A stretch of DNA of 55,365 bases from Clostridia bacterium (lineage in GTDB: Bacteria > Bacillota > Clostridia > Christensenellales > QALW01): NCBI GenBank assembly GCA_017502165.1, contig JAFVVO010000022.1, positions 1-55,365 of the forward strand, given 5' to 3'. Positions 1-55,365 of the stretch are shown here, one piece after another. Position numbers and translations under genes: made by a program. The notes below the pieces were generated by a model. That model searched no databases, had not been told where the DNA came from, and was given only the letters and a program-made list of their open reading frames with translations. Within the stretch, counting starts at the first letter, position 1; every line of letters begins with the position of its first letter.

Positions 1-404
1 ATACTTTGGGTATTCTTCGTGCTCAGGGCAAAAAGGTAGGCGCTTGCACTCTTGATGATGTAACTGAAGCTATGGGTATTAACGACAGAGTTCAGCTTTC
101 TCAGGCAGAAAAGCAGCTTCGCAAGAGAATCAACGAGAAAATTATGCGCGACGGCATTACCTTGATTGACCCTGAAAGCACCTATATTGAGGCAGGCGTT
201 ACAATTGAGAACGATACGGTAATTTATCCTAACAATCTTATTACGGGTAATACTCATATCGGCAAGAATTGCGTGCTTTATCCCAATAACAGAATTGACA
301 ACAGTACGGTTAAGGACGGTTGCGTGCTTGAAGCGGCTACTGTTGTAAATGCTTGCGTTGAAGAAAATTCTGCAGTAGGCCCTTATGAAGTGATTAAGGG
401 TTAA
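1..404 (+). CDS. glmU: GlmU-like UDP-GlcNAc pyrophosphorylase, C-terminal part (5' partial, short form)
   Basis: The reading frame is already open at the left edge (codons in phase with position 3), so the gene starts outside the window. The visible 130 or so residues match the end of the GlmU uridyltransferase domain and the linker (GINDRVQL, then RRINE-like and PESTYIE segments). A few left-handed beta-helix hexapeptide turns follow (VTIENDTVIYPNN, HIGKNCVLYP). GlmU makes UDP-N-acetylglucosamine for peptidoglycan. Full-length GlmU has about 110-130 further residues forming the acetyltransferase domain, but here the protein stops right after the position equivalent to IGPY. It should therefore lack the acetyltransferase active site and be pyrophosphorylase only. 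Next to pth and mfd as in other Firmicutes, but prs, usually between glmU and pth, is absent. Confidence 0.85.
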   Translation, partial: TLGILRAQGKKVGACTLDDVTEAMGINDRVQLSQAEKQLRKRINEKIMRDGITLIDPESTYIEAGVTIENDTVIYPNNLITGNTHIGKNCVLYPNNRIDNSTVKDGCVLEAATVVNACVEENSAVGPYEVIKG

Positions 405-447
405 TCGAAAGGTAAGGTGCAGAACAATTAAAGCATTTGAAGATGAT

Positions 448-1017
448 ATGCTTGTTATTGCGGGCTTGGGAAATCCCGGCTCGCAATATGCTTTAACAAG
501 GCATAATGCAGGCTTTAACACAATAGATTATTTAACTGAAGAGCTAAAGGCTACTATGCCAAAGGAAAAGTTTGACGGACTCATTTTTACAGCAAAGGTT
601 AAAAACAGGAAGGTGCTTCTTGTTAAGCCGCAGACCTATATGAATGAAAGCGGTCGTTGCTTGCAGGCAATTATGCAGTTCTACAAGCTTAAGCCTGAAA
701 ACTTTGTGGTTATTTATGACGATATTGACCTTCCTGAAGGTAAAATTCGTGTTCGCGCAAAGGGTGGGGCAGGTACTCACAACGGAATGCGCTCTATTTT
801 ATCCTGCTTCGGCAGTGAGAATTTTGCAAGAATAAGGGTAGGAATCGGTCAACCGCCACACAAGGATATGGATTTGGCAGATTACGTGCTTGGTAAATTT
901 TCCAAAGAAAGTTGCGAGAAGATGAAGGACGCGTTTGCACGGGCAAAGGATGCGGCAGTTGAGCTTGCCAAAAACGGAGTAGAGGCGTCAATGCAAAAAT
1001 ATAATTCAATGGAGTAA
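448..1017 (+). CDS. pth: Peptidyl-tRNA hydrolase
   Basis: Releases tRNA from peptidyl-tRNAs that fall off the ribosome. The 189 residues match the usual bacterial Pth length. Diagnostic motifs are visible: GLGNPG near the N terminus, TRHNAGF with the catalytic His, KPQTYMNESG, and a YDDIDLP segment with the conserved Asp. The ATG is preceded only by a weak purine stretch (GAAGATG). Mfd begins three bases after the stop codon, so the two genes are almost certainly co-transcribed, as in Bacillus subtilis. Confidence 0.96.
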   Translation: MLVIAGLGNPGSQYALTRHNAGFNTIDYLTEELKATMPKEKFDGLIFTAKVKNRKVLLVKPQTYMNESGRCLQAIMQFYKLKPENFVVIYDDIDLPEGKIRVRAKGGAGTHNGMRSILSCFGSENFARIRVGIGQPPHKDMDLADYVLGKFSKESCEKMKDAFARAKDAAVELAKNGVEASMQKYNSME

Positions 1018-1020
1018 ATA

Positions 1021-4000
1021 ATGTTCAATCTCTACAAAAACCCACTTCAAGAAAGTGCGGATTATTGCAGACTTGAGAAAAACATCCGAGGGGGGCTTAG
1101 TCCCATCTCGGTTTTTGGCGTTTCGGACGGTCAAAAAACACACATTGCGGCGGCGCTGTCTCAGGACAGACCGCTGATGTTTATTGCTCAAGGTGCTTTA
1201 AGTGCAGAAAAAATAAAGAAGGATTTTGAATTCTATACCGGCAAAAAGGCGGTAGTGTTTTTACACCGCGATCAGCTTATTCAGGCACAGTTTGAAAGCG
1301 GGGAAATTCAGAGAAAACGAATTGAAGCCCTTGACGAGCTTTTGAAAGGTGCTGACGCTCTGATTACTACTGCCGATGCGATTTTATATAGCGTTATGCC
1401 GCCGCAGATGCTTCAAAAGCTTAGAATAAGCCTTGAAATAGGCAAAAGATACGATATTGAGGAGCTTCGAAAGCGTCTTGCGGAATGTGGATACGTATCT
1501 GTTCAGCAGATAATGGGCAAGGGGGAATTTTTTGTTCACGGAGGAATTATTGATATTTTTCCTCAAAATGCAGAAAACCCCGTCAGAATAGATTTCTTCG
1601 ACGATGAAATTGATACTATCCGTGTAGTTGACTCCGTTTCTCAGCGGTCAGTTGAGCGTTGCGAAAAGATTGAGATTCTGCCTATTAAGGAAATTTGCGC
1701 AGACCGCGAAACTCTTTTTGCCGCAGGAGAGTTGCTTGCGCAGGAGGTAGTCAAATTCAATAAGTCCTGCAAAAACCGTGAAACTGTAGCAAACGCAACG
1801 GATACGTTTATTCCCATGGCAGAAAAGCTTAAAAACGGTATGTATCCTGCAAATGCAGAGCAGTTGGGAGCATATCTATATCCCCAATATTCTTCTTTGT
1901 TGGATTATATGCCTCAAAATACTCTCGTGGTGTTCGACGAGGTAAAGGTATTAAAAGAGCGTGGAGAAAATGCGGAAATTGAGTTTTCCAAGCTTATTTC
2001 CGACCGAATGACAGAGGGGAAGGCACTTCAGCGCCACGCTAATTCCTTTACGGGATTTTCGCGTTTTTGGAAAAAGGCTCAGGAATATCAGGTGGTTTGT
2101 ATGCAGACCATTACGGGAAATATTCCCGATGCCGATGCTAAGGCAATATTCCGTTTTGACGGTAGAAGCATGCAGTCCTTCCACGGAAAGCCTGAGTTTT
2201 TAATTCAAGAGGTTAAGCTTTACCAAAATGCAGGCTATAAAACTGTTCTCTGCGCAGGAACGGAAGCAAGAGCAAAGCGGTTAGAGGACGAGTTTACTGA
2301 AGCGGGAATAGGAGTTATTCCCTTAACAAGACCAAGCGTAGAGCTTAAAAGCGGTCAGGTGGCGGTGGTTTGCTCGTCGGTGGCAAGAGGCTACGAATAT
2401 CCTCAGCTTAAACTTGCGCTGATTGCGGAAAACGACATCTTTACTGCCGTTAAGCAAACGCAAAAATCAGTTAAACATTCGGCAGGCACCAGACTTGACA
2501 CCTTCGTAGAGCTAAAAATAGGCGATGCGGTAGTTCACGAAACAAACGGTATCGGTATTTATCAAGGTATCGTAAAAATAGAAACAGACGGCGTAAAGCG
2601 CGATTACCTTTTCTTAAAATACAGAGATGAGGATAAGCTTTACGTTCCCGTTGAACAGATGAATAGGGTGCAAAAATATATTGCACCCAATGAAACTGCG
2701 CCTAAGCTTAATAAATTAGGCTCGCAGGAATGGAATAAAACTAAGGCAAGAGTTAAAAAATCCATTGAGGATATGACGGAAAAGCTTCTTGCTCTTTACA
2801 GAACGAGAGAACAAACCCAAGGAATCAGATTCTTGCCCGATACGCCGTGGCAGAGGGAGTTTGAAGAGGATTTCCCTTACGAAGAAACGGCTGACCAGCT
2901 TCGTTGTATTGCTGAAATCAAGGCTGATATGGAATCGGATAAGGCGATGGACAGACTGCTTTTGGGCGATGTTGGCTACGGCAAAACCGAGGTTGCGCTT
3001 CGGGCGGTGTTTAAGGCAGTTATGAGCGGAAAGCAGGCGGCAATATTGGCGCCTACAACTATTTTAGCTAATCAGCATTACAATACACTTAAAACACGTC
3101 TTGCCAACTTCCAGGCGGTGCGGGTTGAGTGCTTAAGTCGATTCAAAACGCCAAAGGAAACTAAAAAAATTATTGAAGATGCCGCCTTAGGTAAGGTGGA
3201 TATTTTAGTAGGCACTCACCGAATTTTAGGCGCAGACGTCAGCTTTAAGGAATTAGGCTTGCTTGTGGTTGATGAAGAACAACGGTTCGGTGTTGCACAT
3301 AAAGAAAAAATAAAGCAGCTTAAAAGTAACATTGACGTGCTTACTCTTTCGGCAACGCCTATACCACGAACACTTAATATGGCGCTTTCGGGAATAAGGG
3401 ATATGAGCCTTTTGGAAACTCCGCCCCTTGAAAGATATCCCGTGCAGACCTATGTGGTTGAGTTTTCGGAGGCCATAGTCCGCGATGCAATAGAGCGTGA
3501 AATTCAGCGTGGCGGTCAGGTCTATTATCTGTTTAACCGAGTGCAAGGTATCGAAGGCTTTACCCAAAGGCTTCAACAACTGCTTCCCAACGCGCGCATT
3601 GCCGTTGGCCACGGGCAGATGGATGAAAAGCATTTGGAAAAGGTTATCCTTGATTTTTACGCAGGGGAATATGACGTGCTTTTATGCACCACTATTATTG
3701 AAAACGGTATAGACGTTCCGGGAGCAAACACTATAATTGTTCAAGATGCTCACTATTTAGGCTTGGCTCAGCTTTATCAGCTTAGGGGCAGAGTAGGGCG
3801 CTCCAACAGAATGGCGTACGCGTACTTTACTGTGCCGCCCTCTCGGAGTATCGGTGAGGATGCGGTTAAAAGATTAAGCGCCATTGAAGAATTTACTCAA
3901 ATGGGTTCGGGCTTCAAAATTGCTATGCGCGACCTTGAAATTCGAGGCGCAGGAAATCTTTTAGGCGGTGAACAACACGGCCATATGTCACGTATCGGTT

Positions 4001-4506
4001 ACGACCTTTACTGCAAAATGATAAAGGAAACCGTTGACGAAAGCCTCGGAAATAAGCAAAAGGAACAAAGGCTTGCGTCCATTGAACTTAAAATCGACGC
4101 CTTTATTCCTGAAGATTATATTCCCAACGAAGCCGTACGCTTCTCCTGCTATAGAAAAATCTCCGATATTTCCGATAAAGAATCTATGCTTGACGTTTCA
4201 GACGAGCTTAAGGACAGATTCGGTGAAATGCCCGAGGTTGTCAGCAATCTTCTTAATATTGCGTATATGCGCATACTTGCAGGTGAACTCGGAGCAAGTG
4301 CGATCAGGCAGGAAAAGGGCAATGTTGTGCTTATTTTTCCTAATCCTGACATTGAGCGGATATCAGTTGCGGTTAGTGAAATGGGAAGCCGAGCGATGAT
4401 TACGGCAGGCAGAAGCTTCGCGGTGGTAATTAAAATGGAGCAAACCCGTGGAGCAAAGCTGTTGGAGGAGCTGGAAAAATTCTTGGAGCTTGCTTTAGGT
4501 CGATAG
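1021..4506 (+). CDS. mfd: Transcription-repair coupling factor Mfd
   Basis: Recognises RNA polymerase stalled at DNA lesions, removes it with its ATP-driven translocase and recruits UvrA. The 1161 residues are full length. In order: UvrB-like N-terminal domains; an RNA-polymerase-interaction domain (around KIGDAVVHETNGIGIY); the helicase core with Walker A (GDVGYGKTEVALR), a DEEQ box (VVDEEQRFGV) and motif III (LSATPIPRTL); motif VI (QLRGRVGRS); and the C-terminal TRCF domain. It lies three bases after pth and is the last gene before a new promoter. Confidence 0.97.
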   Translation: MFNLYKNPLQESADYCRLEKNIRGGLSPISVFGVSDGQKTHIAAALSQDRPLMFIAQGALSAEKIKKDFEFYTGKKAVVFLHRDQLIQAQFESGEIQRKRIEALDELLKGADALITTADAILYSVMPPQMLQKLRISLEIGKRYDIEELRKRLAECGYVSVQQIMGKGEFFVHGGIIDIFPQNAENPVRIDFFDDEIDTIRVVDSVSQRSVERCEKIEILPIKEICADRETLFAAGELLAQEVVKFNKSCKNRETVANATDTFIPMAEKLKNGMYPANAEQLGAYLYPQYSSLLDYMPQNTLVVFDEVKVLKERGENAEIEFSKLISDRMTEGKALQRHANSFTGFSRFWKKAQEYQVVCMQTITGNIPDADAKAIFRFDGRSMQSFHGKPEFLIQEVKLYQNAGYKTVLCAGTEARAKRLEDEFTEAGIGVIPLTRPSVELKSGQVAVVCSSVARGYEYPQLKLALIAENDIFTAVKQTQKSVKHSAGTRLDTFVELKIGDAVVHETNGIGIYQGIVKIETDGVKRDYLFLKYRDEDKLYVPVEQMNRVQKYIAPNETAPKLNKLGSQEWNKTKARVKKSIEDMTEKLLALYRTREQTQGIRFLPDTPWQREFEEDFPYEETADQLRCIAEIKADMESDKAMDRLLLGDVGYGKTEVALRAVFKAVMSGKQAAILAPTTILANQHYNTLKTRLANFQAVRVECLSRFKTPKETKKIIEDAALGKVDILVGTHRILGADVSFKELGLLVVDEEQRFGVAHKEKIKQLKSNIDVLTLSATPIPRTLNMALSGIRDMSLLETPPLERYPVQTYVVEFSEAIVRDAIEREIQRGGQVYYLFNRVQGIEGFTQRLQQLLPNARIAVGHGQMDEKHLEKVILDFYAGEYDVLLCTTIIENGIDVPGANTIIVQDAHYLGLAQLYQLRGRVGRSNRMAYAYFTVPPSRSIGEDAVKRLSAIEEFTQMGSGFKIAMRDLEIRGAGNLLGGEQHGHMSRIGYDLYCKMIKETVDESLGNKQKEQRLASIELKIDAFIPEDYIPNEAVRFSCYRKISDISDKESMLDVSDELKDRFGEMPEVVSNLLNIAYMRILAGELGASAIRQEKGNVVLIFPNPDIERISVAVSEMGSRAMITAGRSFAVVIKMEQTRGAKLLEELEKFLELALGR

Positions 4507-4545
4507 CAGAGCAAATGAAAAAATAATGAAAACTGTAAAAAACAC

Positions 4546-4574
4546 TTGATAATAACTGTTATTTATTATATAAT
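4546..4574 (+). promoter_or_regulatory. Sigma-A promoter for the PrsA-like lipoprotein gene
   Basis: TTGATA at 4546-4551 and TATAAT at 4569-4574 are separated by 17 bases, 30 bases upstream of the start codon. This separates the lipoprotein gene from mfd as its own transcription unit. Confidence 0.75.
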
Positions 4575-4603
4575 ACTATAGATATAATTTGGAGGTTTTT
4601 TAT

Positions 4604-5992
4604 ATGAAGAGAATTATTGCTATAGCCCTTGCGTTACTTCTTGCATTAGGCGCATTTTCAGGTTGTGCACTTGTTGAAGAAGACGATGGCAACGTTGTAA
4701 TTGCTAAAGTTAACGGTGTGGCTATACTTAAAAGCGAGTTTAATGAGGTTTATGACTATTACTATAATATGTTTATAAACTACTACGGCTATGATGCTTC
4801 TACTGCCGTTAACTATCTTGAAGATATGAAGGAAGATATTTTATCTGACCTTATTGATCAGAAGGTTCTTGAGCAGCTTGCCGAAAAGGAAGGCTATTTC
4901 AATTATACGGAAGAGCAGAAGACGGCAGCACAGAAGGTTCTTGATGAGGACAAGGCTGAATATATTAAGAACTTTGTTGAACAGTACACCGCGGCCTTTG
5001 AGGGACAGACCATCAATGGTAAAAACGAGGGTGAATCCGATGAAGATTACTTCAAGCGTATTGCTGAAGAAAAATATCTTGCCGATATTAAGGATAGCGG
5101 AACAACTCTTGAGGAAATGCTTGACGAGCAGCTTAAGTCAGCCGCTTTGGAAAAGTTCCAGGAGGACAAGCTCTCAGGCGTAACTGTTCTTGAAGCTGAC
5201 GTTGTTACAAAGTACAACGAACTTTATGAAGAACAAAAGCAGGAATTTACCAGCGACAGTATTTTTGTTAAGGCTTGGAACGGCCAGAGCATTACCACCA
5301 GCGGCGGCTCAAGCAAGACGTACGATATGATTGCATATCGCAGAGCCGGCTATTCACTTGTTCAGCACATTCTTATCAGCTTTGAGGATGAAGATTTGGA
5401 TAATCTTGAAGCTCTTTACGGCACTATTGCTGAATACGATGAAGAAATTGAAGGCAGAGAAAAGGATATTAAGGACGAAACTGACGCAACCAAAAAGGCA
5501 GAGCATCAGGCTGCTCTTGACGATGCAAAGGTAAAGCGCGCTGAATACCAGAAGAAATATGACGATGCTGTGGCAGCTGCCCAGGCAAAGATTCAGACCA
5601 AGGTTGACGAGGTTTATAACAAGGTTAAGGATGCGGATGAAGCAACCTTTATTGCAACCTTAGTTGAAAAGACCACCGACACGGGTATGAATACTGAGGA
5701 TGCCGCAAAGAAGGGATACCTCATCGGTCCTGAAGACGGTATGGTACCTGAATTCTCCGAAAGAGGTCTTTCACTTGAAGCAGGTAAGGTTGGCGAGCCG
5801 GTTGCAACCTATTACGGTGTTCACATCATTCGTTGTATGGAAAAGCTTGCCGAGGGCAAGGTTCCTTACGAAGACTTGAAGGACGACATTAACACTCAGC
5901 TTACCGACGAAAAGAAGGATGCTGAATGGACCAAGCTTTTAGGCGAGTGGACAAAAGCCGCTGATATTAAAAAGTATACAAGCAAGCTTTAA
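4604..5992 (+). CDS. PrsA/SurA-like parvulin peptidyl-prolyl isomerase, lipoprotein
   Basis: Predicted extracytoplasmic foldase anchored as a lipoprotein. The ATG at 4604 is chosen over an in-frame TTG at 4589 because GGAGG lies at 4591-4595, inside that longer reading. The signal peptide ends in a lipobox (AFSG-C, Cys21). A SurA-N-like helical region covers roughly residues 30-240. The parvulin domain begins at VQHILIS (about 253) and resumes at YLIGPEDGMVPEF with GVHIIR (about 372-410). Between them sits a highly charged stretch (about 262-335) with strong coiled-coil character, an unusual insertion in this fold. A terminator follows directly. The client protein cannot be told from sequence. 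Confidence 0.87.
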   Translation: MKRIIAIALALLLALGAFSGCALVEEDDGNVVIAKVNGVAILKSEFNEVYDYYYNMFINYYGYDASTAVNYLEDMKEDILSDLIDQKVLEQLAEKEGYFNYTEEQKTAAQKVLDEDKAEYIKNFVEQYTAAFEGQTINGKNEGESDEDYFKRIAEEKYLADIKDSGTTLEEMLDEQLKSAALEKFQEDKLSGVTVLEADVVTKYNELYEEQKQEFTSDSIFVKAWNGQSITTSGGSSKTYDMIAYRRAGYSLVQHILISFEDEDLDNLEALYGTIAEYDEEIEGREKDIKDETDATKKAEHQAALDDAKVKRAEYQKKYDDAVAAAQAKIQTKVDEVYNKVKDADEATFIATLVEKTTDTGMNTEDAAKKGYLIGPEDGMVPEFSERGLSLEAGKVGEPVATYYGVHIIRCMEKLAEGKVPYEDLKDDINTQLTDEKKDAEWTKLLGEWTKAADIKKYTSKL

Positions 5993-6004
5993 TAAATAAA
6001 AAAG

Positions 6005-6030
6005 GCAGATAGAAAATCTATCTGCTTTTT
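6005..6030 (+). terminator. Rho-independent terminator after the PrsA-like gene
   Basis: A perfect 9-bp stem, GCAGATAGA / TCTATCTGC, with an AAA loop is followed by a T run. It ends the lipoprotein transcript. Confidence 0.9.
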
Positions 6031-6044
6031 ATTTTTGCTGTTTT

Positions 6045-6181
6045 GCGGATATGCTTTAGATTATTATGCGGACATACTGTAGATTATCTTATGGTGTACA
6101 GTAGATTGTTTTGCTTTAACACGGAAGATTATCTTATTGTACACGGTAGATTGTTTTGCTTTAACACGGAAGATTATCTTG
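6045..6181. repeat. Short imperfect tandem repeats
   Basis: Two approximate 24-bp units start at GCGGAT (6045) and GCGGAC (6069). Two nearly identical 45-bp units follow, sharing the segment that starts TAGATTGTTTTGC at 6103 and 6148. The short core TAGATTATCTT or a close variant recurs through the tract. The tract lies between the PrsA terminator and the 3' end of the convergent minus-strand gene and overlaps that gene's stop codon (6174-6176). Confidence 0.8.
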
Positions 6182-6767
6182 TGGAAACGGGATAGAAGTT
6201 GGATAAGAGAAAGGCGTTTTCGTTTTGTGTTTGGCGCTCGGAGGCGGAATTATACTGAATGGGGCAAAGGCTTGGAATTGTTACGGGCGCGCAGGCAGTA
6301 ACGTAAATAATTACTGTTCCGTCAACCAATGATGAAAAACGGTTATTTTCCGCAAAAGAAATGTTATCTGCAAAGTAAGAGTAATGTACGGTAATATCGA
6401 AAGGCCAAACGGAATCCTCCGGAAGCTGCATTTGCAAGTTAACGTTAAATAACAGATTGCAGGGCGCAATCTGCCGTGCTCCGCTAAAAAGGTAGGTAAG
6501 GGTGCCCGGAAGCTCTAAATAGCCCTGCAAGGCGGCTATGCGCGTTATTGGGTCAGGTGTAACCGTTACAGTTTGCCCTGCTACCATACTTGCAGTACCT
6601 AAGGCGTACAAGGGTGTGATTTCTTCGGGATTTTCTACAAAGGAGGTAATAATGGCCTCGCTTCTGTCTAAGTCGGCTTTTACGTTATCAAAAATTTTTG
6701 TAGCAAGAATGGAAACCGTTGGCTGACTGTCGTTTATACCGTTGGAGAATACGCGTGAATTATTCAA
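6174..6767 (-). CDS. Hypothetical protein, no family recognised
   Basis: A 197-residue protein without a clear signal peptide or membrane segment. The middle is rich in beta-strand-forming residues with many Thr and Val (around VAGQTVTVTPDP) and contains scattered Pro and Cys. The only convincing start is TTG at 6767; no in-frame ATG exists near the N terminus. A GGGGG purine run at 6775-6779 is spaced 7 bases from the TTG and could serve as ribosome-binding site, but it forms part of a terminator-like hairpin. A spore-coat or exosporium role would be a guess; I do not recognise the family. Confidence 0.6.
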   Translation of the reverse strand: MNNSRVFSNGINDSQPTVSILATKIFDNVKADLDRSEAIITSFVENPEEITPLYALGTASMVAGQTVTVTPDPITRIAALQGYLELPGTLTYLFSGARQIAPCNLLFNVNLQMQLPEDSVWPFDITVHYSYFADNISFAENNRFSSLVDGTVIIYVTACAPVTIPSLCPIQYNSASERQTQNENAFLLSNFYPVSTR

Positions 6768-6774
6768 AATAAAA

Positions 6775-6818
6775 CCCCCTGATGCTTCTGATATATTATT
6801 ATATGCAGCATCAGGGGG
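6775..6818 (-). terminator. Terminator-like hairpin after the 6833-7702 gene
   Basis: A perfect 12-bp stem (CCCCCTGATGCT / AGCATCAGGGGG) with a 20-base loop, followed on the minus strand by TTTTATTTT. It terminates transcription from 7702. Its 3' arm also supplies the only plausible Shine-Dalgarno sequence for the gene starting at 6767. Confidence 0.75.
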
Positions 6819-6832
6819 AAAATTTACTTAAA

Positions 6833-7702
6833 TTAAAAATCTTCTATTTCCGTTTCGTCTGTTGGCTTTTTCTTTTTAGCAGGTACGGTAGAGTAAACGC
6901 CGAACAGTGAAAGAATAAAGGCAATGACCATATTGAACAGACAGTGTACTACGGTTAAGGACTGGGTTGAGAATTCTATAAACGTATACAGCTCCGTCTG
7001 ACTGAGGAAAAGATATAAAACTGAAAATAAAGTGGCAAAGAAAAGAGAGATTGCCGTTAAAATCATAGACAAAACGTACACCTTTTTGCCTGAAATAACC
7101 TTCAGCATAAGCTGAGATGAAATCCAGCCCATAAAATAACCTACTACGGAACTTACGGAAATAAACCAAATGTTAAGTAAGCCGTAAATAATGCTTGTTA
7201 CGGCAAATGCCGCGATAAGCTGGCGTTGAGTTGACTTTTTGAAAATTGCAAGAAAATAGGCAAGGTCTTTCTTATCTTTGGGTTTTTTCATAAGCTCATC
7301 ATCTTCAATTTCGCGAGCCACGGGAGCAAAAATAAACATATCCTTGTTAAACGTCACATTAAGCTCGGTATTTGAAAAATCCAGCCCTTCCGTTGATAAA
7401 AAAGCGGAAAAGGATTTTATAAAGGAAAGAATATACTCCGTATCATCGAAAATTTCGCTGACAAAATTGATAATTATGCCGTTTTTAGAAAAAGCCATAG
7501 CTTTAAGATATAAAGCGGTATCGTTTAAGTATTCAAATACCGTCTTTTTTTCGTCGTTGCTTATTTCGGGAAGATTTACGCAAATCTCCAGGTCGGATCT
7601 ATTTTCTTTGAAGGTGAAAATAAAACCGTCTGTCTGCTTATAAAAAAATCCGTTATCACCGTCGGTAAGATCCAAAGTGATAGCAAGTGCATCTAATTCC
7701 AT
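6833..7702 (-). CDS. Hypothetical membrane protein with a soluble N-terminal domain
   Basis: About 289 residues. The start is the second in-frame ATG (7702), because AAAGAGG lies six bases upstream of it; the first ATG (7720) has no such site. Residues 1 to about 130 form a soluble alpha/beta-looking domain. A charged linker (DDELMKKPKDKKD) leads into about four hydrophobic segments (around IIYGLLNIWFISVSS, SMILTAISLFFATLFSV and VVHCLFNMVIAFILSLFG). The C-terminal tail is Lys- and Glu-rich. No family recognised. A terminator follows downstream. Confidence 0.65.
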   Translation of the reverse strand: MELDALAITLDLTDGDNGFFYKQTDGFIFTFKENRSDLEICVNLPEISNDEKKTVFEYLNDTALYLKAMAFSKNGIIINFVSEIFDDTEYILSFIKSFSAFLSTEGLDFSNTELNVTFNKDMFIFAPVAREIEDDELMKKPKDKKDLAYFLAIFKKSTQRQLIAAFAVTSIIYGLLNIWFISVSSVVGYFMGWISSQLMLKVISGKKVYVLSMILTAISLFFATLFSVLYLFLSQTELYTFIEFSTQSLTVVHCLFNMVIAFILSLFGVYSTVPAKKKKPTDETEIEDF

Positions 7703-7764
7703 ACAAAACCTCTTTAACATACTGTATGATTAGTATATCACAAGGCAATAAAAAATTCAATAAA

Positions 7765-7794
7765 AAATACCTGATTTTATTAAATCAGGTATTT
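7765..7794. terminator. Bidirectional terminator
   Basis: A 13-bp perfect stem (AAATACCTGATTT / AAATCAGGTATTT) with a TATT loop, flanked by A and T runs. It ends the minus-strand gene whose stop codon is at 7803. Confidence 0.88.
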
Positions 7795-7802
7795 TATTTA
7801 TT

Positions 7803-8843
7803 TTATTCTGCTTCGCTGGCAAGCTTTTCAAGCACGGGTGCAAGCTCTTCCTCTTCCTTCTTAAAGATGATATCGTAGAATTTAAGAAGTAAGGGAGCAT
7901 TCCAAGCAATACCGGTCATAAATGAGTTGCCGCCGATAGCGTGGATAGCCTGAACGCTTGTGGTTTCACCGCCATTATAGCTGTCAAACACAAGCTTAAC
8001 AAGCTCGATAGCGTTTGCAATACCCTTTTGGAAAAGGTCATCAACACTTTCGGTGTAACTGTAACGGGCATCCCAAGCAGCAAGCCACTCGGTGTGGTTT
8101 TCGTTCATAAAGTCGATATCTGCTTCAAAGGGGCCGTAAACGGTTTTTGTGTAGAAGCCCTTTTTGAATTCCTTGGAGAAGGCTTCGTAAATGCTTGTAA
8201 TGGGCTTTAACAAACCGGGCTTAATACGCTTCTTCATACCGGCATTCATATCCTGGTAAGCCTTGATAACTTCTTCACGGGAAACGTCCTTACCGTAAAC
8301 GGTCTTGATGTTTACCGGATACATACGGCAAACCTCCAAAAGCTCGTCATAGGTAACCCAGAACATATCGTCAACCTTAACTTCGGAAGGAGTCTTATCC
8401 ATATACTTTTTAAGGATAGTCTGGTCAATAGCGTTGCTGATACGCTTGCGGTAAATACCGAAACGTTCAGGAAGCGGAGCGTTGGGGGTTACAAAGCCTG
8501 AACGGTATAAAATATAGGGGTTAACAGCACAGTCAATAGCATAGTGGATAATGTAGCCGTAGAAATAGGGAAGAATGATTTCCTTGTCGGCATCCTCCTG
8601 CTTTGCTATGTAACGGTAGATCAATGACATCCACTCGTCAACAGAACGCTCGTGAAGCATCATTGCCATACGGTGGAGGCTGGGATCGCCCTTTAAGGGT
8701 GCGCCGAAGTAATTAAAGAAGTCGGGACCCTGAAGGCCTAAATCGAAAACGCGCTTGCGCTTATCAATACATTCCTTAACGTTTGCGGGTAAAGCTTCGT
8801 AAACCTTCTGACCTGCTATATAGTGGGTAAAAAATCCTGGCAT
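7803..8843 (-). CDS. Zinc-dependent phospholipase C family protein
   Basis: 346 residues resembling the zinc-dependent phospholipase C/S1-P1 nuclease-like family common in gut Clostridia as predicted hydrolases. Candidate metal ligands form the expected spaced pattern: His near the N terminus (GFFTHYIAG), Asp in LQGPDFFNYF, His in MLHERS, and the His/Asp pair in YGYIIHYAIDCAVNPY. No signal peptide is visible, so the protein may act inside the cell. AGGAG lies upstream of the ATG. Transcribed alone, with its own terminator. Substrate unknown. Confidence 0.78.
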   Translation of the reverse strand: MPGFFTHYIAGQKVYEALPANVKECIDKRKRVFDLGLQGPDFFNYFGAPLKGDPSLHRMAMMLHERSVDEWMSLIYRYIAKQEDADKEIILPYFYGYIIHYAIDCAVNPYILYRSGFVTPNAPLPERFGIYRKRISNAIDQTILKKYMDKTPSEVKVDDMFWVTYDELLEVCRMYPVNIKTVYGKDVSREEVIKAYQDMNAGMKKRIKPGLLKPITSIYEAFSKEFKKGFYTKTVYGPFEADIDFMNENHTEWLAAWDARYSYTESVDDLFQKGIANAIELVKLVFDSYNGGETTSVQAIHAIGGNSFMTGIAWNAPLLLKFYDIIFKKEEEELAPVLEKLASEAE

Positions 8844-8960
8844 ATATGTACACTCCTATCGGTTAGTATTTTAATACTATTATATTATAATATACTTTTT
8901 GCGTTTTGAACAGTAGTAATTTGCAAAATAATGCACAAATTTTAGAGTTATTTTGCATAT

Positions 8961-9470
8961 TTATTGTAAATTTACTATGTATCGACGCATATTTGTCATA
9001 TCCTTGGGGCTAAAAAGCACTTCGAGCAATTTCCCGCCATTTTTTTCTATTATCTTTGCGCTGCCCACGTTATCGTCGCGGCAGGTGATAATTACGCTTT
9101 CAAAGCCTCTCTCTTTAGCCTTTTCAAGAAGCTTTGCACAAATCATTGTGCCGTATCCGCATCTTCGTTTGGAGGGCAAAACGCCGTAGCCTAACTGACC
9201 GGCAAAGGTAACGTTGTGTTTGGTAGCCTTGTGGCGAAGATCACCTTGGGCATAGATAACGCCATCGTCATCAACTAAAAAATATCTTGTGTAGGGGGAT
9301 ACGGTTAGCCCGATTCCCAGGCCTGCAGAATGCTTTACGCAGGTGCGTACAAAATAGGGAAACATATCGGGAGACGTCATTCCTAAAAATGGGGTGCCTG
9401 CAACAACGTAATCGTCTATCATATCGGCAAAGGCGCTATAGGTTAATTGGTCAGCGGTAATTAAATGCAT
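8961..9470 (-). CDS. GNAT family N-acetyltransferase
   Basis: 169 residues. The acetyl-CoA-binding motif is present as GYGVLPSKRRCGYGT (R/Q-x-x-G-x-G/A-like), followed by the typical helix and the IEKNGGKL segment near the C terminus. The closest general type is the YdhI/ElaA-like GNAT group with an N-terminal extension. AGGAAGTG precedes the ATG. The membrane-protein gene upstream ends 11 bases before this start, so the two probably share a transcript. Acceptor substrate unknown. Confidence 0.85.
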   Translation of the reverse strand: MHLITADQLTYSAFADMIDDYVVAGTPFLGMTSPDMFPYFVRTCVKHSAGLGIGLTVSPYTRYFLVDDDGVIYAQGDLRHKATKHNVTFAGQLGYGVLPSKRRCGYGTMICAKLLEKAKERGFESVIITCRDDNVGSAKIIEKNGGKLLEVLFSPKDMTNMRRYIVNLQ

Positions 9471-9481
9471 TAGTTCACTTC

Positions 9482-10126
9482 CTATAAGGAATTATTTTTT
9501 CGTTTTCGTGATTTTGTAATCAGTTGTGATTCCGATGCTTCAAAGGAGAGAAGCAATTTATTTTTGCTCAATAAGCCCTTGCTTTCTAAAAAGAAAAGGG
9601 GAATAAATGACAAAAAGGTGCTTGCACAGACTGAAGAAAAGATTTTTCCGTCAAAAAATGAAAAGTAGCTTTCAAAAAAGAGCAACGCAAGGTTGAAAAA
9701 CAAAAATGCGCAGAGATTGTTAAAAACCACCGAGCTTTCCGAATAGGAAAAAAGCACGGAGCAAAGTGTTATAACTAAGGTGTAAATTGCAAAGGGCTCA
9801 AGCATAAGACCCTTAGGCTCGGGAGATACGATTATGGACACTCCCAGTAAAATACAAGCGGACAAAAATGCGGTAAATGCGCTTTTTGCGGGGTGCGAAA
9901 GCCTGAAAAGAAGTATCCCCAAATAAATGATGCAAATAATAAACGGGGCGTAATAGACGTATACGTTTTGCAGAAATAAAGGGGGAATTATATAGGAAAG
10001 CACAAGGGCAGTTAACAGAATTACCGCGGAAAGCGGTTTAGCGCTAAGACACGCACAAATTCTTTCGCCCTTTTTTATTAAAATCAAAAATATCAGCATC
10101 GACAAAATAACAAGCCCCAAAGGCAT
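9482..10126 (-). CDS. Hypothetical multi-pass membrane protein
   Basis: 214 residues, mostly hydrophobic, with about six predicted membrane segments beginning at residue 1 (PLGLVILSMLIFLILI). The C-terminal cytosolic tail is basic (TKSRKRKNN). A GAGGTG ribosome-binding site precedes the ATG. No conserved motif or family recognised. Located directly upstream of the GNAT gene in the same orientation. Confidence 0.65.
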   Translation of the reverse strand: MPLGLVILSMLIFLILIKKGERICACLSAKPLSAVILLTALVLSYIIPPLFLQNVYVYYAPFIICIIYLGILLFRLSHPAKSAFTAFLSACILLGVSIIVSPEPKGLMLEPFAIYTLVITLCSVLFSYSESSVVFNNLCAFLFFNLALLFFESYFSFFDGKIFSSVCASTFLSFIPLFFLESKGLLSKNKLLLSFEASESQLITKSRKRKNNSL

Positions 10127-10168
10127 AAAATCACCTCACGGTTGTTATTTTTTCTCAAAAATGAAAAA

Positions 10169-10927
10169 TTATTCTTCGCTTACTTGCGCGTCAGGGCTTT
10201 GATTTTGCTTGTTTAAGGCTTTCCATAGACTACTATAAGAACTATATCCTACCTGATTTGCAATGTCTTTCATAGTAAGAGAAGTTTCTTTCAACAGCCA
10301 CTTAGCAACTTCTATTCGTTGATTTGAAAGCTCTTTGCTAAAGGTTGAACCCGTATGCTTAACAACTAATCTTTCAGCTTGCTTTACGCTAACGTTAAGG
10401 CGTTTGGCTAAATCCTCTAAAGCAATTTTTCTGTTGTAGTGTTTTGCAAAAAATTCTGCAATTAAGAAAGTTCTGTCTTCAATATCGTTTAGCGCAAGGG
10501 AGTGTTGGTTATGAGTAAGCTGAGCGCAAATAACCGTAAGGTATGCTTCAATTAAAAGCGCATTACCGGTTGAGAGATAGTTGCTTATAGCTTGCGAAAG
10601 ACCTTTGCTTTCGGCATCACCTAAGGAAATTCGTTGATACCCAAACTGATTTTTTAATTGAAATGCAACGTGGTGAGTGTTGGGAGCGGAATTTTTAACA
10701 GTATGGAAGCATTCTTCAGGTACAACAAAAACATCGCCCGTGCAAAAGGAGTGAACGTTATTGTTGATAAGCATATCGACTTCACCGGAAAGAATAACGT
10801 GAACCTCCGAATAGGCGTGCTTGTGCAATACAGAGCGAATGTGGTGTATGTTGCCGAAAAAGCCTGTTTGCAGGAAAATTTCGTACGTTGTATTGCCTAA
10901 AGTAAGCTTTAATTCTTTGTTTAACAT
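10169..10927 (-). CDS. AraC family transcriptional regulator with cupin sensor domain
   Basis: 252 residues. The N-terminal cupin domain carries the metal- or sugar-binding-type pattern HKHAYSEVHVILSGE and VVPEECFH. The C-terminal half has the two AraC helix-turn-helix units, the second around MKDIANQVGYSSYSSLWKALNKQ. AraC proteins of this layout usually activate genes of carbohydrate use in response to a ligand. No obvious sugar operon adjoins it, so the target is unclear. AGGAAA precedes the ATG. Confidence 0.88.
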   Translation of the reverse strand: MLNKELKLTLGNTTYEIFLQTGFFGNIHHIRSVLHKHAYSEVHVILSGEVDMLINNNVHSFCTGDVFVVPEECFHTVKNSAPNTHHVAFQLKNQFGYQRISLGDAESKGLSQAISNYLSTGNALLIEAYLTVICAQLTHNQHSLALNDIEDRTFLIAEFFAKHYNRKIALEDLAKRLNVSVKQAERLVVKHTGSTFSKELSNQRIEVAKWLLKETSLTMKDIANQVGYSSYSSLWKALNKQNQSPDAQVSEE

Positions 10928-11038
10928 ATATTTCCTCGCGGGACATTATTTGCCCGAAACGGCAAAAAATAAACTATCAGGAAATATTATAAGGCATACT
11001 TTTGCAAATATCAAGTTAAATTTAGAAAAAAGAAAAAA

Positions 11039-11060
11039 TCCCTTGTATTGCTACAAGGGA
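11039..11060 (-). terminator. Terminator of the asp23-fakA unit
   Basis: A 9-bp stem (TCCCTTGTA / TACAAGGGA) with a 4-base loop, followed on the minus strand by a T-rich run (TTTTTTCTTTTTT). Confidence 0.85.
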
Positions 11061-11079
11061 AAAGTTGTTTTTTTTGAGT

Positions 11080-12714
11080 TTATTCTGCAGATAACAAATA
11101 GAAGTAAACGGGTTGGCCGCCTGAAATTACTTCAACGTCAGTTGCAGGATATTCGGAGGATAACTGATCGGCAATTTCGTTTGCGGCAGCCTCTGAAACG
11201 TCAGCACCGTAATAGATGGTAAGCAAATCGTCGTTCTTCTCAAGAAGCTTTCTTGCAAGCTCAAGTGTGGTTTCCTTAATCTGCTCGCCGCAGCAGGTGA
11301 TAGTTCCTTCTGCAAGACCTAAAATGTTGCCTTCGTGAATTTCCTTGCCGTCAAACTCGGTGTCACGCACTGCGTAGGTTACACTGCCGGTAAGCACGTC
11401 ACCGTAGCTTTCGCGCATATCCTCAAAATTGCTTTCGCCGTCTGCGTCGGGATTAAATGCAAGCATTGTTGCAATACCCTGAGGAACGGTTTTTGTGGGG
11501 ATTACGAAAAGCTTTTTGCTTGTGAAATCCTGAGCCTGCTCTGCAGCAAGAATAATATTTGAGTTGTTAGGTAAAATGATAACGGATTTAGCGTTTACTC
11601 TGTTAACTGCGGCAGAAATATCTTCCGTACTGGGATTCATCGTCTGTCCGCCGGTAACAACCACGTCAACGCCCAATTCCTTGAAAATCTGCGTAAAGCC
11701 TTCGCCTGAAGCAATGGCAACAACGCCGACCTCCTTTTGATTTTTAGCGCGTTCCGCAACGATTTCGCGGTGCTGCTGAACCATATTTTCAATCTTGATT
11801 CTGTCCAGCTCTCCAAGCTCAAGAGCATATTGAAGTGCCTGACCGGGATTGTTTGTGTGAACGTGTACTTTAACTAATTCGGGATCGCCTACAACAACAA
11901 GTGAATCGCCGATGGCGGCTAATTTGTTGCGAAGAGCGTCAATGGATTTTTCCGTTACGCTTGATTTAAGCTGCTGAATGAAGAATTCTGTGCAGTATGC
12001 AAAGAGAATTTCGTCCATTTCCGCAACCTCGTCGGAGGTGGCACGGGAAATAGCGTCGGAAGAATCGGAGAAGGTGAAGGGCTCAATATCGTCGGGAATT
12101 TCTTCGCCGTGAACGACTGAGCTGAATGCGTGCATAATGGTCATAAGACCTTGACCGCCTGCGTCAACAACGCCTGCCTTCTTTAACTGAGGAAGCATCT
12201 CGGGAGTTTGCTTAAGAGTTTCTTCGCCAACTGAAATGGCATAATCAAAAAGCTCGCACAAATCAAGAGTGTTTTCGTAACGGGTTTTTTCTGCCATTAA
12301 ACGAATAACGGTTAAAATTGTGCCTTCCTTGGGCTTCATAACTGCTTTGTATGCGGTTTCCTGACCTAAACGCAAAGCAACGATAAAATCGGTGCTTGAG
12401 GCTTCCGTAACAGTTTCAAACTGCTTTGCAAAGCCGCGGAGAATCTGTGAAAGAATAACACCGCTGTTGCCGCGGGCGCCCTTAAGTGCACCGCGAGCCA
12501 TTGCCTTTGCAACGGAGGCAAGGTCGTCCTCAGGGGTAGAAGAAACCTCCTTTAAGACTGACTGCATCGTAAGAGACATATTTGTGCCCGTATCACCGTC
12601 AGGAACGGGGAATACGTTAAGGTCGTTAAGGCTTTGTTTGTTAGCCTCTAAAAGTGAAGCGGCAGCAACTACCATTTCCTTGAGCAGAGTGCCGTTAATA
12701 GATGTATGTTTCAT
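11080..12714 (-). CDS. fakA: FakA/YloV-type fatty acid kinase subunit (DAK2 domain)
   Basis: About 544 residues. FakA phosphorylates fatty acids bound to a FakB (DegV-family) partner, feeding exogenous fatty acids into phospholipids. The N-terminal DhaL-like ATP-binding domain shows NVFPVPDGDTGTNMSLT with the Mg-binding aspartates and GARGNSGVILSQ. The middle and C-terminal FakA domains follow. The second ATG (12714) is preferred: GGAAAGG lies six bases before it but directly abuts the first ATG (12720). Downstream of the Asp23-family gene, the usual pairing. No fakB lies in the window. Confidence 0.9.
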   Translation of the reverse strand: MKHTSINGTLLKEMVVAAASLLEANKQSLNDLNVFPVPDGDTGTNMSLTMQSVLKEVSSTPEDDLASVAKAMARGALKGARGNSGVILSQILRGFAKQFETVTEASSTDFIVALRLGQETAYKAVMKPKEGTILTVIRLMAEKTRYENTLDLCELFDYAISVGEETLKQTPEMLPQLKKAGVVDAGGQGLMTIMHAFSSVVHGEEIPDDIEPFTFSDSSDAISRATSDEVAEMDEILFAYCTEFFIQQLKSSVTEKSIDALRNKLAAIGDSLVVVGDPELVKVHVHTNNPGQALQYALELGELDRIKIENMVQQHREIVAERAKNQKEVGVVAIASGEGFTQIFKELGVDVVVTGGQTMNPSTEDISAAVNRVNAKSVIILPNNSNIILAAEQAQDFTSKKLFVIPTKTVPQGIATMLAFNPDADGESNFEDMRESYGDVLTGSVTYAVRDTEFDGKEIHEGNILGLAEGTITCCGEQIKETTLELARKLLEKNDDLLTIYYGADVSEAAANEIADQLSSEYPATDVEVISGGQPVYFYLLSAE

Positions 12715-12731
12715 TTGCATCCTTTCCGGCT

Positions 12732-13082
12732 TTATACTCTTATGCCTTGAATAAGCACGTCAACGTTTTCAACACGAAGACCTGTCTGTGTTTCAACGGC
12801 ATATTTAACCGCTTCAATAACGTTGTGAGCAGCGGCTACCATGGAAACACCGTATTCAATAATTACGTGAAGCTCGAATTTAACACTGTCTTCACCTGAA
12901 TAAACTTTGATACCTTTTGTTAAGCTTTCTCTTTTAAGAAGCTCGGCAATACCTTCGGCAGTATTTGATGCCGACATACCAACTATACCTGCACAGTCGC
13001 AAGCTGCAAGACCTGCAATTGTTGCTAAAACACTGTCAGAAATAGTGGTTGAGCCATATTGGTTTGTGGTTTTTATTGCCAT
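12732..13082 (-). CDS. Asp23/Gls24 family envelope stress protein (YloU-like)
   Basis: 116 residues carrying the family's signature around LAACDCAGIVGMSA and the beta-hairpin IKVYSGEDSVKFELHVIIEYG. Members are small cytosolic proteins linked to cell-envelope homeostasis. AGGAGGT precedes the ATG. It is the first gene of a two-gene unit with fakA, as in many Firmicutes. Confidence 0.9.
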   Translation of the reverse strand: MAIKTTNQYGSTTISDSVLATIAGLAACDCAGIVGMSASNTAEGIAELLKRESLTKGIKVYSGEDSVKFELHVIIEYGVSMVAAAHNVIEAVKYAVETQTGLRVENVDVLIQGIRV

Positions 13083-13160
13083 AAGATAAACCTCCTATAT
13101 TTTTTGTATGCGCGAATAAATATAATAAATAAAATAAAGACGGGGTACACATACACAATT

Positions 13161-13189
13161 ATATTACCATAATATCATTTTAATGTAAA
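13161..13189 (-). promoter_or_regulatory. Probable sigma-A promoter for asp23-fakA
   Basis: On the minus strand TTTACA (13184-13189) and TAATAT (13161-13166) are separated by 17 bases, about 80 bases upstream of the asp23 ATG. Confidence 0.55.
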
Positions 13190-13341
13190 GTGAAAATTTG
13201 TTTTAAGGAATTTCGTGCAAGTGCGAAAATTTAATTTACAACTGTTTATTCCAAAAACAAGACTTTGTTTTTTAGTATATTATTTTCGCGAGTATAAAAT
13301 TCGTAAAAAGTCAAATAATAGGAAAAAAGGAGAGTGAAAAA

Positions 13342-13776
13342 ATGATCGAACAGGATACCGTACGACTTCTGCGTGAATGCGATGCAGGAGTAAAAATGGG
13401 GGTTGCGTCTATTGAAGACGTGCTCGATTGCGTTAAGCATAAAGACTTTAAGCAAAAGCTTGTTGAATGTAAAAAGGAACACGATAAATTAAAGGTGGAA
13501 ATCCAACAGCTTTTAGACAAGTATGACGAGGAAGGTAAAAATCCCAGTATGATGGCAAAGGGAATGTCACACGCTAAAACAAACGTGATGCTTACCCTTG
13601 ATTCATCTGACCAAACTATAGCCGATTTAATGACTGACGGTTGTAATATGGGAGTTAAGTCATTGAATAAATATCTTAACGAATATGAAGCGGCAGACGA
13701 GGTTTCAAAGGACATTTGCAAGCGCCTTATTAACCTTGAAGAAAAGCTCGCAATAGATATCAGGGCATATTTGTAA
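13342..13776 (+). CDS. Small helical protein of unknown function (ferritin-like fold possible)
   Basis: 144 residues, almost entirely predicted amphipathic helix in four long segments, with repeated acidic and basic residues and no signal peptide. The length and helix pattern (ECDAGVKMGVASIEDVL, SHAKTNVMLTL) suggest a four-helix bundle such as the DUF2383/ferritin-like group. I see no clear di-iron Glu-x-x-His pair, so metal binding is unproven. AAGGAGAG precedes the ATG. A hairpin terminator follows, so it is monocistronic. Confidence 0.75.
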   Translation: MIEQDTVRLLRECDAGVKMGVASIEDVLDCVKHKDFKQKLVECKKEHDKLKVEIQQLLDKYDEEGKNPSMMAKGMSHAKTNVMLTLDSSDQTIADLMTDGCNMGVKSLNKYLNEYEAADEVSKDICKRLINLEEKLAIDIRAYL

Positions 13777-13794
13777 AATCAAAATAAGCAAAGC

Positions 13795-13826
13795 ATAACC
13801 CTTAACGCAGTCACGTTAAGGGTTAT
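13795..13826 (+). terminator. Hairpin terminator after the small helical protein
   Basis: A perfect 13-bp stem (ATAACCCTTAACG / CGTTAAGGGTTAT) with a 6-base loop. The downstream sequence is only moderately T-rich (TAATTTATAT), so termination may be imperfect. Confidence 0.75.
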
Positions 13827-13831
13827 TAATT

Positions 13832-14760
13832 TATATAGCAAAGCTTGAAAAAGAGTATGCAAAACTGTTAGGGGAAAGCGCAAACGTAGCCAAAAATGAA
13901 AAAACCACCGGGGAAGGTGGAAAGTATTCTTGGAAAAACGATAGTAAAGGGAATAAATATTGGCATATAGATACTAATAAAGATATTTTCAAAGGCTTGA
14001 CAACAATATCACAACTTCAAAAAGCGGCATACAATTATGTATTGGGGATGCGCGATACGGGGGTTGTAATTGATGCTATTGATGGAAAAACAATATCCTT
14101 TATAAGATTGAGCGCAGAAGAATTTGCGTGGGGAAAGAAAAGCAAAGACCTTCTAAAAGACTCTCCCGAAATATTTGCTCAAAAAATGCGTTTAATACCA
14201 AGCATTCAAGATTTAGCGAAAAATGCCAATATAAATTGGCATAGTTCGGATTTCAAAGACCACAAATTGTTCAAGGAAAAAGGTTTTGAAAATTTTAGAG
14301 GTAGGGTTGGCATAGAAAATGTTATTTTTAACTTTATTATTCGTGCGGGCAAGACAAAATTTGGAGATGTGTTTTATGATATAAATTTAGAGGTTGACCA
14401 AATCCTACCTCGCGCAAAAAACGCTTCAGGAATAAAAGGGTCAACCTCCTCAAAAACAGTATATTCGAATCTCAAAAAAATGTCAACAAAAAACTATCAA
14501 TAACCCCTGCAACACGTAAAAAAGCCGCAAAAGAGCTTCAGGAAATCGTAAACCTTTCGGAAGGGGATGCAAGCAAAAATAAAGCACCTAAATGGTTTAC
14601 GAGCAGAGGGCTCCAATTGCCCAAGCTGGTTCAAACCATATTAGATGCTAAAAAGAGCATATCAGTTCGCCGATGCTAAAAGCCGCGACGTAACGTCCGA
14701 AACCGAGACAGATATTGCTCCTACCAAAATGTTACCACAAACAAAACAATCTGTCAACGA
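13832..14760 (+). pseudogene. Decayed fragment of a phage/plasmid polyvalent protein (LPD3-like region)
   Basis: An open frame without a start codon runs from about 13832 to 14503 and continues past 13997, where the longest ATG/GTG/TTG-initiated stretch begins. It contains KYWHIDTNKDIFKGL, AAYNYVLGMRDTG, FIRLSAEEFAWG, GRVGIENVIFNFIIRAGK and FYDINLEVD. These recall the large-polyvalent-protein-associated domain LPD3 found in long multi-domain proteins of phages and conjugative elements. Two more protein-like pieces follow: one in frame 1 (14503-14679, e.g. KAPKWFTSRGLQLPKL) and one back in frame 2 (about 14657-14760, e.g. SRDVTSETETDIAPTKM). Neither has its own start. No integrase, portal or att site is visible nearby, so this is a remnant. 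Family assignment is from memory and uncertain. Confidence 0.65.
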
Positions 14761-14761
14761 T

Positions 14762-15520
14762 TTACGAAATTACTTCTATTCCTGCGCTTGATAATTCTTC
14801 TGTAAGCTCCTTATCCAAGCCTTTGTTGGTTACAATGTAGTCGGCAATGGAAATATCGGAAATTTTAACGAATGCCTTGTGCCTGAATTTTGAAAAGTCT
14901 GCGGCAATAATGCGTGTTTCAGACTGTTCAATCATAATTCTGTCAACGTCCGTTTCCTTATCGTAATAGGTGGTAAAGCCGTTTTCAATGTCAATGCCGT
15001 CAACAGACAGAATAAGCTTGTCGGCGTGATATTTCTTTAATTGCTCAACGGAATCGGGGCCAAAGGAAAACTGATATTTTGTGTTAATTGAACCGCCAAC
15101 CAAAACTACGTTATAATTAGGGTTGCTGGACGCTTCAAGGGCAATAGAAATCGAGTTTGTAACTATATTGAGATTGTAATCTGCAGGGAATTTTCTGAAG
15201 GTCAATAGGGTAGTGGTGCCGGAATTAAGCATAATAGTGTCGTCAGGTTTAATCAACCTGGCGATTTTTTCTGCAATATCCACCTTTTGCGTCTGGTTGG
15301 CTTCAAGGCGCTGATTAAGATTCATACTGTAGTAAGGTTTGTAGGAAGAAATTGCACCGCCGTGGATACGTGTTAAAAGCCCCTTGCCCTCTAAATCTGC
15401 AAGGTCAGTTCTCACCGTTACCTCGGAAACGTTAAAAAGCTTGCTCAGCTCGCTTACCTTTACACTTCCGTTTTTCTGAACAAACCCTAAAATTTGCTGT
15501 TTTCTTTCGTCTGAATTCAT
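14762..15520 (-). CDS. DeoR/GlpR family transcriptional regulator
   Basis: 252 residues. The N-terminal DeoR helix-turn-helix (VSELSKLFNVSEVTVRTDLADLEGKGLLTRIHGGA) is followed by the sugar-phosphate-binding DeoR C-terminal domain, with the conserved NSGTTT and the D-G-I-D segment. DeoR proteins usually repress sugar-use operons and are released by a phosphorylated pathway intermediate. It is divergent from the TIM-SIS-YjbQ-FSA operon, and its predicted promoter is embedded in a phased repeat array. It is therefore the likely autoregulated repressor of that operon. Confidence 0.92.
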   Translation of the reverse strand: MNSDERKQQILGFVQKNGSVKVSELSKLFNVSEVTVRTDLADLEGKGLLTRIHGGAISSYKPYYSMNLNQRLEANQTQKVDIAEKIARLIKPDDTIMLNSGTTTLLTFRKFPADYNLNIVTNSISIALEASSNPNYNVVLVGGSINTKYQFSFGPDSVEQLKKYHADKLILSVDGIDIENGFTTYYDKETDVDRIMIEQSETRIIAADFSKFRHKAFVKISDISIADYIVTNKGLDKELTEELSSAGIEVIS

Positions 15521-15538
15521 ATAAATACCTCACAGTTG

Positions 15539-15638
15539 CGTTTTGATAAAAATATTTTCGGTTCACTTTCGTTTTAGTATATCACACTTACGTTTTGATG
15601 TCAATAATATGCGTTTTCGCAAGAAAAACTTTCGATTT
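15539..15638. promoter_or_regulatory. Phased CGTTTT operator-like array
   Basis: CGTTTT occurs at 15539, 15570, 15591 and 15612, and a variant CGATTT at 15633. The last four are exactly 21 bp apart, about two helical turns, so they present the same DNA face. Several are preceded by CTTT or CTTA. Two copies overlap the predicted deoR promoter. DeoR-family operators are often such direct repeats; binding by the adjacent regulator is inferred. Confidence 0.6.
15576..15604 (-). promoter_or_regulatory. Promoter of the deoR-type gene
   Basis: On the minus strand a perfect TTGACA (15599-15604) and TATACT (15576-15581) are separated by 17 bases. One CGTTTT repeat lies between the boxes and another just downstream of the -10, a layout that fits autorepression. 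Confidence 0.7.
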
Positions 15639-15690
15639 GCTTTTGAAAAGAAAAAAACAATAAGTAAAAAGCAAAAAAGGGAAAAATTCA

Positions 15691-15719
15691 TTGACATTTT
15701 GGGTAGATTATTGTATTCT
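15691..15719 (+). promoter_or_regulatory. Promoter of the TIM-SIS-YjbQ-FSA operon
   Basis: TTGACA (15691-15696) and TATTCT (15714-15719) are 17 bases apart, about 65 bases upstream of the first start codon. The CGTTTT array lies just upstream. Confidence 0.7.
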
Positions 15720-15782
15720 ATTATCATAGAAACAAAGGGGAATTAAGTCAGTTCCCAACAAAAAATAAAAGGAGAAAATGTT

Positions 15783-16481
15783 ATGTATAAAGGCTTAAAA
15801 ATTAAACCTCCGTTTTTCGAAATCGGACCTAAAGCGTATCTTTACGGAAAAAAGATGCTTCAGCTTGCTCAGGTAATTGATAAGGTTGCAATGAAGTATG
15901 ACGTTGACGTTATCGTAACACCGCAGTACACTGATATTAAGCTGCTTGCAGATAACACAGAGCGTATTTTGGTTTTTGCTCAGCATATGGATTATCTTCC
16001 CGTTGGCCGCGGCCTTGGAAGCGTTCTTCCCGAAGCTGTTAAGGCGGCAGGTGCGGTAGGCGTAATGCTTAACCATGCAGAAAAGCCCTTAACTATGGAA
16101 GAAATTGAAAGAACTATCGAGCGTGCCGACGAGGTTGGCTTGGGCACCATCGTTTGTGCAAACACCGTTGAGGACGTTAAGACAATTGCCAAAATGTCAC
16201 CCAACCTTATCGTTGCAGAGCCTACCGATTTAATCGGTACCGGCCAGACCAGCGACAGTAACTACGTTATTGAAACCATTAAGACTGTTCGTGAAATCAA
16301 TCCCGATATTATGGTGCTTCAGGGCGCAGGTATTTCCAACGGACAAGACGTTTATAATACCATCAAATTAGGCGCTCAGGCAACGGGCTCCACAAGCGGT
16401 ATCATTAAGGCGGCAGACCCCTACGCAATGGTAGAAGAAATGCTTTCAAATCTTCGCAGAGCATGGGACGAAATGCAGTAA
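15783..16481 (+). CDS. Triosephosphate isomerase-like sugar-phosphate isomerase (archaeal-type)
   Basis: 232 residues, the length of archaeal TIM and shorter than the 250 or so of bacterial TpiA. Catalytic His is in MLNHAEKPLT and catalytic Glu in VAEPTDLIGTG. GAGISNGQDV forms the phosphate-binding loop. The Lys is retained in IGPKAY, but the usual Asn of N-x-K is Gly. The C-terminal phosphate loop reads GSTSGIIKAADP rather than LLASGV. These changes and the operon setting suggest a substrate other than glyceraldehyde 3-phosphate/DHAP, for example a tetrose or pentose phosphate. It cannot be excluded that it supplies housekeeping TIM activity. AAGGAG precedes the ATG; first gene of the operon. 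Confidence 0.85.
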   Translation: MYKGLKIKPPFFEIGPKAYLYGKKMLQLAQVIDKVAMKYDVDVIVTPQYTDIKLLADNTERILVFAQHMDYLPVGRGLGSVLPEAVKAAGAVGVMLNHAEKPLTMEEIERTIERADEVGLGTIVCANTVEDVKTIAKMSPNLIVAEPTDLIGTGQTSDSNYVIETIKTVREINPDIMVLQGAGISNGQDVYNTIKLGAQATGSTSGIIKAADPYAMVEEMLSNLRRAWDEMQ

Positions 16482-16490
16482 GGAGTTTTT

Positions 16491-17084
16491 ATGAACAGCG
16501 AAGCATTAAAACAGGCAAAAGCGGCTTATAAAATCGAAAGCGAATGTATCAGCGAAATGCTTAATTATTTCGATGAGGAAGCGTATTCCGAGGCGGTTGA
16601 GCTTTTGAAAAATGCCGAAAGAATAGGCACCTGCGGTTGCGGACACAGCGGAATCCTTTGCCAGCATTTTGCGCATCTGCTCTGCTGCATTGAGCAGCCT
16701 GCAAGATTTATATCTCCTGCCGAAGCCGTACACGGCGCAACGGGCTTTTTGCAGGAAGGCGACGTAATGGTATTTGCTTCCCGCGGCGGAAAAACCAAGG
16801 AGCTTTTACCTATTATCGACATTTGCAAAAAGAAAAACGTTAAGATTATTTCTATTACCGAAAATCTGGAATCACCTCTTGCACAAAATGCAGACGTAGT
16901 GCTTAAGCAATACGTTAACCGTGAAACAGATAAGTACAACTGTCAGGGTACAACCTCATCAACGTCCTTGTGCGTGATTTTCCACGTGCTTCAGACGGCG
17001 CTTATTGAGGAAACTGACTTCCAAAATGAAAAATTTGCCACTATTCACCCCGGTGGAGCAGTAGGCGAAAGATTAAATAAATAA
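16491..17084 (+). CDS. SIS-domain phosphosugar isomerase (KpsF/GutQ/PHI-like)
   Basis: 197 residues consisting of a single SIS domain: GTCGCGHSGILCQHFAHLL at the start, the Ser/Gly-rich phosphate loop FASRGGKTKEL, and the C-terminal IHPGGAVGERL typical of the KpsF/GutQ branch. Unlike arabinose-5-phosphate isomerases it has no CBS domains, so it is closer in layout to 6-phospho-3-hexuloisomerase. It probably interconverts an aldose and a ketose phosphate. It starts nine bases after the TIM-like gene, with AAGGAG. Confidence 0.85.
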   Translation: MNSEALKQAKAAYKIESECISEMLNYFDEEAYSEAVELLKNAERIGTCGCGHSGILCQHFAHLLCCIEQPARFISPAEAVHGATGFLQEGDVMVFASRGGKTKELLPIIDICKKKNVKIISITENLESPLAQNADVVLKQYVNRETDKYNCQGTTSSTSLCVIFHVLQTALIEETDFQNEKFATIHPGGAVGERLNK

Positions 17085-17104
17085 TTTTTTAGGAGGAATA
17101 AAAA

Positions 17105-17725
17105 ATGGAATTCAAAGTATTTCAGAAGGAATTAGAATTACAGTCAAGAGGCTGGATTCCCACATTCCACGACATTTCAAAGGAAATCAACGAGATCGTT
17201 GAGGCATCAGGCATTAAAAACGGTACAGTAAGCATCGTTTCTCACCATACCACCTGCTCCGTAATGGTTCAGGAATGCTCACACGATATTGATTCATTCG
17301 ACCTTGAGTATCTTCAGCACGACCTTCTTGACATTATGCGCAAGATGATCCCTGACTTTGCAGAAGAACATCAGTACCGTCATCCCGGTCCTATCCACGC
17401 TCAGTACGGCAGATACGTTGACGAGCCCGGTGACTATTCAAGTATGAACACCGACGGTCACTTAAGAAGCTGCTTCTTCGGCAGAAGCGAAACCATGACC
17501 ATTAAAGACGGTGTTGTTGACGGCGGTAAGTTTGCTCACGTTTACTTCATCGACTGGGACCACGTTCTTGCCCGTCGCAGACAGGTTAACGTAACCGTTA
17601 TGGGTACCACCGAGGACGTAGGCGACAGAAAGTGGAACGACGGCAAGGTTATTGACACCAAGCACAAGTTCACTGAAGAAGAAAAGGCTTACGACATTCA
17701 CTACGACCTTCAGTTAAAGAGATAA
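17105..17725 (+). CDS. Long YjbQ/UPF0047 family protein
   Basis: 206 residues; typical YjbQ proteins have about 130-140. The family core is recognisable: VSHHTTCSVMVQE near the N terminus, then DGHLRSCFFGRSETMTIKDG, and FIDWDHVLARRRQVNVTVMG at the end of the fold. Extra sequence lies between the two core parts (including HPGPIHAQYGRYVD) and as a charged C-terminal tail. YjbQ proteins can replace ThiE weakly as thiamine-phosphate synthases, but their true role is unsettled. Conserved His residues suggest a metal or phosphate site. Its place between two isomerases and an aldolase points to sugar-phosphate chemistry here. AGGAGG precedes the ATG. Confidence 0.85.
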   Translation: MEFKVFQKELELQSRGWIPTFHDISKEINEIVEASGIKNGTVSIVSHHTTCSVMVQECSHDIDSFDLEYLQHDLLDIMRKMIPDFAEEHQYRHPGPIHAQYGRYVDEPGDYSSMNTDGHLRSCFFGRSETMTIKDGVVDGGKFAHVYFIDWDHVLARRRQVNVTVMGTTEDVGDRKWNDGKVIDTKHKFTEEEKAYDIHYDLQLKR

Positions 17726-17750
17726 TTTAAGCTTATAAATTATCAGGTGC

Positions 17751-17839
17751 GTCAAGAAATTGACGGAAAATTGAATTTCTATGATGCGCTTTTTCTGCTT
17801 TGAAAGAGCGCATCTGTTCTTTGACGGAATTTTCCGTCA
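17751..17839 (+). promoter_or_regulatory. Structured intergenic element with competing hairpins
   Basis: Between yjbQ and the transaldolase gene several pairings compete. GTCAA-gaaa-TTGAC (17751-17764). AGAAATT/AATTTCT (17755-17761 / 17774-17780). A long-range 12-bp pairing (17761-17772 / 17828-17839) encloses a 13-bp hairpin (17783-17795 / 17802-17814). A local palindrome TGACGGAA-TT-TTCCGTCA (17822-17839) lies 4 bases before the AAGGAG of the next gene. The local palindrome and the long-range helix share strands and so are mutually exclusive. The pattern fits an attenuator, translation control, or an RNA-processing site. Confidence 0.55.
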
Positions 17840-17854
17840 CAATAAGGAGTTAGT

Positions 17855-18538
17855 ATGAATTATTTAATTGATAGCGGAAATCTTGAGGAAATCAAGTATG
17901 CTAATGAATTCTTTCCTATTGTGGGCGTAACTACAAATCCCACGTTGGTTGCAAGAGAGAATATGGATTTTAGAAAGCTGTTCACTTCTATCCGCGAAAT
18001 TATCGGACCTGACAAAATGCTCCACGTGCAGACTACAGCAACGAAAGCGGAGCAGATTGTGGAAGAGGCAGTAGCGTTAAAGAAGCTTTTAGGAGATAAT
18101 TTCTTTATTAAAATTCCTATTAGTGAAGAAGGATTAAAGGCAACTCGCAAGCTGAAAGAACAAGGAATAGGCGTTACAATGACTGCGATTTTCGCACCTC
18201 AGCAGGCGCTTATTGCCGCAAAAGCAGGGGCGGATTTTGTTGCACCATACGTAAAGCGTCTTGATAACATTTCGGCTGACGGCGGTGTGCAAACCGTTGC
18301 GGATATCGTTAATTTGTTTAACATTTATTCTCTCGATTACCAGGTGCTTGCCGCAAGCTTTACAACAAGCTACGAGCTGCATAAGGTGGCTCTTACCGGC
18401 GCCCATAACGCAACTATTTCGGCAAAGCTGTTAAAGGCGGCAATAACTCATTCAATGACCGAAAACGCCATTGCAGGCTTTGAAAAGGATTGGAAGAGCG
18501 TCTACGGAGATAAAACGGTTCTTGATTTCGTGAAATAG
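17855..18538 (+). CDS. Fructose-6-phosphate aldolase / transaldolase-like (FSA/TalC type)
   Basis: 227 residues, the compact FSA/TalC length. The N terminus has GVTTNPTLV. The Schiff-base Lys lies in FFIKIPISEEGL, and GVTMTAIFAPQQA and FVAPYVKRLDN follow. Enzymes of this group cleave or form ketose phosphates using dihydroxyacetone or glyceraldehyde 3-phosphate. As the last gene of the DeoR-controlled operon it is the probable C-C bond-cleaving step. AAGGAG precedes the ATG; a terminator follows. Confidence 0.92.
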   Translation: MNYLIDSGNLEEIKYANEFFPIVGVTTNPTLVARENMDFRKLFTSIREIIGPDKMLHVQTTATKAEQIVEEAVALKKLLGDNFFIKIPISEEGLKATRKLKEQGIGVTMTAIFAPQQALIAAKAGADFVAPYVKRLDNISADGGVQTVADIVNLFNIYSLDYQVLAASFTTSYELHKVALTGAHNATISAKLLKAAITHSMTENAIAGFEKDWKSVYGDKTVLDFVK

Positions 18539-18584
18539 AACTCAAAGAATAAAAATTGATTTTGCAAAATGAAAAGCAAAAAAA

Positions 18585-18618
18585 CAACGTGAAATCACTT
18601 GGTTCCACGTTGCTTTTT
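18585..18618 (+). terminator. Terminator of the TIM-SIS-YjbQ-FSA operon
   Basis: A CAACGTG / CACGTTG stem (18585-18591, 18606-18612) with a 14-base loop, preceded by an A run and followed by CTTTTT. Confidence 0.75.
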
Positions 18619-18635
18619 ATAATGACTATGTTGAT

Positions 18636-18666
18636 GTCGAAACAGCACTTTTAGTGTTGTTTCGAC
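18636..18666. repeat. Long inverted repeat between convergent genes
   Basis: GTCGAAACAGCAC and GTGTTGTTTCGAC form a 13-bp helix with one G-T pair and a TTTTA loop, followed by TTTCTTATTT. It may be a second terminator. It also lies just past the end of the ParB-like gene, but it does not match the parS consensus. Confidence 0.6.
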
Positions 18667-18681
18667 TTTCTTATTTAATCA

Positions 18682-19356
18682 TTATGAAACGTCTGCCTGC
18701 TTGGCAGGCTTTTTTATTATAATTTGGTCATCTGTTTCGCAAATGGCGTCCTCAAAGCCGCCAAGACGCATCAAGATAAGAATTTTCTCAATTTCGTTAA
18801 TAAAAATCCGTTGGTCGCTTAGAAGTGAAAGACGGATCTTTTCCTTTGCGGCGCTTGGAATTTCTTTTTGCGCCTGGCACATACGCATAAAATATTTACT
18901 GTCTCCCGAGCAATAGGGGATAAAGCCTTCGGTTTCCGCGGTAACTTTGTTTTTTGCCTCGGAATTGAGCAAAAGATAGCTTTTGGCAAGGTGGAATTGC
19001 TCGTTTGTAAGACATAGAGAGCTTGCGAAGCTTATTTCCTTAAAGGCTTCAACGTATTTGGTTAAATAACAGTCGTTGGCTCGGTGCAGATTTTCTATGG
19101 CGGAAAACAGCTTTTCCTCATCTTCGCGCACGGAAAGTAAAACTGCGTGAATGTATTTTTGCTTCAGCTCCGCGCATGCCTTTAATCGTTTTCTGCCGAA
19201 AATCAGCTTGTAGCCCTTATTAAGCCTTACCAACCCAACGGGCTGAAGCAGACCGTAGCATCGGATACTGTTTTTCAACTGTTCAACGTTGTCGGTAATT
19301 TTTTCATAGGAAATCTCGCTGATAGGCACCTTTATGTAAACTATTCCCGCTCTCAA
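18682..19356 (-). CDS. Orphan ParB/Noc-like DNA-binding protein
   Basis: 224 residues. The N-terminal ParB/Srx fold is recognisable: IKVPISEI, NSIRCYGLLQPVGLV, the box FGRKRLKAC in place of GERRxRA, and ENLHRAN in place of ENLQR. A degenerate helix-turn-helix region follows (LTNEQFHLAKSYLLLN). ParB domains of this kind bind CTP and clamp on DNA. No parA partner or parS-like site is beside it, and the C-terminal dimerisation domain is short. The start is TTG, supported by GGAGGT eight bases upstream. It could be a diverged regulator rather than a segregation protein. Confidence 0.75.
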   Translation of the reverse strand: MRAGIVYIKVPISEISYEKITDNVEQLKNSIRCYGLLQPVGLVRLNKGYKLIFGRKRLKACAELKQKYIHAVLLSVREDEEKLFSAIENLHRANDCYLTKYVEAFKEISFASSLCLTNEQFHLAKSYLLLNSEAKNKVTAETEGFIPYCSGDSKYFMRMCQAQKEIPSAAKEKIRLSLLSDQRIFINEIEKILILMRLGGFEDAICETDDQIIIKKPAKQADVS

Positions 19357-19396
19357 AAAAATACCTCCAACGAAAAAAGATAGCTATATATTAACA

Positions 19397-19430
19397 AAAA
19401 CACGGCTTTTGTAAAGAAAAACCGTGTTTT
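19397..19430 (-). terminator. Terminator of the comF-radical SAM-rng-sua5 operon
   Basis: A 9-bp stem (AAAACACGG / CCGTGTTTT) extended by a TTTT/AAAA helix, followed on the minus strand by a T run. It separates sua5 from the ParB-like gene. Confidence 0.78.
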
Positions 19431-19504
19431 ATAATTTTGCAAAAATCTTTGTTTTCGTCATAAAAGACAAAATATTTTGAAGCTTTTTATAATAAAAGAG
19501 AGTT

Positions 19505-20572
19505 TTAACCGTTAATTTGAAGTGCGGTTTTTAAGTCCTGTAAGGAAGAAGAATCGTCTAAAACCGTAAAGGCGGAGGCTCTCAGCATTCTGTTCATTAC
19601 GGAAAGACCCTCGTCCTTTTTGTCAACCGCAGTAATAAACACCGTATCAAAGCCTTCATCGTCAACCTGGCGCAAAAGTGCGAATAAGTTGCGTGCCGCC
19701 GAAGATATGCAGTTATGCTCAATTAACCAATAGTGTGCTCTGGAGCCTAAAACGTCCTTATCTTTCTCGTTCCAGAGGATAACGGGGCGCTTAGAAAGCT
19801 CAAGGGCTGAATCGTAAAGAGAGCAGACTGTTTCAGCGCTTCCCGAAACGATAATAACTCGCGCTTTAGGGGAATAATGCTTATATTTCATACCGGGGCT
19901 TGCAACGGAATCCACCTTACAGTTTTCCAAAACCGACGGGTGAACGTCTACCTCGCCTAAGGCATCGCGTAGCATCTCAAGAGTAATAAGACCGGGACGC
20001 AAAAGGGTGGGTGTTTCGGTGCAAAAGGAAATAACGGTTGATTCAACACCGCCCAAGCAGGCGCCGCCGTCTAAGATCAAGGGGATTTTGCCGTTCAAAT
20101 CGTCAAAAACGTGCTTTGCGGTGGTGGGGGAAGGCTTAGTAGAGGAATTGGCGCTTGGTGCAGGAATAGGACAATCGCATTCTTCTAAAAACATTCTTGC
20201 AAGCTTGTGCTCAGGTATGCGTACTCCTACCGTATCCTTTCCGCCGGTAACAAGCGGAGAAATTTCTTTTCTTTTCGGTAAAACAACGGTAATGGGGCCG
20301 GGCATAAACGTATCAATGGCAATTTGTGCCTTTTTGGGAATTTCACTTGCAACGGTGCAGATTTTATCCTTGCTTGCAACGTGAACGATAAGGGGATTAT
20401 CTGCAGGCCTGCCCTTTGCGGCAAATATTTTCTTTACGGCTTCTTTGTCAAAAACGCTTGCGCCTAAGCCGTAAACCGTTTCCGTCGGAAAAGCCACAAC
20501 GTTTCCCGAATGAATAAGCTCTGCCGCCTTTTTTGCCGAAGAGCTGTTCAAGGGTAAAATTTCTGTCTTCAT
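19505..20572 (-). CDS. sua5: Threonylcarbamoyl-AMP synthase, Sua5 type
   Basis: Makes threonylcarbamoyl-AMP from threonine, bicarbonate and ATP for the t6A modification of ANN-decoding tRNAs. The 355 residues contain the YrdC/TsaC domain (FPTETVYGLGA, KGRPADNPLIVHV, PAPSANSSTKPSPT) and the additional C-terminal Sua5 domain, joined by a proline-rich hinge near SPGMKYKHYSPK. The start overlaps the end of the RNase G gene by 4 bases (ATGA), indicating translational coupling. Confidence 0.95.
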   Translation of the reverse strand: MKTEILPLNSSSAKKAAELIHSGNVVAFPTETVYGLGASVFDKEAVKKIFAAKGRPADNPLIVHVASKDKICTVASEIPKKAQIAIDTFMPGPITVVLPKRKEISPLVTGGKDTVGVRIPEHKLARMFLEECDCPIPAPSANSSTKPSPTTAKHVFDDLNGKIPLILDGGACLGGVESTVISFCTETPTLLRPGLITLEMLRDALGEVDVHPSVLENCKVDSVASPGMKYKHYSPKARVIIVSGSAETVCSLYDSALELSKRPVILWNEKDKDVLGSRAHYWLIEHNCISSAARNLFALLRQVDDEGFDTVFITAVDKKDEGLSVMNRMLRASAFTVLDDSSSLQDLKTALQING

Positions 20573-22026
20573 ATAACCTTTATAAGTCCTTCCTGGTCGG
20601 AAATCTCTTTCAGTAAGCTGATATTATAATCTTCCACGTGCATTCCCTGGTCCTCACGAACGAAAATGCTGATAGATGCAAAGTTCTCTTTCAAAGCCGT
20701 AACGTGCTTTTTAAGGGCGGTAAGAATATAGGGGTTAAGACGAAGTACCGCAATGGTTGAATCGTTATTATCAACTGCACGTTTCAGGGCAAAAAGAAGG
20801 TTGTTAAGTATTGAATTTTCGTTAAGAATGCGCCCGTCACCCTCGCAGTAGGGGCAGGTGCATTGCATGGAGTCGGCAAGGGAAAGCCTGGACTTTTTAC
20901 GGGTAAGCTCCACTAAACCGAGAGGAGCAAAGCCTAAAATATTGGTCTTTGTTTTATCGCTTTTAGAAGCCTCCTCAAGTGCGTCAAGAACGGTTTGTCT
21001 GTCTTCGTCGGATTCCATATCAATAAAGTCAACGACGATTATTCCGCCGATAGCACGAAGACGAAGCTGCCTTGCAATTTCCTTTGCGGCAAGCACGTTT
21101 GTTTTAACGATGGTTTTGTTAAGATCGTAATCACCCGTAAATTTGCCCGTGTTAACGTCAATAACCGTTAAGGCTTCGGTGTAATCAATAACAAGATAGC
21201 CGCCGTTATCAAGCCAAACCTTCTTCTGCAGAAGCTTTTTGATTTTCGTTTCAATTCCCGTTAAGGCAAAAAGGTCTGCTTCCTTAAGGAAAATTCTGTC
21301 TTTAAGGTGGGGAGTTAAAACCAAAGCGAGACGCTTTGCCTCGTCGAAGGCGTCAGGTGTGTTTACGGTAAGCTTTTCAATGGAATCGTCAAAGAAATCG
21401 CGGATAACCGTAAGTAAGAGACTGTCCTGACTGTGCAGAAGCGCAGGGGCGTTTTTAGTTTTAGCGTCCCTTGAAATGCTTGACCACAGATCCTCCAAGA
21501 AGTCCATTTCGGTTTGAATTTGCTCTTGGCTTGCACTGCAGGCGTCAGTACGCACGATGTAGCCGTGATGCTCGTTTTTTAACTTAGAAATCAATGACTT
21601 TAGGCGAGTTTTAGCTTCCTCGTCTTCGATTTTTTTTGAAACGCCAACGTAGTCCTGATCGGGCATAAGAACGAGATTGTGCCCGGGCAGAGTAATTGCC
21701 GTGGAAACTCTTGCGCCTTTAACGCCTTGAGCCTCTTTGATTATCTGAACAACGATTTCCTGCCCCTTTTTAAGTAGCTTGCGGATATCTGCCTCGTTTC
21801 CTTTGTTGGCAATATCATCAATAAACAAGAAGGCATTTTTCTCTAAGCCGATATCAATAAAAGCGGATTGCATTCCGGGTACAACGTTATCAACAACGCC
21901 CTTATAGACATTGCCTACTGCACCTGATGAAGCAGTGTGCTCAACAAAAACGTCCTCAAGCTCACCGTTTGAGAGAATAACACCGCTTTTTTGAATTATA
22001 CCGCAGTTAATGAGAATTTCTTTCAT
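20569..22026 (-). CDS. rng: Ribonuclease E/G family protein
   Basis: Single-strand endoribonuclease of 485 residues, the length of RNase G without the RNase E degradosome scaffold. The N-terminal S1 domain is at GNVYKGVVDNVVPGMQSAFIDIG. The catalytic Mg-binding aspartates lie in VIDVNTGKFTG and VVDFIDMESDEDR. The Zn-link CPYCEGDGRI comes near the end of the core. It overlaps both neighbours by 4 bases. In many Clostridia the same radical SAM/DUF2344/rng trio precedes rplU; here sua5 follows instead. Confidence 0.94.
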   Translation of the reverse strand: MKEILINCGIIQKSGVILSNGELEDVFVEHTASSGAVGNVYKGVVDNVVPGMQSAFIDIGLEKNAFLFIDDIANKGNEADIRKLLKKGQEIVVQIIKEAQGVKGARVSTAITLPGHNLVLMPDQDYVGVSKKIEDEEAKTRLKSLISKLKNEHHGYIVRTDACSASQEQIQTEMDFLEDLWSSISRDAKTKNAPALLHSQDSLLLTVIRDFFDDSIEKLTVNTPDAFDEAKRLALVLTPHLKDRIFLKEADLFALTGIETKIKKLLQKKVWLDNGGYLVIDYTEALTVIDVNTGKFTGDYDLNKTIVKTNVLAAKEIARQLRLRAIGGIIVVDFIDMESDEDRQTVLDALEEASKSDKTKTNILGFAPLGLVELTRKKSRLSLADSMQCTCPYCEGDGRILNENSILNNLLFALKRAVDNNDSTIAVLRLNPYILTALKKHVTALKENFASISIFVREDQGMHVEDYNISLLKEISDQEGLIKVI

Positions 22027-22679
22027 TTATTTACTCCTAAAGGCTCTTTAATAAAGCCGTCAATACAAATTAAGATGGAGGTGCGCTTGATTGAAGCGAC
22101 GCTGATACCGTTACAGGAAAGTATTTCCGCCATTTTGTCAGCTCGGAGATTTTCGCTGTTACTGCAGGAAAGAGTTGCTTTAATTACTTCGCCGTTTTGA
22201 GTCAAACGGTGTATCATCGGCCGCACGTTAACAAGAGCAAAGCCCTTTTTGGCTTTCTTTTCTATGGTGATTTCTTCCTGAGCAAGAATATCCTTTAAGG
22301 CTTTGGAATAGTCGTCTCCGTTTTTAGTTGTAAAAGCGTATTCAGCCAATGCAATAACGCTTCCTACGTTGGGGAAGGATTCCTCAGGCTCAATGGCATT
22401 AAGAATTTTGACGCCCTTAGGCATTACCTCGTTAAGACGTTTCATAACTTCAAGAGGATGAATAAATTTAGTAAGCTGAAATTCAACGAATTCAGCATCA
22501 GAGCAAACACCTACGGGAAGAGCGGCTGCGAAACTAATAAGTAAATGGGGGTTAAATCCCTGAGAATATGCGCAGGGAAGCTTTGCACGGCGAAGTGCAC
22601 GCTGAAAGAGTCTTTGCATATCAAGATGGGAAATATATTTTACTTCGTTTCCCTTTTCAAAACGCAATAAAACACGCAT
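22023..22679 (-). CDS. Radical SAM-linked DUF2344 protein (TIGR03936-like)
   Basis: 218 residues starting with the typical MRVLLRFEKGNEVKYISHLDMQRLFQRA-type sequence, followed by YSQGFNPHLLISFAAALPVG. The ATG at 22679 is preferred over an upstream in-frame start because GGAGG lies ten bases before it and because it overlaps the stop codon of the radical SAM gene by one base. The family always accompanies TIGR03960-type radical SAM proteins and is thought to assist them. Biochemical role unknown. Confidence 0.92.
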   Translation of the reverse strand: MRVLLRFEKGNEVKYISHLDMQRLFQRALRRAKLPCAYSQGFNPHLLISFAAALPVGVCSDAEFVEFQLTKFIHPLEVMKRLNEVMPKGVKILNAIEPEESFPNVGSVIALAEYAFTTKNGDDYSKALKDILAQEEITIEKKAKKGFALVNVRPMIHRLTQNGEVIKATLSCSNSENLRADKMAEILSCNGISVASIKRTSILICIDGFIKEPLGVNK

Positions 22680-24487
22680 CAGGACTTTACCTCCTTTTTG
22701 CAAACGTTCATCATACCGCAACCCGTGCAACCTTGACGGCAATCGCGGGTAGTTTCTTCTCTTTGAGCTTTTGCAAGCTCGCGCTTATAGTATTCCTTTG
22801 TAACACCTACGTCAACAGTGTCCCAGGGGAGAGTTTCGTCCACGTCAATAACGCGGGAAGCGTATTCTTCCATAGATAATCCGTGTTCCGCAAAGGCCTT
22901 TTGCCAGGCTTCAATATCAAAATGCTCGTGCCAGGCGTCAAGCTTTGCGCCGTTTTTCCATGCGGAATAAAGCACGGCACACATTTCTCTGCCACCGCGG
23001 GCGCAGGCAACCTCAAGCTTTGAGGCGGTGCTGTCGTGATATTTGTATTCTACTCCGCGCATTTGACGGATAAGGTCGCTTAAATATCTTTGCTTTTCCT
23101 TTACGCTTTCCTCAGAATCCTGATTTATCCATTGGAAAGGAGTAAAGGGCTTAGGTATAAATACGGAGGTGCTAACTGTAATACGCATATTCTTTTTGTT
23201 ACCGAACACTTCCTGATAAATTTCGGTGCATTTGCGCGCTAAATCGGCAATACCCTTGATGTCTTCCATAGTTTCGAAGGGAAGACCGATCATAAAGTAC
23301 AGCTTGATTGCTCTGTAGCCTGCACTGTAGGCACCGCGAACAGTTTTAAGTAAATCTTCTTCAGAAACGTTTTTGTTGATTATGTTTCGCATACGCTGTG
23401 AGCCTGCTTCAGGAGCAAAGGTAAGAGAGCTTTTGCGCATTTGTGTGCTTACAAAATCGGGGTTAAAGGAGTCAATACGAAGTGAGGGCAGAGAAATATC
23501 CATTCTTTCTTCGTTAAATTCGCAGTTAAGGGTTGAGATAAGCTGGTTCAGGTTCGAATAGTCGCCACTTGAAAGTGAGGTTAAGGAAATTTCGTCATAT
23601 CCCGTACTGTCAGCACTTTCGCGGGCAATCTGCTTTAACTTTTCAACGCTTCTCTCTCTGATAGGACGGTATAAAAAGCCTGCCTGACAGAAACGGCAAC
23701 CGCGAGTACAACCGCGGAAAATTTCAAGCATAATACGGTCGTGCACGACTTCAACAGTAGGCACAATAAGCTTAGTGGGGCAGAATGTGTTTTCAAAATC
23801 CACAACCACACGTCTTTTAACTTGCTTGGGAGCATTCTTTAAGGGAGTGATGGTAAGCTTACCGTCAACAACCTTGTGCTCGTAAAGGGAGGGAACGTAA
23901 AAGCCTTCGTTTTGAGAGAGCATTTCCAGTAATTCGGAACGTGATTTACCCGAAGCTTTCCATGCCTTATAAACGTCGATAAGCTCCATTAAAGACTCCT
24001 CGCCGTCACCTAAAAGGAAGCAGTCAACAAAATCGGCAAGCATCTCAGCGTGGTTGGCGCAGGGACCGCCTGCAACAATTAAAGGCTCGTCCTCTTTTCT
24101 TTCGGCACTTTTTATGGTTACGCCTGCAAGTGAAAGCATATTGAGAATATTTGTGTAGCTTAATTCGTACTGAAGGGTAAAGCCCCAAATGTCTGCATTT
24201 TTAACGGGCATTTTGTTTTCTAACGTGAAAAGGGGAATATTATGCTTGCGCATAAGCTCCTCCATATCAACCCAGGGAGCGTAGGCACGCTGGCAGAAGG
24301 TGTCTTCACGGGAATTAAGCAGGTGATAGATAATCTTTCCGCCTAAATGGGACATACCCATTTCGTATGTATCGGGATAAGAAAATACAAAATTAACTTC
24401 TGCATTTTCCTTAAAATGAGAGTTAAGCTCACCGCCAACGTAACGGGCAGGCTTGTCAACTTTTAATAAAATATCGTCAAGAGTCAT
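22679..24487 (-). CDS. TIGR03960-type radical SAM protein with B12-binding-like N-terminal domain
   Basis: About 602 residues. The N-terminal part resembles a cobalamin-binding-like fold (VNFVFSYPDTYEMGMSHLG and VAGGPCANHAEMLADFVD). The radical SAM core has the CxxxCxxC cluster motif in FRGCTRGCRFCQAGF, then the SLSSGDYSNL and FAPEAGSQRMR segments. The C-terminal Cys-rich end (CRQGCTGCGMMNVC) may bind a second cluster. The start at 24487 has GGAGGA upstream; a longer in-frame start at 24514 lacks one. The substrate of this widespread family has not been established to my knowledge. Coupled to DUF2344. Confidence 0.92.
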   Translation of the reverse strand: MTLDDILLKVDKPARYVGGELNSHFKENAEVNFVFSYPDTYEMGMSHLGGKIIYHLLNSREDTFCQRAYAPWVDMEELMRKHNIPLFTLENKMPVKNADIWGFTLQYELSYTNILNMLSLAGVTIKSAERKEDEPLIVAGGPCANHAEMLADFVDCFLLGDGEESLMELIDVYKAWKASGKSRSELLEMLSQNEGFYVPSLYEHKVVDGKLTITPLKNAPKQVKRRVVVDFENTFCPTKLIVPTVEVVHDRIMLEIFRGCTRGCRFCQAGFLYRPIRERSVEKLKQIARESADSTGYDEISLTSLSSGDYSNLNQLISTLNCEFNEERMDISLPSLRIDSFNPDFVSTQMRKSSLTFAPEAGSQRMRNIINKNVSEEDLLKTVRGAYSAGYRAIKLYFMIGLPFETMEDIKGIADLARKCTEIYQEVFGNKKNMRITVSTSVFIPKPFTPFQWINQDSEESVKEKQRYLSDLIRQMRGVEYKYHDSTASKLEVACARGGREMCAVLYSAWKNGAKLDAWHEHFDIEAWQKAFAEHGLSMEEYASRVIDVDETLPWDTVDVGVTKEYYKRELAKAQREETTRDCRQGCTGCGMMNVCKKEVKS

Positions 24488-24560
24488 TTTATTTCCTCCA
24501 AATGTACTAAGCAATTACATATTATAGTTTATTTTCTGTCGTTGTGTCAATCAAATACAG

Positions 24561-25271
24561 TTAATTCAGGTCAGTTCTTGCTATTGCACAACAGTATATT
24601 CTTGAAGCACCTGCCTTTTTTAACAGCGAGGAGCAAACACGCAGAGTTTCGCCGGTAGTTACAACGTCGTCAACGAGCAAAACGGTCTTTCCTTTAACGA
24701 AAGAAGAAAAATAATACTGCTCTTTAATAAGCTTTTGTCTTTCTTCGCGCGAGAGCGAAACGGTTTTAGAGCTTGTATCCTTGCGAAAAAGCACGTCGCA
24801 TTTAACGGGAACACCGCTCAAATCCGAAAGCTCTCGGGCAAGCAGCTCCGTTTGGTTGTAGAGATATTTTTCCATTCTTGCCTTAGATGCAGGAACGGGA
24901 ATTATGTAATCGGTCACGGGTAAAATTTTAGGGTTGATTGCGTCAAAGACCATATTGGCAAGGGGATAACGCAGATATTGCGCACCCTCGTATTTGAATT
25001 TTTGAACCAGTCCTTGAACAAAGCCCGAATAAGTAAGGGGAATAAATAGCTGATCGTATTCAGGCGGATTCTTAAGACAACGTGCACAGAGGCCTTCAGT
25101 ATCGATTTCATCAAGACAGAATTTACAACGCTGACCTTTTAAGCGGGGAAGCGCCTTTATGCAGTCGGAACAAAGACCGTAACGGTGATTTTCTATTATG
25201 TGGTCATCACAGCTTATGCAACCCGTATCCCAAGGGAAAATATAGGTATCGATAAATTTATGAAAATTCAA
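24561..25271 (-). CDS. comF: ComF family phosphoribosyltransferase-like protein
   Basis: 236 residues. The N-terminal zinc-finger part has CISCD, CSDC, CKFC and CARC pairs. The C-terminal phosphoribosyltransferase fold carries the PRPP-binding motif VLLVDDVVTTGETL. ComF proteins act in DNA uptake and processing in competent bacteria, but many non-competent Clostridia keep one. The start appears to be TTG (25271) with an ACGGAG ten bases upstream. It lies 73 bases upstream of the radical SAM gene in the same orientation and may be first in that operon. Confidence 0.88.
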   Translation of the reverse strand: MNFHKFIDTYIFPWDTGCISCDDHIIENHRYGLCSDCIKALPRLKGQRCKFCLDEIDTEGLCARCLKNPPEYDQLFIPLTYSGFVQGLVQKFKYEGAQYLRYPLANMVFDAINPKILPVTDYIIPVPASKARMEKYLYNQTELLARELSDLSGVPVKCDVLFRKDTSSKTVSLSREERQKLIKEQYYFSSFVKGKTVLLVDDVVTTGETLRVCSSLLKKAGASRIYCCAIARTDLN

Positions 25272-25301
25272 AAAAACACGCTCCGTAAAATAAAAAAATG
25301 G

Positions 25302-25330
25302 TTGACATTGGTAGATATATATATTAAATT
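25302..25330 (+). promoter_or_regulatory. Probable promoter for rdgB-yfcE-flavodiiron genes
   Basis: TTGACA (25302-25307) and TAAATT (25325-25330) are 17 bases apart in an AT-rich tract. Alternative -10 boxes overlap nearby. It lies about 70 bases before the rdgB ATG. Confidence 0.55.
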
Positions 25331-25397
25331 ATAGCATATAAGGTATTATATCACATAACGCAACAAAAAGATACAAAAATTTAAGCGGAGTAAAGTT

Positions 25398-25979
25398 ATG
25401 AAACTGATTCTTGCAACCAATAATGAACATAAGATACGCGAAATGCGTGAGATTTTAGGCGATCACTTTTCCGAGATGGTTTCACTTAAGGAAGCAGGCA
25501 TAAACCATGAAACAATAGAAGACGGTAAAACCTTTGCAGATAACGCGCTTAAAAAAGCAAGGGAAATTACTGAAATTACAGGCTTGCCCGCCCTTGCTGA
25601 CGATAGCGGACTTTGTGTTTTAGCTTTAGACGGTATGCCGGGAGTTTTTTCTGCAAGATACGCTTCCGTAACCGACGAAAACGCCACCGACCAGGCAAAC
25701 AGAGATCTGTTGCTTAAAAATATGGAAGGTGTTACGGATAGACGTGCATATTTCGCCTGCGCCATTGCTTTGACGATGCCTGACGGTAAGGCGTATCAGA
25801 CTGAAGGCAAGTTCTGGGGAGAGATAACGCACGAGGAAAAGGGCGAAAACGGCTTTGGATACGATTCTCTGTTTTTCGTGCCCGAATTTAATATGACCTC
25901 TGCGGAAATGTCACCTGAGCTTAAAAACAGCTTAAGCCACCGAGGAGAAGCTCTGCGTGAGCTTGAAAAGATGTTGTGA
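25398..25979 (+). CDS. rdgB: XTP/dITP pyrophosphatase RdgB (HAM1 family)
   Basis: Removes inosine- and xanthosine-triphosphates from the nucleotide pool. The 193 residues show the standard motifs: LATNNEHKIREM at the N terminus, ALADDSGLCVLALDGMPGVFSARYA with the catalytic Asp residues, GFGYDSLFFVPE, and SHRGEAL at the C terminus. It overlaps the next gene by four bases and starts a unit with it. Confidence 0.96.
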   Translation: MKLILATNNEHKIREMREILGDHFSEMVSLKEAGINHETIEDGKTFADNALKKAREITEITGLPALADDSGLCVLALDGMPGVFSARYASVTDENATDQANRDLLLKNMEGVTDRRAYFACAIALTMPDGKAYQTEGKFWGEITHEEKGENGFGYDSLFFVPEFNMTSAEMSPELKNSLSHRGEALRELEKML

Positions 25980-26443
25980 AAATTCTTGTTTTAAGCGATA
26001 GCCACAACTCACCTAAGTTTAGCGCATTTTTATCACTTAATGAAAATGTGGATTTGATTATTCATTGCGGTGACGGAGAAAGGGACGTTCAGGATTTACT
26101 TGCCGTTGCAGAATGTCCCGTGTATTTTGTTCGCGGTAACTGCGATTTTAACGGACCGCTAACGCGCCTTATAGAAGCGGAAAATAAGAGGATTTTAGTG
26201 CTTCACGGGAATATGCACAACGTAAAATATTCTTTTGAAGGCTTAAGACAGGCGCAAAAACAAAATAATGCGGATATTGTGCTGTTTGGTCACAGTCACA
26301 AGCCGAGCATTGATTTGATAGATGGGTGCTGGTTTGTTAATCCCGGCTCACTTACGAGGCCGAGAGAAAGCTTTAAGCCGACGTATGCAATAATAGAAAT
26401 AAATCAAGGTGAAATAAAATCTCGCCTTGTGGAATTTAAGTAA
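25976..26443 (+). CDS. YfcE/MJ0936-type metallophosphoesterase
   Basis: 155 residues of the calcineurin-like fold: LVLSDSHNSP (metal ligands), LIIHCGDGERD, FVRGNCDF, LVLHGN, and the C-terminal GHSHKPSI. The start is GTG inside the rdgB stop region (GTGA overlap), so translation is coupled. Enzymes of this type are general phosphodiesterases with unclear natural substrates. The rdgB-yfcE pair is common in Firmicutes. Confidence 0.92.
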   Translation: MKILVLSDSHNSPKFSAFLSLNENVDLIIHCGDGERDVQDLLAVAECPVYFVRGNCDFNGPLTRLIEAENKRILVLHGNMHNVKYSFEGLRQAQKQNNADIVLFGHSHKPSIDLIDGCWFVNPGSLTRPRESFKPTYAIIEINQGEIKSRLVEFK

Positions 26444-26462
26444 ACTGAAAAGGAGACAAAAT

Positions 26463-28253
26463 ATGAAAATTACCGACAGTGTTTTTTACGTAGGAGTTAA
26501 CGACCATGAAATTGATTTATTTGAAGGTCAGTATATCGTTCCCAACGGAATGGCGTATAATTCCTATATTATCGTTGACGAAAAGATTGCCGTGTTAGAT
26601 ACGGTTGAGGTCAGATTTACTCACGAGTGGCTTGATAATATTCAGAACGTGCTTTGGGGAAGAATGCCTGATTACTTAATTGTTCAGCATATGGAGCCCG
26701 ACCATTCGGCAAACATAATGAACTTTGTTAAAACGTACCCCAACGCCAAAATTGTTGCGTCTGCCAAGGCATTTAATATGATGAAAAACTTTTTCGGCAC
26801 CGATTTATCCGAAAACGGTATCGTGGTAGGCGAGGGCGACACTCTTTCACTCGGCAAGCACGTTTTAACCTTCGTTACTGCGCCTATGGTGCATTGGCCC
26901 GAGGTTATCGTAACCTATGATGCCTTTGATAAGATTTTATTCTCTGCCGACGGCTTCGGTAAATTCGGCGCTCTTGATGCCGAGGAGGACTGGGCCTGCG
27001 AGGCAAGAAGATATTATATCGGTATTGTAGGCAAATACGGCGCGCAGGTACAGAATTTATTAAAGAAAGCCGCAAGCCTTGAAATTGAAAAGATTTGTCC
27101 TCTTCACGGCCCCGTATTAGAGGAAAATTTGGGATATTACTTAAACCTTTATAATATCTGGTCATCCTACGAGGTTGAAAGCGACGGAATTGTTATTGCA
27201 TACACCTCGGTTTACGGCAACACTAAAAAAGCCGTTGAGCTTTTAGCTGAAAAGCTTAAGGCAAACGGATGCCCCAAGGTAGTTGTAAACGACCTTGCAA
27301 GATGCGATATGGCTGAAGCCGTTGAGGATGCTTTCCGTTACGGCAAGCTTGTTTTGGCAACAACCACCTATAATGCCGACGTTTTCCCCTTTATGAAGGA
27401 GTTTATTAACCATTTAACCGAGCGCAATTATCAGAAGCGCACCGTTGCGTTAATGGAAAACGGTAGCTGGTCGCCTACTGCCGCAAAGGTAATGACTAAA
27501 ATGTTTGAAAACAGTAAAAATATTACCTTTGCACAAAATACGGTTACTATTATGTCTGCTCTCTCAGATGAAAGTAAAAAGCAGATTGATGCTCTTGCAA
27601 AGGAGCTTTGCGAGGAATATCTTGCTCAGAATGATTCTACTGCAGATAAAAATGACCTTACTGCGTTATTCAAAATCGGCTACGGCTTATACGTTGTAAC
27701 CTCTAATGACGGTAAAAAGGATAACGGCTTAATCGTTAACACCGTAACCCAGGTAACAAATACACCCAACAGAATTGCCGTAACGATCAATAAGGATAAC
27801 TATTCGCATCACGTAATCAAGCAGACGGGAATAATGAATATCAACTGTCTTTCTACCGATGCACCCTTTAGCATTTTCGAAAATTTCGGTTTCCAAAGCG
27901 GAAGAAACACCAATAAATTTGAAAATATTACTCCCTTATATTCCGATAACGGACTTGCTTTCTTGCCAAGATATATAAATTCCTTTATGTCACTTAAGGT
28001 TGAACAGTACGTTGACCTTGGTACTCACGGAATGTTTATCTGCGCCGTAACCGAAGCACGCGTTATGTCTGATAAGGATACTATGACTTATTCTTATTAC
28101 CACGCAAACGTTAAGCCCAAGCCCAAAACAGACGACAAAAAAGGCTTTGTATGCAAAATCTGCGGTTGGGTTTACGAAGGCGATAAGCTTCCCGACGACA
28201 TTGTTTGCCCCATTTGCAAGCACGGTGCGGCTGATTTTGAGCCTATAAAGTAA
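26463..28253 (+). CDS. Flavodiiron protein fused to flavin reductase and rubredoxin
   Basis: 596 residues from the ATG at 26463 (AAAGGAGA upstream; an in-frame start at 26427 lies inside the previous gene). Domains: metallo-beta-lactamase-like diiron core (about 1-250) with His76-x-Glu-x-Asp-His81, His in APMVHWPEV, Asp in SADGFGKFG and His in CPLHGPV, the full ligand set; flavodoxin domain (about 251-395, TSVYGNTKKA); flavin reductase-like domain (about 410-540); C-terminal rubredoxin with CKICGW and CPICKHG. It should reduce O2 to water (or NO to N2O) in one polypeptide, joining what FprA and Hrb do separately in Moorella. Role: oxygen defence in an anaerobe. Confidence 0.92.
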   Translation: MKITDSVFYVGVNDHEIDLFEGQYIVPNGMAYNSYIIVDEKIAVLDTVEVRFTHEWLDNIQNVLWGRMPDYLIVQHMEPDHSANIMNFVKTYPNAKIVASAKAFNMMKNFFGTDLSENGIVVGEGDTLSLGKHVLTFVTAPMVHWPEVIVTYDAFDKILFSADGFGKFGALDAEEDWACEARRYYIGIVGKYGAQVQNLLKKAASLEIEKICPLHGPVLEENLGYYLNLYNIWSSYEVESDGIVIAYTSVYGNTKKAVELLAEKLKANGCPKVVVNDLARCDMAEAVEDAFRYGKLVLATTTYNADVFPFMKEFINHLTERNYQKRTVALMENGSWSPTAAKVMTKMFENSKNITFAQNTVTIMSALSDESKKQIDALAKELCEEYLAQNDSTADKNDLTALFKIGYGLYVVTSNDGKKDNGLIVNTVTQVTNTPNRIAVTINKDNYSHHVIKQTGIMNINCLSTDAPFSIFENFGFQSGRNTNKFENITPLYSDNGLAFLPRYINSFMSLKVEQYVDLGTHGMFICAVTEARVMSDKDTMTYSYYHANVKPKPKTDDKKGFVCKICGWVYEGDKLPDDIVCPICKHGAADFEPIK

Positions 28254-28280
28254 ATTCTAATAAGCATTTAGTCAAACAAC

Positions 28281-28315
28281 AAAAATCGCCCGATTTTCAT
28301 CGGGCGATTTTTTTA
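28281..28315. terminator. Bidirectional terminator between convergent genes
   Basis: A 14-bp perfect stem (AAAAATCGCCCGAT / ATCGGGCGATTTTT) with a TTTC loop and flanking A and T runs. Confidence 0.92.
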
Positions 28316-29704
28316 ATCGTAATAAAGGAGATTTTGAGGTGTTGAAATAATGTCGTCCTTGGGCGGAAGCTTGTTGTTAAGCTTGCGTCTGTAAACATTG
28401 TTTTTGCAAAGGGCATAAAGATAACCGTCGTCATTGAGAACAAGCTTTTGAACGGCCTTTTCTTCGGGGTTAACTAAAATGGCATCTATAAGCCCGTAAG
28501 GACGAATGGTTTGAATGCCTATTTCAGTAGCAACGTACAGGCGGTCGAAGCAGTCAACGCACATATCTATTGCGCAAAGGCGGAAATCATTATTAAGGTG
28601 CAATACACCGTGGGTATAGATACCGCCGCAGGAACCGTCGGGGTTTAAAGTTGCCGCATAAATTATGCCACGATTTCTGTCCGCAATATATAATCTCCAT
28701 TTATCAGAAGATAGGCAAATGGCACAAATATCATCAAAACCGTCAGCAAAAATAGTTTTTATGCCTGATTCATCAATAAAATATATTTTTGAACCGTCAG
28801 CAACGTAAGCACCTTTTTTAGTAAATAAACCGCAGGAGATACATTCCTTAGAATTTGGGAAAGCACCTTCAAAGGATTCCCATTTGTTTTCAGGCAATAC
28901 CACATTTGCAACGCGGGGCGAAAATTCCTTAACGGTTATACTTTCGGTTTTCCAATTTTTCCATAAGAAACGGAAGCGCTCATAGGCCCGTTCCCTTACT
29001 TTTGCGCCGCTACAATGTCCTTCCCCCGGATAATAGCGGTCCATAACGTCATATTTGCTGAATTTTAACGCTCGAGCGCAACTTTCACCTGCACAGTAGT
29101 CATCACCGAAGTAGTCATTGGGTTCGTTTTCAGAAAATTCTGTATAAACGCGAATAGGCTTGGTTTCAAATTTTCGCATAAGGTTTATAAGCTCATCACC
29201 ACGAGCCATTGAAAGAAAACTGGGACTTGTCATATAAACGCGCTTAAAGTAATCGTTTCTGTGCCAAGCAATATTCCAAGCAGAAATACCGCCTGAAGAG
29301 CCACCGGAAACCATGTGCATATCAGGCGACGGGGAGATACAAAGAGAATACTTTGTGGTTAAAAACGGAATCAATTCGTCAATAATAAAGGTGGAAAATT
29401 TTGCTGAGTAAACGTCAAATGAATTCATTCTTAATTGTCGGTCTGTTCCGCCTTCAACAGTAGAAGAAACGTTTCCTGCGGCAATTCCTATAAAAATGCA
29501 ATAGGGCATTTCGCCTTTTTCGGCTAAATCAACGGCAACTTCTGTTTCCATAGGCAAAAGACCGTCGTGATTTACAACTAAACCAAACTCGTAATCGGAT
29601 ATATCACATTTGGGAATGTATAAATAATATTGATACGTTGCATTTGCGTAAATTTTAGAAGTAAAATTACCTTCAATTATAGTTCCTGCTATGTTGTTGT
29701 CCAT
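28313..29704 (-). CDS. Esterase D/IroE-like hydrolase fused to a beta-propeller-like domain
   Basis: 463 residues. The N-terminal half (to about residue 255) is an alpha/beta-hydrolase of the enterochelin-esterase/esterase-D type: nucleophile elbow SGGSSGGISAW, and a C-terminal catalytic His in YPGEGHCSG. The second half has repeated short beta segments around aromatic-Asp turns (AYVADGSKIYFIDESG, LYIADRNRGIIYAATLNPDGS, LYVATEIGIQTIRPYG), like SMP-30/NHL propellers. No signal peptide, so cytosolic as read. The substrate could be a siderophore, a feruloyl ester or a sugar ester; the sequence does not decide. AGGAG precedes the ATG. Confidence 0.78.
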   Translation of the reverse strand: MDNNIAGTIIEGNFTSKIYANATYQYYLYIPKCDISDYEFGLVVNHDGLLPMETEVAVDLAEKGEMPYCIFIGIAAGNVSSTVEGGTDRQLRMNSFDVYSAKFSTFIIDELIPFLTTKYSLCISPSPDMHMVSGGSSGGISAWNIAWHRNDYFKRVYMTSPSFLSMARGDELINLMRKFETKPIRVYTEFSENEPNDYFGDDYCAGESCARALKFSKYDVMDRYYPGEGHCSGAKVRERAYERFRFLWKNWKTESITVKEFSPRVANVVLPENKWESFEGAFPNSKECISCGLFTKKGAYVADGSKIYFIDESGIKTIFADGFDDICAICLSSDKWRLYIADRNRGIIYAATLNPDGSCGGIYTHGVLHLNNDFRLCAIDMCVDCFDRLYVATEIGIQTIRPYGLIDAILVNPEEKAVQKLVLNDDGYLYALCKNNVYRRKLNNKLPPKDDIISTPQNLLYYD

Positions 29705-29812
29705 AATGTGCTCCTATAAATTTAATTTTGATGAAATTATAACAAATGGAAAAATATAAGTCAATACTTAAAAGGTAATAGTTTATGAAAAAGAATTACT
29801 ATGCAAAAAAAT

Positions 29813-29839
29813 AGAAGGCTCACAATAAATGAGCCTTCT
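29813..29839 (-). terminator. Terminator of leuS
   Basis: A perfect 10-bp stem (AGAAGGCTCA / TGAGCCTTCT) with a 7-base loop, followed on the minus strand by ATTTTTTTG. Confidence 0.9.
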
Positions 29840-29860
29840 GCAATTTTGAAAAACTGTTTT

Positions 29861-32275
29861 TTAAATAGCAACAATATTAAGAAGCTTACCGGGAACGGCA
29901 ACGATTTTCTTAATCTCTTTGCCTGCAACAAGTGCTTTAACGGTATCGTTTTCTTCAACGAGCTTTTCCATACCTGCCTTATCGATTGTGGCGGGAACCA
30001 TAAGCTTTGCCTTGATTTTTCCGCAAATCTGAACAACGATTTCGATTTCGTCCTTAACGAGCTTTGTTTCGTCGCAAATAGGCCAAGCGGTCTGATAAAG
30101 TCTGCCCTCAAAGCCCATAAGCTCCCACATTTCTTCGGTAATATGGGGTGAAACGGGGTTAAGAAGAACAAGCAGGGTTTTAAGCTCTTCCTTTGAGATG
30201 CTGCCGAGACGGTAAATGTCGTTAACATACGTCATCATAGCGGCGATGGCGGTATTGAATTTCATAAGCTCAATATCGTCGGAAACCTTCTTGATCATAC
30301 CGTGAAGCATTGATTCGCGCTCCTGAGTTATAGGCTCTTCCTTAATAATATCCTGAAGACGCCATACTCTCTCAAGGAAACGACGGCAGCCTCTTGCTCC
30401 CTTTGTTGACCAGGGAATTGCTTGGTCGAAGGCGCCCATAAACATTTCGTACATTCTGAAAGCGTCTGCGCCGATTTCAGCAACGATATCGTCGGGGTTA
30501 ATAACATTACCGCGTGACTTACTCATCTTTTCGCTGTTTTCACCAAGAATCATACCGTGGCTTGTGCGCTTAAGGTAAGGCTCCTTAGTGGGAACAACAC
30601 CGATATCGTAAAGGAAGCGGTGCCAGAAGCGAGAATAAAGTAAGTGAAGCGTTGTATGCTCCATACCGCCGTTGTACCAGTCAACAGGAAGCCAATAATT
30701 CATCTTTTCCTTATCGGCAATAACATCTGTGTTGTGGGGGTCAACGTAGCGGATAAAGTACCAGGATGAGCCTGCCCACTGAGGCATGGTGTCGGTTTCG
30801 CGTCTTGCCTTGCCGCCGCACTTGGGACAAGTGGTGTTCACCCAATCCTCAAGCTTTGCAAGGGGGGACTGAGCGTCGGCAGTAGGAATAAAGTCGTCGG
30901 TGTGGGGCAAGCGGAGAGGAAGCTCGTGCTCATCAACGGGAACCCAACCGCACTTTTCGCAGTAAACAAGGGGAATAGGTTCGCCCCAATAACGCTGACG
31001 GGAGAATACCCAGTCGCGAAGCTTGTAGTTAACCTTTGCTTCACCGATGCCTTTTTCGGTAAGGTATTCAATAATAGCTTTTTTAGCTTCTGCAACAGAC
31101 ATACCGTTTAAGAAACCGCTGTTAACCATAGTGCCTGACTGAATATCGGTAAATGCTTCTTCCTGAACAGAGCCGCCTGCAACAACCTCGATAATGGGAA
31201 GATCAAATTTCTTTGCAAATGCCCAGTCACGCTCGTCGTGAGCAGGAACAGCCATAATTGCGCCCGTTCCGTATGACATTAAAACGTAATCGGAAACCCA
31301 GATGGGAATAAGTGTATTTGTAAGGGGGTTAACTGCAGTAATGCCTTCAAGCACAACACCCGTTTTATCCTTTGCAGTTTCGGTTCTTTCAAAGTCACTC
31401 TTCTTCTGAGCTTCTTCGCGGTAAGCTAAAACTACATCGAGATTTTTAATTTTGCTTCCCAAAGCGTCAATCATAGGATGCTCGGGGGAGATAACCATAT
31501 ACGTTGCACCGAAAAGTGTGTCGGGTCTTGTGGTGAAAACGGTAAGATTATCGTTATACTCAGGTACGTTAAACTTTACAAGAGCACCCTGGCTTTTACC
31601 AATCCAGTTGCGCTGTTGGGTTTTAACTTTCTCAATAAAGTCAACGTCCTCAAGACCATCAAGAAGCTTCTGTGCGTAATCGGTAATGCGAAGCATCCAT
31701 TGGCTCTTGGTTTTTCTGATAACCTCGCCGCCGCAACGCTCGCAAACGCCGCCTACAACCTCTTCGTTAGCAAGGCCGACGTTACAGCTTGTGCACCAGT
31801 TAATAGCTATTTCGCTCTTATAGGCAAGACCTTTCTTGAAAAGCTGAAGGAAAATCCACTGTGTCCACTTATAATAGTCGGCATCAGTAGTGTTAACCTC
31901 TCTCGAATAGTCAAAGGAGAAGCCGATTTTCTTAAGCTGTTCTCTGAAATGGTCAATATTCTGTTTTGTAACGATTTCAGGGTGAATATTATTTTTAATG
32001 GCATAGTTTTCCGTAGGAAGACCGAAAGCGTCCCATCCAATAGGATACAGTACGTTGTAGCCCTGCATACGGCGTTTTCTTGAAATGATATCAAGAGCCG
32101 TGTTGCTTCTGGGGTGGCCAACGTGAAGGCCTGCGCCTGACGGATAGGGGAATTCAATCAAACCGTAAAATTTAGGCTTGGTTAAATCGGAATCGTCAGC
32201 CTTAAAGGCCTGCTCCGCATCCCAGATATCCTGCCATTTTTTTTCAATGCTTAAATGTTCGTATGCTTGTGACAT
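29861..32275 (-). CDS. leuS: Leucyl-tRNA synthetase
   Basis: Charges tRNA-Leu. 804 residues, class Ia. The HIGH motif appears in [18 protein letters not shown] as EKMSKSRGN. The CP1 editing domain (around [14 protein letters not shown] and AVPAHDERD) and a Zn-binding Cys cluster are present. The ATG at 32275 is chosen over an in-frame TTG at 32281; a GGAG lies about ten bases upstream. I see no T-box leader in the 250 bases before it. A sigma-A promoter lies at 32307-32335 on the minus strand. Confidence 0.97.
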
Positions 32276-32306
32276 AATCAAAACTCCGTTTCAAAAGATA
32301 TACACT

Positions 32307-32335
32307 ATTTTATTATATATGTTCCGTCTTGTCAA
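32307..32335 (-). promoter_or_regulatory. Promoter of leuS
   Basis: On the minus strand TTGACA (32330-32335) and TAAAAT (32307-32312) are 17 bases apart. The leader to the start codon is only about 30 bases, too short for a T-box. Confidence 0.7.
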
Positions 32336-32436
32336 TTAAAAACGAAAAATGAACGGGAAAATGTACGGTTTTTTCGGCCGCAGAGGCAATATGACGTCAG
32401 GGGAAATAAAAATTTCAAAAAAATTGTCAAAAGTGT

Positions 32437-32466
32437 TTGACAGTTTTGCGGTTTGTTTGATATAAT
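32437..32466 (+). promoter_or_regulatory. Promoter of rpsU
   Basis: Perfect TTGACA (32437-32442) and TATAAT (32461-32466) boxes are separated by 18 bases. Confidence 0.8.
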
Positions 32467-32527
32467 TGCCGTGTAAAAATATGAGAAATAACTCTCGTGT
32501 TATGCTAAACCGAGGGGAGGGATATTG

Positions 32528-32701
32528 ATGTCAGAAATTCATGTTGGTGAAAATGAATCATTAGAAAATGCTCTTAAGCGTTTTAAGCGTAAATGCGCTC
32601 GCGCAGGTGTTCTTGCTGAAGTTCGTAAGAGAGAGCATTATGAAAAGCCCAGTGTAAAGAGAAAGAAGAAGGCTGAGGCAGCCAGAAAGAGAAAGTACTA
32701 A
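32528..32701 (+). CDS. rpsU: Small ribosomal subunit protein bS21
   Basis: 57 residues, highly basic. It starts [20 protein letters not shown], continues with [21 protein letters not shown] and ends in an Arg/Lys-rich tail, all typical of S21. GGGAGG lies ten or so bases before the ATG. It has its own promoter and terminator and sits just upstream of the yqfC-yqfD-phoH group, as in many Firmicutes. Confidence 0.95.
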
Positions 32702-32721
32702 TTCTCAAAAAGTTTATTAAA

Positions 32722-32755
32722 AACAACCGATAGTTCAACTGTCGGTTGTTTTTTT
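32722..32755 (+). terminator. Terminator of rpsU
   Basis: A 12-bp stem (AACAACCGATAG / CTGTCGGTTGTT, one G-T pair) followed by seven Ts. Confidence 0.9.
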
Positions 32756-32768
32756 GTGGCAAGCAAAA

Positions 32769-32797
32769 GCATTTATGATTAGATTAAGGCATAAAAT
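32769..32797 (+). promoter_or_regulatory. Possible sporulation (sigma-E-type) promoter for yqfC-yqfD
   Basis: GCATTTA (32769-32775) and CATAAAAT (32790-32797) are 14 bases apart, resembling the sigma-E boxes (GxATATT ... CATACAxT). It sits immediately upstream of yqfC, a known sigma-E target in Bacillus. Confidence 0.4.
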
Positions 32798-32815
32798 AGC
32801 GTGAGGTGTTATTTT

Positions 32816-33073
32816 ATGGTTGATAAAACGGTAATTCATTCCTTCGGCCTGCCTGCAGAAAGCGCGGGGATACCAAGGCTCTCTCTTTGGGACGATAATT
32901 TTCTTGTTGCGGAAAACCATAAGGGCGTTCTTGACGTAAAAAGTCAATGCGTAAAGATATACTTAAAGGAGCGTCTTGTGGGAATAAACGGTGAAAATTT
33001 GTCCATTTCCGAGCTTGATGGCTGCAATCTGAAAATAAAAGGTAAAATTTTATCAATAGAATATTTGACCTGA
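32816..33073 (+). CDS. yqfC: YabP/YqfC family sporulation protein
   Basis: 85 residues of the small YabP/YqfC fold, recognised by the beta-rich sequence SLWDDNFLVAENHKGVLD and the KIKGKILSIEYL ending. Needed at a forespore/mother-cell stage in Bacillus. The ATG at 32816 has GAGGTG upstream; an in-frame start at 32801 does not. Next to yqfD, its usual partner. Confidence 0.88.
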   Translation: MVDKTVIHSFGLPAESAGIPRLSLWDDNFLVAENHKGVLDVKSQCVKIYLKERLVGINGENLSISELDGCNLKIKGKILSIEYLT

Positions 33074-33083
33074 AGGGATAATT

Positions 33084-34217
33084 ATGTTAAAATTAATAAG
33101 GAGTAATTTTTCTTCTTACACGAGAATTAAATTTTTAGGGCTCAACACCCAGAAAATATTAAATATAGCTTCGCAAAATAAAATAGTGCTTAAAAATGTT
33201 GTGCGAACCGATTATGCTTCTTTGGAGGCTGACGTTTCGGCTCAGGATGTTAAGCGCCTTAAAAGGCTTGTCGGGGAAGAATATAAATGTATTTCCGTTA
33301 AACGAAAAGGAGTGTATTACTCGGCGGCCGCGAACAAAAAAAGAGTAAGCTTATTCGCCTCTATGCTTATTGCGGTGGCATTGCTTATAACGGCATCAAA
33401 CAGAATTTTCGTTGTGCGTGTCCACGGATATGAAAACAAGGATAAAATCGTTCAGCTCGTTAAGGAAGCGGGAATGGTTTCCTGGCGTCAGACGGCATTA
33501 GAAAAGGCTCAGCAGGTTAAAGATGCCATTATTGCAAGCGATAAGGATATTCTTTGGAGCAGTATTTCCGTTAAGGGCTCTGCCATTGACGTTTACATTA
33601 AAAAAGATAATTCCTTAAAAATACCTCAGGCGCAAAAGGGAAACCTTGTTGCGTCAAAGGATTGCGTTATTAAAAATCTGGTTGTAACCAGCGGAACGGG
33701 CAAGGTGGAAAACGGTCAGCTTGTTTCAGCGGGGCAAACCTTGATAGAGGGCAAGACTACTCTGGGCGAAACGGAATTTTCCGTGCATGCCGAGGGCAAG
33801 GCTCTTGCAAGCGTATGGTATTTTGCAACGGAAGAAATTCCGCTGACTGAATCGGTTTACGAAAAAACCGATAACGTTAAAATCATGCGGTCGGTTAAGG
33901 TTTTCGGAATGACTGCAGGGCAAAAGGGAAACAATAGCTTTGAGCATTTTGTTTCGGAGCAGGAGAGAATAAAGTGCTTCTTTCTTCCGCTGGAGATAAT
34001 TGATACCAAAATCACCGAAACTAAATTAAAAATTATTCAAACCGATATTGAAGCGGCTTCGCGCGAGGCGGAAAGTCAATTAAAAGCCAGACTTTTATCC
34101 GAGATTCCGAGTGATGCCCGCTTGTTTGAAACTAAAACTCTGCTTCAGGAGCAGGACGGAATGCTTAAAGTAAGCGTTTATATAGAAACAATAGAAAACG
34201 TTGCCGTAAGGGGTTAA
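33084..34217 (+). CDS. yqfD: Sporulation protein YqfD
   Basis: 377 residues. A cytosolic N-terminal domain of about 90 residues (KFLGLNTQKILNIASQ), one membrane segment (SMLIAVALLITASNRIFVV), and a large extracytoplasmic domain rich in beta strands. YqfD acts in the mother cell during spore formation. It begins ten bases after yqfC and ends one base before phoH. Supports the view that the organism sporulates. Confidence 0.9.
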   Translation: MLKLIRSNFSSYTRIKFLGLNTQKILNIASQNKIVLKNVVRTDYASLEADVSAQDVKRLKRLVGEEYKCISVKRKGVYYSAAANKKRVSLFASMLIAVALLITASNRIFVVRVHGYENKDKIVQLVKEAGMVSWRQTALEKAQQVKDAIIASDKDILWSSISVKGSAIDVYIKKDNSLKIPQAQKGNLVASKDCVIKNLVVTSGTGKVENGQLVSAGQTLIEGKTTLGETEFSVHAEGKALASVWYFATEEIPLTESVYEKTDNVKIMRSVKVFGMTAGQKGNNSFEHFVSEQERIKCFFLPLEIIDTKITETKLKIIQTDIEAASREAESQLKARLLSEIPSDARLFETKTLLQEQDGMLKVSVYIETIENVAVRG

Positions 34218-34218
34218 A

Positions 34219-35169
34219 ATGGAATTTGTAAACATTGATAAAGCAGAATATCTTTCCGAGCTTTTCGGAATGTACGATGAAAATATACGCATTATCGAGG
34301 ATGAGCTTAACGTGCGGATTTCTCTTCGTGACGATAAGCTGGTGGTTGACGGCGAGGAGGAAGAAAAGGCAGAGGTAGCAGTTCGCGTTATCCGCAGGCT
34401 TATAAACCTTCTGGCACGAAACGAAAAGATTGACAGAACGCGTATCCGCTACGCAGTAGAGCTTGCCAAAGAGGGCAGAGACGAGCTGGTAGAGGAAATT
34501 ATGAGCGACGTGGTTGCCATAACGTATAGGGGCGCGCAGATTCGTTGCAAAACTCTCGGTCAGCAAAAATACGTCCGCGCAATGCAGAAGAATACCGTAG
34601 TTTTCGGTGTTGGCCCTGCAGGTACGGGTAAAACATATCTTGCTATGGCTAACGCGGTTATGGCATTTAAGAATAAGGAAATTTCAAAAATAATTCTTAC
34701 CCGTCCTGCCGTTGAAGCAGGTGAAAAGCTTGGATTTTTGCCGGGCGACCTTCAGCAAAAGGTTGATCCTTATCTTCGTCCTCTTTATGATGCCATTCAC
34801 GAAATGATGGGCGTTGAAGCGTATCAAAAGCTTTGGGAAAGAGGCTGCATAGAGGTGGCTCCCTTAGCGTATATGCGAGGCAGAACCTTAAACGATGCGT
34901 ATATCATTTTAGACGAAGCACAAAATACCACCGTTGAGCAGATGAAGATGTTTTTAACCAGATTGGGTGAAGGCTCCAAGATGGTAATTACCGGAGACTT
35001 GACGCAGATAGACCTTCCCGACGGAAAGAAAAGCGGCTTAAAGCACGCCATAAGCATCTTAAACGGCATAGATAAGCTGGCAATTTGTCATTTAACGGCT
35101 AAGGACGTTGTACGTCACGAATTAGTTATGAATATTATTAAGGCATACGAAAAAGGTACTGAAAAGTAG
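34219..35169 (+). CDS. phoH: PhoH-like ATPase (YbeZ type)
   Basis: 316 residues with a short N-terminal KH-like extension and the PhoH ATPase domain: Walker A GPAGTGKTYLAMANAV, LTRPAVEAGEKLGFLPGD, Walker B YIILDEAQNTT, and ITGDLTQIDLP. PhoH/YbeZ proteins act with the endonuclease YbeY in RNA processing and ribosome maturation, and ybeY lies two genes downstream. Adjacent to yqfD with almost no gap. Confidence 0.95.
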   Translation: MEFVNIDKAEYLSELFGMYDENIRIIEDELNVRISLRDDKLVVDGEEEEKAEVAVRVIRRLINLLARNEKIDRTRIRYAVELAKEGRDELVEEIMSDVVAITYRGAQIRCKTLGQQKYVRAMQKNTVVFGVGPAGTGKTYLAMANAVMAFKNKEISKIILTRPAVEAGEKLGFLPGDLQQKVDPYLRPLYDAIHEMMGVEAYQKLWERGCIEVAPLAYMRGRTLNDAYIILDEAQNTTVEQMKMFLTRLGEGSKMVITGDLTQIDLPDGKKSGLKHAISILNGIDKLAICHLTAKDVVRHELVMNIIKAYEKGTEK

Positions 35170-35180
35170 AGGTAGATAAA

Positions 35181-37400
35181 ATGTCGGAAAAACGGGGCAG
35201 AAAAAAAGGCTTGGGACATTCTGTCAACAAGCAATACCGTACAAATAAGCGTAAGCAATTTATTTCGCTTATTTATCTTGTTATAGCATACATAATAGTT
35301 GCAGGTATAATCGTATTTGAGATTATGCCTAAAACCTACAGTATTACGGTAGGTGAAGCGGCGCAGGAAACCATCGTTGCCATCGGTGACGTTGAGGATA
35401 CCGTGCGCACGGAAGAGGCACGCCAAAAGGCGCGGGATGCGGTGGCACCGGTATATCTTGAGGATAAGGACAAGACCGATCAGATAAGAAACTTCTTTGC
35501 AACGGCCTTTGCCAATATCAAGGAAGCGGCACAGTACGGCTACGGCATTCGTGACGGCAAGGAAAATTCAGGCGGATATATCGTGCAGTACGATTCCGTT
35601 AAAAGAGAGGAATTGAGCAAAAACGAGCTTTCGTTTTTAGCAGATTCTCCCGATATGAGTGTTGAAGGGGCAAAAAATAAGGCACAAAAGATAGTTGCCG
35701 TGTTGGATTCTAACCCCGATGACGTTGAAAAATTAAAGAATTGGTTTAATCAGAAGCTTGAGGCTTACCTTAAGGACGGTGTAAGCGAAAATAATATCGG
35801 TGAAATCAAAAGCGGTTTTGCGGCTGAAATTATCGGTGTAACCGAAGACGTAACCGTAAACCAAAGCCTTAAAAACATTATTGCCGAATTAGTGCAGGAC
35901 AAGCTTACCGTAAACAGTGCTTTTGATGAAGCCGCCACAGAAAATGCAAAGGAGCAGGCGGCAAAAAGCGTTGAGGCGGTATTCGTTAAAAAGGGAACTG
36001 CCATAGTAACGCAAAACGAGATAGTAACACAGAATCAGTTTGATATGCTTGAGAAATTAGGTATGCTCAAGGAGGGTATGCCTTCATTGCCTCTGCTTAT
36101 TGGCTCGGCAATACTTATTTTAGTGCTTTCCTTGGTAATAGCCTGGTACACAAATGCCTTTGAGAAAAAGTTGGTAGTTCAGCCCAAGAGAATTCTTCTT
36201 TTGTGCTTGCTTATAGTTATAGGCATTTTAATTGCCTTGGTATTCAAAAGCGGCGGCTGGGTAATGATGATGAATTCTGCCGTAAGCACCATTTTAATTG
36301 CGGTGTTATTCGGTGAACAGCTTGCCTTGATTGTAAATACGGCGCTTTCGGTTATTATTGCAATGCTCGTTTCAAATGAGTCGGGCTTATTTACAACGGA
36401 AGCAATAGCACTTATGATTTCTTCATATATCGGCGGAACGGGAGCAATTTACGTTTCTAAAAACGTGCGTGTTGCCTCAAGAATTAAAATGCTGCTTCCG
36501 GGCGTTGCCTCGGGCATAATAGGAATGTGCGTAACCTTCGTAGTGCTTTGGATAGCAGGTACCAACGTTCCCATTTGTATTACCTCTGCATTATTTTCCC
36601 TTGCAGGCGGTATAGTTGCCGCACTGTTCAGCGCAGGCTCAATATCAATCTGGGAAAGTATGTTCAATTTATCAACCCAGTCAAAATTGCTTGAGCTGTG
36701 CAATTCTTCAAGCGAGCTTTTGAGAAAAATGAGCATAGAAATTCCCGGAACATATCAGCATTGCTCTGCCGTTGCTGAAATGGCTGAAAACGGCGCAAAG
36801 GATATAGGAGCCAACGCTATGCTTGCCCGCGCGGCGTCCTTATACCACGATATCGGCAAAATGCGTAATCCCGAATGCTATACTGAAAATCAGAACAGCG
36901 ATTCCTTCGGATATCACAGCACGCTTACTCCCGAAGAGAGCACTCAGGATATTCTCTCTCACATAACCGAGGGCGTGCGCATAGCAAAGGCGAACAAGCT
37001 TCCCAATGAGATTATCGACGTTATCGTTCAGCATCACGGTACCTCGGCGGTAATGTACTTCTATAACAAGGCAAAGGCTAATAATCCCGACGTTAATATT
37101 GACGATTTCAGATATGCAGGGCCTAATCCTCAAACTAAGGAAGCAGGCATCATTATGCTGGCAGACTGTATTGAAGCGTCCGTTCGTTCCATGGACGAGA
37201 AAAATACGGAAACTATTTCTGCACAGATAGAAAAAATGTTCAAATTGCGTATGGACGACGGCGAACTGGACGAGTGCGAGCTTACCTTAAAGGATATAAA
37301 TACACTTAAGCAATCGTTCCTGCAGACCTTACTTGCAATGTATCACACAAGAATAAAATACGATAACGCAGGAGATAAAAATGAAGGTAGAAATTCTTGA
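35181..37400 (+). CDS. pgpH: PgpH-type 7TM-HD cyclic-di-AMP phosphodiesterase (YqfF)
   Basis: 739 residues. Short basic N terminus, one membrane segment, a long extracytoplasmic 7TMR-HDED domain, a block of about seven membrane segments (around 300-480), then a cytosolic HD domain with LYHDIGKMRNP, HITEGVRIAK, QHHGTSAVMYF and ADCIEASVRSM. PgpH hydrolyses c-di-AMP, a second messenger controlling potassium and osmotic balance. Its last 20 bases overlap ybeY. Confidence 0.94.
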   Translation: MSEKRGRKKGLGHSVNKQYRTNKRKQFISLIYLVIAYIIVAGIIVFEIMPKTYSITVGEAAQETIVAIGDVEDTVRTEEARQKARDAVAPVYLEDKDKTDQIRNFFATAFANIKEAAQYGYGIRDGKENSGGYIVQYDSVKREELSKNELSFLADSPDMSVEGAKNKAQKIVAVLDSNPDDVEKLKNWFNQKLEAYLKDGVSENNIGEIKSGFAAEIIGVTEDVTVNQSLKNIIAELVQDKLTVNSAFDEAATENAKEQAAKSVEAVFVKKGTAIVTQNEIVTQNQFDMLEKLGMLKEGMPSLPLLIGSAILILVLSLVIAWYTNAFEKKLVVQPKRILLLCLLIVIGILIALVFKSGGWVMMMNSAVSTILIAVLFGEQLALIVNTALSVIIAMLVSNESGLFTTEAIALMISSYIGGTGAIYVSKNVRVASRIKMLLPGVASGIIGMCVTFVVLWIAGTNVPICITSALFSLAGGIVAALFSAGSISIWESMFNLSTQSKLLELCNSSSELLRKMSIEIPGTYQHCSAVAEMAENGAKDIGANAMLARAASLYHDIGKMRNPECYTENQNSDSFGYHSTLTPEESTQDILSHITEGVRIAKANKLPNEIIDVIVQHHGTSAVMYFYNKAKANNPDVNIDDFRYAGPNPQTKEAGIIMLADCIEASVRSMDEKNTETISAQIEKMFKLRMDDGELDECELTLKDINTLKQSFLQTLLAMYHTRIKYDNAGDKNEGRNS

Positions 37401-37857
37401 CGATATTTTAACCGAGGAAAGCGCCCGATTTTGCGCAGTGCTTGAGCAGGTTGCAACCTTCGGCGTAAAGGAAGAATTAAAAAAGGATAATTTCGAAATT
37501 ACCGTTACTCTTACTGACGGAGAAACTATCCGTGAAATAAATGCGGAGTATAGGGGGATAGATGCGGAAACAGACGTGCTTTCGTTTCCGCTTTGGAATA
37601 TTCCCGAGGGAGAGGAGCCCTTTGTAAACCCTGAAACTGATGACATAATGCTTGGCGACATAATAATAAGCCTTCCCAGATTAAAGGAGCAGGCGGAGGA
37701 ATACGGGCACAGTCCTAAACGGGAAGCGGCATATCTGTGTATTCACGGAGTGTTGCATCTTTTAGGCTATGACCATATGGAACAAGAGGAAAAGCAGCAA
37801 ATGCGTCAGCGGGAGGAAGAGCTGCTTGCACGTCTTAACTTAACACGGGAGGATTGA
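37381..37857 (+). CDS. ybeY: Endoribonuclease YbeY
   Basis: 158 residues. Zinc ligands are the three His residues in HGVLHLLGYDH. RGIDAETDVLSFP and DIIISLPR are also family markers. YbeY functions in 16S rRNA 3' maturation and ribosome quality control. The ATG lies inside the end of pgpH with GGAG upstream, giving coupled translation. dgkA, cdd and era, often next in Bacillus, are not found here. Confidence 0.95.
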   Translation: MKVEILDDILTEESARFCAVLEQVATFGVKEELKKDNFEITVTLTDGETIREINAEYRGIDAETDVLSFPLWNIPEGEEPFVNPETDDIMLGDIIISLPRLKEQAEEYGHSPKREAAYLCIHGVLHLLGYDHMEQEEKQQMRQREEELLARLNLTRED

Positions 37858-37862
37858 CAAAA

Positions 37863-38933
37863 ATGAAAATGACAGATGAATTACTTAAAGAATATACAGA
37901 ATTTTGCATTAACCATAAACGCAGTCATATATTGCAGTCGGCTCAGTGGGGTAAGGTAAAAGCCGCCTGGACGAACGAATTTGTTATCGTTCGCGATGCT
38001 TGCGGTAAAATCGAAGGAACAATGAGTATTTTAATAAGAAAAATACCGATGTTTCCCTGTACCTTTATGTATGCGCCGAGAGGCCCCGTGTGTGATTTAC
38101 ATAATAAAGAGGTTTTGAAGAAAATTACCGACGGCGCAAAGGAAATAGCTAAAAAGTATAACGCTATGACGCTTAAAATAGATACCGATACTCCTGCGGG
38201 TGACCTGGAGTATGCGTCCATTATGAAGGAGCTTGGGTATAAGCTTAAAAACGATTATTATAATCTTGAGGGCGTTCAGGCGCGCTTTCTGATGCGTGTT
38301 GACCTTGAAAATAAAACTGAGGAGGAGCTTTTAGCGGGCTTCCACCACAAAACGAGATATAATATCCGCGTTGCTCAGAAAAAGGGCGTACAGATTAAAA
38401 TCGGTACCAGGGAGGATATTCCCACCTTCTTTAATTTGATGAAAACCACGGGAGAACGTGACGGCTTCGTAATAAGGGATATTGATTACTTCTATCGTAT
38501 GTATGATGCTCTTGGAGAATATTGCAGAATTTTCCTTGCTTATGCAGGTGAAGATGAGAATAATTTGGAATGTGTTTCGGGAACTATGGCAGGCCTTTAC
38601 GGAAACAAGTGCCTTTACCTTTACGGAGCGTCGGGCAACAAATACCGTAATTATATGCCAAACTACCTGATTCAGTGGGAAATGATTAGGTGGAGCCTGG
38701 AAAACGGATGCACCGTTTATGACCTTCGAGGAGTTCCGGGCATAATTGAAGATGAAAACAATCCCATTTACGGCTTATATAAGTTCAAAAAAGGCTTTGC
38801 AGGTCAGGCAACCGAAATGATAGGTGAGTTTGATTTGGCAATAAAACCCTTGTGGCATTGGCTCTTCAAGGTGGCTGAAAGCACGAGAAAGAAGCTTCGC
38901 AAAGCAATTTCAAGATTAAAAAGCAAAAAATAG
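37863..38933 (+). CDS. FemA/FemB/FemX-type peptidoglycan bridge aminoacyltransferase
   Basis: About 356 residues. Two GNAT-like lobes are visible: QSAQWGKVK near the start, FRDACGKIEGT-like beta strands, LDLENKTEEELLAGFHHKTRYNIRVAQKKGV-type region in the middle, and DLRGVPG...NPIYGLYKFKKGF in the C-terminal lobe. Such enzymes add amino acids from aminoacyl-tRNA to lipid II to build cross-bridges. The inserted coiled arm of FemA seems short, favouring the FemX/MurM group. GGGAGG precedes ATG 37863, right after ybeY. Confidence 0.87.
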   Translation: MKMTDELLKEYTEFCINHKRSHILQSAQWGKVKAAWTNEFVIVRDACGKIEGTMSILIRKIPMFPCTFMYAPRGPVCDLHNKEVLKKITDGAKEIAKKYNAMTLKIDTDTPAGDLEYASIMKELGYKLKNDYYNLEGVQARFLMRVDLENKTEEELLAGFHHKTRYNIRVAQKKGVQIKIGTREDIPTFFNLMKTTGERDGFVIRDIDYFYRMYDALGEYCRIFLAYAGEDENNLECVSGTMAGLYGNKCLYLYGASGNKYRNYMPNYLIQWEMIRWSLENGCTVYDLRGVPGIIEDENNPIYGLYKFKKGFAGQATEMIGEFDLAIKPLWHWLFKVAESTRKKLRKAISRLKSKK

Positions 38934-38963
38934 AAAAAATTTGTAAAAAAACACAAATATCAA

Positions 38964-38992
38964 TTGACAGACTTAAAAAAATATGGTAATTT
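38964..38992 (+). promoter_or_regulatory. Probable promoter for rpmG-secE-nusG
   Basis: TTGACA (38964-38969) and TAATTT (38987-38992) are separated by 17 bases, about 50 bases upstream of rpmG. Confidence 0.6.
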
Positions 38993-39043
38993 ATTAAGGC
39001 TTAATATTGGAGCAGTTTGTTTTATTTTTGGGAGGTGCTGAAG

Positions 39044-39205
39044 ATGGCAGTAGGACAGAGAACAAAAATCACTCTTGCTTGTACAGAGTGCAAGAATAGA
39101 AATTACGATACAATGAAGAACAAAAAGAACAATGCAGAGCGCATTGAGCTTCAGAAGTATTGCAGAGTTTGCAAAAAGCATACATTGCACAAAGAAACGA
39201 AGTAA
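39044..39205 (+). CDS. rpmG: Large ribosomal subunit protein bL33
   Basis: 53 residues including the zinc-type CTECKNRNY and [14 protein letters not shown] pairs. The ATG at 39044 is preceded by GGGAGGTG. First gene of the rpmG-secE-nusG unit conserved in Firmicutes. Confidence 0.96.
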
Positions 39206-39241
39206 TTTTGTTCCTTATTATATTAAAGGTGTGATTTGATT

Positions 39242-39589
39242 ATGTCAGAAAATGATAAGAAGACGGTTGTTGAAACCGCTGAAACTGTAGATGCTGTAGA
39301 AGTAAAAAAAGCTGCAGAATCTAAGAAGGTAGAAAAAACCGATAAGAAAAAGAAAGAAAAAAAGGAAAGAAAGCGTCCCCTTAAGGAGATGGTTTCCGAG
39401 CTTAAAAAGGTAAGCTGGCCCTCAAAGGCAGATTTGCGCACTTACGCAGTATGCGTATTGGTGTTTGTTGTGGTTTGCTCAATTCTTCTTTTCCTTATGG
39501 ATATCGGTGCTAGTGCGTTAACCAAGTATATTAGCTCACCTGACGGTCTTCCTAAGGTGTTGAACGGCTGGTTTGGCATTGGAGGCTGA
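39242..39589 (+). CDS. secE: Preprotein translocase subunit SecE
   Basis: About 115 residues. The N-terminal half is very Lys/Glu-rich. The SecE core has LKEMVSELKKVSWPSKADLR followed by one membrane segment (AVCVLVFVVVCSILLFLMDI). It forms the SecYEG channel with SecY. The ATG at 39242 is used, with AAAGGTG upstream. Confidence 0.95.
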   Translation: MSENDKKTVVETAETVDAVEVKKAAESKKVEKTDKKKKEKKERKRPLKEMVSELKKVSWPSKADLRTYAVCVLVFVVVCSILLFLMDIGASALTKYISSPDGLPKVLNGWFGIGG

Positions 39590-39593
39590 TATA

Positions 39594-40127
39594 ATGAGTA
39601 ATATCGCTGAAACAGAAGGCAAATGGTATGTTATACATACTTATTCAGGATATGAAAATAAGGTTCTCACCAGCATAACCAAAATGGTTGAGAATATGGG
39701 GCTTCAGGATTATATTTTCGATGTAAAAATTCCCGTTGAAGAGGTTATGGAGGTTAAAAACGAACGCCGTAAGCTCGTTCAGCGTAAATTGTTCCCCAGC
39801 TACGTTATGATCAAGATGATTATGACCAAGCAGACCTTATATCTTATCCGTAACACTCGCGGTGTTACCGGCTTTGTAGGTCCCGGATCAAAGGTTCCGA
39901 TTCCTCTTACTAACGAAGAGGTTCGCAGAATGGGACTTGAAAACGTTAGAGTTAAATTTGATATTGCCGCAGGTGACGTTGTAGATATTATTACAGGTCC
40001 CTTCGAAGGATATCAGGGCGTTGTTGACGAGGTTGACGATGCTCGCCAGAAGGTAAGAATAAAGGTTGAACTGTTTAATCGTGAAAACGTTATTGAGCTT
40101 GACTTTATTCACGTTAAAAAAGTATAA
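39594..40127 (+). CDS. nusG: Transcription termination/antitermination factor NusG
   Basis: 177 residues. The NGN domain has WYVIHTYSGYENKV and KRKLFPSYVMIKM-like segments. The C-terminal KOW domain is GDVVDIITGPFEGYQGVVDEV. It links RNA polymerase to Rho or the ribosome. The ATG at 39594 has GGAGG upstream, inside the end of secE. Followed by rplK after a structured leader. Confidence 0.97.
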   Translation: MSNIAETEGKWYVIHTYSGYENKVLTSITKMVENMGLQDYIFDVKIPVEEVMEVKNERRKLVQRKLFPSYVMIKMIMTKQTLYLIRNTRGVTGFVGPGSKVPIPLTNEEVRRMGLENVRVKFDIAAGDVVDIITGPFEGYQGVVDEVDDARQKVRIKVELFNRENVIELDFIHVKKV

Positions 40128-40151
40128 TTCGCTTTTAGCGACATTATAATA

Positions 40152-40223
40152 CTATCCGTATTAGCTAACGGATAGGGTGGGAGAGTGTAAAATTTTTTCT
40201 AATGCACTCGTTAACCACGTGCA
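40152..40223 (+). promoter_or_regulatory. Hairpins in the nusG-rplK intergenic region
   Basis: Two stem-loops: CTATCCGT/ACGGATAG (40152-40159, 40168-40175) and TGCAC/GTGCA (40203-40207, 40219-40223). They lie just before the AGGAGG of rplK. They may be part of autoregulation of the L11-L1 unit by L1; not proven by sequence alone. Confidence 0.4.
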
Positions 40224-40244
40224 CTTTATTGAGGAGGTGTAATT

Positions 40245-40670
40245 ATGGCTAAAAAGATTACAGGTATCGTAAAGCTTCAGATTACCGCAGGTAAAGCTAC
40301 ACCGGCTCCTCCGGTAGGTTCTGTATTAGGCCCTCACGGTATCAACATTGCAGGTTTCTGCAAGGAATTCAACGAGCGTACAGCTAAGGACACGGGAATG
40401 ATCATCCCCTGCGTAATTACTATTTATCAGGACAGATCATTTTCATTCATCACCAAGACTCCCCCGGCAGCAGTTCTTATTAAAAAGGCCTGCAAGATCG
40501 AGAGCGGTTCAGGTGCTCCTAACAAAACAAAGGTTGCTAAGATAACAAAGGCACAGCTTAAGGAAATTGCTGAACTTAAGATGCCTGACCTTAATGCTGC
40601 TGACGTAGAGGCTGCTATGGCTATGATAGCAGGTACTGCACGTAGCATGGGTGTTACCGTAGTAGACTGA
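40245..40670 (+). CDS. rplK: Large ribosomal subunit protein uL11
   Basis: 141 residues. [26 protein letters not shown] and the C-terminal [13 protein letters not shown] are characteristic. L11 forms the GTPase-associated centre with 23S rRNA. AGGAGG precedes the ATG. Confidence 0.97.
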
Positions 40671-40687
40671 TTGGCAGGAGGTTAAGT

Positions 40688-41383
40688 ATGAAAAGAGGAA
40701 AAAAATATCAGGAAAGCGCTCAGCTTTTTGATTCATTAAAATTGTATGAGCCCGAAGAGGCGATCTCACTTTGCCTGCAGACTGCAAAGGCAAAGTTTGA
40801 TGAAACTATTGAACTTTCAATCAGACTCGGTGTTGACTCCCGTCAGGCTGACCAGCAGGTTCGTGGCGTTGTAGTTCTTCCTCACGGCACAGGTAAGACC
40901 AGCCGTGTTTTAGTAATTGCAAAGGGCGAAAAGGCTGATGCAGCTGAAGCAGCAGGTGCTGACTTTGTTGGTGCTGAAGAAATGGTTCAGAAGATCCAGA
41001 CTGAAAACTGGTTCGATTATGACGTTATCGTTGCTACACCCGATATGATGGGTATTTTAGGCCGTTTAGGTAAGGTTCTTGGTCCTAAGGGACTTATGCC
41101 CAACCCCAAGAGCGGTACCGTTACTATGGACGTAGCAAAGGCTGTTGCTGATATCAAAGCAGGTAAGGTTGAATACCGTGTTGACAAGACCAACATTATT
41201 CACGTTCCCGTTGGTAAGGCAAGCTTCGGCGTAGAAAAGCTTTCTGACAACATCAAGACCTTAATGGATGCTGTTGTTAAGGCTAAGCCCGCAGCTGCAA
41301 AGGGAACATACCTTAAGTCCGTTGTTATTTCTTCAACAATGGGCCCCGGTATCAAGGTTAACGGCACAAAATTTAATGCTTGA
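40688..41383 (+). CDS. rplA: Large ribosomal subunit protein uL1
   Basis: 231 residues with the family markers [31 protein letters not shown] and IKAGKVEYR. It builds the L1 stalk and, in known systems, represses its own operon. Its stop codon is embedded in the promoter of the rplJ-rplL unit. Confidence 0.97.
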
Positions 41384-41408
41384 CAAATAATTAAAAGCAT
41401 TATATAAT
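41380..41408 (+). promoter_or_regulatory. Consensus sigma-A promoter of rplJ-rplL overlapping the rplA stop
   Basis: TTGACA (41380-41385) and TATAAT (41403-41408), both perfect, with a 17-base spacer. The TGA of rplA (41381-41383) is part of the -35 box. Confidence 0.88.
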
Positions 41409-41428
41409 TCTTTTACAATTAAATAATC

Positions 41429-41532
41429 TCTGTGTACCGTAGACAGCAGGTGCTTATGCTTAAATATCCTGCCGAGGAGAGAGGAAAAAGATTTTTTCTG
41501 CCCCCGTATGTCTATGCGGGGGTTGTTTTTTT
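41429..41532 (+). promoter_or_regulatory. Ribosomal protein L10 leader with attenuator
   Basis: The conserved core GTGTACCGTAGACAGCAGGTGC and CCTGCCGAGGAGAGAGG (GCAGG 41446-41450 pairs with CCTGC 41468-41472) matches the bacterial L10 leader, bound by L10(L12)4. A 9-bp GC-rich terminator stem (41501-41509 / 41514-41522) and a T run follow, suggesting transcription attenuation when L10 is in excess. Confidence 0.88.
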
Positions 41533-41554
41533 GAATAAATACGGAGGTGTAAAA

Positions 41555-42046
41555 ATGTCAGTTAATAAGGAAGCTAAAATTGCTCTGTATGAAGAGATCA
41601 AAGATAAACTTTCTAAGGCATCAAACGTTGTTATGGTTAACTACTCAGGCGTTAACGTTGAAGAAGTTACCAAGCTTCGTGCAAATTGCCGTGCAGCAGG
41701 CGTTGAGTACAAGGTATATAAAAATACTCTTGTTGCAAGAGCCGCTAAAGAGCTTGGCATCGAAGGCTGGGATGAGTTCCTTGAGGGAACCAATGCTTTT
41801 GCATTCGGCTATGATGATGCAGTAGCAGCTGCTAAGATCGTTTATGAATTCGGTAAAGACACCGAAAAGTGCACTATTAAGTGCGGCTACATGGACGGTA
41901 AGTTCATGTCAGCAGCCGAGGAAGAAACTCTTGCAAAACTTCCCGGAAAAGACGCCCTTATTGTTCAGCTTATCTGGACCCTTCAGGGCAATGTGCGTAA
42001 TCTTGCTTATGCACTTAATGCTATCAAAGAAAAAATGGAAGCATAA
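41555..42046 (+). CDS. rplJ: Large ribosomal subunit protein uL10
   Basis: 163 residues from the ATG at 41555, which has GGAGGTG upstream; a longer in-frame reading starts inside the leader RNA and is not used. Recognised by NYSGVNVEEVTKLRANCRAAGVEYKVYKNTL and the C-terminal helix that binds L7/L12 dimers. Confidence 0.96.
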   Translation: MSVNKEAKIALYEEIKDKLSKASNVVMVNYSGVNVEEVTKLRANCRAAGVEYKVYKNTLVARAAKELGIEGWDEFLEGTNAFAFGYDDAVAAAKIVYEFGKDTEKCTIKCGYMDGKFMSAAEEETLAKLPGKDALIVQLIWTLQGNVRNLAYALNAIKEKMEA

Positions 42047-42088
42047 TAATTATTAAAAAAATTCGAAAAAATTTGGAGGAAAATTAAA

Positions 42089-42454
42089 ATGACAAATGCA
42101 GAAATCGTAGCAGCAATCAAAGAGAAAACTATCCTTGAAATTGCTGAATTAGTAACAATGCTTGAGGAAGAATTCGGTGTATCCGCAGCAGCTCCCGTAA
42201 TGGTAGCAGGCGGCGCAGCAGCAGGTGCAGCAGCAGAAGAAAAGACTGAGTTTGACGTAGTTCTTGAGTCCTTCGGCGAGAAGAAGCTCGACGTTATCAA
42301 GGCTGTTAAGGAAGCTCTTGGTCTTGGTCTTAAGGATGCTAAGGACCTTGTTGAAGCAGCTCCCAAGGCAATTAAGGAAGGCGCAGCTAAGGACGAAGCA
42401 GAAGCTCTTAAGGCTAAGCTTGAAGAAGTTGGCGCAACCGTTACTCTTAAGTAA
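42089..42454 (+). CDS. rplL: Large ribosomal subunit protein bL12
   Basis: 121 residues. The N-terminal dimerisation domain is followed by an Ala/Gly-rich hinge and the C-terminal factor-binding domain ([26 protein letters not shown]). GGAGG lies upstream. Confidence 0.97.
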
Positions 42455-42477
42455 TTTTTGCAAAACAGAAAAAATGC

Positions 42478-42510
42478 AGAGAGAAAAGAAAGACTTTTCT
42501 CTCTCTTTTT
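42478..42510 (+). terminator. Terminator of rplJ-rplL
   Basis: An 11-bp stem (AGAGAGAAAAG / CTTTTCTCTCT) with a 5-base loop and a T run. Confidence 0.88.
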
Positions 42511-42593
42511 ATTTTTGGGTAAAAACCTCATAAGCAAAATCCGTTAAAATAGCGCAAAATAAGTGTTTTAAGCAACTTAGTTTTACTGAAATA

Positions 42594-42622
42594 TTGACAT
42601 TGGCGTATAATTAAGATATAAT
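42594..42622 (+). promoter_or_regulatory. Promoter of the rnf operon
   Basis: Perfect TTGACA (42594-42599) and TATAAT (42617-42622) with a 17-base spacer, 60 bases before rnfC. Confidence 0.85.
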
Positions 42623-42681
42623 TATATAAATATATTACTTATATTAAGAAAATTTGAAATATTTTTGAAAGGTTATGAACT

Positions 42682-43986
42682 ATGGCTTTCTTTCTTAAAG
42701 GAGTACACGTTCCGCACAGAAAAAATACTGCCGGGTTTAAGGGGGTAAAATTACCTGCACCTAAGCAGGTTGCGATTCCCACGTCAATGCACATTGGGGC
42801 ACCTGCAAAGGTTGTTGTCAGCGTTGGCGACGAAGTTAAAATCGGTACGCTGATTGCGGAGCAAAGCGGTGTTGTTTCTTCAAACGTTTATTCAAGTGTT
42901 TCGGGTAAGGTTGTAAAAATTGAAGATATGCTTTTGTCTTCAGGGAAATCAGCCCCTGCAATTATGATTGAATCTGACGGAGAAATGGCAATAGATGAAA
43001 ATGTCAAGCCTCCCGTTATTAACAGTGCTGAGGATTTGCTTGAGGCAATAAGATTAAGCGGTGTTGTAGGCTTGGGCGGAGCAGGTTTTCCCACGTACGT
43101 TAAATTCGGCGCTAATAAGCCCGTTAAAATTCAGGAGCTTATTATTAACGGCGCTGAGTGTGAACCGTATATTACCAGCGATTCCGTTACAATGGTGGAA
43201 AAAAGCAATGAAATCGGCTATGCGTTGAGTGTGCTTACGAGCTTCTTTGAGATTGACAGAGTAATTATTGGTATTGAAAAGAATAAGCCCGATGCTATCA
43301 AGGCAATGAAAAAACTCGAAAATGATAAAATAAAGGTACGCGTTCTTCCTTCGGTTTATCCGCAAGGTGGAGAAAAGGTGCTTGTTTATCATTTAACGGG
43401 CAAGAAAATTCCCTTAGGCAAGCTTCCCATTGACGTTGGATGTGTTGTTTGTAACAGCACCACCGTGGCAACTATCGGCACGTATCTGTTAACGGGTATG
43501 CCCTTGGTGGAAAAGTGCATCACCGTTGACGGTGACGCAGTTAAAACGCCTCAAAATGTGATTGCTCCTATCGGATGCGCTCTGCAGGAGGTGTTCGATT
43601 TCTGCGGCGGCTTTACTAAGCCCGTAGCCAAGGTTATTTACGGCGGACCTATGATGGGTATCAGCGTTCCCGATACAAGCGTTCCCGTGCTTAAAATGAC
43701 CAACGCGATTTTAGCGTTTTCCGAAAAATTAAACAAGGAAGCAGATCCTACGGCTTGCATTAAGTGCGGCTCCTGCCTTAATCACTGTCCCTTTGGCATT
43801 AATCCCGTAGCCATCGCGGCTTCACTTAAAAATAATGACCTTGAGGGATTAAAAAAGGCAGGCGCTCAGCTTTGTATGGAATGCGGCTGCTGTGCCTTCG
43901 TATGTCCTGCAAAGAGACCTATTGTTCAGAATAATAAGCTTGCAAAGCAGAAGCTTCAGCAGGCAAACGCAAAGGGAGGTAAATAG
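42682..43986 (+). CDS. rnfC: Ion-translocating oxidoreductase subunit RnfC
   Basis: 434 residues. Peripheral NADH-oxidising subunit of the Rnf complex, which couples ferredoxin:NAD+ electron transfer to Na+ or H+ export. The N-terminal SLBB/biotinyl-like part (PKQVAIPTSMHIGAPAKVVV) and the flavin/NAD domain (GVVGLGGAGFPTYVK, NGAECEPYITSD) are followed by two 4Fe-4S motifs, CIKCGSCLNHCP and CMECGCCAFVCP. First gene of the operon, with a strong promoter. Confidence 0.96.
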   Translation: MAFFLKGVHVPHRKNTAGFKGVKLPAPKQVAIPTSMHIGAPAKVVVSVGDEVKIGTLIAEQSGVVSSNVYSSVSGKVVKIEDMLLSSGKSAPAIMIESDGEMAIDENVKPPVINSAEDLLEAIRLSGVVGLGGAGFPTYVKFGANKPVKIQELIINGAECEPYITSDSVTMVEKSNEIGYALSVLTSFFEIDRVIIGIEKNKPDAIKAMKKLENDKIKVRVLPSVYPQGGEKVLVYHLTGKKIPLGKLPIDVGCVVCNSTTVATIGTYLLTGMPLVEKCITVDGDAVKTPQNVIAPIGCALQEVFDFCGGFTKPVAKVIYGGPMMGISVPDTSVPVLKMTNAILAFSEKLNKEADPTACIKCGSCLNHCPFGINPVAIAASLKNNDLEGLKKAGAQLCMECGCCAFVCPAKRPIVQNNKLAKQKLQQANAKGGK

Positions 43987-43987
43987 A

Positions 43988-44917
43988 ATGGAAAATAACT
44001 TACATCTTTCCGTATCTCCTCATATTCGCAGTAAAATTACTACGCAACGAATAATGCTGGACGTTATTATTGCGCTTTTACCTGCCTTAATTGCGGGAAC
44101 GGTAATATTCGGTATTCGTGCTTTGCTTATTACTGCAGTTTGCATTTTTACTTGCGTTGCAGGTGAATTTGTTTTTAACGTAATAACCAAAAAGCAGCAA
44201 ACAGTTAAGGATTTATCTGCCGTAGTAACGGGCTTGCTCCTTGCGCTTAACGTGCCTGCCAATATACCCGTTTGGCAATGCGTTATAGGCTCGTTGTTTG
44301 CAATTATTGTAGTTAAATGTGTCTTTGGCGGAATAGGGTGCAACATTGTTAACCCTGCAATTACCGCAAGAGTATTTATGATTATTGCCTTTGGCGCTAT
44401 GGCAAAGGCGGCTTTTCCCGTTAATGTTGACGGCGTTTCGGGAGCAACACCTCTTGCTGATTTACAGCAGGGCGTTAAAACGGAAATTTTAGACTTATTC
44501 TTAGGAAGAATAGGCGGTTCAATCGGTGAAACAAGTAAGCTGGCGCTTTTACTTGGCGGAATATATTTGCTGGCACGCAAGGTGATAACCTGGCAGATAC
44601 CCGTTACGTTTATCGGTACGGTGTTTGTTATGAGCTTCTTGCTTGACGGATTAAGCTTACTTAATGCGCTTTATTGGATACTTTCGGGCGGCTTATTTAT
44701 CGGTGCGTTCTTTATGGCAACCGACTATGTAACAAGCCCTTCAACTGCCTGGGGGAAGGTAATCTTCGGTGTGGGAGCAGGCTTGCTTACTGCCATTATC
44801 CGCTTTTACGGAAACTATCCCGAAGGCGTTTCCTTTGCAATTCTTTTTATGAATATTCTTAACCCCTACATTGAAAATGCAACTCAAAGAAAGCTGTTCG
44901 GAGGGGAAGTAAAATGA
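43988..44917 (+). CDS. rnfD: Ion-translocating oxidoreductase subunit RnfD
   Basis: 309 residues with about eight to nine membrane segments. It carries covalent FMN on a Thr in the motif SGAT (GVSGATPLADL), made by ApbE, which is encoded at the operon end. ATG 43988 has GGGAGG upstream; the longer reading from 43892 overlaps rnfC. Confidence 0.96.
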   Translation: MENNLHLSVSPHIRSKITTQRIMLDVIIALLPALIAGTVIFGIRALLITAVCIFTCVAGEFVFNVITKKQQTVKDLSAVVTGLLLALNVPANIPVWQCVIGSLFAIIVVKCVFGGIGCNIVNPAITARVFMIIAFGAMAKAAFPVNVDGVSGATPLADLQQGVKTEILDLFLGRIGGSIGETSKLALLLGGIYLLARKVITWQIPVTFIGTVFVMSFLLDGLSLLNALYWILSGGLFIGAFFMATDYVTSPSTAWGKVIFGVGAGLLTAIIRFYGNYPEGVSFAILFMNILNPYIENATQRKLFGGEVK

Positions 44918-46095
44918 AAAAGTATTTACGCAGTATTATTTCCTTAACGGCAGTTTGCGCCATCGTTGCTCTTTTAATGGGTGTAACTAATTATTTTACG
45001 GCGCCAATTATAAAGCAACGGGAAAATGACGCGGCAAACGAGGCGTTAAAGGTAGTTCTTCCCGACGGTGAAGGCTTTGAAAAAATTGATATTTCCAAAT
45101 ATACGCTTCCCACAACTGTTGATGAAGCCTATAGTGAGAAAAACGGCGGTTACGTTTTCAAAATGATTACCGCAGGCTACGGCTCCAATTTCGTTATTAT
45201 GTGCGGAATTGATTCTGACGGCGTTGTGAAAGGCACCAAGGTTATTTCCAGCAGTGAAACTCTGGGCGTTGAAAACGAGTACGGAGACAAGCTTGTGGGA
45301 GTAACCGTTGAAACTGTTGACGGCGTTGATACCGTTTCAGGCGCAACAAAAACCACGGCGGCATATAAAAATGCAGTTAAAGACGCGCTTATGAGCTTTG
45401 ATATTTTAGGCGGAAAAGAAGTTGATATTCGCGATGAAGCGCAGATTCTTGCGGATAAGCTTAATGCGGCGCTTCCTCAGGGAGAAGGTAAGTTTAGTAA
45501 GGAATTTATCTCCGTTCGTATAGACGAAAGCGTTTCGGCGGTTTACAAGGCGGAGAACGGCGCCGGCTACGTTGTGGTTTTGGGCGAAATCTTCGTAGGC
45601 GTTGATTCGGAAAATAAGGTTGTTACTGCGGACGTTGATGAAAGCACCAAAACAACCGCAACCGATACGGCTAAAAAACTTGAAAGCGTAACGTTAGAAG
45701 AGCTTGATATTACGAACTTAACGGCATTGCCTAAGCAGATACAAAAGGTGTTCGTTACCGATGAATACAATTACGTTTTCGAAATCCGTTGCGCAGGCTA
45801 TGGAATTGAAGGCGGAAATCAATGGCATCCTGCTTCAGGAGAATATATCTTTATTAAGCTTTCTCTGGATAAGGAAAACAAAATAATTGACTGTATTACG
45901 GTTTCCCAAGGAGAAACTGACGGAATAGGCTCTGTCTGCGCAGATGAAAGCTTCTACGGTCAGTTCGCAGGTAAGGATAAAACCAATTATAGTCAAATTG
46001 ACGCTATAAGCGGCGCCACAATTACCACAAACGGCTATCTTAAGGGTGTGCAGGCGGCATTTGAAGCCTTTGAAATTTTGAACGGGGAGGAATAA
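44914..46095 (+). CDS. rnfG: RnfG with duplicated FMN-binding domain
   Basis: 393 residues, about twice the usual 190-220. It has one N-terminal membrane segment and a large extracytoplasmic part. The FMN attachment motif occurs twice: SGAT at 142-145 (DTVSGATKTTAAY) and at 366-369 (DAISGATITTNGY). A third related half-repeat seems to lie between them (VYKAENGAGYVVV, compare SEKNGGYVF and DEYNYVFEI). It may carry two covalent flavins and extend the electron path. Overlaps rnfD by 4 bases. Confidence 0.9.
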   Translation: MKKYLRSIISLTAVCAIVALLMGVTNYFTAPIIKQRENDAANEALKVVLPDGEGFEKIDISKYTLPTTVDEAYSEKNGGYVFKMITAGYGSNFVIMCGIDSDGVVKGTKVISSSETLGVENEYGDKLVGVTVETVDGVDTVSGATKTTAAYKNAVKDALMSFDILGGKEVDIRDEAQILADKLNAALPQGEGKFSKEFISVRIDESVSAVYKAENGAGYVVVLGEIFVGVDSENKVVTADVDESTKTTATDTAKKLESVTLEELDITNLTALPKQIQKVFVTDEYNYVFEIRCAGYGIEGGNQWHPASGEYIFIKLSLDKENKIIDCITVSQGETDGIGSVCADESFYGQFAGKDKTNYSQIDAISGATITTNGYLKGVQAAFEAFEILNGEE

Positions 46096-46096
46096 G

Positions 46097-46774
46097 ATGA
46101 AAAATAAAAATTTATCCATTTTATTAAAAGGTCTTTTAACTGAAAACCCCGTATTCGTTTTGATATTAGGTACTTGTCCCACCCTGGCAATTTCAACTAA
46201 CGTTATCGGCGCAATCGGCATGGGCCTTGCGGCAACGGCGGTGCTTATTTGCTCAAATTTCGTAATTTCGCTTTTGCGTAAGTTTATTCCCGACAGCGTA
46301 AGAATTCCTTGCTATATCGTAATTATTGCAGGCTTCGTAACAGTCGTACAGATGCTGATGCAGGCATTTTTGCCCGAGCTTTACGATATGCTTGGAGTAT
46401 ATCTTGCGTTAATTACTGTTAACTGCATTATTTTAGGCAGAGCTGAGATGTTTGCAGGTAAAAACGGTCCCGTTAAATCCGTGCTTGACGGCATAGGTAT
46501 GGGACTTGGCTTTACATTGGCGCTTCTTTGCATGGCTACTGTCCGCGAAATTATCGGCGCAGGCTCCTTCGCAGGAATTGAAATTCCATTTATGAAGGAC
46601 TATACGATTTCAATTTTCCAAAAGGCCCCGGGAGGCTTTATGGTTTACGGCTTTATGATAGCGCTCGTTTATGCGGTTACTCACGGCAAAGCACCTCGCA
46701 AGAAGGAATTTTCCTGCGAAAACTGTCCTTCAGCAAGCTTGTGCTCAAATTGTCAAAAGAAGGAGGAAGCATAA
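46097..46774 (+). CDS. rnfE: Ion-translocating oxidoreductase subunit RnfE, Cys-rich tail
   Basis: 225 residues with six membrane segments, including NPVFVLILGTCPTLAIS and IILGRAEMFAGKN typical of RnfE. RnfE and RnfA together bind a 2Fe-2S cluster in the membrane. The C terminus adds CENCPSASLCSNCQ, a four-Cys metal-binding-type tail beyond the usual length. Confidence 0.94.
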   Translation: MKNKNLSILLKGLLTENPVFVLILGTCPTLAISTNVIGAIGMGLAATAVLICSNFVISLLRKFIPDSVRIPCYIVIIAGFVTVVQMLMQAFLPELYDMLGVYLALITVNCIILGRAEMFAGKNGPVKSVLDGIGMGLGFTLALLCMATVREIIGAGSFAGIEIPFMKDYTISIFQKAPGGFMVYGFMIALVYAVTHGKAPRKKEFSCENCPSASLCSNCQKKEEA

Positions 46775-47377
46775 ATGGAGCTTTTTAAGAGTTTAATAGT
46801 TATAATTATGTCCTCCGTCCTTGTAAATAACTACGTGTTAAGCAGGTTTTTAGGTATTTGTCCCTTCTTAGGCGTTTCCAAAAAGCTTAATCAGGCGGTA
46901 GGTATGGGCATATCCGTTATTTTCGTAATGGTGGTTGCAACCCTTGTAACCTGGCCCATTCAGCATTACGTGCTTGAAAGATTTAACCTTGGATATATGC
47001 AGACTATAGTGTTTATTCTTGTAATAGCCACTTTAGTACAGTTTATCGAGATGCTGCTTAAGAAGATGATCCCTGCCCTGCACAAAAGCTTGGGAGTGTA
47101 TCTTCCCTTAATAACCACAAACTGCGCAGTTTTAGGCGTAACTATCGAAAACGTTTCCGAGCTTGATTACGGATTTTTAGAGTCCGTTGTAAATTCTTTT
47201 GGCTGCGGCCTTGGCTTCTTGCTTGCAATGGTGCTGTTTTCGGGCATACGCTCCAAAATTGATGAAAGTCAGATTCCTGCAAGCTTTAAGGGCTTGCCCG
47301 TAACACTTATAGCGGCTTCATTCGTTTCCCTTGCCTTTTTCGGCTTTGCGGGAATCGTTGAAAATCTGTTTGCATAA
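46775..47377 (+). CDS. rnfA: Ion-translocating oxidoreductase subunit RnfA
   Basis: 200 residues, six membrane segments, with VNNYVLSRFLGICPFLGVS and LPLITTNCAVLGV as family markers. Starts directly at the rnfE stop codon. Confidence 0.96.
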   Translation: MELFKSLIVIIMSSVLVNNYVLSRFLGICPFLGVSKKLNQAVGMGISVIFVMVVATLVTWPIQHYVLERFNLGYMQTIVFILVIATLVQFIEMLLKKMIPALHKSLGVYLPLITTNCAVLGVTIENVSELDYGFLESVVNSFGCGLGFLLAMVLFSGIRSKIDESQIPASFKGLPVTLIAASFVSLAFFGFAGIVENLFA

Positions 47378-47389
47378 GGGGGAAACGGT

Positions 47390-48175
47390 ATGACGGAATT
47401 GTTGAACGTGTTTATAGTAGTAACCCTCATAGGAATTGCGGCAGGTGTGCTTTTGGCGGTAGCGTCATATTTTCTCAGAGTTGAAGAAAATGAGCAGGTG
47501 AAAAAGGTTCGCGAATGTCTGCCCGGTGTAAACTGCGGTGCCTGCGGCTTTACCGGTTGTGACGAATATGCAAAGGCAATAGTAGAAGAAAACGCAAAAA
47601 CCAATTTGTGTATTCCCGGCGCTGATGAAACGGCTAAGGAAATATCTGCTCTTTTAGGTACGGAATTTGAAGACGTTGTTGAGATGGTTGCCTACGTTAA
47701 GTGTAACGGCAAATGCGCATCAAAGCAGTTCATTTATGACGGAATAGATAAATGCTCTGCCGCAAAAATGGTTTACGGCGGAGAAAAAAGGTGCAAGTTT
47801 GCGTGCCTCGGATGCGGTGACTGCGCGAAAATATGTCCCCAAAACGCTATATTCATGTGCGATAACGTGGCAAAGGTGGATCCAAGCCTCTGTATCGGCT
47901 GCGGTATGTGCGTGAAGGAATGTCCTAACGGCATTATTGAGCTGATTCCTCAAATAAGCAAGGTAAAGGTTTTATGTTCAAATACTTTGTCCGGTGCGAT
48001 AACCCGAAAAATGTGCGTTGACGGTTGTATAGGATGCAGAAAATGCGAGAAAAACTGTCCCGAAAACGCAATTAAGGTTGAGAATAATTTAGCAAAAATT
48101 GATTATGATTTATGTACGGGCTGCGGTAAATGCGCAGAGGTTTGTCCCGTACATTGTATAAGCGCCGGCAGATGA
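47390..48175 (+). CDS. rnfB: Ion-translocating oxidoreductase subunit RnfB
   Basis: 261 residues. N-terminal membrane anchor; a 4Fe-4S binding motif CGACGFTGC; then ferredoxin-type clusters CLGCGDCAKICP, CIGCGMCVKECP, CIGCRKCEKNCP and CTGCGKCAEVCP. RnfB takes electrons from reduced ferredoxin. GGGGGAA lies upstream. Confidence 0.96.
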   Translation: MTELLNVFIVVTLIGIAAGVLLAVASYFLRVEENEQVKKVRECLPGVNCGACGFTGCDEYAKAIVEENAKTNLCIPGADETAKEISALLGTEFEDVVEMVAYVKCNGKCASKQFIYDGIDKCSAAKMVYGGEKRCKFACLGCGDCAKICPQNAIFMCDNVAKVDPSLCIGCGMCVKECPNGIIELIPQISKVKVLCSNTLSGAITRKMCVDGCIGCRKCEKNCPENAIKVENNLAKIDYDLCTGCGKCAEVCPVHCISAGR

Positions 48176-48513
48176 AAAACAAAATTAAAAACGATTTGAT
48201 TCTTGTGGGCGTGATTTTACTGCTTTCGGTGCTTTCGTTTGGAATTTTTAAGGCGCTTTTAAGGCCCGGTAATTCCGTGGTGGTGCTTGTTAATGGGGAA
48301 GAAAAGCATCGGTTCAGCATCAATGAAGATTTAGAGGAATTCATTGTTACTGATGGGGAAAACAGTAATACTATCGTTATTAAGGACTCAGAGGTGTGGG
48401 TTGTTCACGCAAGCTGTCCCGATAAAATATGTGCTTCGCACGCTCCGATTAAAAATGAAGGTGAAGCAATCGTTTGTTTACCGAACAAGGTTGTTATTAC
48501 CGTTACAAAGTAG
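48172..48513 (+). CDS. NusG-domain-II membrane-anchored protein (EetA-like)
   Basis: 113 residues. One N-terminal membrane segment (ILVGVILLLSVLSFGIF), then an outside beta domain of the NusG_II family with VHASCPDKICASHAPI, whose two Cys are conserved. In Listeria a relative (EetA) belongs to the flavin-based extracellular electron transfer locus; this is from memory. Starts within the rnfB stop codon (ATGA), so it is translationally coupled to Rnf. Confidence 0.82.
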   Translation: MKNKIKNDLILVGVILLLSVLSFGIFKALLRPGNSVVVLVNGEEKHRFSINEDLEEFIVTDGENSNTIVIKDSEVWVVHASCPDKICASHAPIKNEGEAIVCLPNKVVITVTK

Positions 48514-48522
48514 GTGGCAGAG

Positions 48523-49035
48523 GTGAAAACGAAAAGATTGGTTTTGCTCGGTGTGCTTGCCGCCTGCACGATGGTGCTTTCGTATCTTGAAACGTTGCTT
48601 CCGCCCATATTTCAGGCGGTGCCGGGAATTAAAATCGGATTGCCTAACGTAATTATAGTATTTATTTTGTATCGCTTTTCCTTAAAGGACGCTTGTGCAA
48701 TATCTTTAATAAAGGTGCTTTCCGCAGGAATTTTGTTCGGAAACGCGATGACGCTTCTGTATAGCTTTTCAGGGGCGGTATTAAGTCTTGCAGTAATGTT
48801 TATACTAAAGAAAACGGAACAGTTTTCTTTAGTAGGAGTAAGTATTGCAGGAGGAGTGAGTCACAATCTGGGGCAAATAATAGCGGCAATCTTTTTGCTT
48901 CAAAGCGCGCAGATAGGCTATTATATGATAGTTCTTGCCATTTCAGGCGTGATTTCGGGCACGATTATAGGCTTGCTCGGAGCAGGCTTACTGAAAAGTA
49001 CGGAGAAAATAAAATTATTTAATCAAATAAATTAA
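48523..49035 (+). CDS. Gx transporter family membrane protein (EetB/HepT component I-like)
   Basis: 170 residues, five to six membrane segments, with GIKIGLPNVIIVFILYRF, KVLSAGILFGNAMTLLYSFSG and GVSHNLGQIIAA motifs of the Gx/heptaprenyl-diphosphate-synthase-component-I family. Start GTG at 48523 with AGGTGG upstream. The pair with the NusG_II gene is widespread in Firmicutes and is found in the Listeria electron-transfer locus. Confidence 0.82.
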   Translation: MKTKRLVLLGVLAACTMVLSYLETLLPPIFQAVPGIKIGLPNVIIVFILYRFSLKDACAISLIKVLSAGILFGNAMTLLYSFSGAVLSLAVMFILKKTEQFSLVGVSIAGGVSHNLGQIIAAIFLLQSAQIGYYMIVLAISGVISGTIIGLLGAGLLKSTEKIKLFNQIN

Positions 49036-49048
49036 AGGAGAAATAACA

Positions 49049-50032
49049 ATGAAAAAAGTATTCGCTCTTTTGGTGTGTTTACTTCTTGCTTTTACTTGTG
49101 CGTGCACACCTGAAAATCAACCCGGTGAACCCAAAGAAAATCTGAAATTCGGCCTTGGCGTATATGCGTACGTTTCTGATGCAAAAAATGCCACCGAAGA
49201 GACTGACGGAGCAGTAAAAACCTCTGTTTGCGTTGCCGCAGTAAGCTTGAATAAGGACGGCAAGGTAGTTGATTGCGCCGTTGACGCTATCGACGTGGAG
49301 CTTAAGTTCAAAAATGACGGCAAGGCTATAGCTCCAACCGAGACCTCGACCAAGTATGAGCTTGGCACCAAGTACGGAATGACCGCGTTCGGTGCTAAGA
49401 AGGAATGGTTTGAGCAGGCAGATGCCTTCGTTTCAATGTGCAAGGGTAACTCCTTAGAAGAAATCAAGGCAGAGGCTGCCAAGCAGGATACAAATGACTT
49501 TATTTCCGCAGGCTGCACCATAGACGTTTCCGATTTTATTTTTGCACTTGAAAAGGCAGTGGCAAACGCCAAGGATTCAACTGCAACGGCAGATGATGTA
49601 GTTAAGCTGGGCGTTGTTACAGAGCCCTTAACTACTAAAGACGCAACAAGCGAAAAAGCAGGTGAAAACGGTATGGATATTACTGTTGCGGCTGTTGCGA
49701 AAAATAAAGACGGAAAAGTAACCGCTATGAGCGTTGATACTGTTGAGGTGAAGGCTACCTTTGATGAAAAGGGAGAAACAACCGTTGAAAAGGGTAAAAA
49801 GCTTACCTCTAAATACGCTTTGGGCGCAAAATACGGAATGACTGCATACGGTGCCAAGAAGGAATGGTTTGAGCAGGCTGACGTATTCAGCGCCGCTTGC
49901 GTTGGTAAAACCGCTGCCGAAATTGCCGCAACTCAGGGCAGTGACGGCAAGGCCATAAGCGAAATTCAGACCGCAGGCTGTACAATTACCGTAAGTGCTT
50001 TTGTTGCTTCGGCAGTAAAGGCGGCAAACTGA
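49049..50032 (+). CDS. Lipoprotein with two diverged FMN_bind-like repeats
   Basis: 327 residues. Lipoprotein signal peptide (LLLAFTCAC; the modified Cys is 17 or 19). Two tandem repeats, about 35-175 and 200-327, share KYGMTAFGAKKEWFEQAD / KYGMTAYGAKKEWFEQAD. Each ends with AGCT followed by a helix (ISAGCTIDVSDF at 152-163, IQTAGCTITVSAF at 307-318). This lines up with SGATITTNGY of RnfG, keeping Gly and the flavin-carrying Thr position. It may be a second flavoprotein modified by ApbE, or a non-flavinylated relative. Confidence 0.75.
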   Translation: MKKVFALLVCLLLAFTCACTPENQPGEPKENLKFGLGVYAYVSDAKNATEETDGAVKTSVCVAAVSLNKDGKVVDCAVDAIDVELKFKNDGKAIAPTETSTKYELGTKYGMTAFGAKKEWFEQADAFVSMCKGNSLEEIKAEAAKQDTNDFISAGCTIDVSDFIFALEKAVANAKDSTATADDVVKLGVVTEPLTTKDATSEKAGENGMDITVAAVAKNKDGKVTAMSVDTVEVKATFDEKGETTVEKGKKLTSKYALGAKYGMTAYGAKKEWFEQADVFSAACVGKTAAEIAATQGSDGKAISEIQTAGCTITVSAFVASAVKAAN

Positions 50033-50044
50033 TCAGATAATTTT

Positions 50045-50082
50045 CGGCAAAGAAGCGGTAAAATACGTTTCTTTGCCGTTTT
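50045..50082 (+). terminator. Terminator after the repeat lipoprotein
   Basis: A 10-bp stem (CGGCAAAGAA / TTCTTTGCCG) with a 14-base loop and TTTTATCTTTT. It may give partial readthrough into apbE, which has no clear promoter of its own. Confidence 0.82.
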
Positions 50083-50118
50083 ATCTTTTGAGAACAACAA
50101 TCTTAAAGGAAAAAGGAA

Positions 50119-51159
50119 ATGAAAAGATTTATAAGTCTTTGCCAAATAATTTTTCTTTTGTTTTGCGCTCTTGCTTTAAGCGGTTGCCAAAGGCAAGAAA
50201 AATTCAGCAATTATTATTTTGAATATTTTGATACTGTTACAACGATTGTGGGATTCGAAAATTCAAAAGAAGTTTTTGATGATAACTGTGCCAAAATAAA
50301 AGAAAAATTAGCCGAGTACCATCGGGCGTATTCAATTTATGAAAAGTTCGGAAATGAAAAAAATCTCTGTTACATAAACGAAAACGGCGGGGCGGAGCAG
50401 GTTGACAAAATAATTATTGATTTGCTTCTCTATTCCAAGGAAATAAACGAAAAAACAGAGAATAAATTTAATATTGCCATGGGCAGTGTGCTTTCGATTT
50501 GGCATCAGTACAGAGAAACGGGCATTAACGAGCCTGCAAAGGCTCAGCTTCCCGAGTTAAGCGCTTTGCAGGAAGCGGCAAAGCATACGGATATAAATAA
50601 GCTTGAAATAAATAAGGACAATAACAGTGTCAGATTTAACGACGCGCTTATGAAGCTTGACGTTGGGGCTATTGCAAAGGGCTATGCCGCCGAAGAAATA
50701 GCAAAATGGATGGAAAGCGAAAATATTACGGGATATCTTCTCAATTTAGGCGGAAACGTTCGCGCCGTAGGAAATCGTGCGGACGGAGAAAAGTGGAAAA
50801 TCGGAATTGAAAACCCTGACACACTTGATAAGGAAAATCCGTATACGGCGTTTGTCGAAATTGAAGAGGAATCGGTTGTAACCAGCGGAAGCTATCAGCG
50901 GTATTATTTGGTTGATGGTAAAAAATATCATCACATTATTGACGGAAAAACTCTTTTTCCTGCGGACAAATTCTTGGCGGTAACGGTTATCTGCAAGGAT
51001 TCGGCCTTGGCAGACGCTCTTTCCACCACCTTATTTACGATGGATTATGAGGAGGGCGCCGCCCTTTTGGAAAAACTGAACAATGCTGAGGCAATGTGGA
51101 CGCTTGTTAGCGGAGAACAAAGATTTTCTTCGGGATTTGGCAAATATTGTGTCAAATAA
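50119..51159 (+). CDS. apbE: FAD:protein FMN transferase ApbE
   Basis: 346 residues, lipoprotein signal (ALSGC). It transfers FMN from FAD to a Thr of target proteins outside the membrane. Motifs: YFEYFDTVTTI, FNIAMGSVLSIWH, LDVGAIAKGYAAEEIAKWM, LLNLGGNVRAVG, GSYQRYY and the His in YHHIIDGKT, with the Mg-binding C-terminal DALSTTLF. Next to Rnf and the lipoprotein, its likely substrates. Confidence 0.95.
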   Translation: MKRFISLCQIIFLLFCALALSGCQRQEKFSNYYFEYFDTVTTIVGFENSKEVFDDNCAKIKEKLAEYHRAYSIYEKFGNEKNLCYINENGGAEQVDKIIIDLLLYSKEINEKTENKFNIAMGSVLSIWHQYRETGINEPAKAQLPELSALQEAAKHTDINKLEINKDNNSVRFNDALMKLDVGAIAKGYAAEEIAKWMESENITGYLLNLGGNVRAVGNRADGEKWKIGIENPDTLDKENPYTAFVEIEEESVVTSGSYQRYYLVDGKKYHHIIDGKTLFPADKFLAVTVICKDSALADALSTTLFTMDYEEGAALLEKLNNAEAMWTLVSGEQRFSSGFGKYCVK

Positions 51160-51173
51160 ACTTTACAATAAAC

Positions 51174-51202
51174 TTGCGCTTGAAAGCAATATGATGTATA
51201 AT
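51174..51202 (+). promoter_or_regulatory. Probable promoter of galE
   Basis: TTGCGC (51174-51179) and a perfect TATAAT (51197-51202), 17 bases apart, about 38 bases before the galE ATG. Confidence 0.6.
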
Positions 51203-51239
51203 ATATTTGTTAGATTATTTTTCTTGGAGGTATTTGACA

Positions 51240-52235
51240 ATGATTCTTGTAACCGGCGGAACAGGCTTTATAGGCTCCCACACCTGCGTTGAGCTTCTTA
51301 ATGCAGGCTACGAGGTAGTGGTAATTGATAACTTAATGAATTCCAAGGCGGAATCCCTTGATGCAGTTAAGGAAATTACGGGCAAATCCTGCACCTTCTA
51401 TAAGGTAGATATTAATGACGAGGCAGGCTTGAGAGAGGTTTTCAGCAAGCACACCTTTGAATGTGTAATTCATTTTGCAGGCTTAAAGGCAGTAGGCGAA
51501 TCCTGCCAAAAACCTCATTTCTATTACAGTAACAATATTTCAGGCACCTTAACTCTGCTTAAGGTTATGAACGAATTTGGTTGCAAGGGAATTGTTTTCT
51601 CCTCTTCTGCAACTGTTTACGGAAATAACAACGAACCTCCCTTTACGGAGGATATGCCCACATCCTGCACCAATCCTTACGGCTGGACCAAGCTTATGCA
51701 GGAGCAGATGTTAACTGATATTGCACTTGCTGATAAGGATATGAGAGTTGTTCTTTTGAGATATTTCAATCCTATCGGTGCGCATCCCAGCGGACTTATC
51801 GGTGAAAATCCCAACGGTATTCCCAACAACCTTGTGCCTTACATTTGTAAGGTAGCAATCGGTCAGCTTCCTTATCTTAACGTTTACGGCAACGATTACG
51901 ATACTGTCGACGGTACGGGCGTAAGAGACTATATTCACGTTGTTGATTTGGCAAAGGGACATCTTGCCGCATTAAAATATTTAGAAAAAAATACGGGCGT
52001 ACTTACCGTTAACTTGGGTACAGGCAACGGCTATAGCGTATTGCAGGTGGTTGATGCCTATGCAAAGGCCAGCGGAAAGGAAATTCCCGTTAATATTGCA
52101 CCGCGTCGTCAGGGTGATATTGCGTCAGGATATGCAAACGCTTCCAAGGCATACGAAAAGCTTGGCTGGAAGGCAGAACTTGGCATTGACGAAATGTGCC
52201 GCGATGCATGGAACTACGCATCTAAAAAAATGTGA
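51240..52235 (+). CDS. galE: UDP-glucose 4-epimerase
   Basis: 331 residues. Rossmann motif [10 protein letters not shown], catalytic YGWTK (Tyr-x-x-x-Lys) with SSATVYG, and [12 protein letters not shown]. Interconverts UDP-glucose and UDP-galactose. The ATG at 51240 has TTGGAGG upstream; the earlier in-frame start at 51207 does not. Confidence 0.97.
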
Positions 52236-52246
52236 GGTGTAACAAA

Positions 52247-53704
52247 ATGACAAAACGGATATTTGCTCTTATTGTTTCAATAGCAATACTTCTCTGTTGC
52301 GCAAACTGTTTGACTGTATCCGCAAAAAGCACTGAGACCTTATACTATTATGAACAATTATCAGCAGATGAAAAAATTATCTATAATACTCTCAAAAGTA
52401 TAGCGGTCAGTGGCAGCAATGGAACGGAAATAAAAAATTTAACAGGAATAAGCTATAGCTTTACTTCATCAACCAACATTACGAGTCAGACACAGCTGAA
52501 CGATTTTATAAATAATAATGCTGCGTATAAAAGCACCATGCAGACGCTTTCGAAATATCTGCAAAATACCATGGATGCTTTCAGACTTGATAACCCCAAG
52601 TATTTCTGGTTAAGTGACGGCGACGGTGTGCGTTTTAGCTATGGCATAAGCTCTTCGGGCAATAAAGTAACGCTTACCGTAGAAATCACCGCTCCTGCAG
52701 GCGATAACGGAAAAATTACTCAGATAAACAATAAAATTGCTTCTATCGGCGCAACAGGCACTGACGAAAACAAGATAAAAACCATTCACGATTATCTTTG
52801 CAATAATATTACTTATATTGACGGCGCCAATGCACATAATTTGTACGGCGCAACCATAGAGGGTAAGGCGGTTTGCCAAGGCTACGCCTATGCATTCAAG
52901 GCCGCTTGCGATTATTACGGAATTGAAAGCGTTTGCGTAACGGGTGACGGTGTTAGTAATAGTGGTACTGAAGCGCATATGTGGAACTACGTTAAGCTTA
53001 ACGGAGTTTGGTATGCTGTTGACGTTACCTGGGACGACCAGGCTTCAAGAATTTTTACGGATTTCTTCCTTGTAGGTTCATCAACAAAGGCTGCCAACTT
53101 TGGAAATAAAACCTTTGCCCAAAGTCATATTGAAGACGGAAAGCAAACGTCGGTTTCACAAAAGGAATTTGATTATCCCGATATTTCAACAAGCGCGTAT
53201 AATTCGCAAAATCCCGCAACGGCAAAGCCTACCGTTAAGCCCACAGTAAAGCCTACGGTTAAGCCCAACAATACGCCAAACACAAACCAGGGCGGAAGCA
53301 ATGTAACGGTAACTTCCACACCGTCAGGTAATGGCGGAGCAACAAGCGTTACGCCTAAGCCGCAGGAAACTCCCAACAACAATCAGACGAACAATAACGG
53401 GGGAGCTAACGATAATCAAAATGAAAACGTTGGGCAGGTTAATACGCCAAATAATAGCTTAACTACTCCGGCTCCCGAACAAAACGGAGATAATCAGGGA
53501 AATATTGATAATAACGGTCAAGGCAATAACAGCGGAAACGGCGGAAGCAACGTCAATACAGACATCAATAATGATGATTCTGAAGAAGGCTTCCCGATGG
53601 GAGCTTTAGCGGGTGTTGGCGCCGCGGTTGCAATTGCTTGTGTTGCAGTTGTTATAGCAATAAAAAATAAGGGTAAGAAAAAAGATACCAACGATGCAGA
53701 ATAA
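52247..53704 (+). CDS. Surface transglutaminase-like protein with Thr/Pro/Asn-rich stalk
   Basis: 485 residues. Signal peptide (ALIVSIAILLCCANCLTVSA). A transglutaminase core covers about 180-270, with the Cys in GKAVCQGYAYAFKAAC, the His in EAHMWNYVKLNGVWYAVD and the Asp in VTWDD. Then comes a low-complexity stalk of about 150 residues that starts with the repeated KPTV unit and turns Asn/Gly-rich. It ends in a C-terminal membrane anchor (GALAGVGAAVAIACVAVVIAI) and a Lys-rich tail. It may modify cell-wall peptides or act as a surface protease-like enzyme. Twelve bases after galE. Confidence 0.85.
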   Translation: MTKRIFALIVSIAILLCCANCLTVSAKSTETLYYYEQLSADEKIIYNTLKSIAVSGSNGTEIKNLTGISYSFTSSTNITSQTQLNDFINNNAAYKSTMQTLSKYLQNTMDAFRLDNPKYFWLSDGDGVRFSYGISSSGNKVTLTVEITAPAGDNGKITQINNKIASIGATGTDENKIKTIHDYLCNNITYIDGANAHNLYGATIEGKAVCQGYAYAFKAACDYYGIESVCVTGDGVSNSGTEAHMWNYVKLNGVWYAVDVTWDDQASRIFTDFFLVGSSTKAANFGNKTFAQSHIEDGKQTSVSQKEFDYPDISTSAYNSQNPATAKPTVKPTVKPTVKPNNTPNTNQGGSNVTVTSTPSGNGGATSVTPKPQETPNNNQTNNNGGANDNQNENVGQVNTPNNSLTTPAPEQNGDNQGNIDNNGQGNNSGNGGSNVNTDINNDDSEEGFPMGALAGVGAAVAIACVAVVIAIKNKGKKKDTNDAE

Positions 53705-53765
53705 ACCAAAGGCTAAAATAAATGCAAAATAAATCCAACCAATAAAGAAACAATAGAACAAACAA

Positions 53766-53795
53766 AAAAACCAACGAAGAAATTCGTTGGTTTTT
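53766..53795. terminator. Bidirectional terminator between convergent genes
   Basis: A 13-bp stem (AAAAACCAACGAA / TTCGTTGGTTTTT) with a GAAA tetraloop, followed by T-rich sequence on both sides. Confidence 0.9.
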
Positions 53796-53799
53796 GTTC

Positions 53800-54603
53800 T
53801 TAAAATATCCATTCCAGCCAAACGGCAACGCTTTCCCTTAAAAGCTGAGGAATAATAACCGTGGTACGTGTTTTTGCGGCAAAAGGACTTGGATTCAGTC
53901 CTGCTTCCTTTGCTATAATGCAGGCTCGGTATAGATGAGTCTCACTTGAAATTATCGTTACGTTTGTCTCATCGGGAGAGAGGGACTGAATTATTTTCTT
54001 TGAAAATGCAATATTTTCTTTAGTTGTAGTTGATTTGTTTTCCACAAGCAGTCTGCTTTCTGCAATGCCACGCTCAATCAGGATGTTTTTCATACATTCT
54101 GCTTCTGCAATATCTTCGCCCGGACCTTGTCCGCCGCTTAAAACCGCTACGGAATCGGGGTTAGTCTTCAAAAATTCTTCTGCCGCAGAAATGCGCTCGT
54201 TCAACACTCTTGATGGCCTTGAACCGTGTACCGCCGCGCCAAGCACTATGCAGTAGGGAGAGGAAGCCTTTTCACGCTTGAAGCAAGTGGAAATAACGGG
54301 TATTTCCGCTACTATGAAAAGTACGCAAATAAGGCACATAAAGCAAGTAAGAATTGTTTTCAGAAGCCTTTTGGTTTTATTCGGTTTTATTGATAAAATC
54401 CAATACAAGCCTATTACTACAGAAATGCAAAGCAAAACTAACGCCAAAAAGGAATATCCTGCAGGTACAAAGAAAAAGAAAGCCGCAAGAATAAGCAGTG
54501 AAAATATGGAAATAATATAAGGGATATGCTTTTTAGGTATTAGATTCTTAAAATCTAATGGCAAAAATCTTTGTTTACGCATTGCGAACAATCGTGACCG
54601 CAT
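53800..54603 (-). CDS. YdcF/SanA/ElyC family (DUF218) membrane protein
   Basis: 267 residues. Three N-terminal membrane segments, then the DUF218 domain with IVLGAAVHGSRPS, VLSGGQGPGEDIAEAECMK, NKSTTTKENIAFSKKI and ISSETHLYRACIIAK. Family members take part in envelope integrity and vancomycin sensitivity in E. coli. The start is uncertain: ATG 54603 lies inside the preceding acetyltransferase gene and has no clear ribosome-binding site, and ATG 54582 is an alternative. Confidence 0.88.
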   Translation of the reverse strand: MRSRLFAMRKQRFLPLDFKNLIPKKHIPYIISIFSLLILAAFFFFVPAGYSFLALVLLCISVVIGLYWILSIKPNKTKRLLKTILTCFMCLICVLFIVAEIPVISTCFKREKASSPYCIVLGAAVHGSRPSRVLNERISAAEEFLKTNPDSVAVLSGGQGPGEDIAEAECMKNILIERGIAESRLLVENKSTTTKENIAFSKKIIQSLSPDETNVTIISSETHLYRACIIAKEAGLNPSPFAAKTRTTVIIPQLLRESVAVWLEWIF

Positions 54604-55001
54604 TTGCTGTTTAATATCAGCGTTTGCGGAGTTACCTCCATTTTACAGCATCCATCAATTTCTGCGGTAACGGTAAAACCGTATTTTTCAAAAAACTTTA
54701 CTGTGTTTTTGGGAGAAGAGCAGCAAATTCTTTCTGCCTGCATATTAAAACCCTTTACCAAAAGCACTCGGATGAGCAAATCACCGATGTATTGCCCCTG
54801 AAATTCAGGCTTCACACACAGATGGGCAATATGATATGCACCTGAGTCGAAATACAAGCTTCCGCAGGAAACGGGCTCTTCATTATTATATAATATAAGC
54901 TGAATGGATTTTTCGTCGAAAACGTCAAGAGAATCGTTAACGGTTTCGCGCAGAGCCTTAACCTCGTCAAGCGCTCCGAATTTCCAGGAAGATTTGATCA
55001 T
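54555..55001 (-). CDS. GNAT family N-acetyltransferase with Cys-rich tail
   Basis: 148 residues. GNAT core with LCVKPEFQGQYIGDLLIRVL (acetyl-CoA-binding motif) and FFEKYGF. The C terminus adds CGHDCSQCVNKDFCH, four Cys plus two His that look like a metal site, beyond the fold. Upstream of and overlapping the YdcF-family gene by about 49 bases. Acceptor unknown. Confidence 0.82.
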   Translation of the reverse strand: MIKSSWKFGALDEVKALRETVNDSLDVFDEKSIQLILYNNEEPVSCGSLYFDSGAYHIAHLCVKPEFQGQYIGDLLIRVLLVKGFNMQAERICCSSPKNTVKFFEKYGFTVTAEIDGCCKMEVTPQTLILNSKCGHDCSQCVNKDFCH

Positions 55002-55158
55002 TGTGTTTACCGCCTTGGTTCAATTATTTTATTTGATAATATTATAGCAAAAAAACAAGCTCATATCAATGAAAAATGCCAAAAAAGTCAAATAATTTTA
55101 ATTAACAGAAAGTTCAAAAAGTAAGTCAAAAAAAGATATAAAAAACCTCAAAAAGTAG

Positions 55159-55187
55159 TTGACAAAAGGCCTTAAGTTTGGTATTAT
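55159..55187 (+). promoter_or_regulatory. Strong rRNA-type promoter
   Basis: TTGACA (55159-55164) and TATTAT (55182-55187), 17 bases apart, in an A/T-rich upstream stretch that resembles an UP element. Confidence 0.7.
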
Positions 55188-55365
55188 AAGCAAGCTGACT
55201 GTGGCAGGGGAGCCACGGGAAGCGAGAGAAGCTCCTTGAAAAGTACATAGTGATGAGAAGAACGAGAGGTCAAAACAAGACGAAAAGTTAAAGTTTTGAA
55301 CCACAAGTTAATTCCAAAAGGATAACGAAAAAACAAGTAAGAAATTACGAGTCAAGATTAAACAA
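55188..55365 (+). other. rRNA operon leader, non-coding
   Basis: No gene is seen in the last 360 bases. After the promoter come GGCAGGGGAGCCACGGG, CTCCTTGAAAAGTACATAGTG and AACAAGACG. These resemble leader/boxA-type antitermination sequences before 16S rRNA in Clostridia (CCTTGAAAA motif). The window ends before any recognisable 16S start (GAGTTTGATC). The upstream part, 55002-55158, is AT-rich with no gene. Confidence 0.65.

Follow-up and report, generated by a model that had tools for sequence, protein, structure and literature searches.

A conserved, DeoR-linked set of sugar-phosphate genes in a gut bacterium of the class Clostridia, order Christensenellales (assembly GCA_017502165.1), looks like one piece of a widespread system for the breakdown of rare sugars. 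With a probability of roughly one half, the four enzyme genes of this set may provide the lower steps of a catabolic pathway that is inducible and has a rare sugar or an amino sugar as its substrate. The set lies on contig JAFVVO010000022.1, whose 55,365 nucleotides are referred to here as the window, and it had been singled out from the DNA letters alone as a sugar-phosphate operon (the original prediction), an overall interpretation that is partly supported by the analysis described below.

Locus layout and candidate regulatory sites

All five open reading frames are found in the window with plausible starts. As had been proposed, a gene for a DeoR-family repressor (14762–15520, minus strand; PF00455 and PF08220 matches well above cut-off) diverges from plus-strand genes for an archaeal-type TIM-like ketose/aldose phosphate isomerase (15783–16481), a CBS-less SIS-domain sugar-phosphate isomerase (16491–17084), a long YjbQ (UPF0047) protein of a divergent subfamily (17105–17725) and an FSA-type class I aldolase of the TAL_FSA family (17855–18538). 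The view that these genes form a tight unit behind one promoter holds for the TIM-like, SIS and YjbQ genes, which are separated by gaps of 9 and 20 bp, but the FSA gene is set off by a 129-bp structured spacer with three hairpins (17726–17854, plus strand), so the aldolase may be expressed differently. This spacer has a folding z-score of −4.7 (0 of 200 shuffles were as stable), one of its hairpins is terminator-like, and a known RNA element was rejected for lack of an Rfam match; unrelated spacers of ~100–113 bp occupy the same place in two homologous loci (L009 and L043).

The divergent promoter region contains four in-phase direct repeats of TNCGTTTT (15537–15617), with starts at 15537, 15568, 15589 and 15610 and a spacing of 31, 21 and 21 bp, or about two or three helical turns. 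At least three copies of this word occurred in none of 3000 dinucleotide shuffles of the region, and two copies are present in each of two homologous loci (21 bp apart in L044, and in L006), so that, on sequence grounds, the repeats are probable DeoR operators. A probable deoR promoter (TTGACA-17-TATACT, 15576–15604, minus strand; 11 of 12 consensus matches and an extended TG) falls within the repeats, making self-repression probable. The probable operon promoter (TTGACA-17-TATTCT, 15691–15719, plus strand) has 10 of 12 consensus matches, and a TTGACN...TATAAT-like promoter occupies the corresponding position of L006, L029, L043, L044 and L057. The best NCBIfam match of the repressor is AgaR, at 199 bits and below the cut-off of 260.

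Enzyme families and altered substrate positions

The family labels originally given to the two isomerases and to YjbQ were upheld. The TIM-like protein scores 207.6 bits against PRK04302 (cut-off 132), has 1hg3 as its closest solved structure and contains the catalytic Lys, His and Glu, which are kept in 108, 99 and 108 of 109 homologues, respectively. In contrast to this catalytic triad, the substrate-binding Asn before the Lys is replaced by Gly in 94 of 109 sequences, and the loop-3 Thr by Leu in 89 of 109. The SIS protein matches PF01380 without a CBS domain, and its closest structures are 3fxa and 3etn. Taking Lys59, Glu111, Glu152 and His193 to be the active-site residues of KdsD, the window protein keeps three of the four and has His in place of Lys59; among 83 homologues the two Glu and the His are kept in 79–82, and the Lys59 position is His in 62. 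Thus, as judged from these alignments, most catalytic residues of both isomerases are kept while substrate-contacting ones are altered. A strict assignment of the window SIS protein as an arabinose-5-phosphate isomerase (KdsD/GutQ) or as HxlB was rejected: its nearest model, KpsF/GutQ, which spans a longer protein, gives 116 bits against a cut-off of 203.7, and the HxlB model TIGR03127 gives 54 against 160. SIS proteins of two distant loci (L108 and L094) do exceed the latter, 6-phospho-3-hexuloisomerase, cut-off (207.7 and 208.4 bits), and their genes adjoin one for a true ribulose-phosphate 3-epimerase; the listed neighbours include no hexulose-phosphate synthase, so these sets appear to isomerise keto-sugar phosphates without formaldehyde fixation.

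YjbQ proteins are widespread in bacteria and archaea, and several of their structures have been solved, yet to our knowledge their natural reaction is not known. The literature on the family includes overexpression suppression of E. coli pdxB. The window protein (206 amino acids) exceeds the cut-off of UPF0047 (PF01894; 83.9 bits versus 27) and falls below that of the YjbQ model TIGR00149 (62.2 versus 67.75). Operon-type YjbQ proteins score 84–97 bits, compared to 105–151 for other YjbQ genes of the same genome set. The fold is nonetheless that of the family, since every one of the 17 Foldseek matches with E ≤ 0.001 belongs to the YjbQ family (best 1vmj, E 5e-12), as obtained with a predicted model of modest confidence (pLDDT 67) that is low in the active-site loop. 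Across 99 sequences an HTTC motif, Glu57, Asp73, Tyr91, Asn115 and His119 are invariant. Canonical members such as E. coli YjbQ and TM0723 share the fold and the core His/Thr/Asp/Asn motifs with the operon protein, which differs from them in a long insert, the invariant Cys51 and, when aligned to the YjbQ entries of the PDB, the absence of the G-x-W motif.

For the aldolase, the FSA-type label stands in part: the protein scores 160 bits for TAL_FSA, above the cut-off, and has the aldolase Gln/Tyr signature, but it falls below the cut-off of the FSA model TIGR00875 (205 versus 246). Equivalents of the Schiff-base Lys85 and of Gln59, Tyr131, Arg134 and Ser166 are present, and 37 of 39 homologues likewise have Gln/Tyr and not the transaldolase Glu/Phe.

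A gene set conserved through shuffled orders

The neighbours of the TIM-like gene were counted in 84 homologous loci with flanks. YjbQ is present in 79 of these (and in 12 of 12 after clustering at 60% TIM identity), which bears out its proposed place as an integral member of the set; SIS is found in 63, an FGGY kinase in 53, a FucI/AraA-like isomerase in 36, a DeoR gene in 32 and FSA in 30. Neither of the two refuting conditions set with the original prediction overturned it: in relatives gene content is kept, although gene order is shuffled into some 30 different arrangements, and the enzymes are not the ordinary TIM and transaldolase (see below). The most frequent full operon is TIM-SIS-YjbQ-FGGY-FucI-FSA, so the window copy looks reduced. 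Accessory genes are patchily distributed: FSA is missing from 54 and SIS from 21 of the 84 loci, suggesting that not every step is obligatory. In what we call Type II loci, the TIM-YjbQ pair is accompanied by a class II DHAP aldolase, and the TIM Asn is mostly retained, so the module may differ in function between loci. Cultured hosts include Lacticaseibacillus paracasei, with a Type II locus, and a soil Shinella. In addition, plasmids of E. faecium carry YjbQ with PHI and Rpe and with no TIM-like gene beside them.

The statement that no kinase is adjacent is true of the window and fails for the family, given the FGGY kinase in operons of relatives. An orthologue of this kinase (up to 55% identity) is encoded on another contig of the same genome (C20, about 14172–15596), so the kinase-less look of the operon is, from gene content, a local peculiarity. 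Control of this kinase by DeoR through TNCGTTTT was rejected, as the repeat cluster is absent upstream of it. The kinase gene is divergent from a ceramidase-like gene, which is split between two frames, and a NagA-like gene that is 60–68% identical to operon-side copies in L030, L078, L082 and L036.

A candidate pathway and its alternatives

In the catabolic pathway that we consider about an even bet, the FGGY kinase would make a ketose phosphate, and the TIM-like, SIS and YjbQ proteins would shift its carbonyl along the chain by enediol isomerisations, ending at a phosphosugar that the FSA-type aldolase could cleave by a retro-aldol reaction. Cleavage of a ketohexose 6-phosphate would yield D-glyceraldehyde 3-phosphate and dihydroxyacetone, whereas arabinose 5-phosphate would yield D-glyceraldehyde 3-phosphate and glycolaldehyde. 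The genome contains no detectable Dak1-type dihydroxyacetone kinase, so dihydroxyacetone would need another kinase. Acting at the four phased repeats, DeoR would repress transcription of its own gene and probably that of the operon until freed by a pathway intermediate. This reading is suggested by a gene content that is conserved through some 30 orders and regularly includes an FGGY kinase and a FucI-like isomerase, by the distant SIS proteins that pass the 6-phospho-3-hexuloisomerase cut-off, by the established chemistry of FSA, by the kinase orthologue beside a NagA-like gene related to operon-side copies, by catalytic residues that are largely kept while specificity positions are altered, by the Gln/Tyr signature of the aldolase and by the DeoR-type repeats; from these we infer the substrate, the order and direction of the steps, and a role for YjbQ as an isomerase or epimerase. 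Speaking against it are the loci without FSA or SIS, the Type II loci, the E. faecium plasmids and the missing Dak1-type kinase. A more specific and rather doubtful version is a carbonyl relay, in which the TIM-like protein, YjbQ and SIS would walk the keto group stepwise along a ketose 1-phosphate, away from the phosphate and towards the opposite end (in a hexulose, from position 5 to 4, 4 to 3 and 3 to 2). All but one stereocentre would be erased, and almost any rare ketose could become a D-ketose 6-phosphate (or 5-phosphate) usable by central enzymes or FSA.

It is possible, though on balance unlikely, that the operon serves the catabolism of an N-acylated amino sugar, from which ceramidase-like and NagA-like amidohydrolases would free the amine and a NagB-like protein would remove it before the kinase, isomerases and FSA finished the route. 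Of 104 loci, 16 have a gene of one or more of these three kinds beside the module, and NagA-like and ceramidase-like genes adjoin the kinase in this genome; these loci also tend to be without a FucI-like isomerase (3/40 versus 13/64), as this genome is, but this mutual exclusion does not reach significance (Fisher P about 0.1). Moreover, most loci contain none of these genes, the NagB-like protein is far below NagB cut-offs, and the ceramidase-like gene here is split between frames. Slightly less probable still is a reverse or salvage role akin to metabolite repair, with the isomerases recycling toxic or dead-end sugar phosphates made by promiscuous kinases; the TIM-YjbQ pair is indeed joined to many different PTS, ABC, FGGY and ROK/allulose modules, but the set usually shares an operon with a kinase and a sugar isomerase and often has a DeoR of its own, which is what a catabolic pathway would be expected to show.

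A chance cluster of central-metabolism genes, that is, a second TIM and a pentose phosphate transaldolase, is very improbable and was rejected. The window FSA is the sole TAL_FSA gene of the genome and the TIM-like protein keeps its catalytic triad, as that explanation would have it, but an ordinary TIM (250 bits, split over contigs C38 and C22) is encoded separately, showing that the TIM-like protein is not the organism's ordinary TIM. TAL_FSA is present in 9 of 10 members of the order that carry the TIM-like gene versus 2 of 20 that do not, and none of the four relatives at genus and family level that lack the TIM-like gene has it; in near relatives it thus tracks the operon and not core metabolism. 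This patchy distribution and the Gln/Tyr signature led to rejection of a plain transaldolase, and the conserved gene set likewise argues against a chance cluster.

The catabolic reading has partial precedents. In erythritol catabolism of Brucella and rhizobia, EryH (TIM-like) and EryI (RpiB) isomerise erythrulose phosphate in series; there too, a TIM-like and a second isomerase act on an FGGY-derived ketose phosphate under a dedicated repressor, but in the operon described here SIS and YjbQ take the place of RpiB, an aldolase is added, the TIM is archaeal-type and not bacterial-type, and the repressor is DeoR and not EryD. The RuMP enzymes HxlA and HxlB offer a CBS-less SIS isomerase whose cut-off is passed in distant relatives, whereas the window SIS is far below it and HxlA is not seen nearby. 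The formation of arabinose 5-phosphate from glycolaldehyde and GAP by FSA is established chemistry, and FSA with arabinose 5-phosphate isomerase is used in synthetic designs for glycolaldehyde assimilation and photorespiration bypass; the family pair (FSA-type aldolase and KdsD/GutQ-like SIS) is the same, but this operon is natural, presumably runs in the direction of cleavage and has a SIS without the KdsD Lys59. The sulfo-TAL sulfoquinovose operon (SftI and SF transaldolase) resembles relatives of the set in joining a FucI-like isomerase and TAL_FSA, while the kinase and the TIM-like, SIS and YjbQ proteins have no counterpart in it; this pathway was rejected on an SftI score of 39 versus 700 bits. 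In agreement with the original remark that no pathway with this set is described, no such operon was found in literature naming YjbQ/UPF0047, as judged mostly from titles and abstracts, or under COG0432, TIM-plus-aldolase PTS clusters, HxlB-Rpe clusters and FSA physiology.

The almost constant pairing of a divergent YjbQ with a TIM-like isomerase, in the company of kinases, sugar isomerases and aldolases, provides a concrete metabolic setting for this family and narrows the substrates with which to test it to a short list. If the carbonyl relay were true, YjbQ would represent a new class of mid-chain sugar-phosphate isomerase, and if the three isomerases act in series, they would give gut bacteria a route, not described before, by which rare sugars enter central metabolism.

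Proteins encoded by the operon

The original prediction of a DeoR gene (14762-15520, minus strand) divergent from TIM-like (15783-16481), SIS (16491-17084), YjbQ (17105-17725) and FSA (17855-18538) genes was borne out, as all five are found at these positions and profile scores support their family assignments. The TIM-like protein is of the archaeal type, scoring 207.6 bits against that TIM subfamily (cut-off 132), with archaeal TIM 1hg3 as its nearest solved relative. The SIS protein has one SIS domain (nearest structures 3fxa and 3etn, the latter CBS-less), the FSA belongs to the TAL_FSA family, and the long YjbQ protein matched UPF0047, with a score slightly under the YjbQ model. Just upstream of the operon is an ORF (13997-14503) with an LPD3 domain, one of the polyvalent-protein domains characteristic of mobile elements; this ORF is possibly mobile-element debris.

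The catalytic Lys, His and Glu of TIM are kept in 108, 99 and 108 of 109 TIM-like sequences, while Asn is replaced by Gly in 94 and the loop-3 Thr by Leu in 89. This Asn contacts the substrate in true TIM, and its loss would suit a ketose larger than DHAP. Equivalents of the KdsD Glu, Glu and His are retained in 79-82 of 83 SIS proteins, with His at the Lys59 position in 62. Nearly all FSA members contain equivalents of Lys85, Gln59 and Tyr131, a pattern that marks an aldolase and not a transaldolase (SIS and FSA residues are numbered after KdsD and E. coli FSA, respectively).

Invariant residues of the operon YjbQ include an HTTC motif with Cys51, plus Glu57, Asp73, Tyr91, Asn115 and His119, but it lacks the G-x-W motif of YjbQ proteins in the PDB. 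The lower scores of operon-type YjbQ proteins (84-97 bits, versus 105-151 for other YjbQ genes in the same genome set) set them apart as a separate subfamily, for which the YjbQ fold is predicted with modest confidence.

Conservation and distribution of the gene set

The comparison included 80 homologous loci from public genomes, 24 more genome stretches and several plasmid regions. Across 84 distinct loci with flanks, genes near the TIM-like gene encode YjbQ (79), SIS (63), FGGY kinase (53), a FucI/AraA-like isomerase (36), DeoR (32) and FSA (30), and YjbQ is nearby in 12 of 12 representatives when TIM is clustered at 60% identity. Thirty same-strand gene orders were found, TIM-SIS-YjbQ-FGGY-FucI-FSA being the commonest (11 loci). 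Content kept through such repeated reshuffling is strong evidence that the set shares a function. The window operon lacks the kinase and FucI-like genes that lie between YjbQ and FSA in the related locus L005 and others. Two other loci (L138:7452-9199 and L140:7477-9094) have a YjbQ copy on either side of the TIM-like gene.

A housekeeping role for the operon genes was rejected, since the window genome (44 contigs totalling 1.83 Mb, 96% complete) encodes a separate ordinary TIM elsewhere and TAL_FSA is patchy and tracks the TIM-like gene. The operon FSA gene is the sole TAL_FSA gene of this genome. Only 12 of 398 genomes from the phylum and 10 of 297 from the order, with the window genome included in both counts, carry the TIM-like gene. 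Both same-genus genomes examined lack it, and four genus or family relatives without it also lack TAL_FSA. Among the 30 order members searched, TAL_FSA is present in 9 of 10 carriers of the TIM-like gene versus 2 of 20 non-carriers, a contrast inflated by kinship among carriers, and this distribution argues against FSA as core metabolism.

Regulatory features and a second locus

Four TNCGTTTT direct repeats, spaced by 31, 21 and 21 bp, lie in the 262-bp stretch that separates deoR from the TIM-like gene; at least three copies occurred in 0 of 3000 dinucleotide shuffles. A near-consensus deoR promoter is predicted within the repeats, and a second predicted promoter points toward the operon. Some relatives have comparable repeats (L044 carries two copies with a spacing of 21 bp, and L006 also carries two), and a strong promoter precedes the TIM-like gene in the relatives inspected. 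The 129-bp YjbQ-FSA gap (17726-17854) folds into three hairpins (z -4.7), so the four genes may not all be expressed to the same extent. Where FSA directly follows YjbQ, spacers of 100-130 bp are also present in L009 (8225-8327) and L043 (7987-8098); the three sequences are unrelated, and those of L009 and L043 appear by eye to form hairpins too.

An FGGY kinase orthologue on another contig of the window genome (C20, stretch L088) has up to 55% identity to operon kinases of relatives; no TNCGTTTT cluster lies upstream of it, and no FucI-like homologue was found in this genome. The kinase gene is divergent from two others, one ceramidase-like and one NagA-like, the product of the latter having 60-68% identity to operon-adjacent copies in four other loci. 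The ceramidase-like gene (L088:7605-8956, minus strand) is broken across two reading frames, reflecting either an assembly error or gene decay. A few kb from the kinase, oxidoreductase-like and sugar-isomerase-like TIM-barrel genes (L088:1-1645) look like another sugar pathway.

A proposed pathway and its variants

TIM and SIS families catalyse enediol isomerisations, EryH and EryI act serially in this way on erythrulose phosphate, and FSA splits fructose 6-phosphate and also makes arabinose 5-phosphate from glycolaldehyde and GAP. In the favoured explanation, rare-sugar catabolism, a kinase would make a ketose phosphate, operon enzymes would shift its carbonyl, and FSA would then cleave the product. 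In a hexulose version the presence of three isomerases would make sense as three steps, while a pentulose version would end in ribulose 5-phosphate and arabinose 5-phosphate. Dak1 dihydroxyacetone kinase was not found in the window genome, which mildly favours glycolaldehyde over dihydroxyacetone as second product.

Other bacteria contain variants of this set. Type II loci (L. paracasei, Enterococcus, other Bacillota) combine a PTS or glucitol-type PTS and a class II aldolase with TIM-YjbQ, and Type III loci a fructose-type PTS with TIM-YjbQ-SIS-Rpe, in which SIS exceeds the 6-phospho-3-hexuloisomerase cut-off and the epimerase that for ribulose-phosphate 3-epimerase. Type IV, on a Shinella plasmid, comprises SDR, epimerase-like, TIM, YjbQ and FGGY kinase genes, and Type V (locus L107) an ABC transporter, FGGY kinase, dehydrogenase, TIM, YjbQ and SIS. 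E. faecium plasmids encode PTS-YjbQ-Rpe-HxlB without an adjacent TIM-like gene. HxlB-type 6-phospho-3-hexuloisomerase, ribulose-phosphate 3-epimerase and YjbQ occur together at L094:5980-7752 and L108:6201-7964, where no hexulose-phosphate synthase is among the listed neighbours; this combination is present on E. faecium plasmids that are common, and elsewhere. At L131:3997-6535, genes for D-allulose 6-phosphate 3-epimerase, a ROK-type kinase and D-psicose 3-epimerase adjoin a TIM-YjbQ-SIS-DeoR module.

On the evidence of these variants, TIM-like plus YjbQ is a portable core coupled to differing uptake and activation modules. A literature search found no description of this gene set, which is weak evidence because subscription journals were mostly uncovered. 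The set is best regarded as a variant form of sugar-catabolic operon, one in which there is a real chance that the YjbQ chemistry is new.
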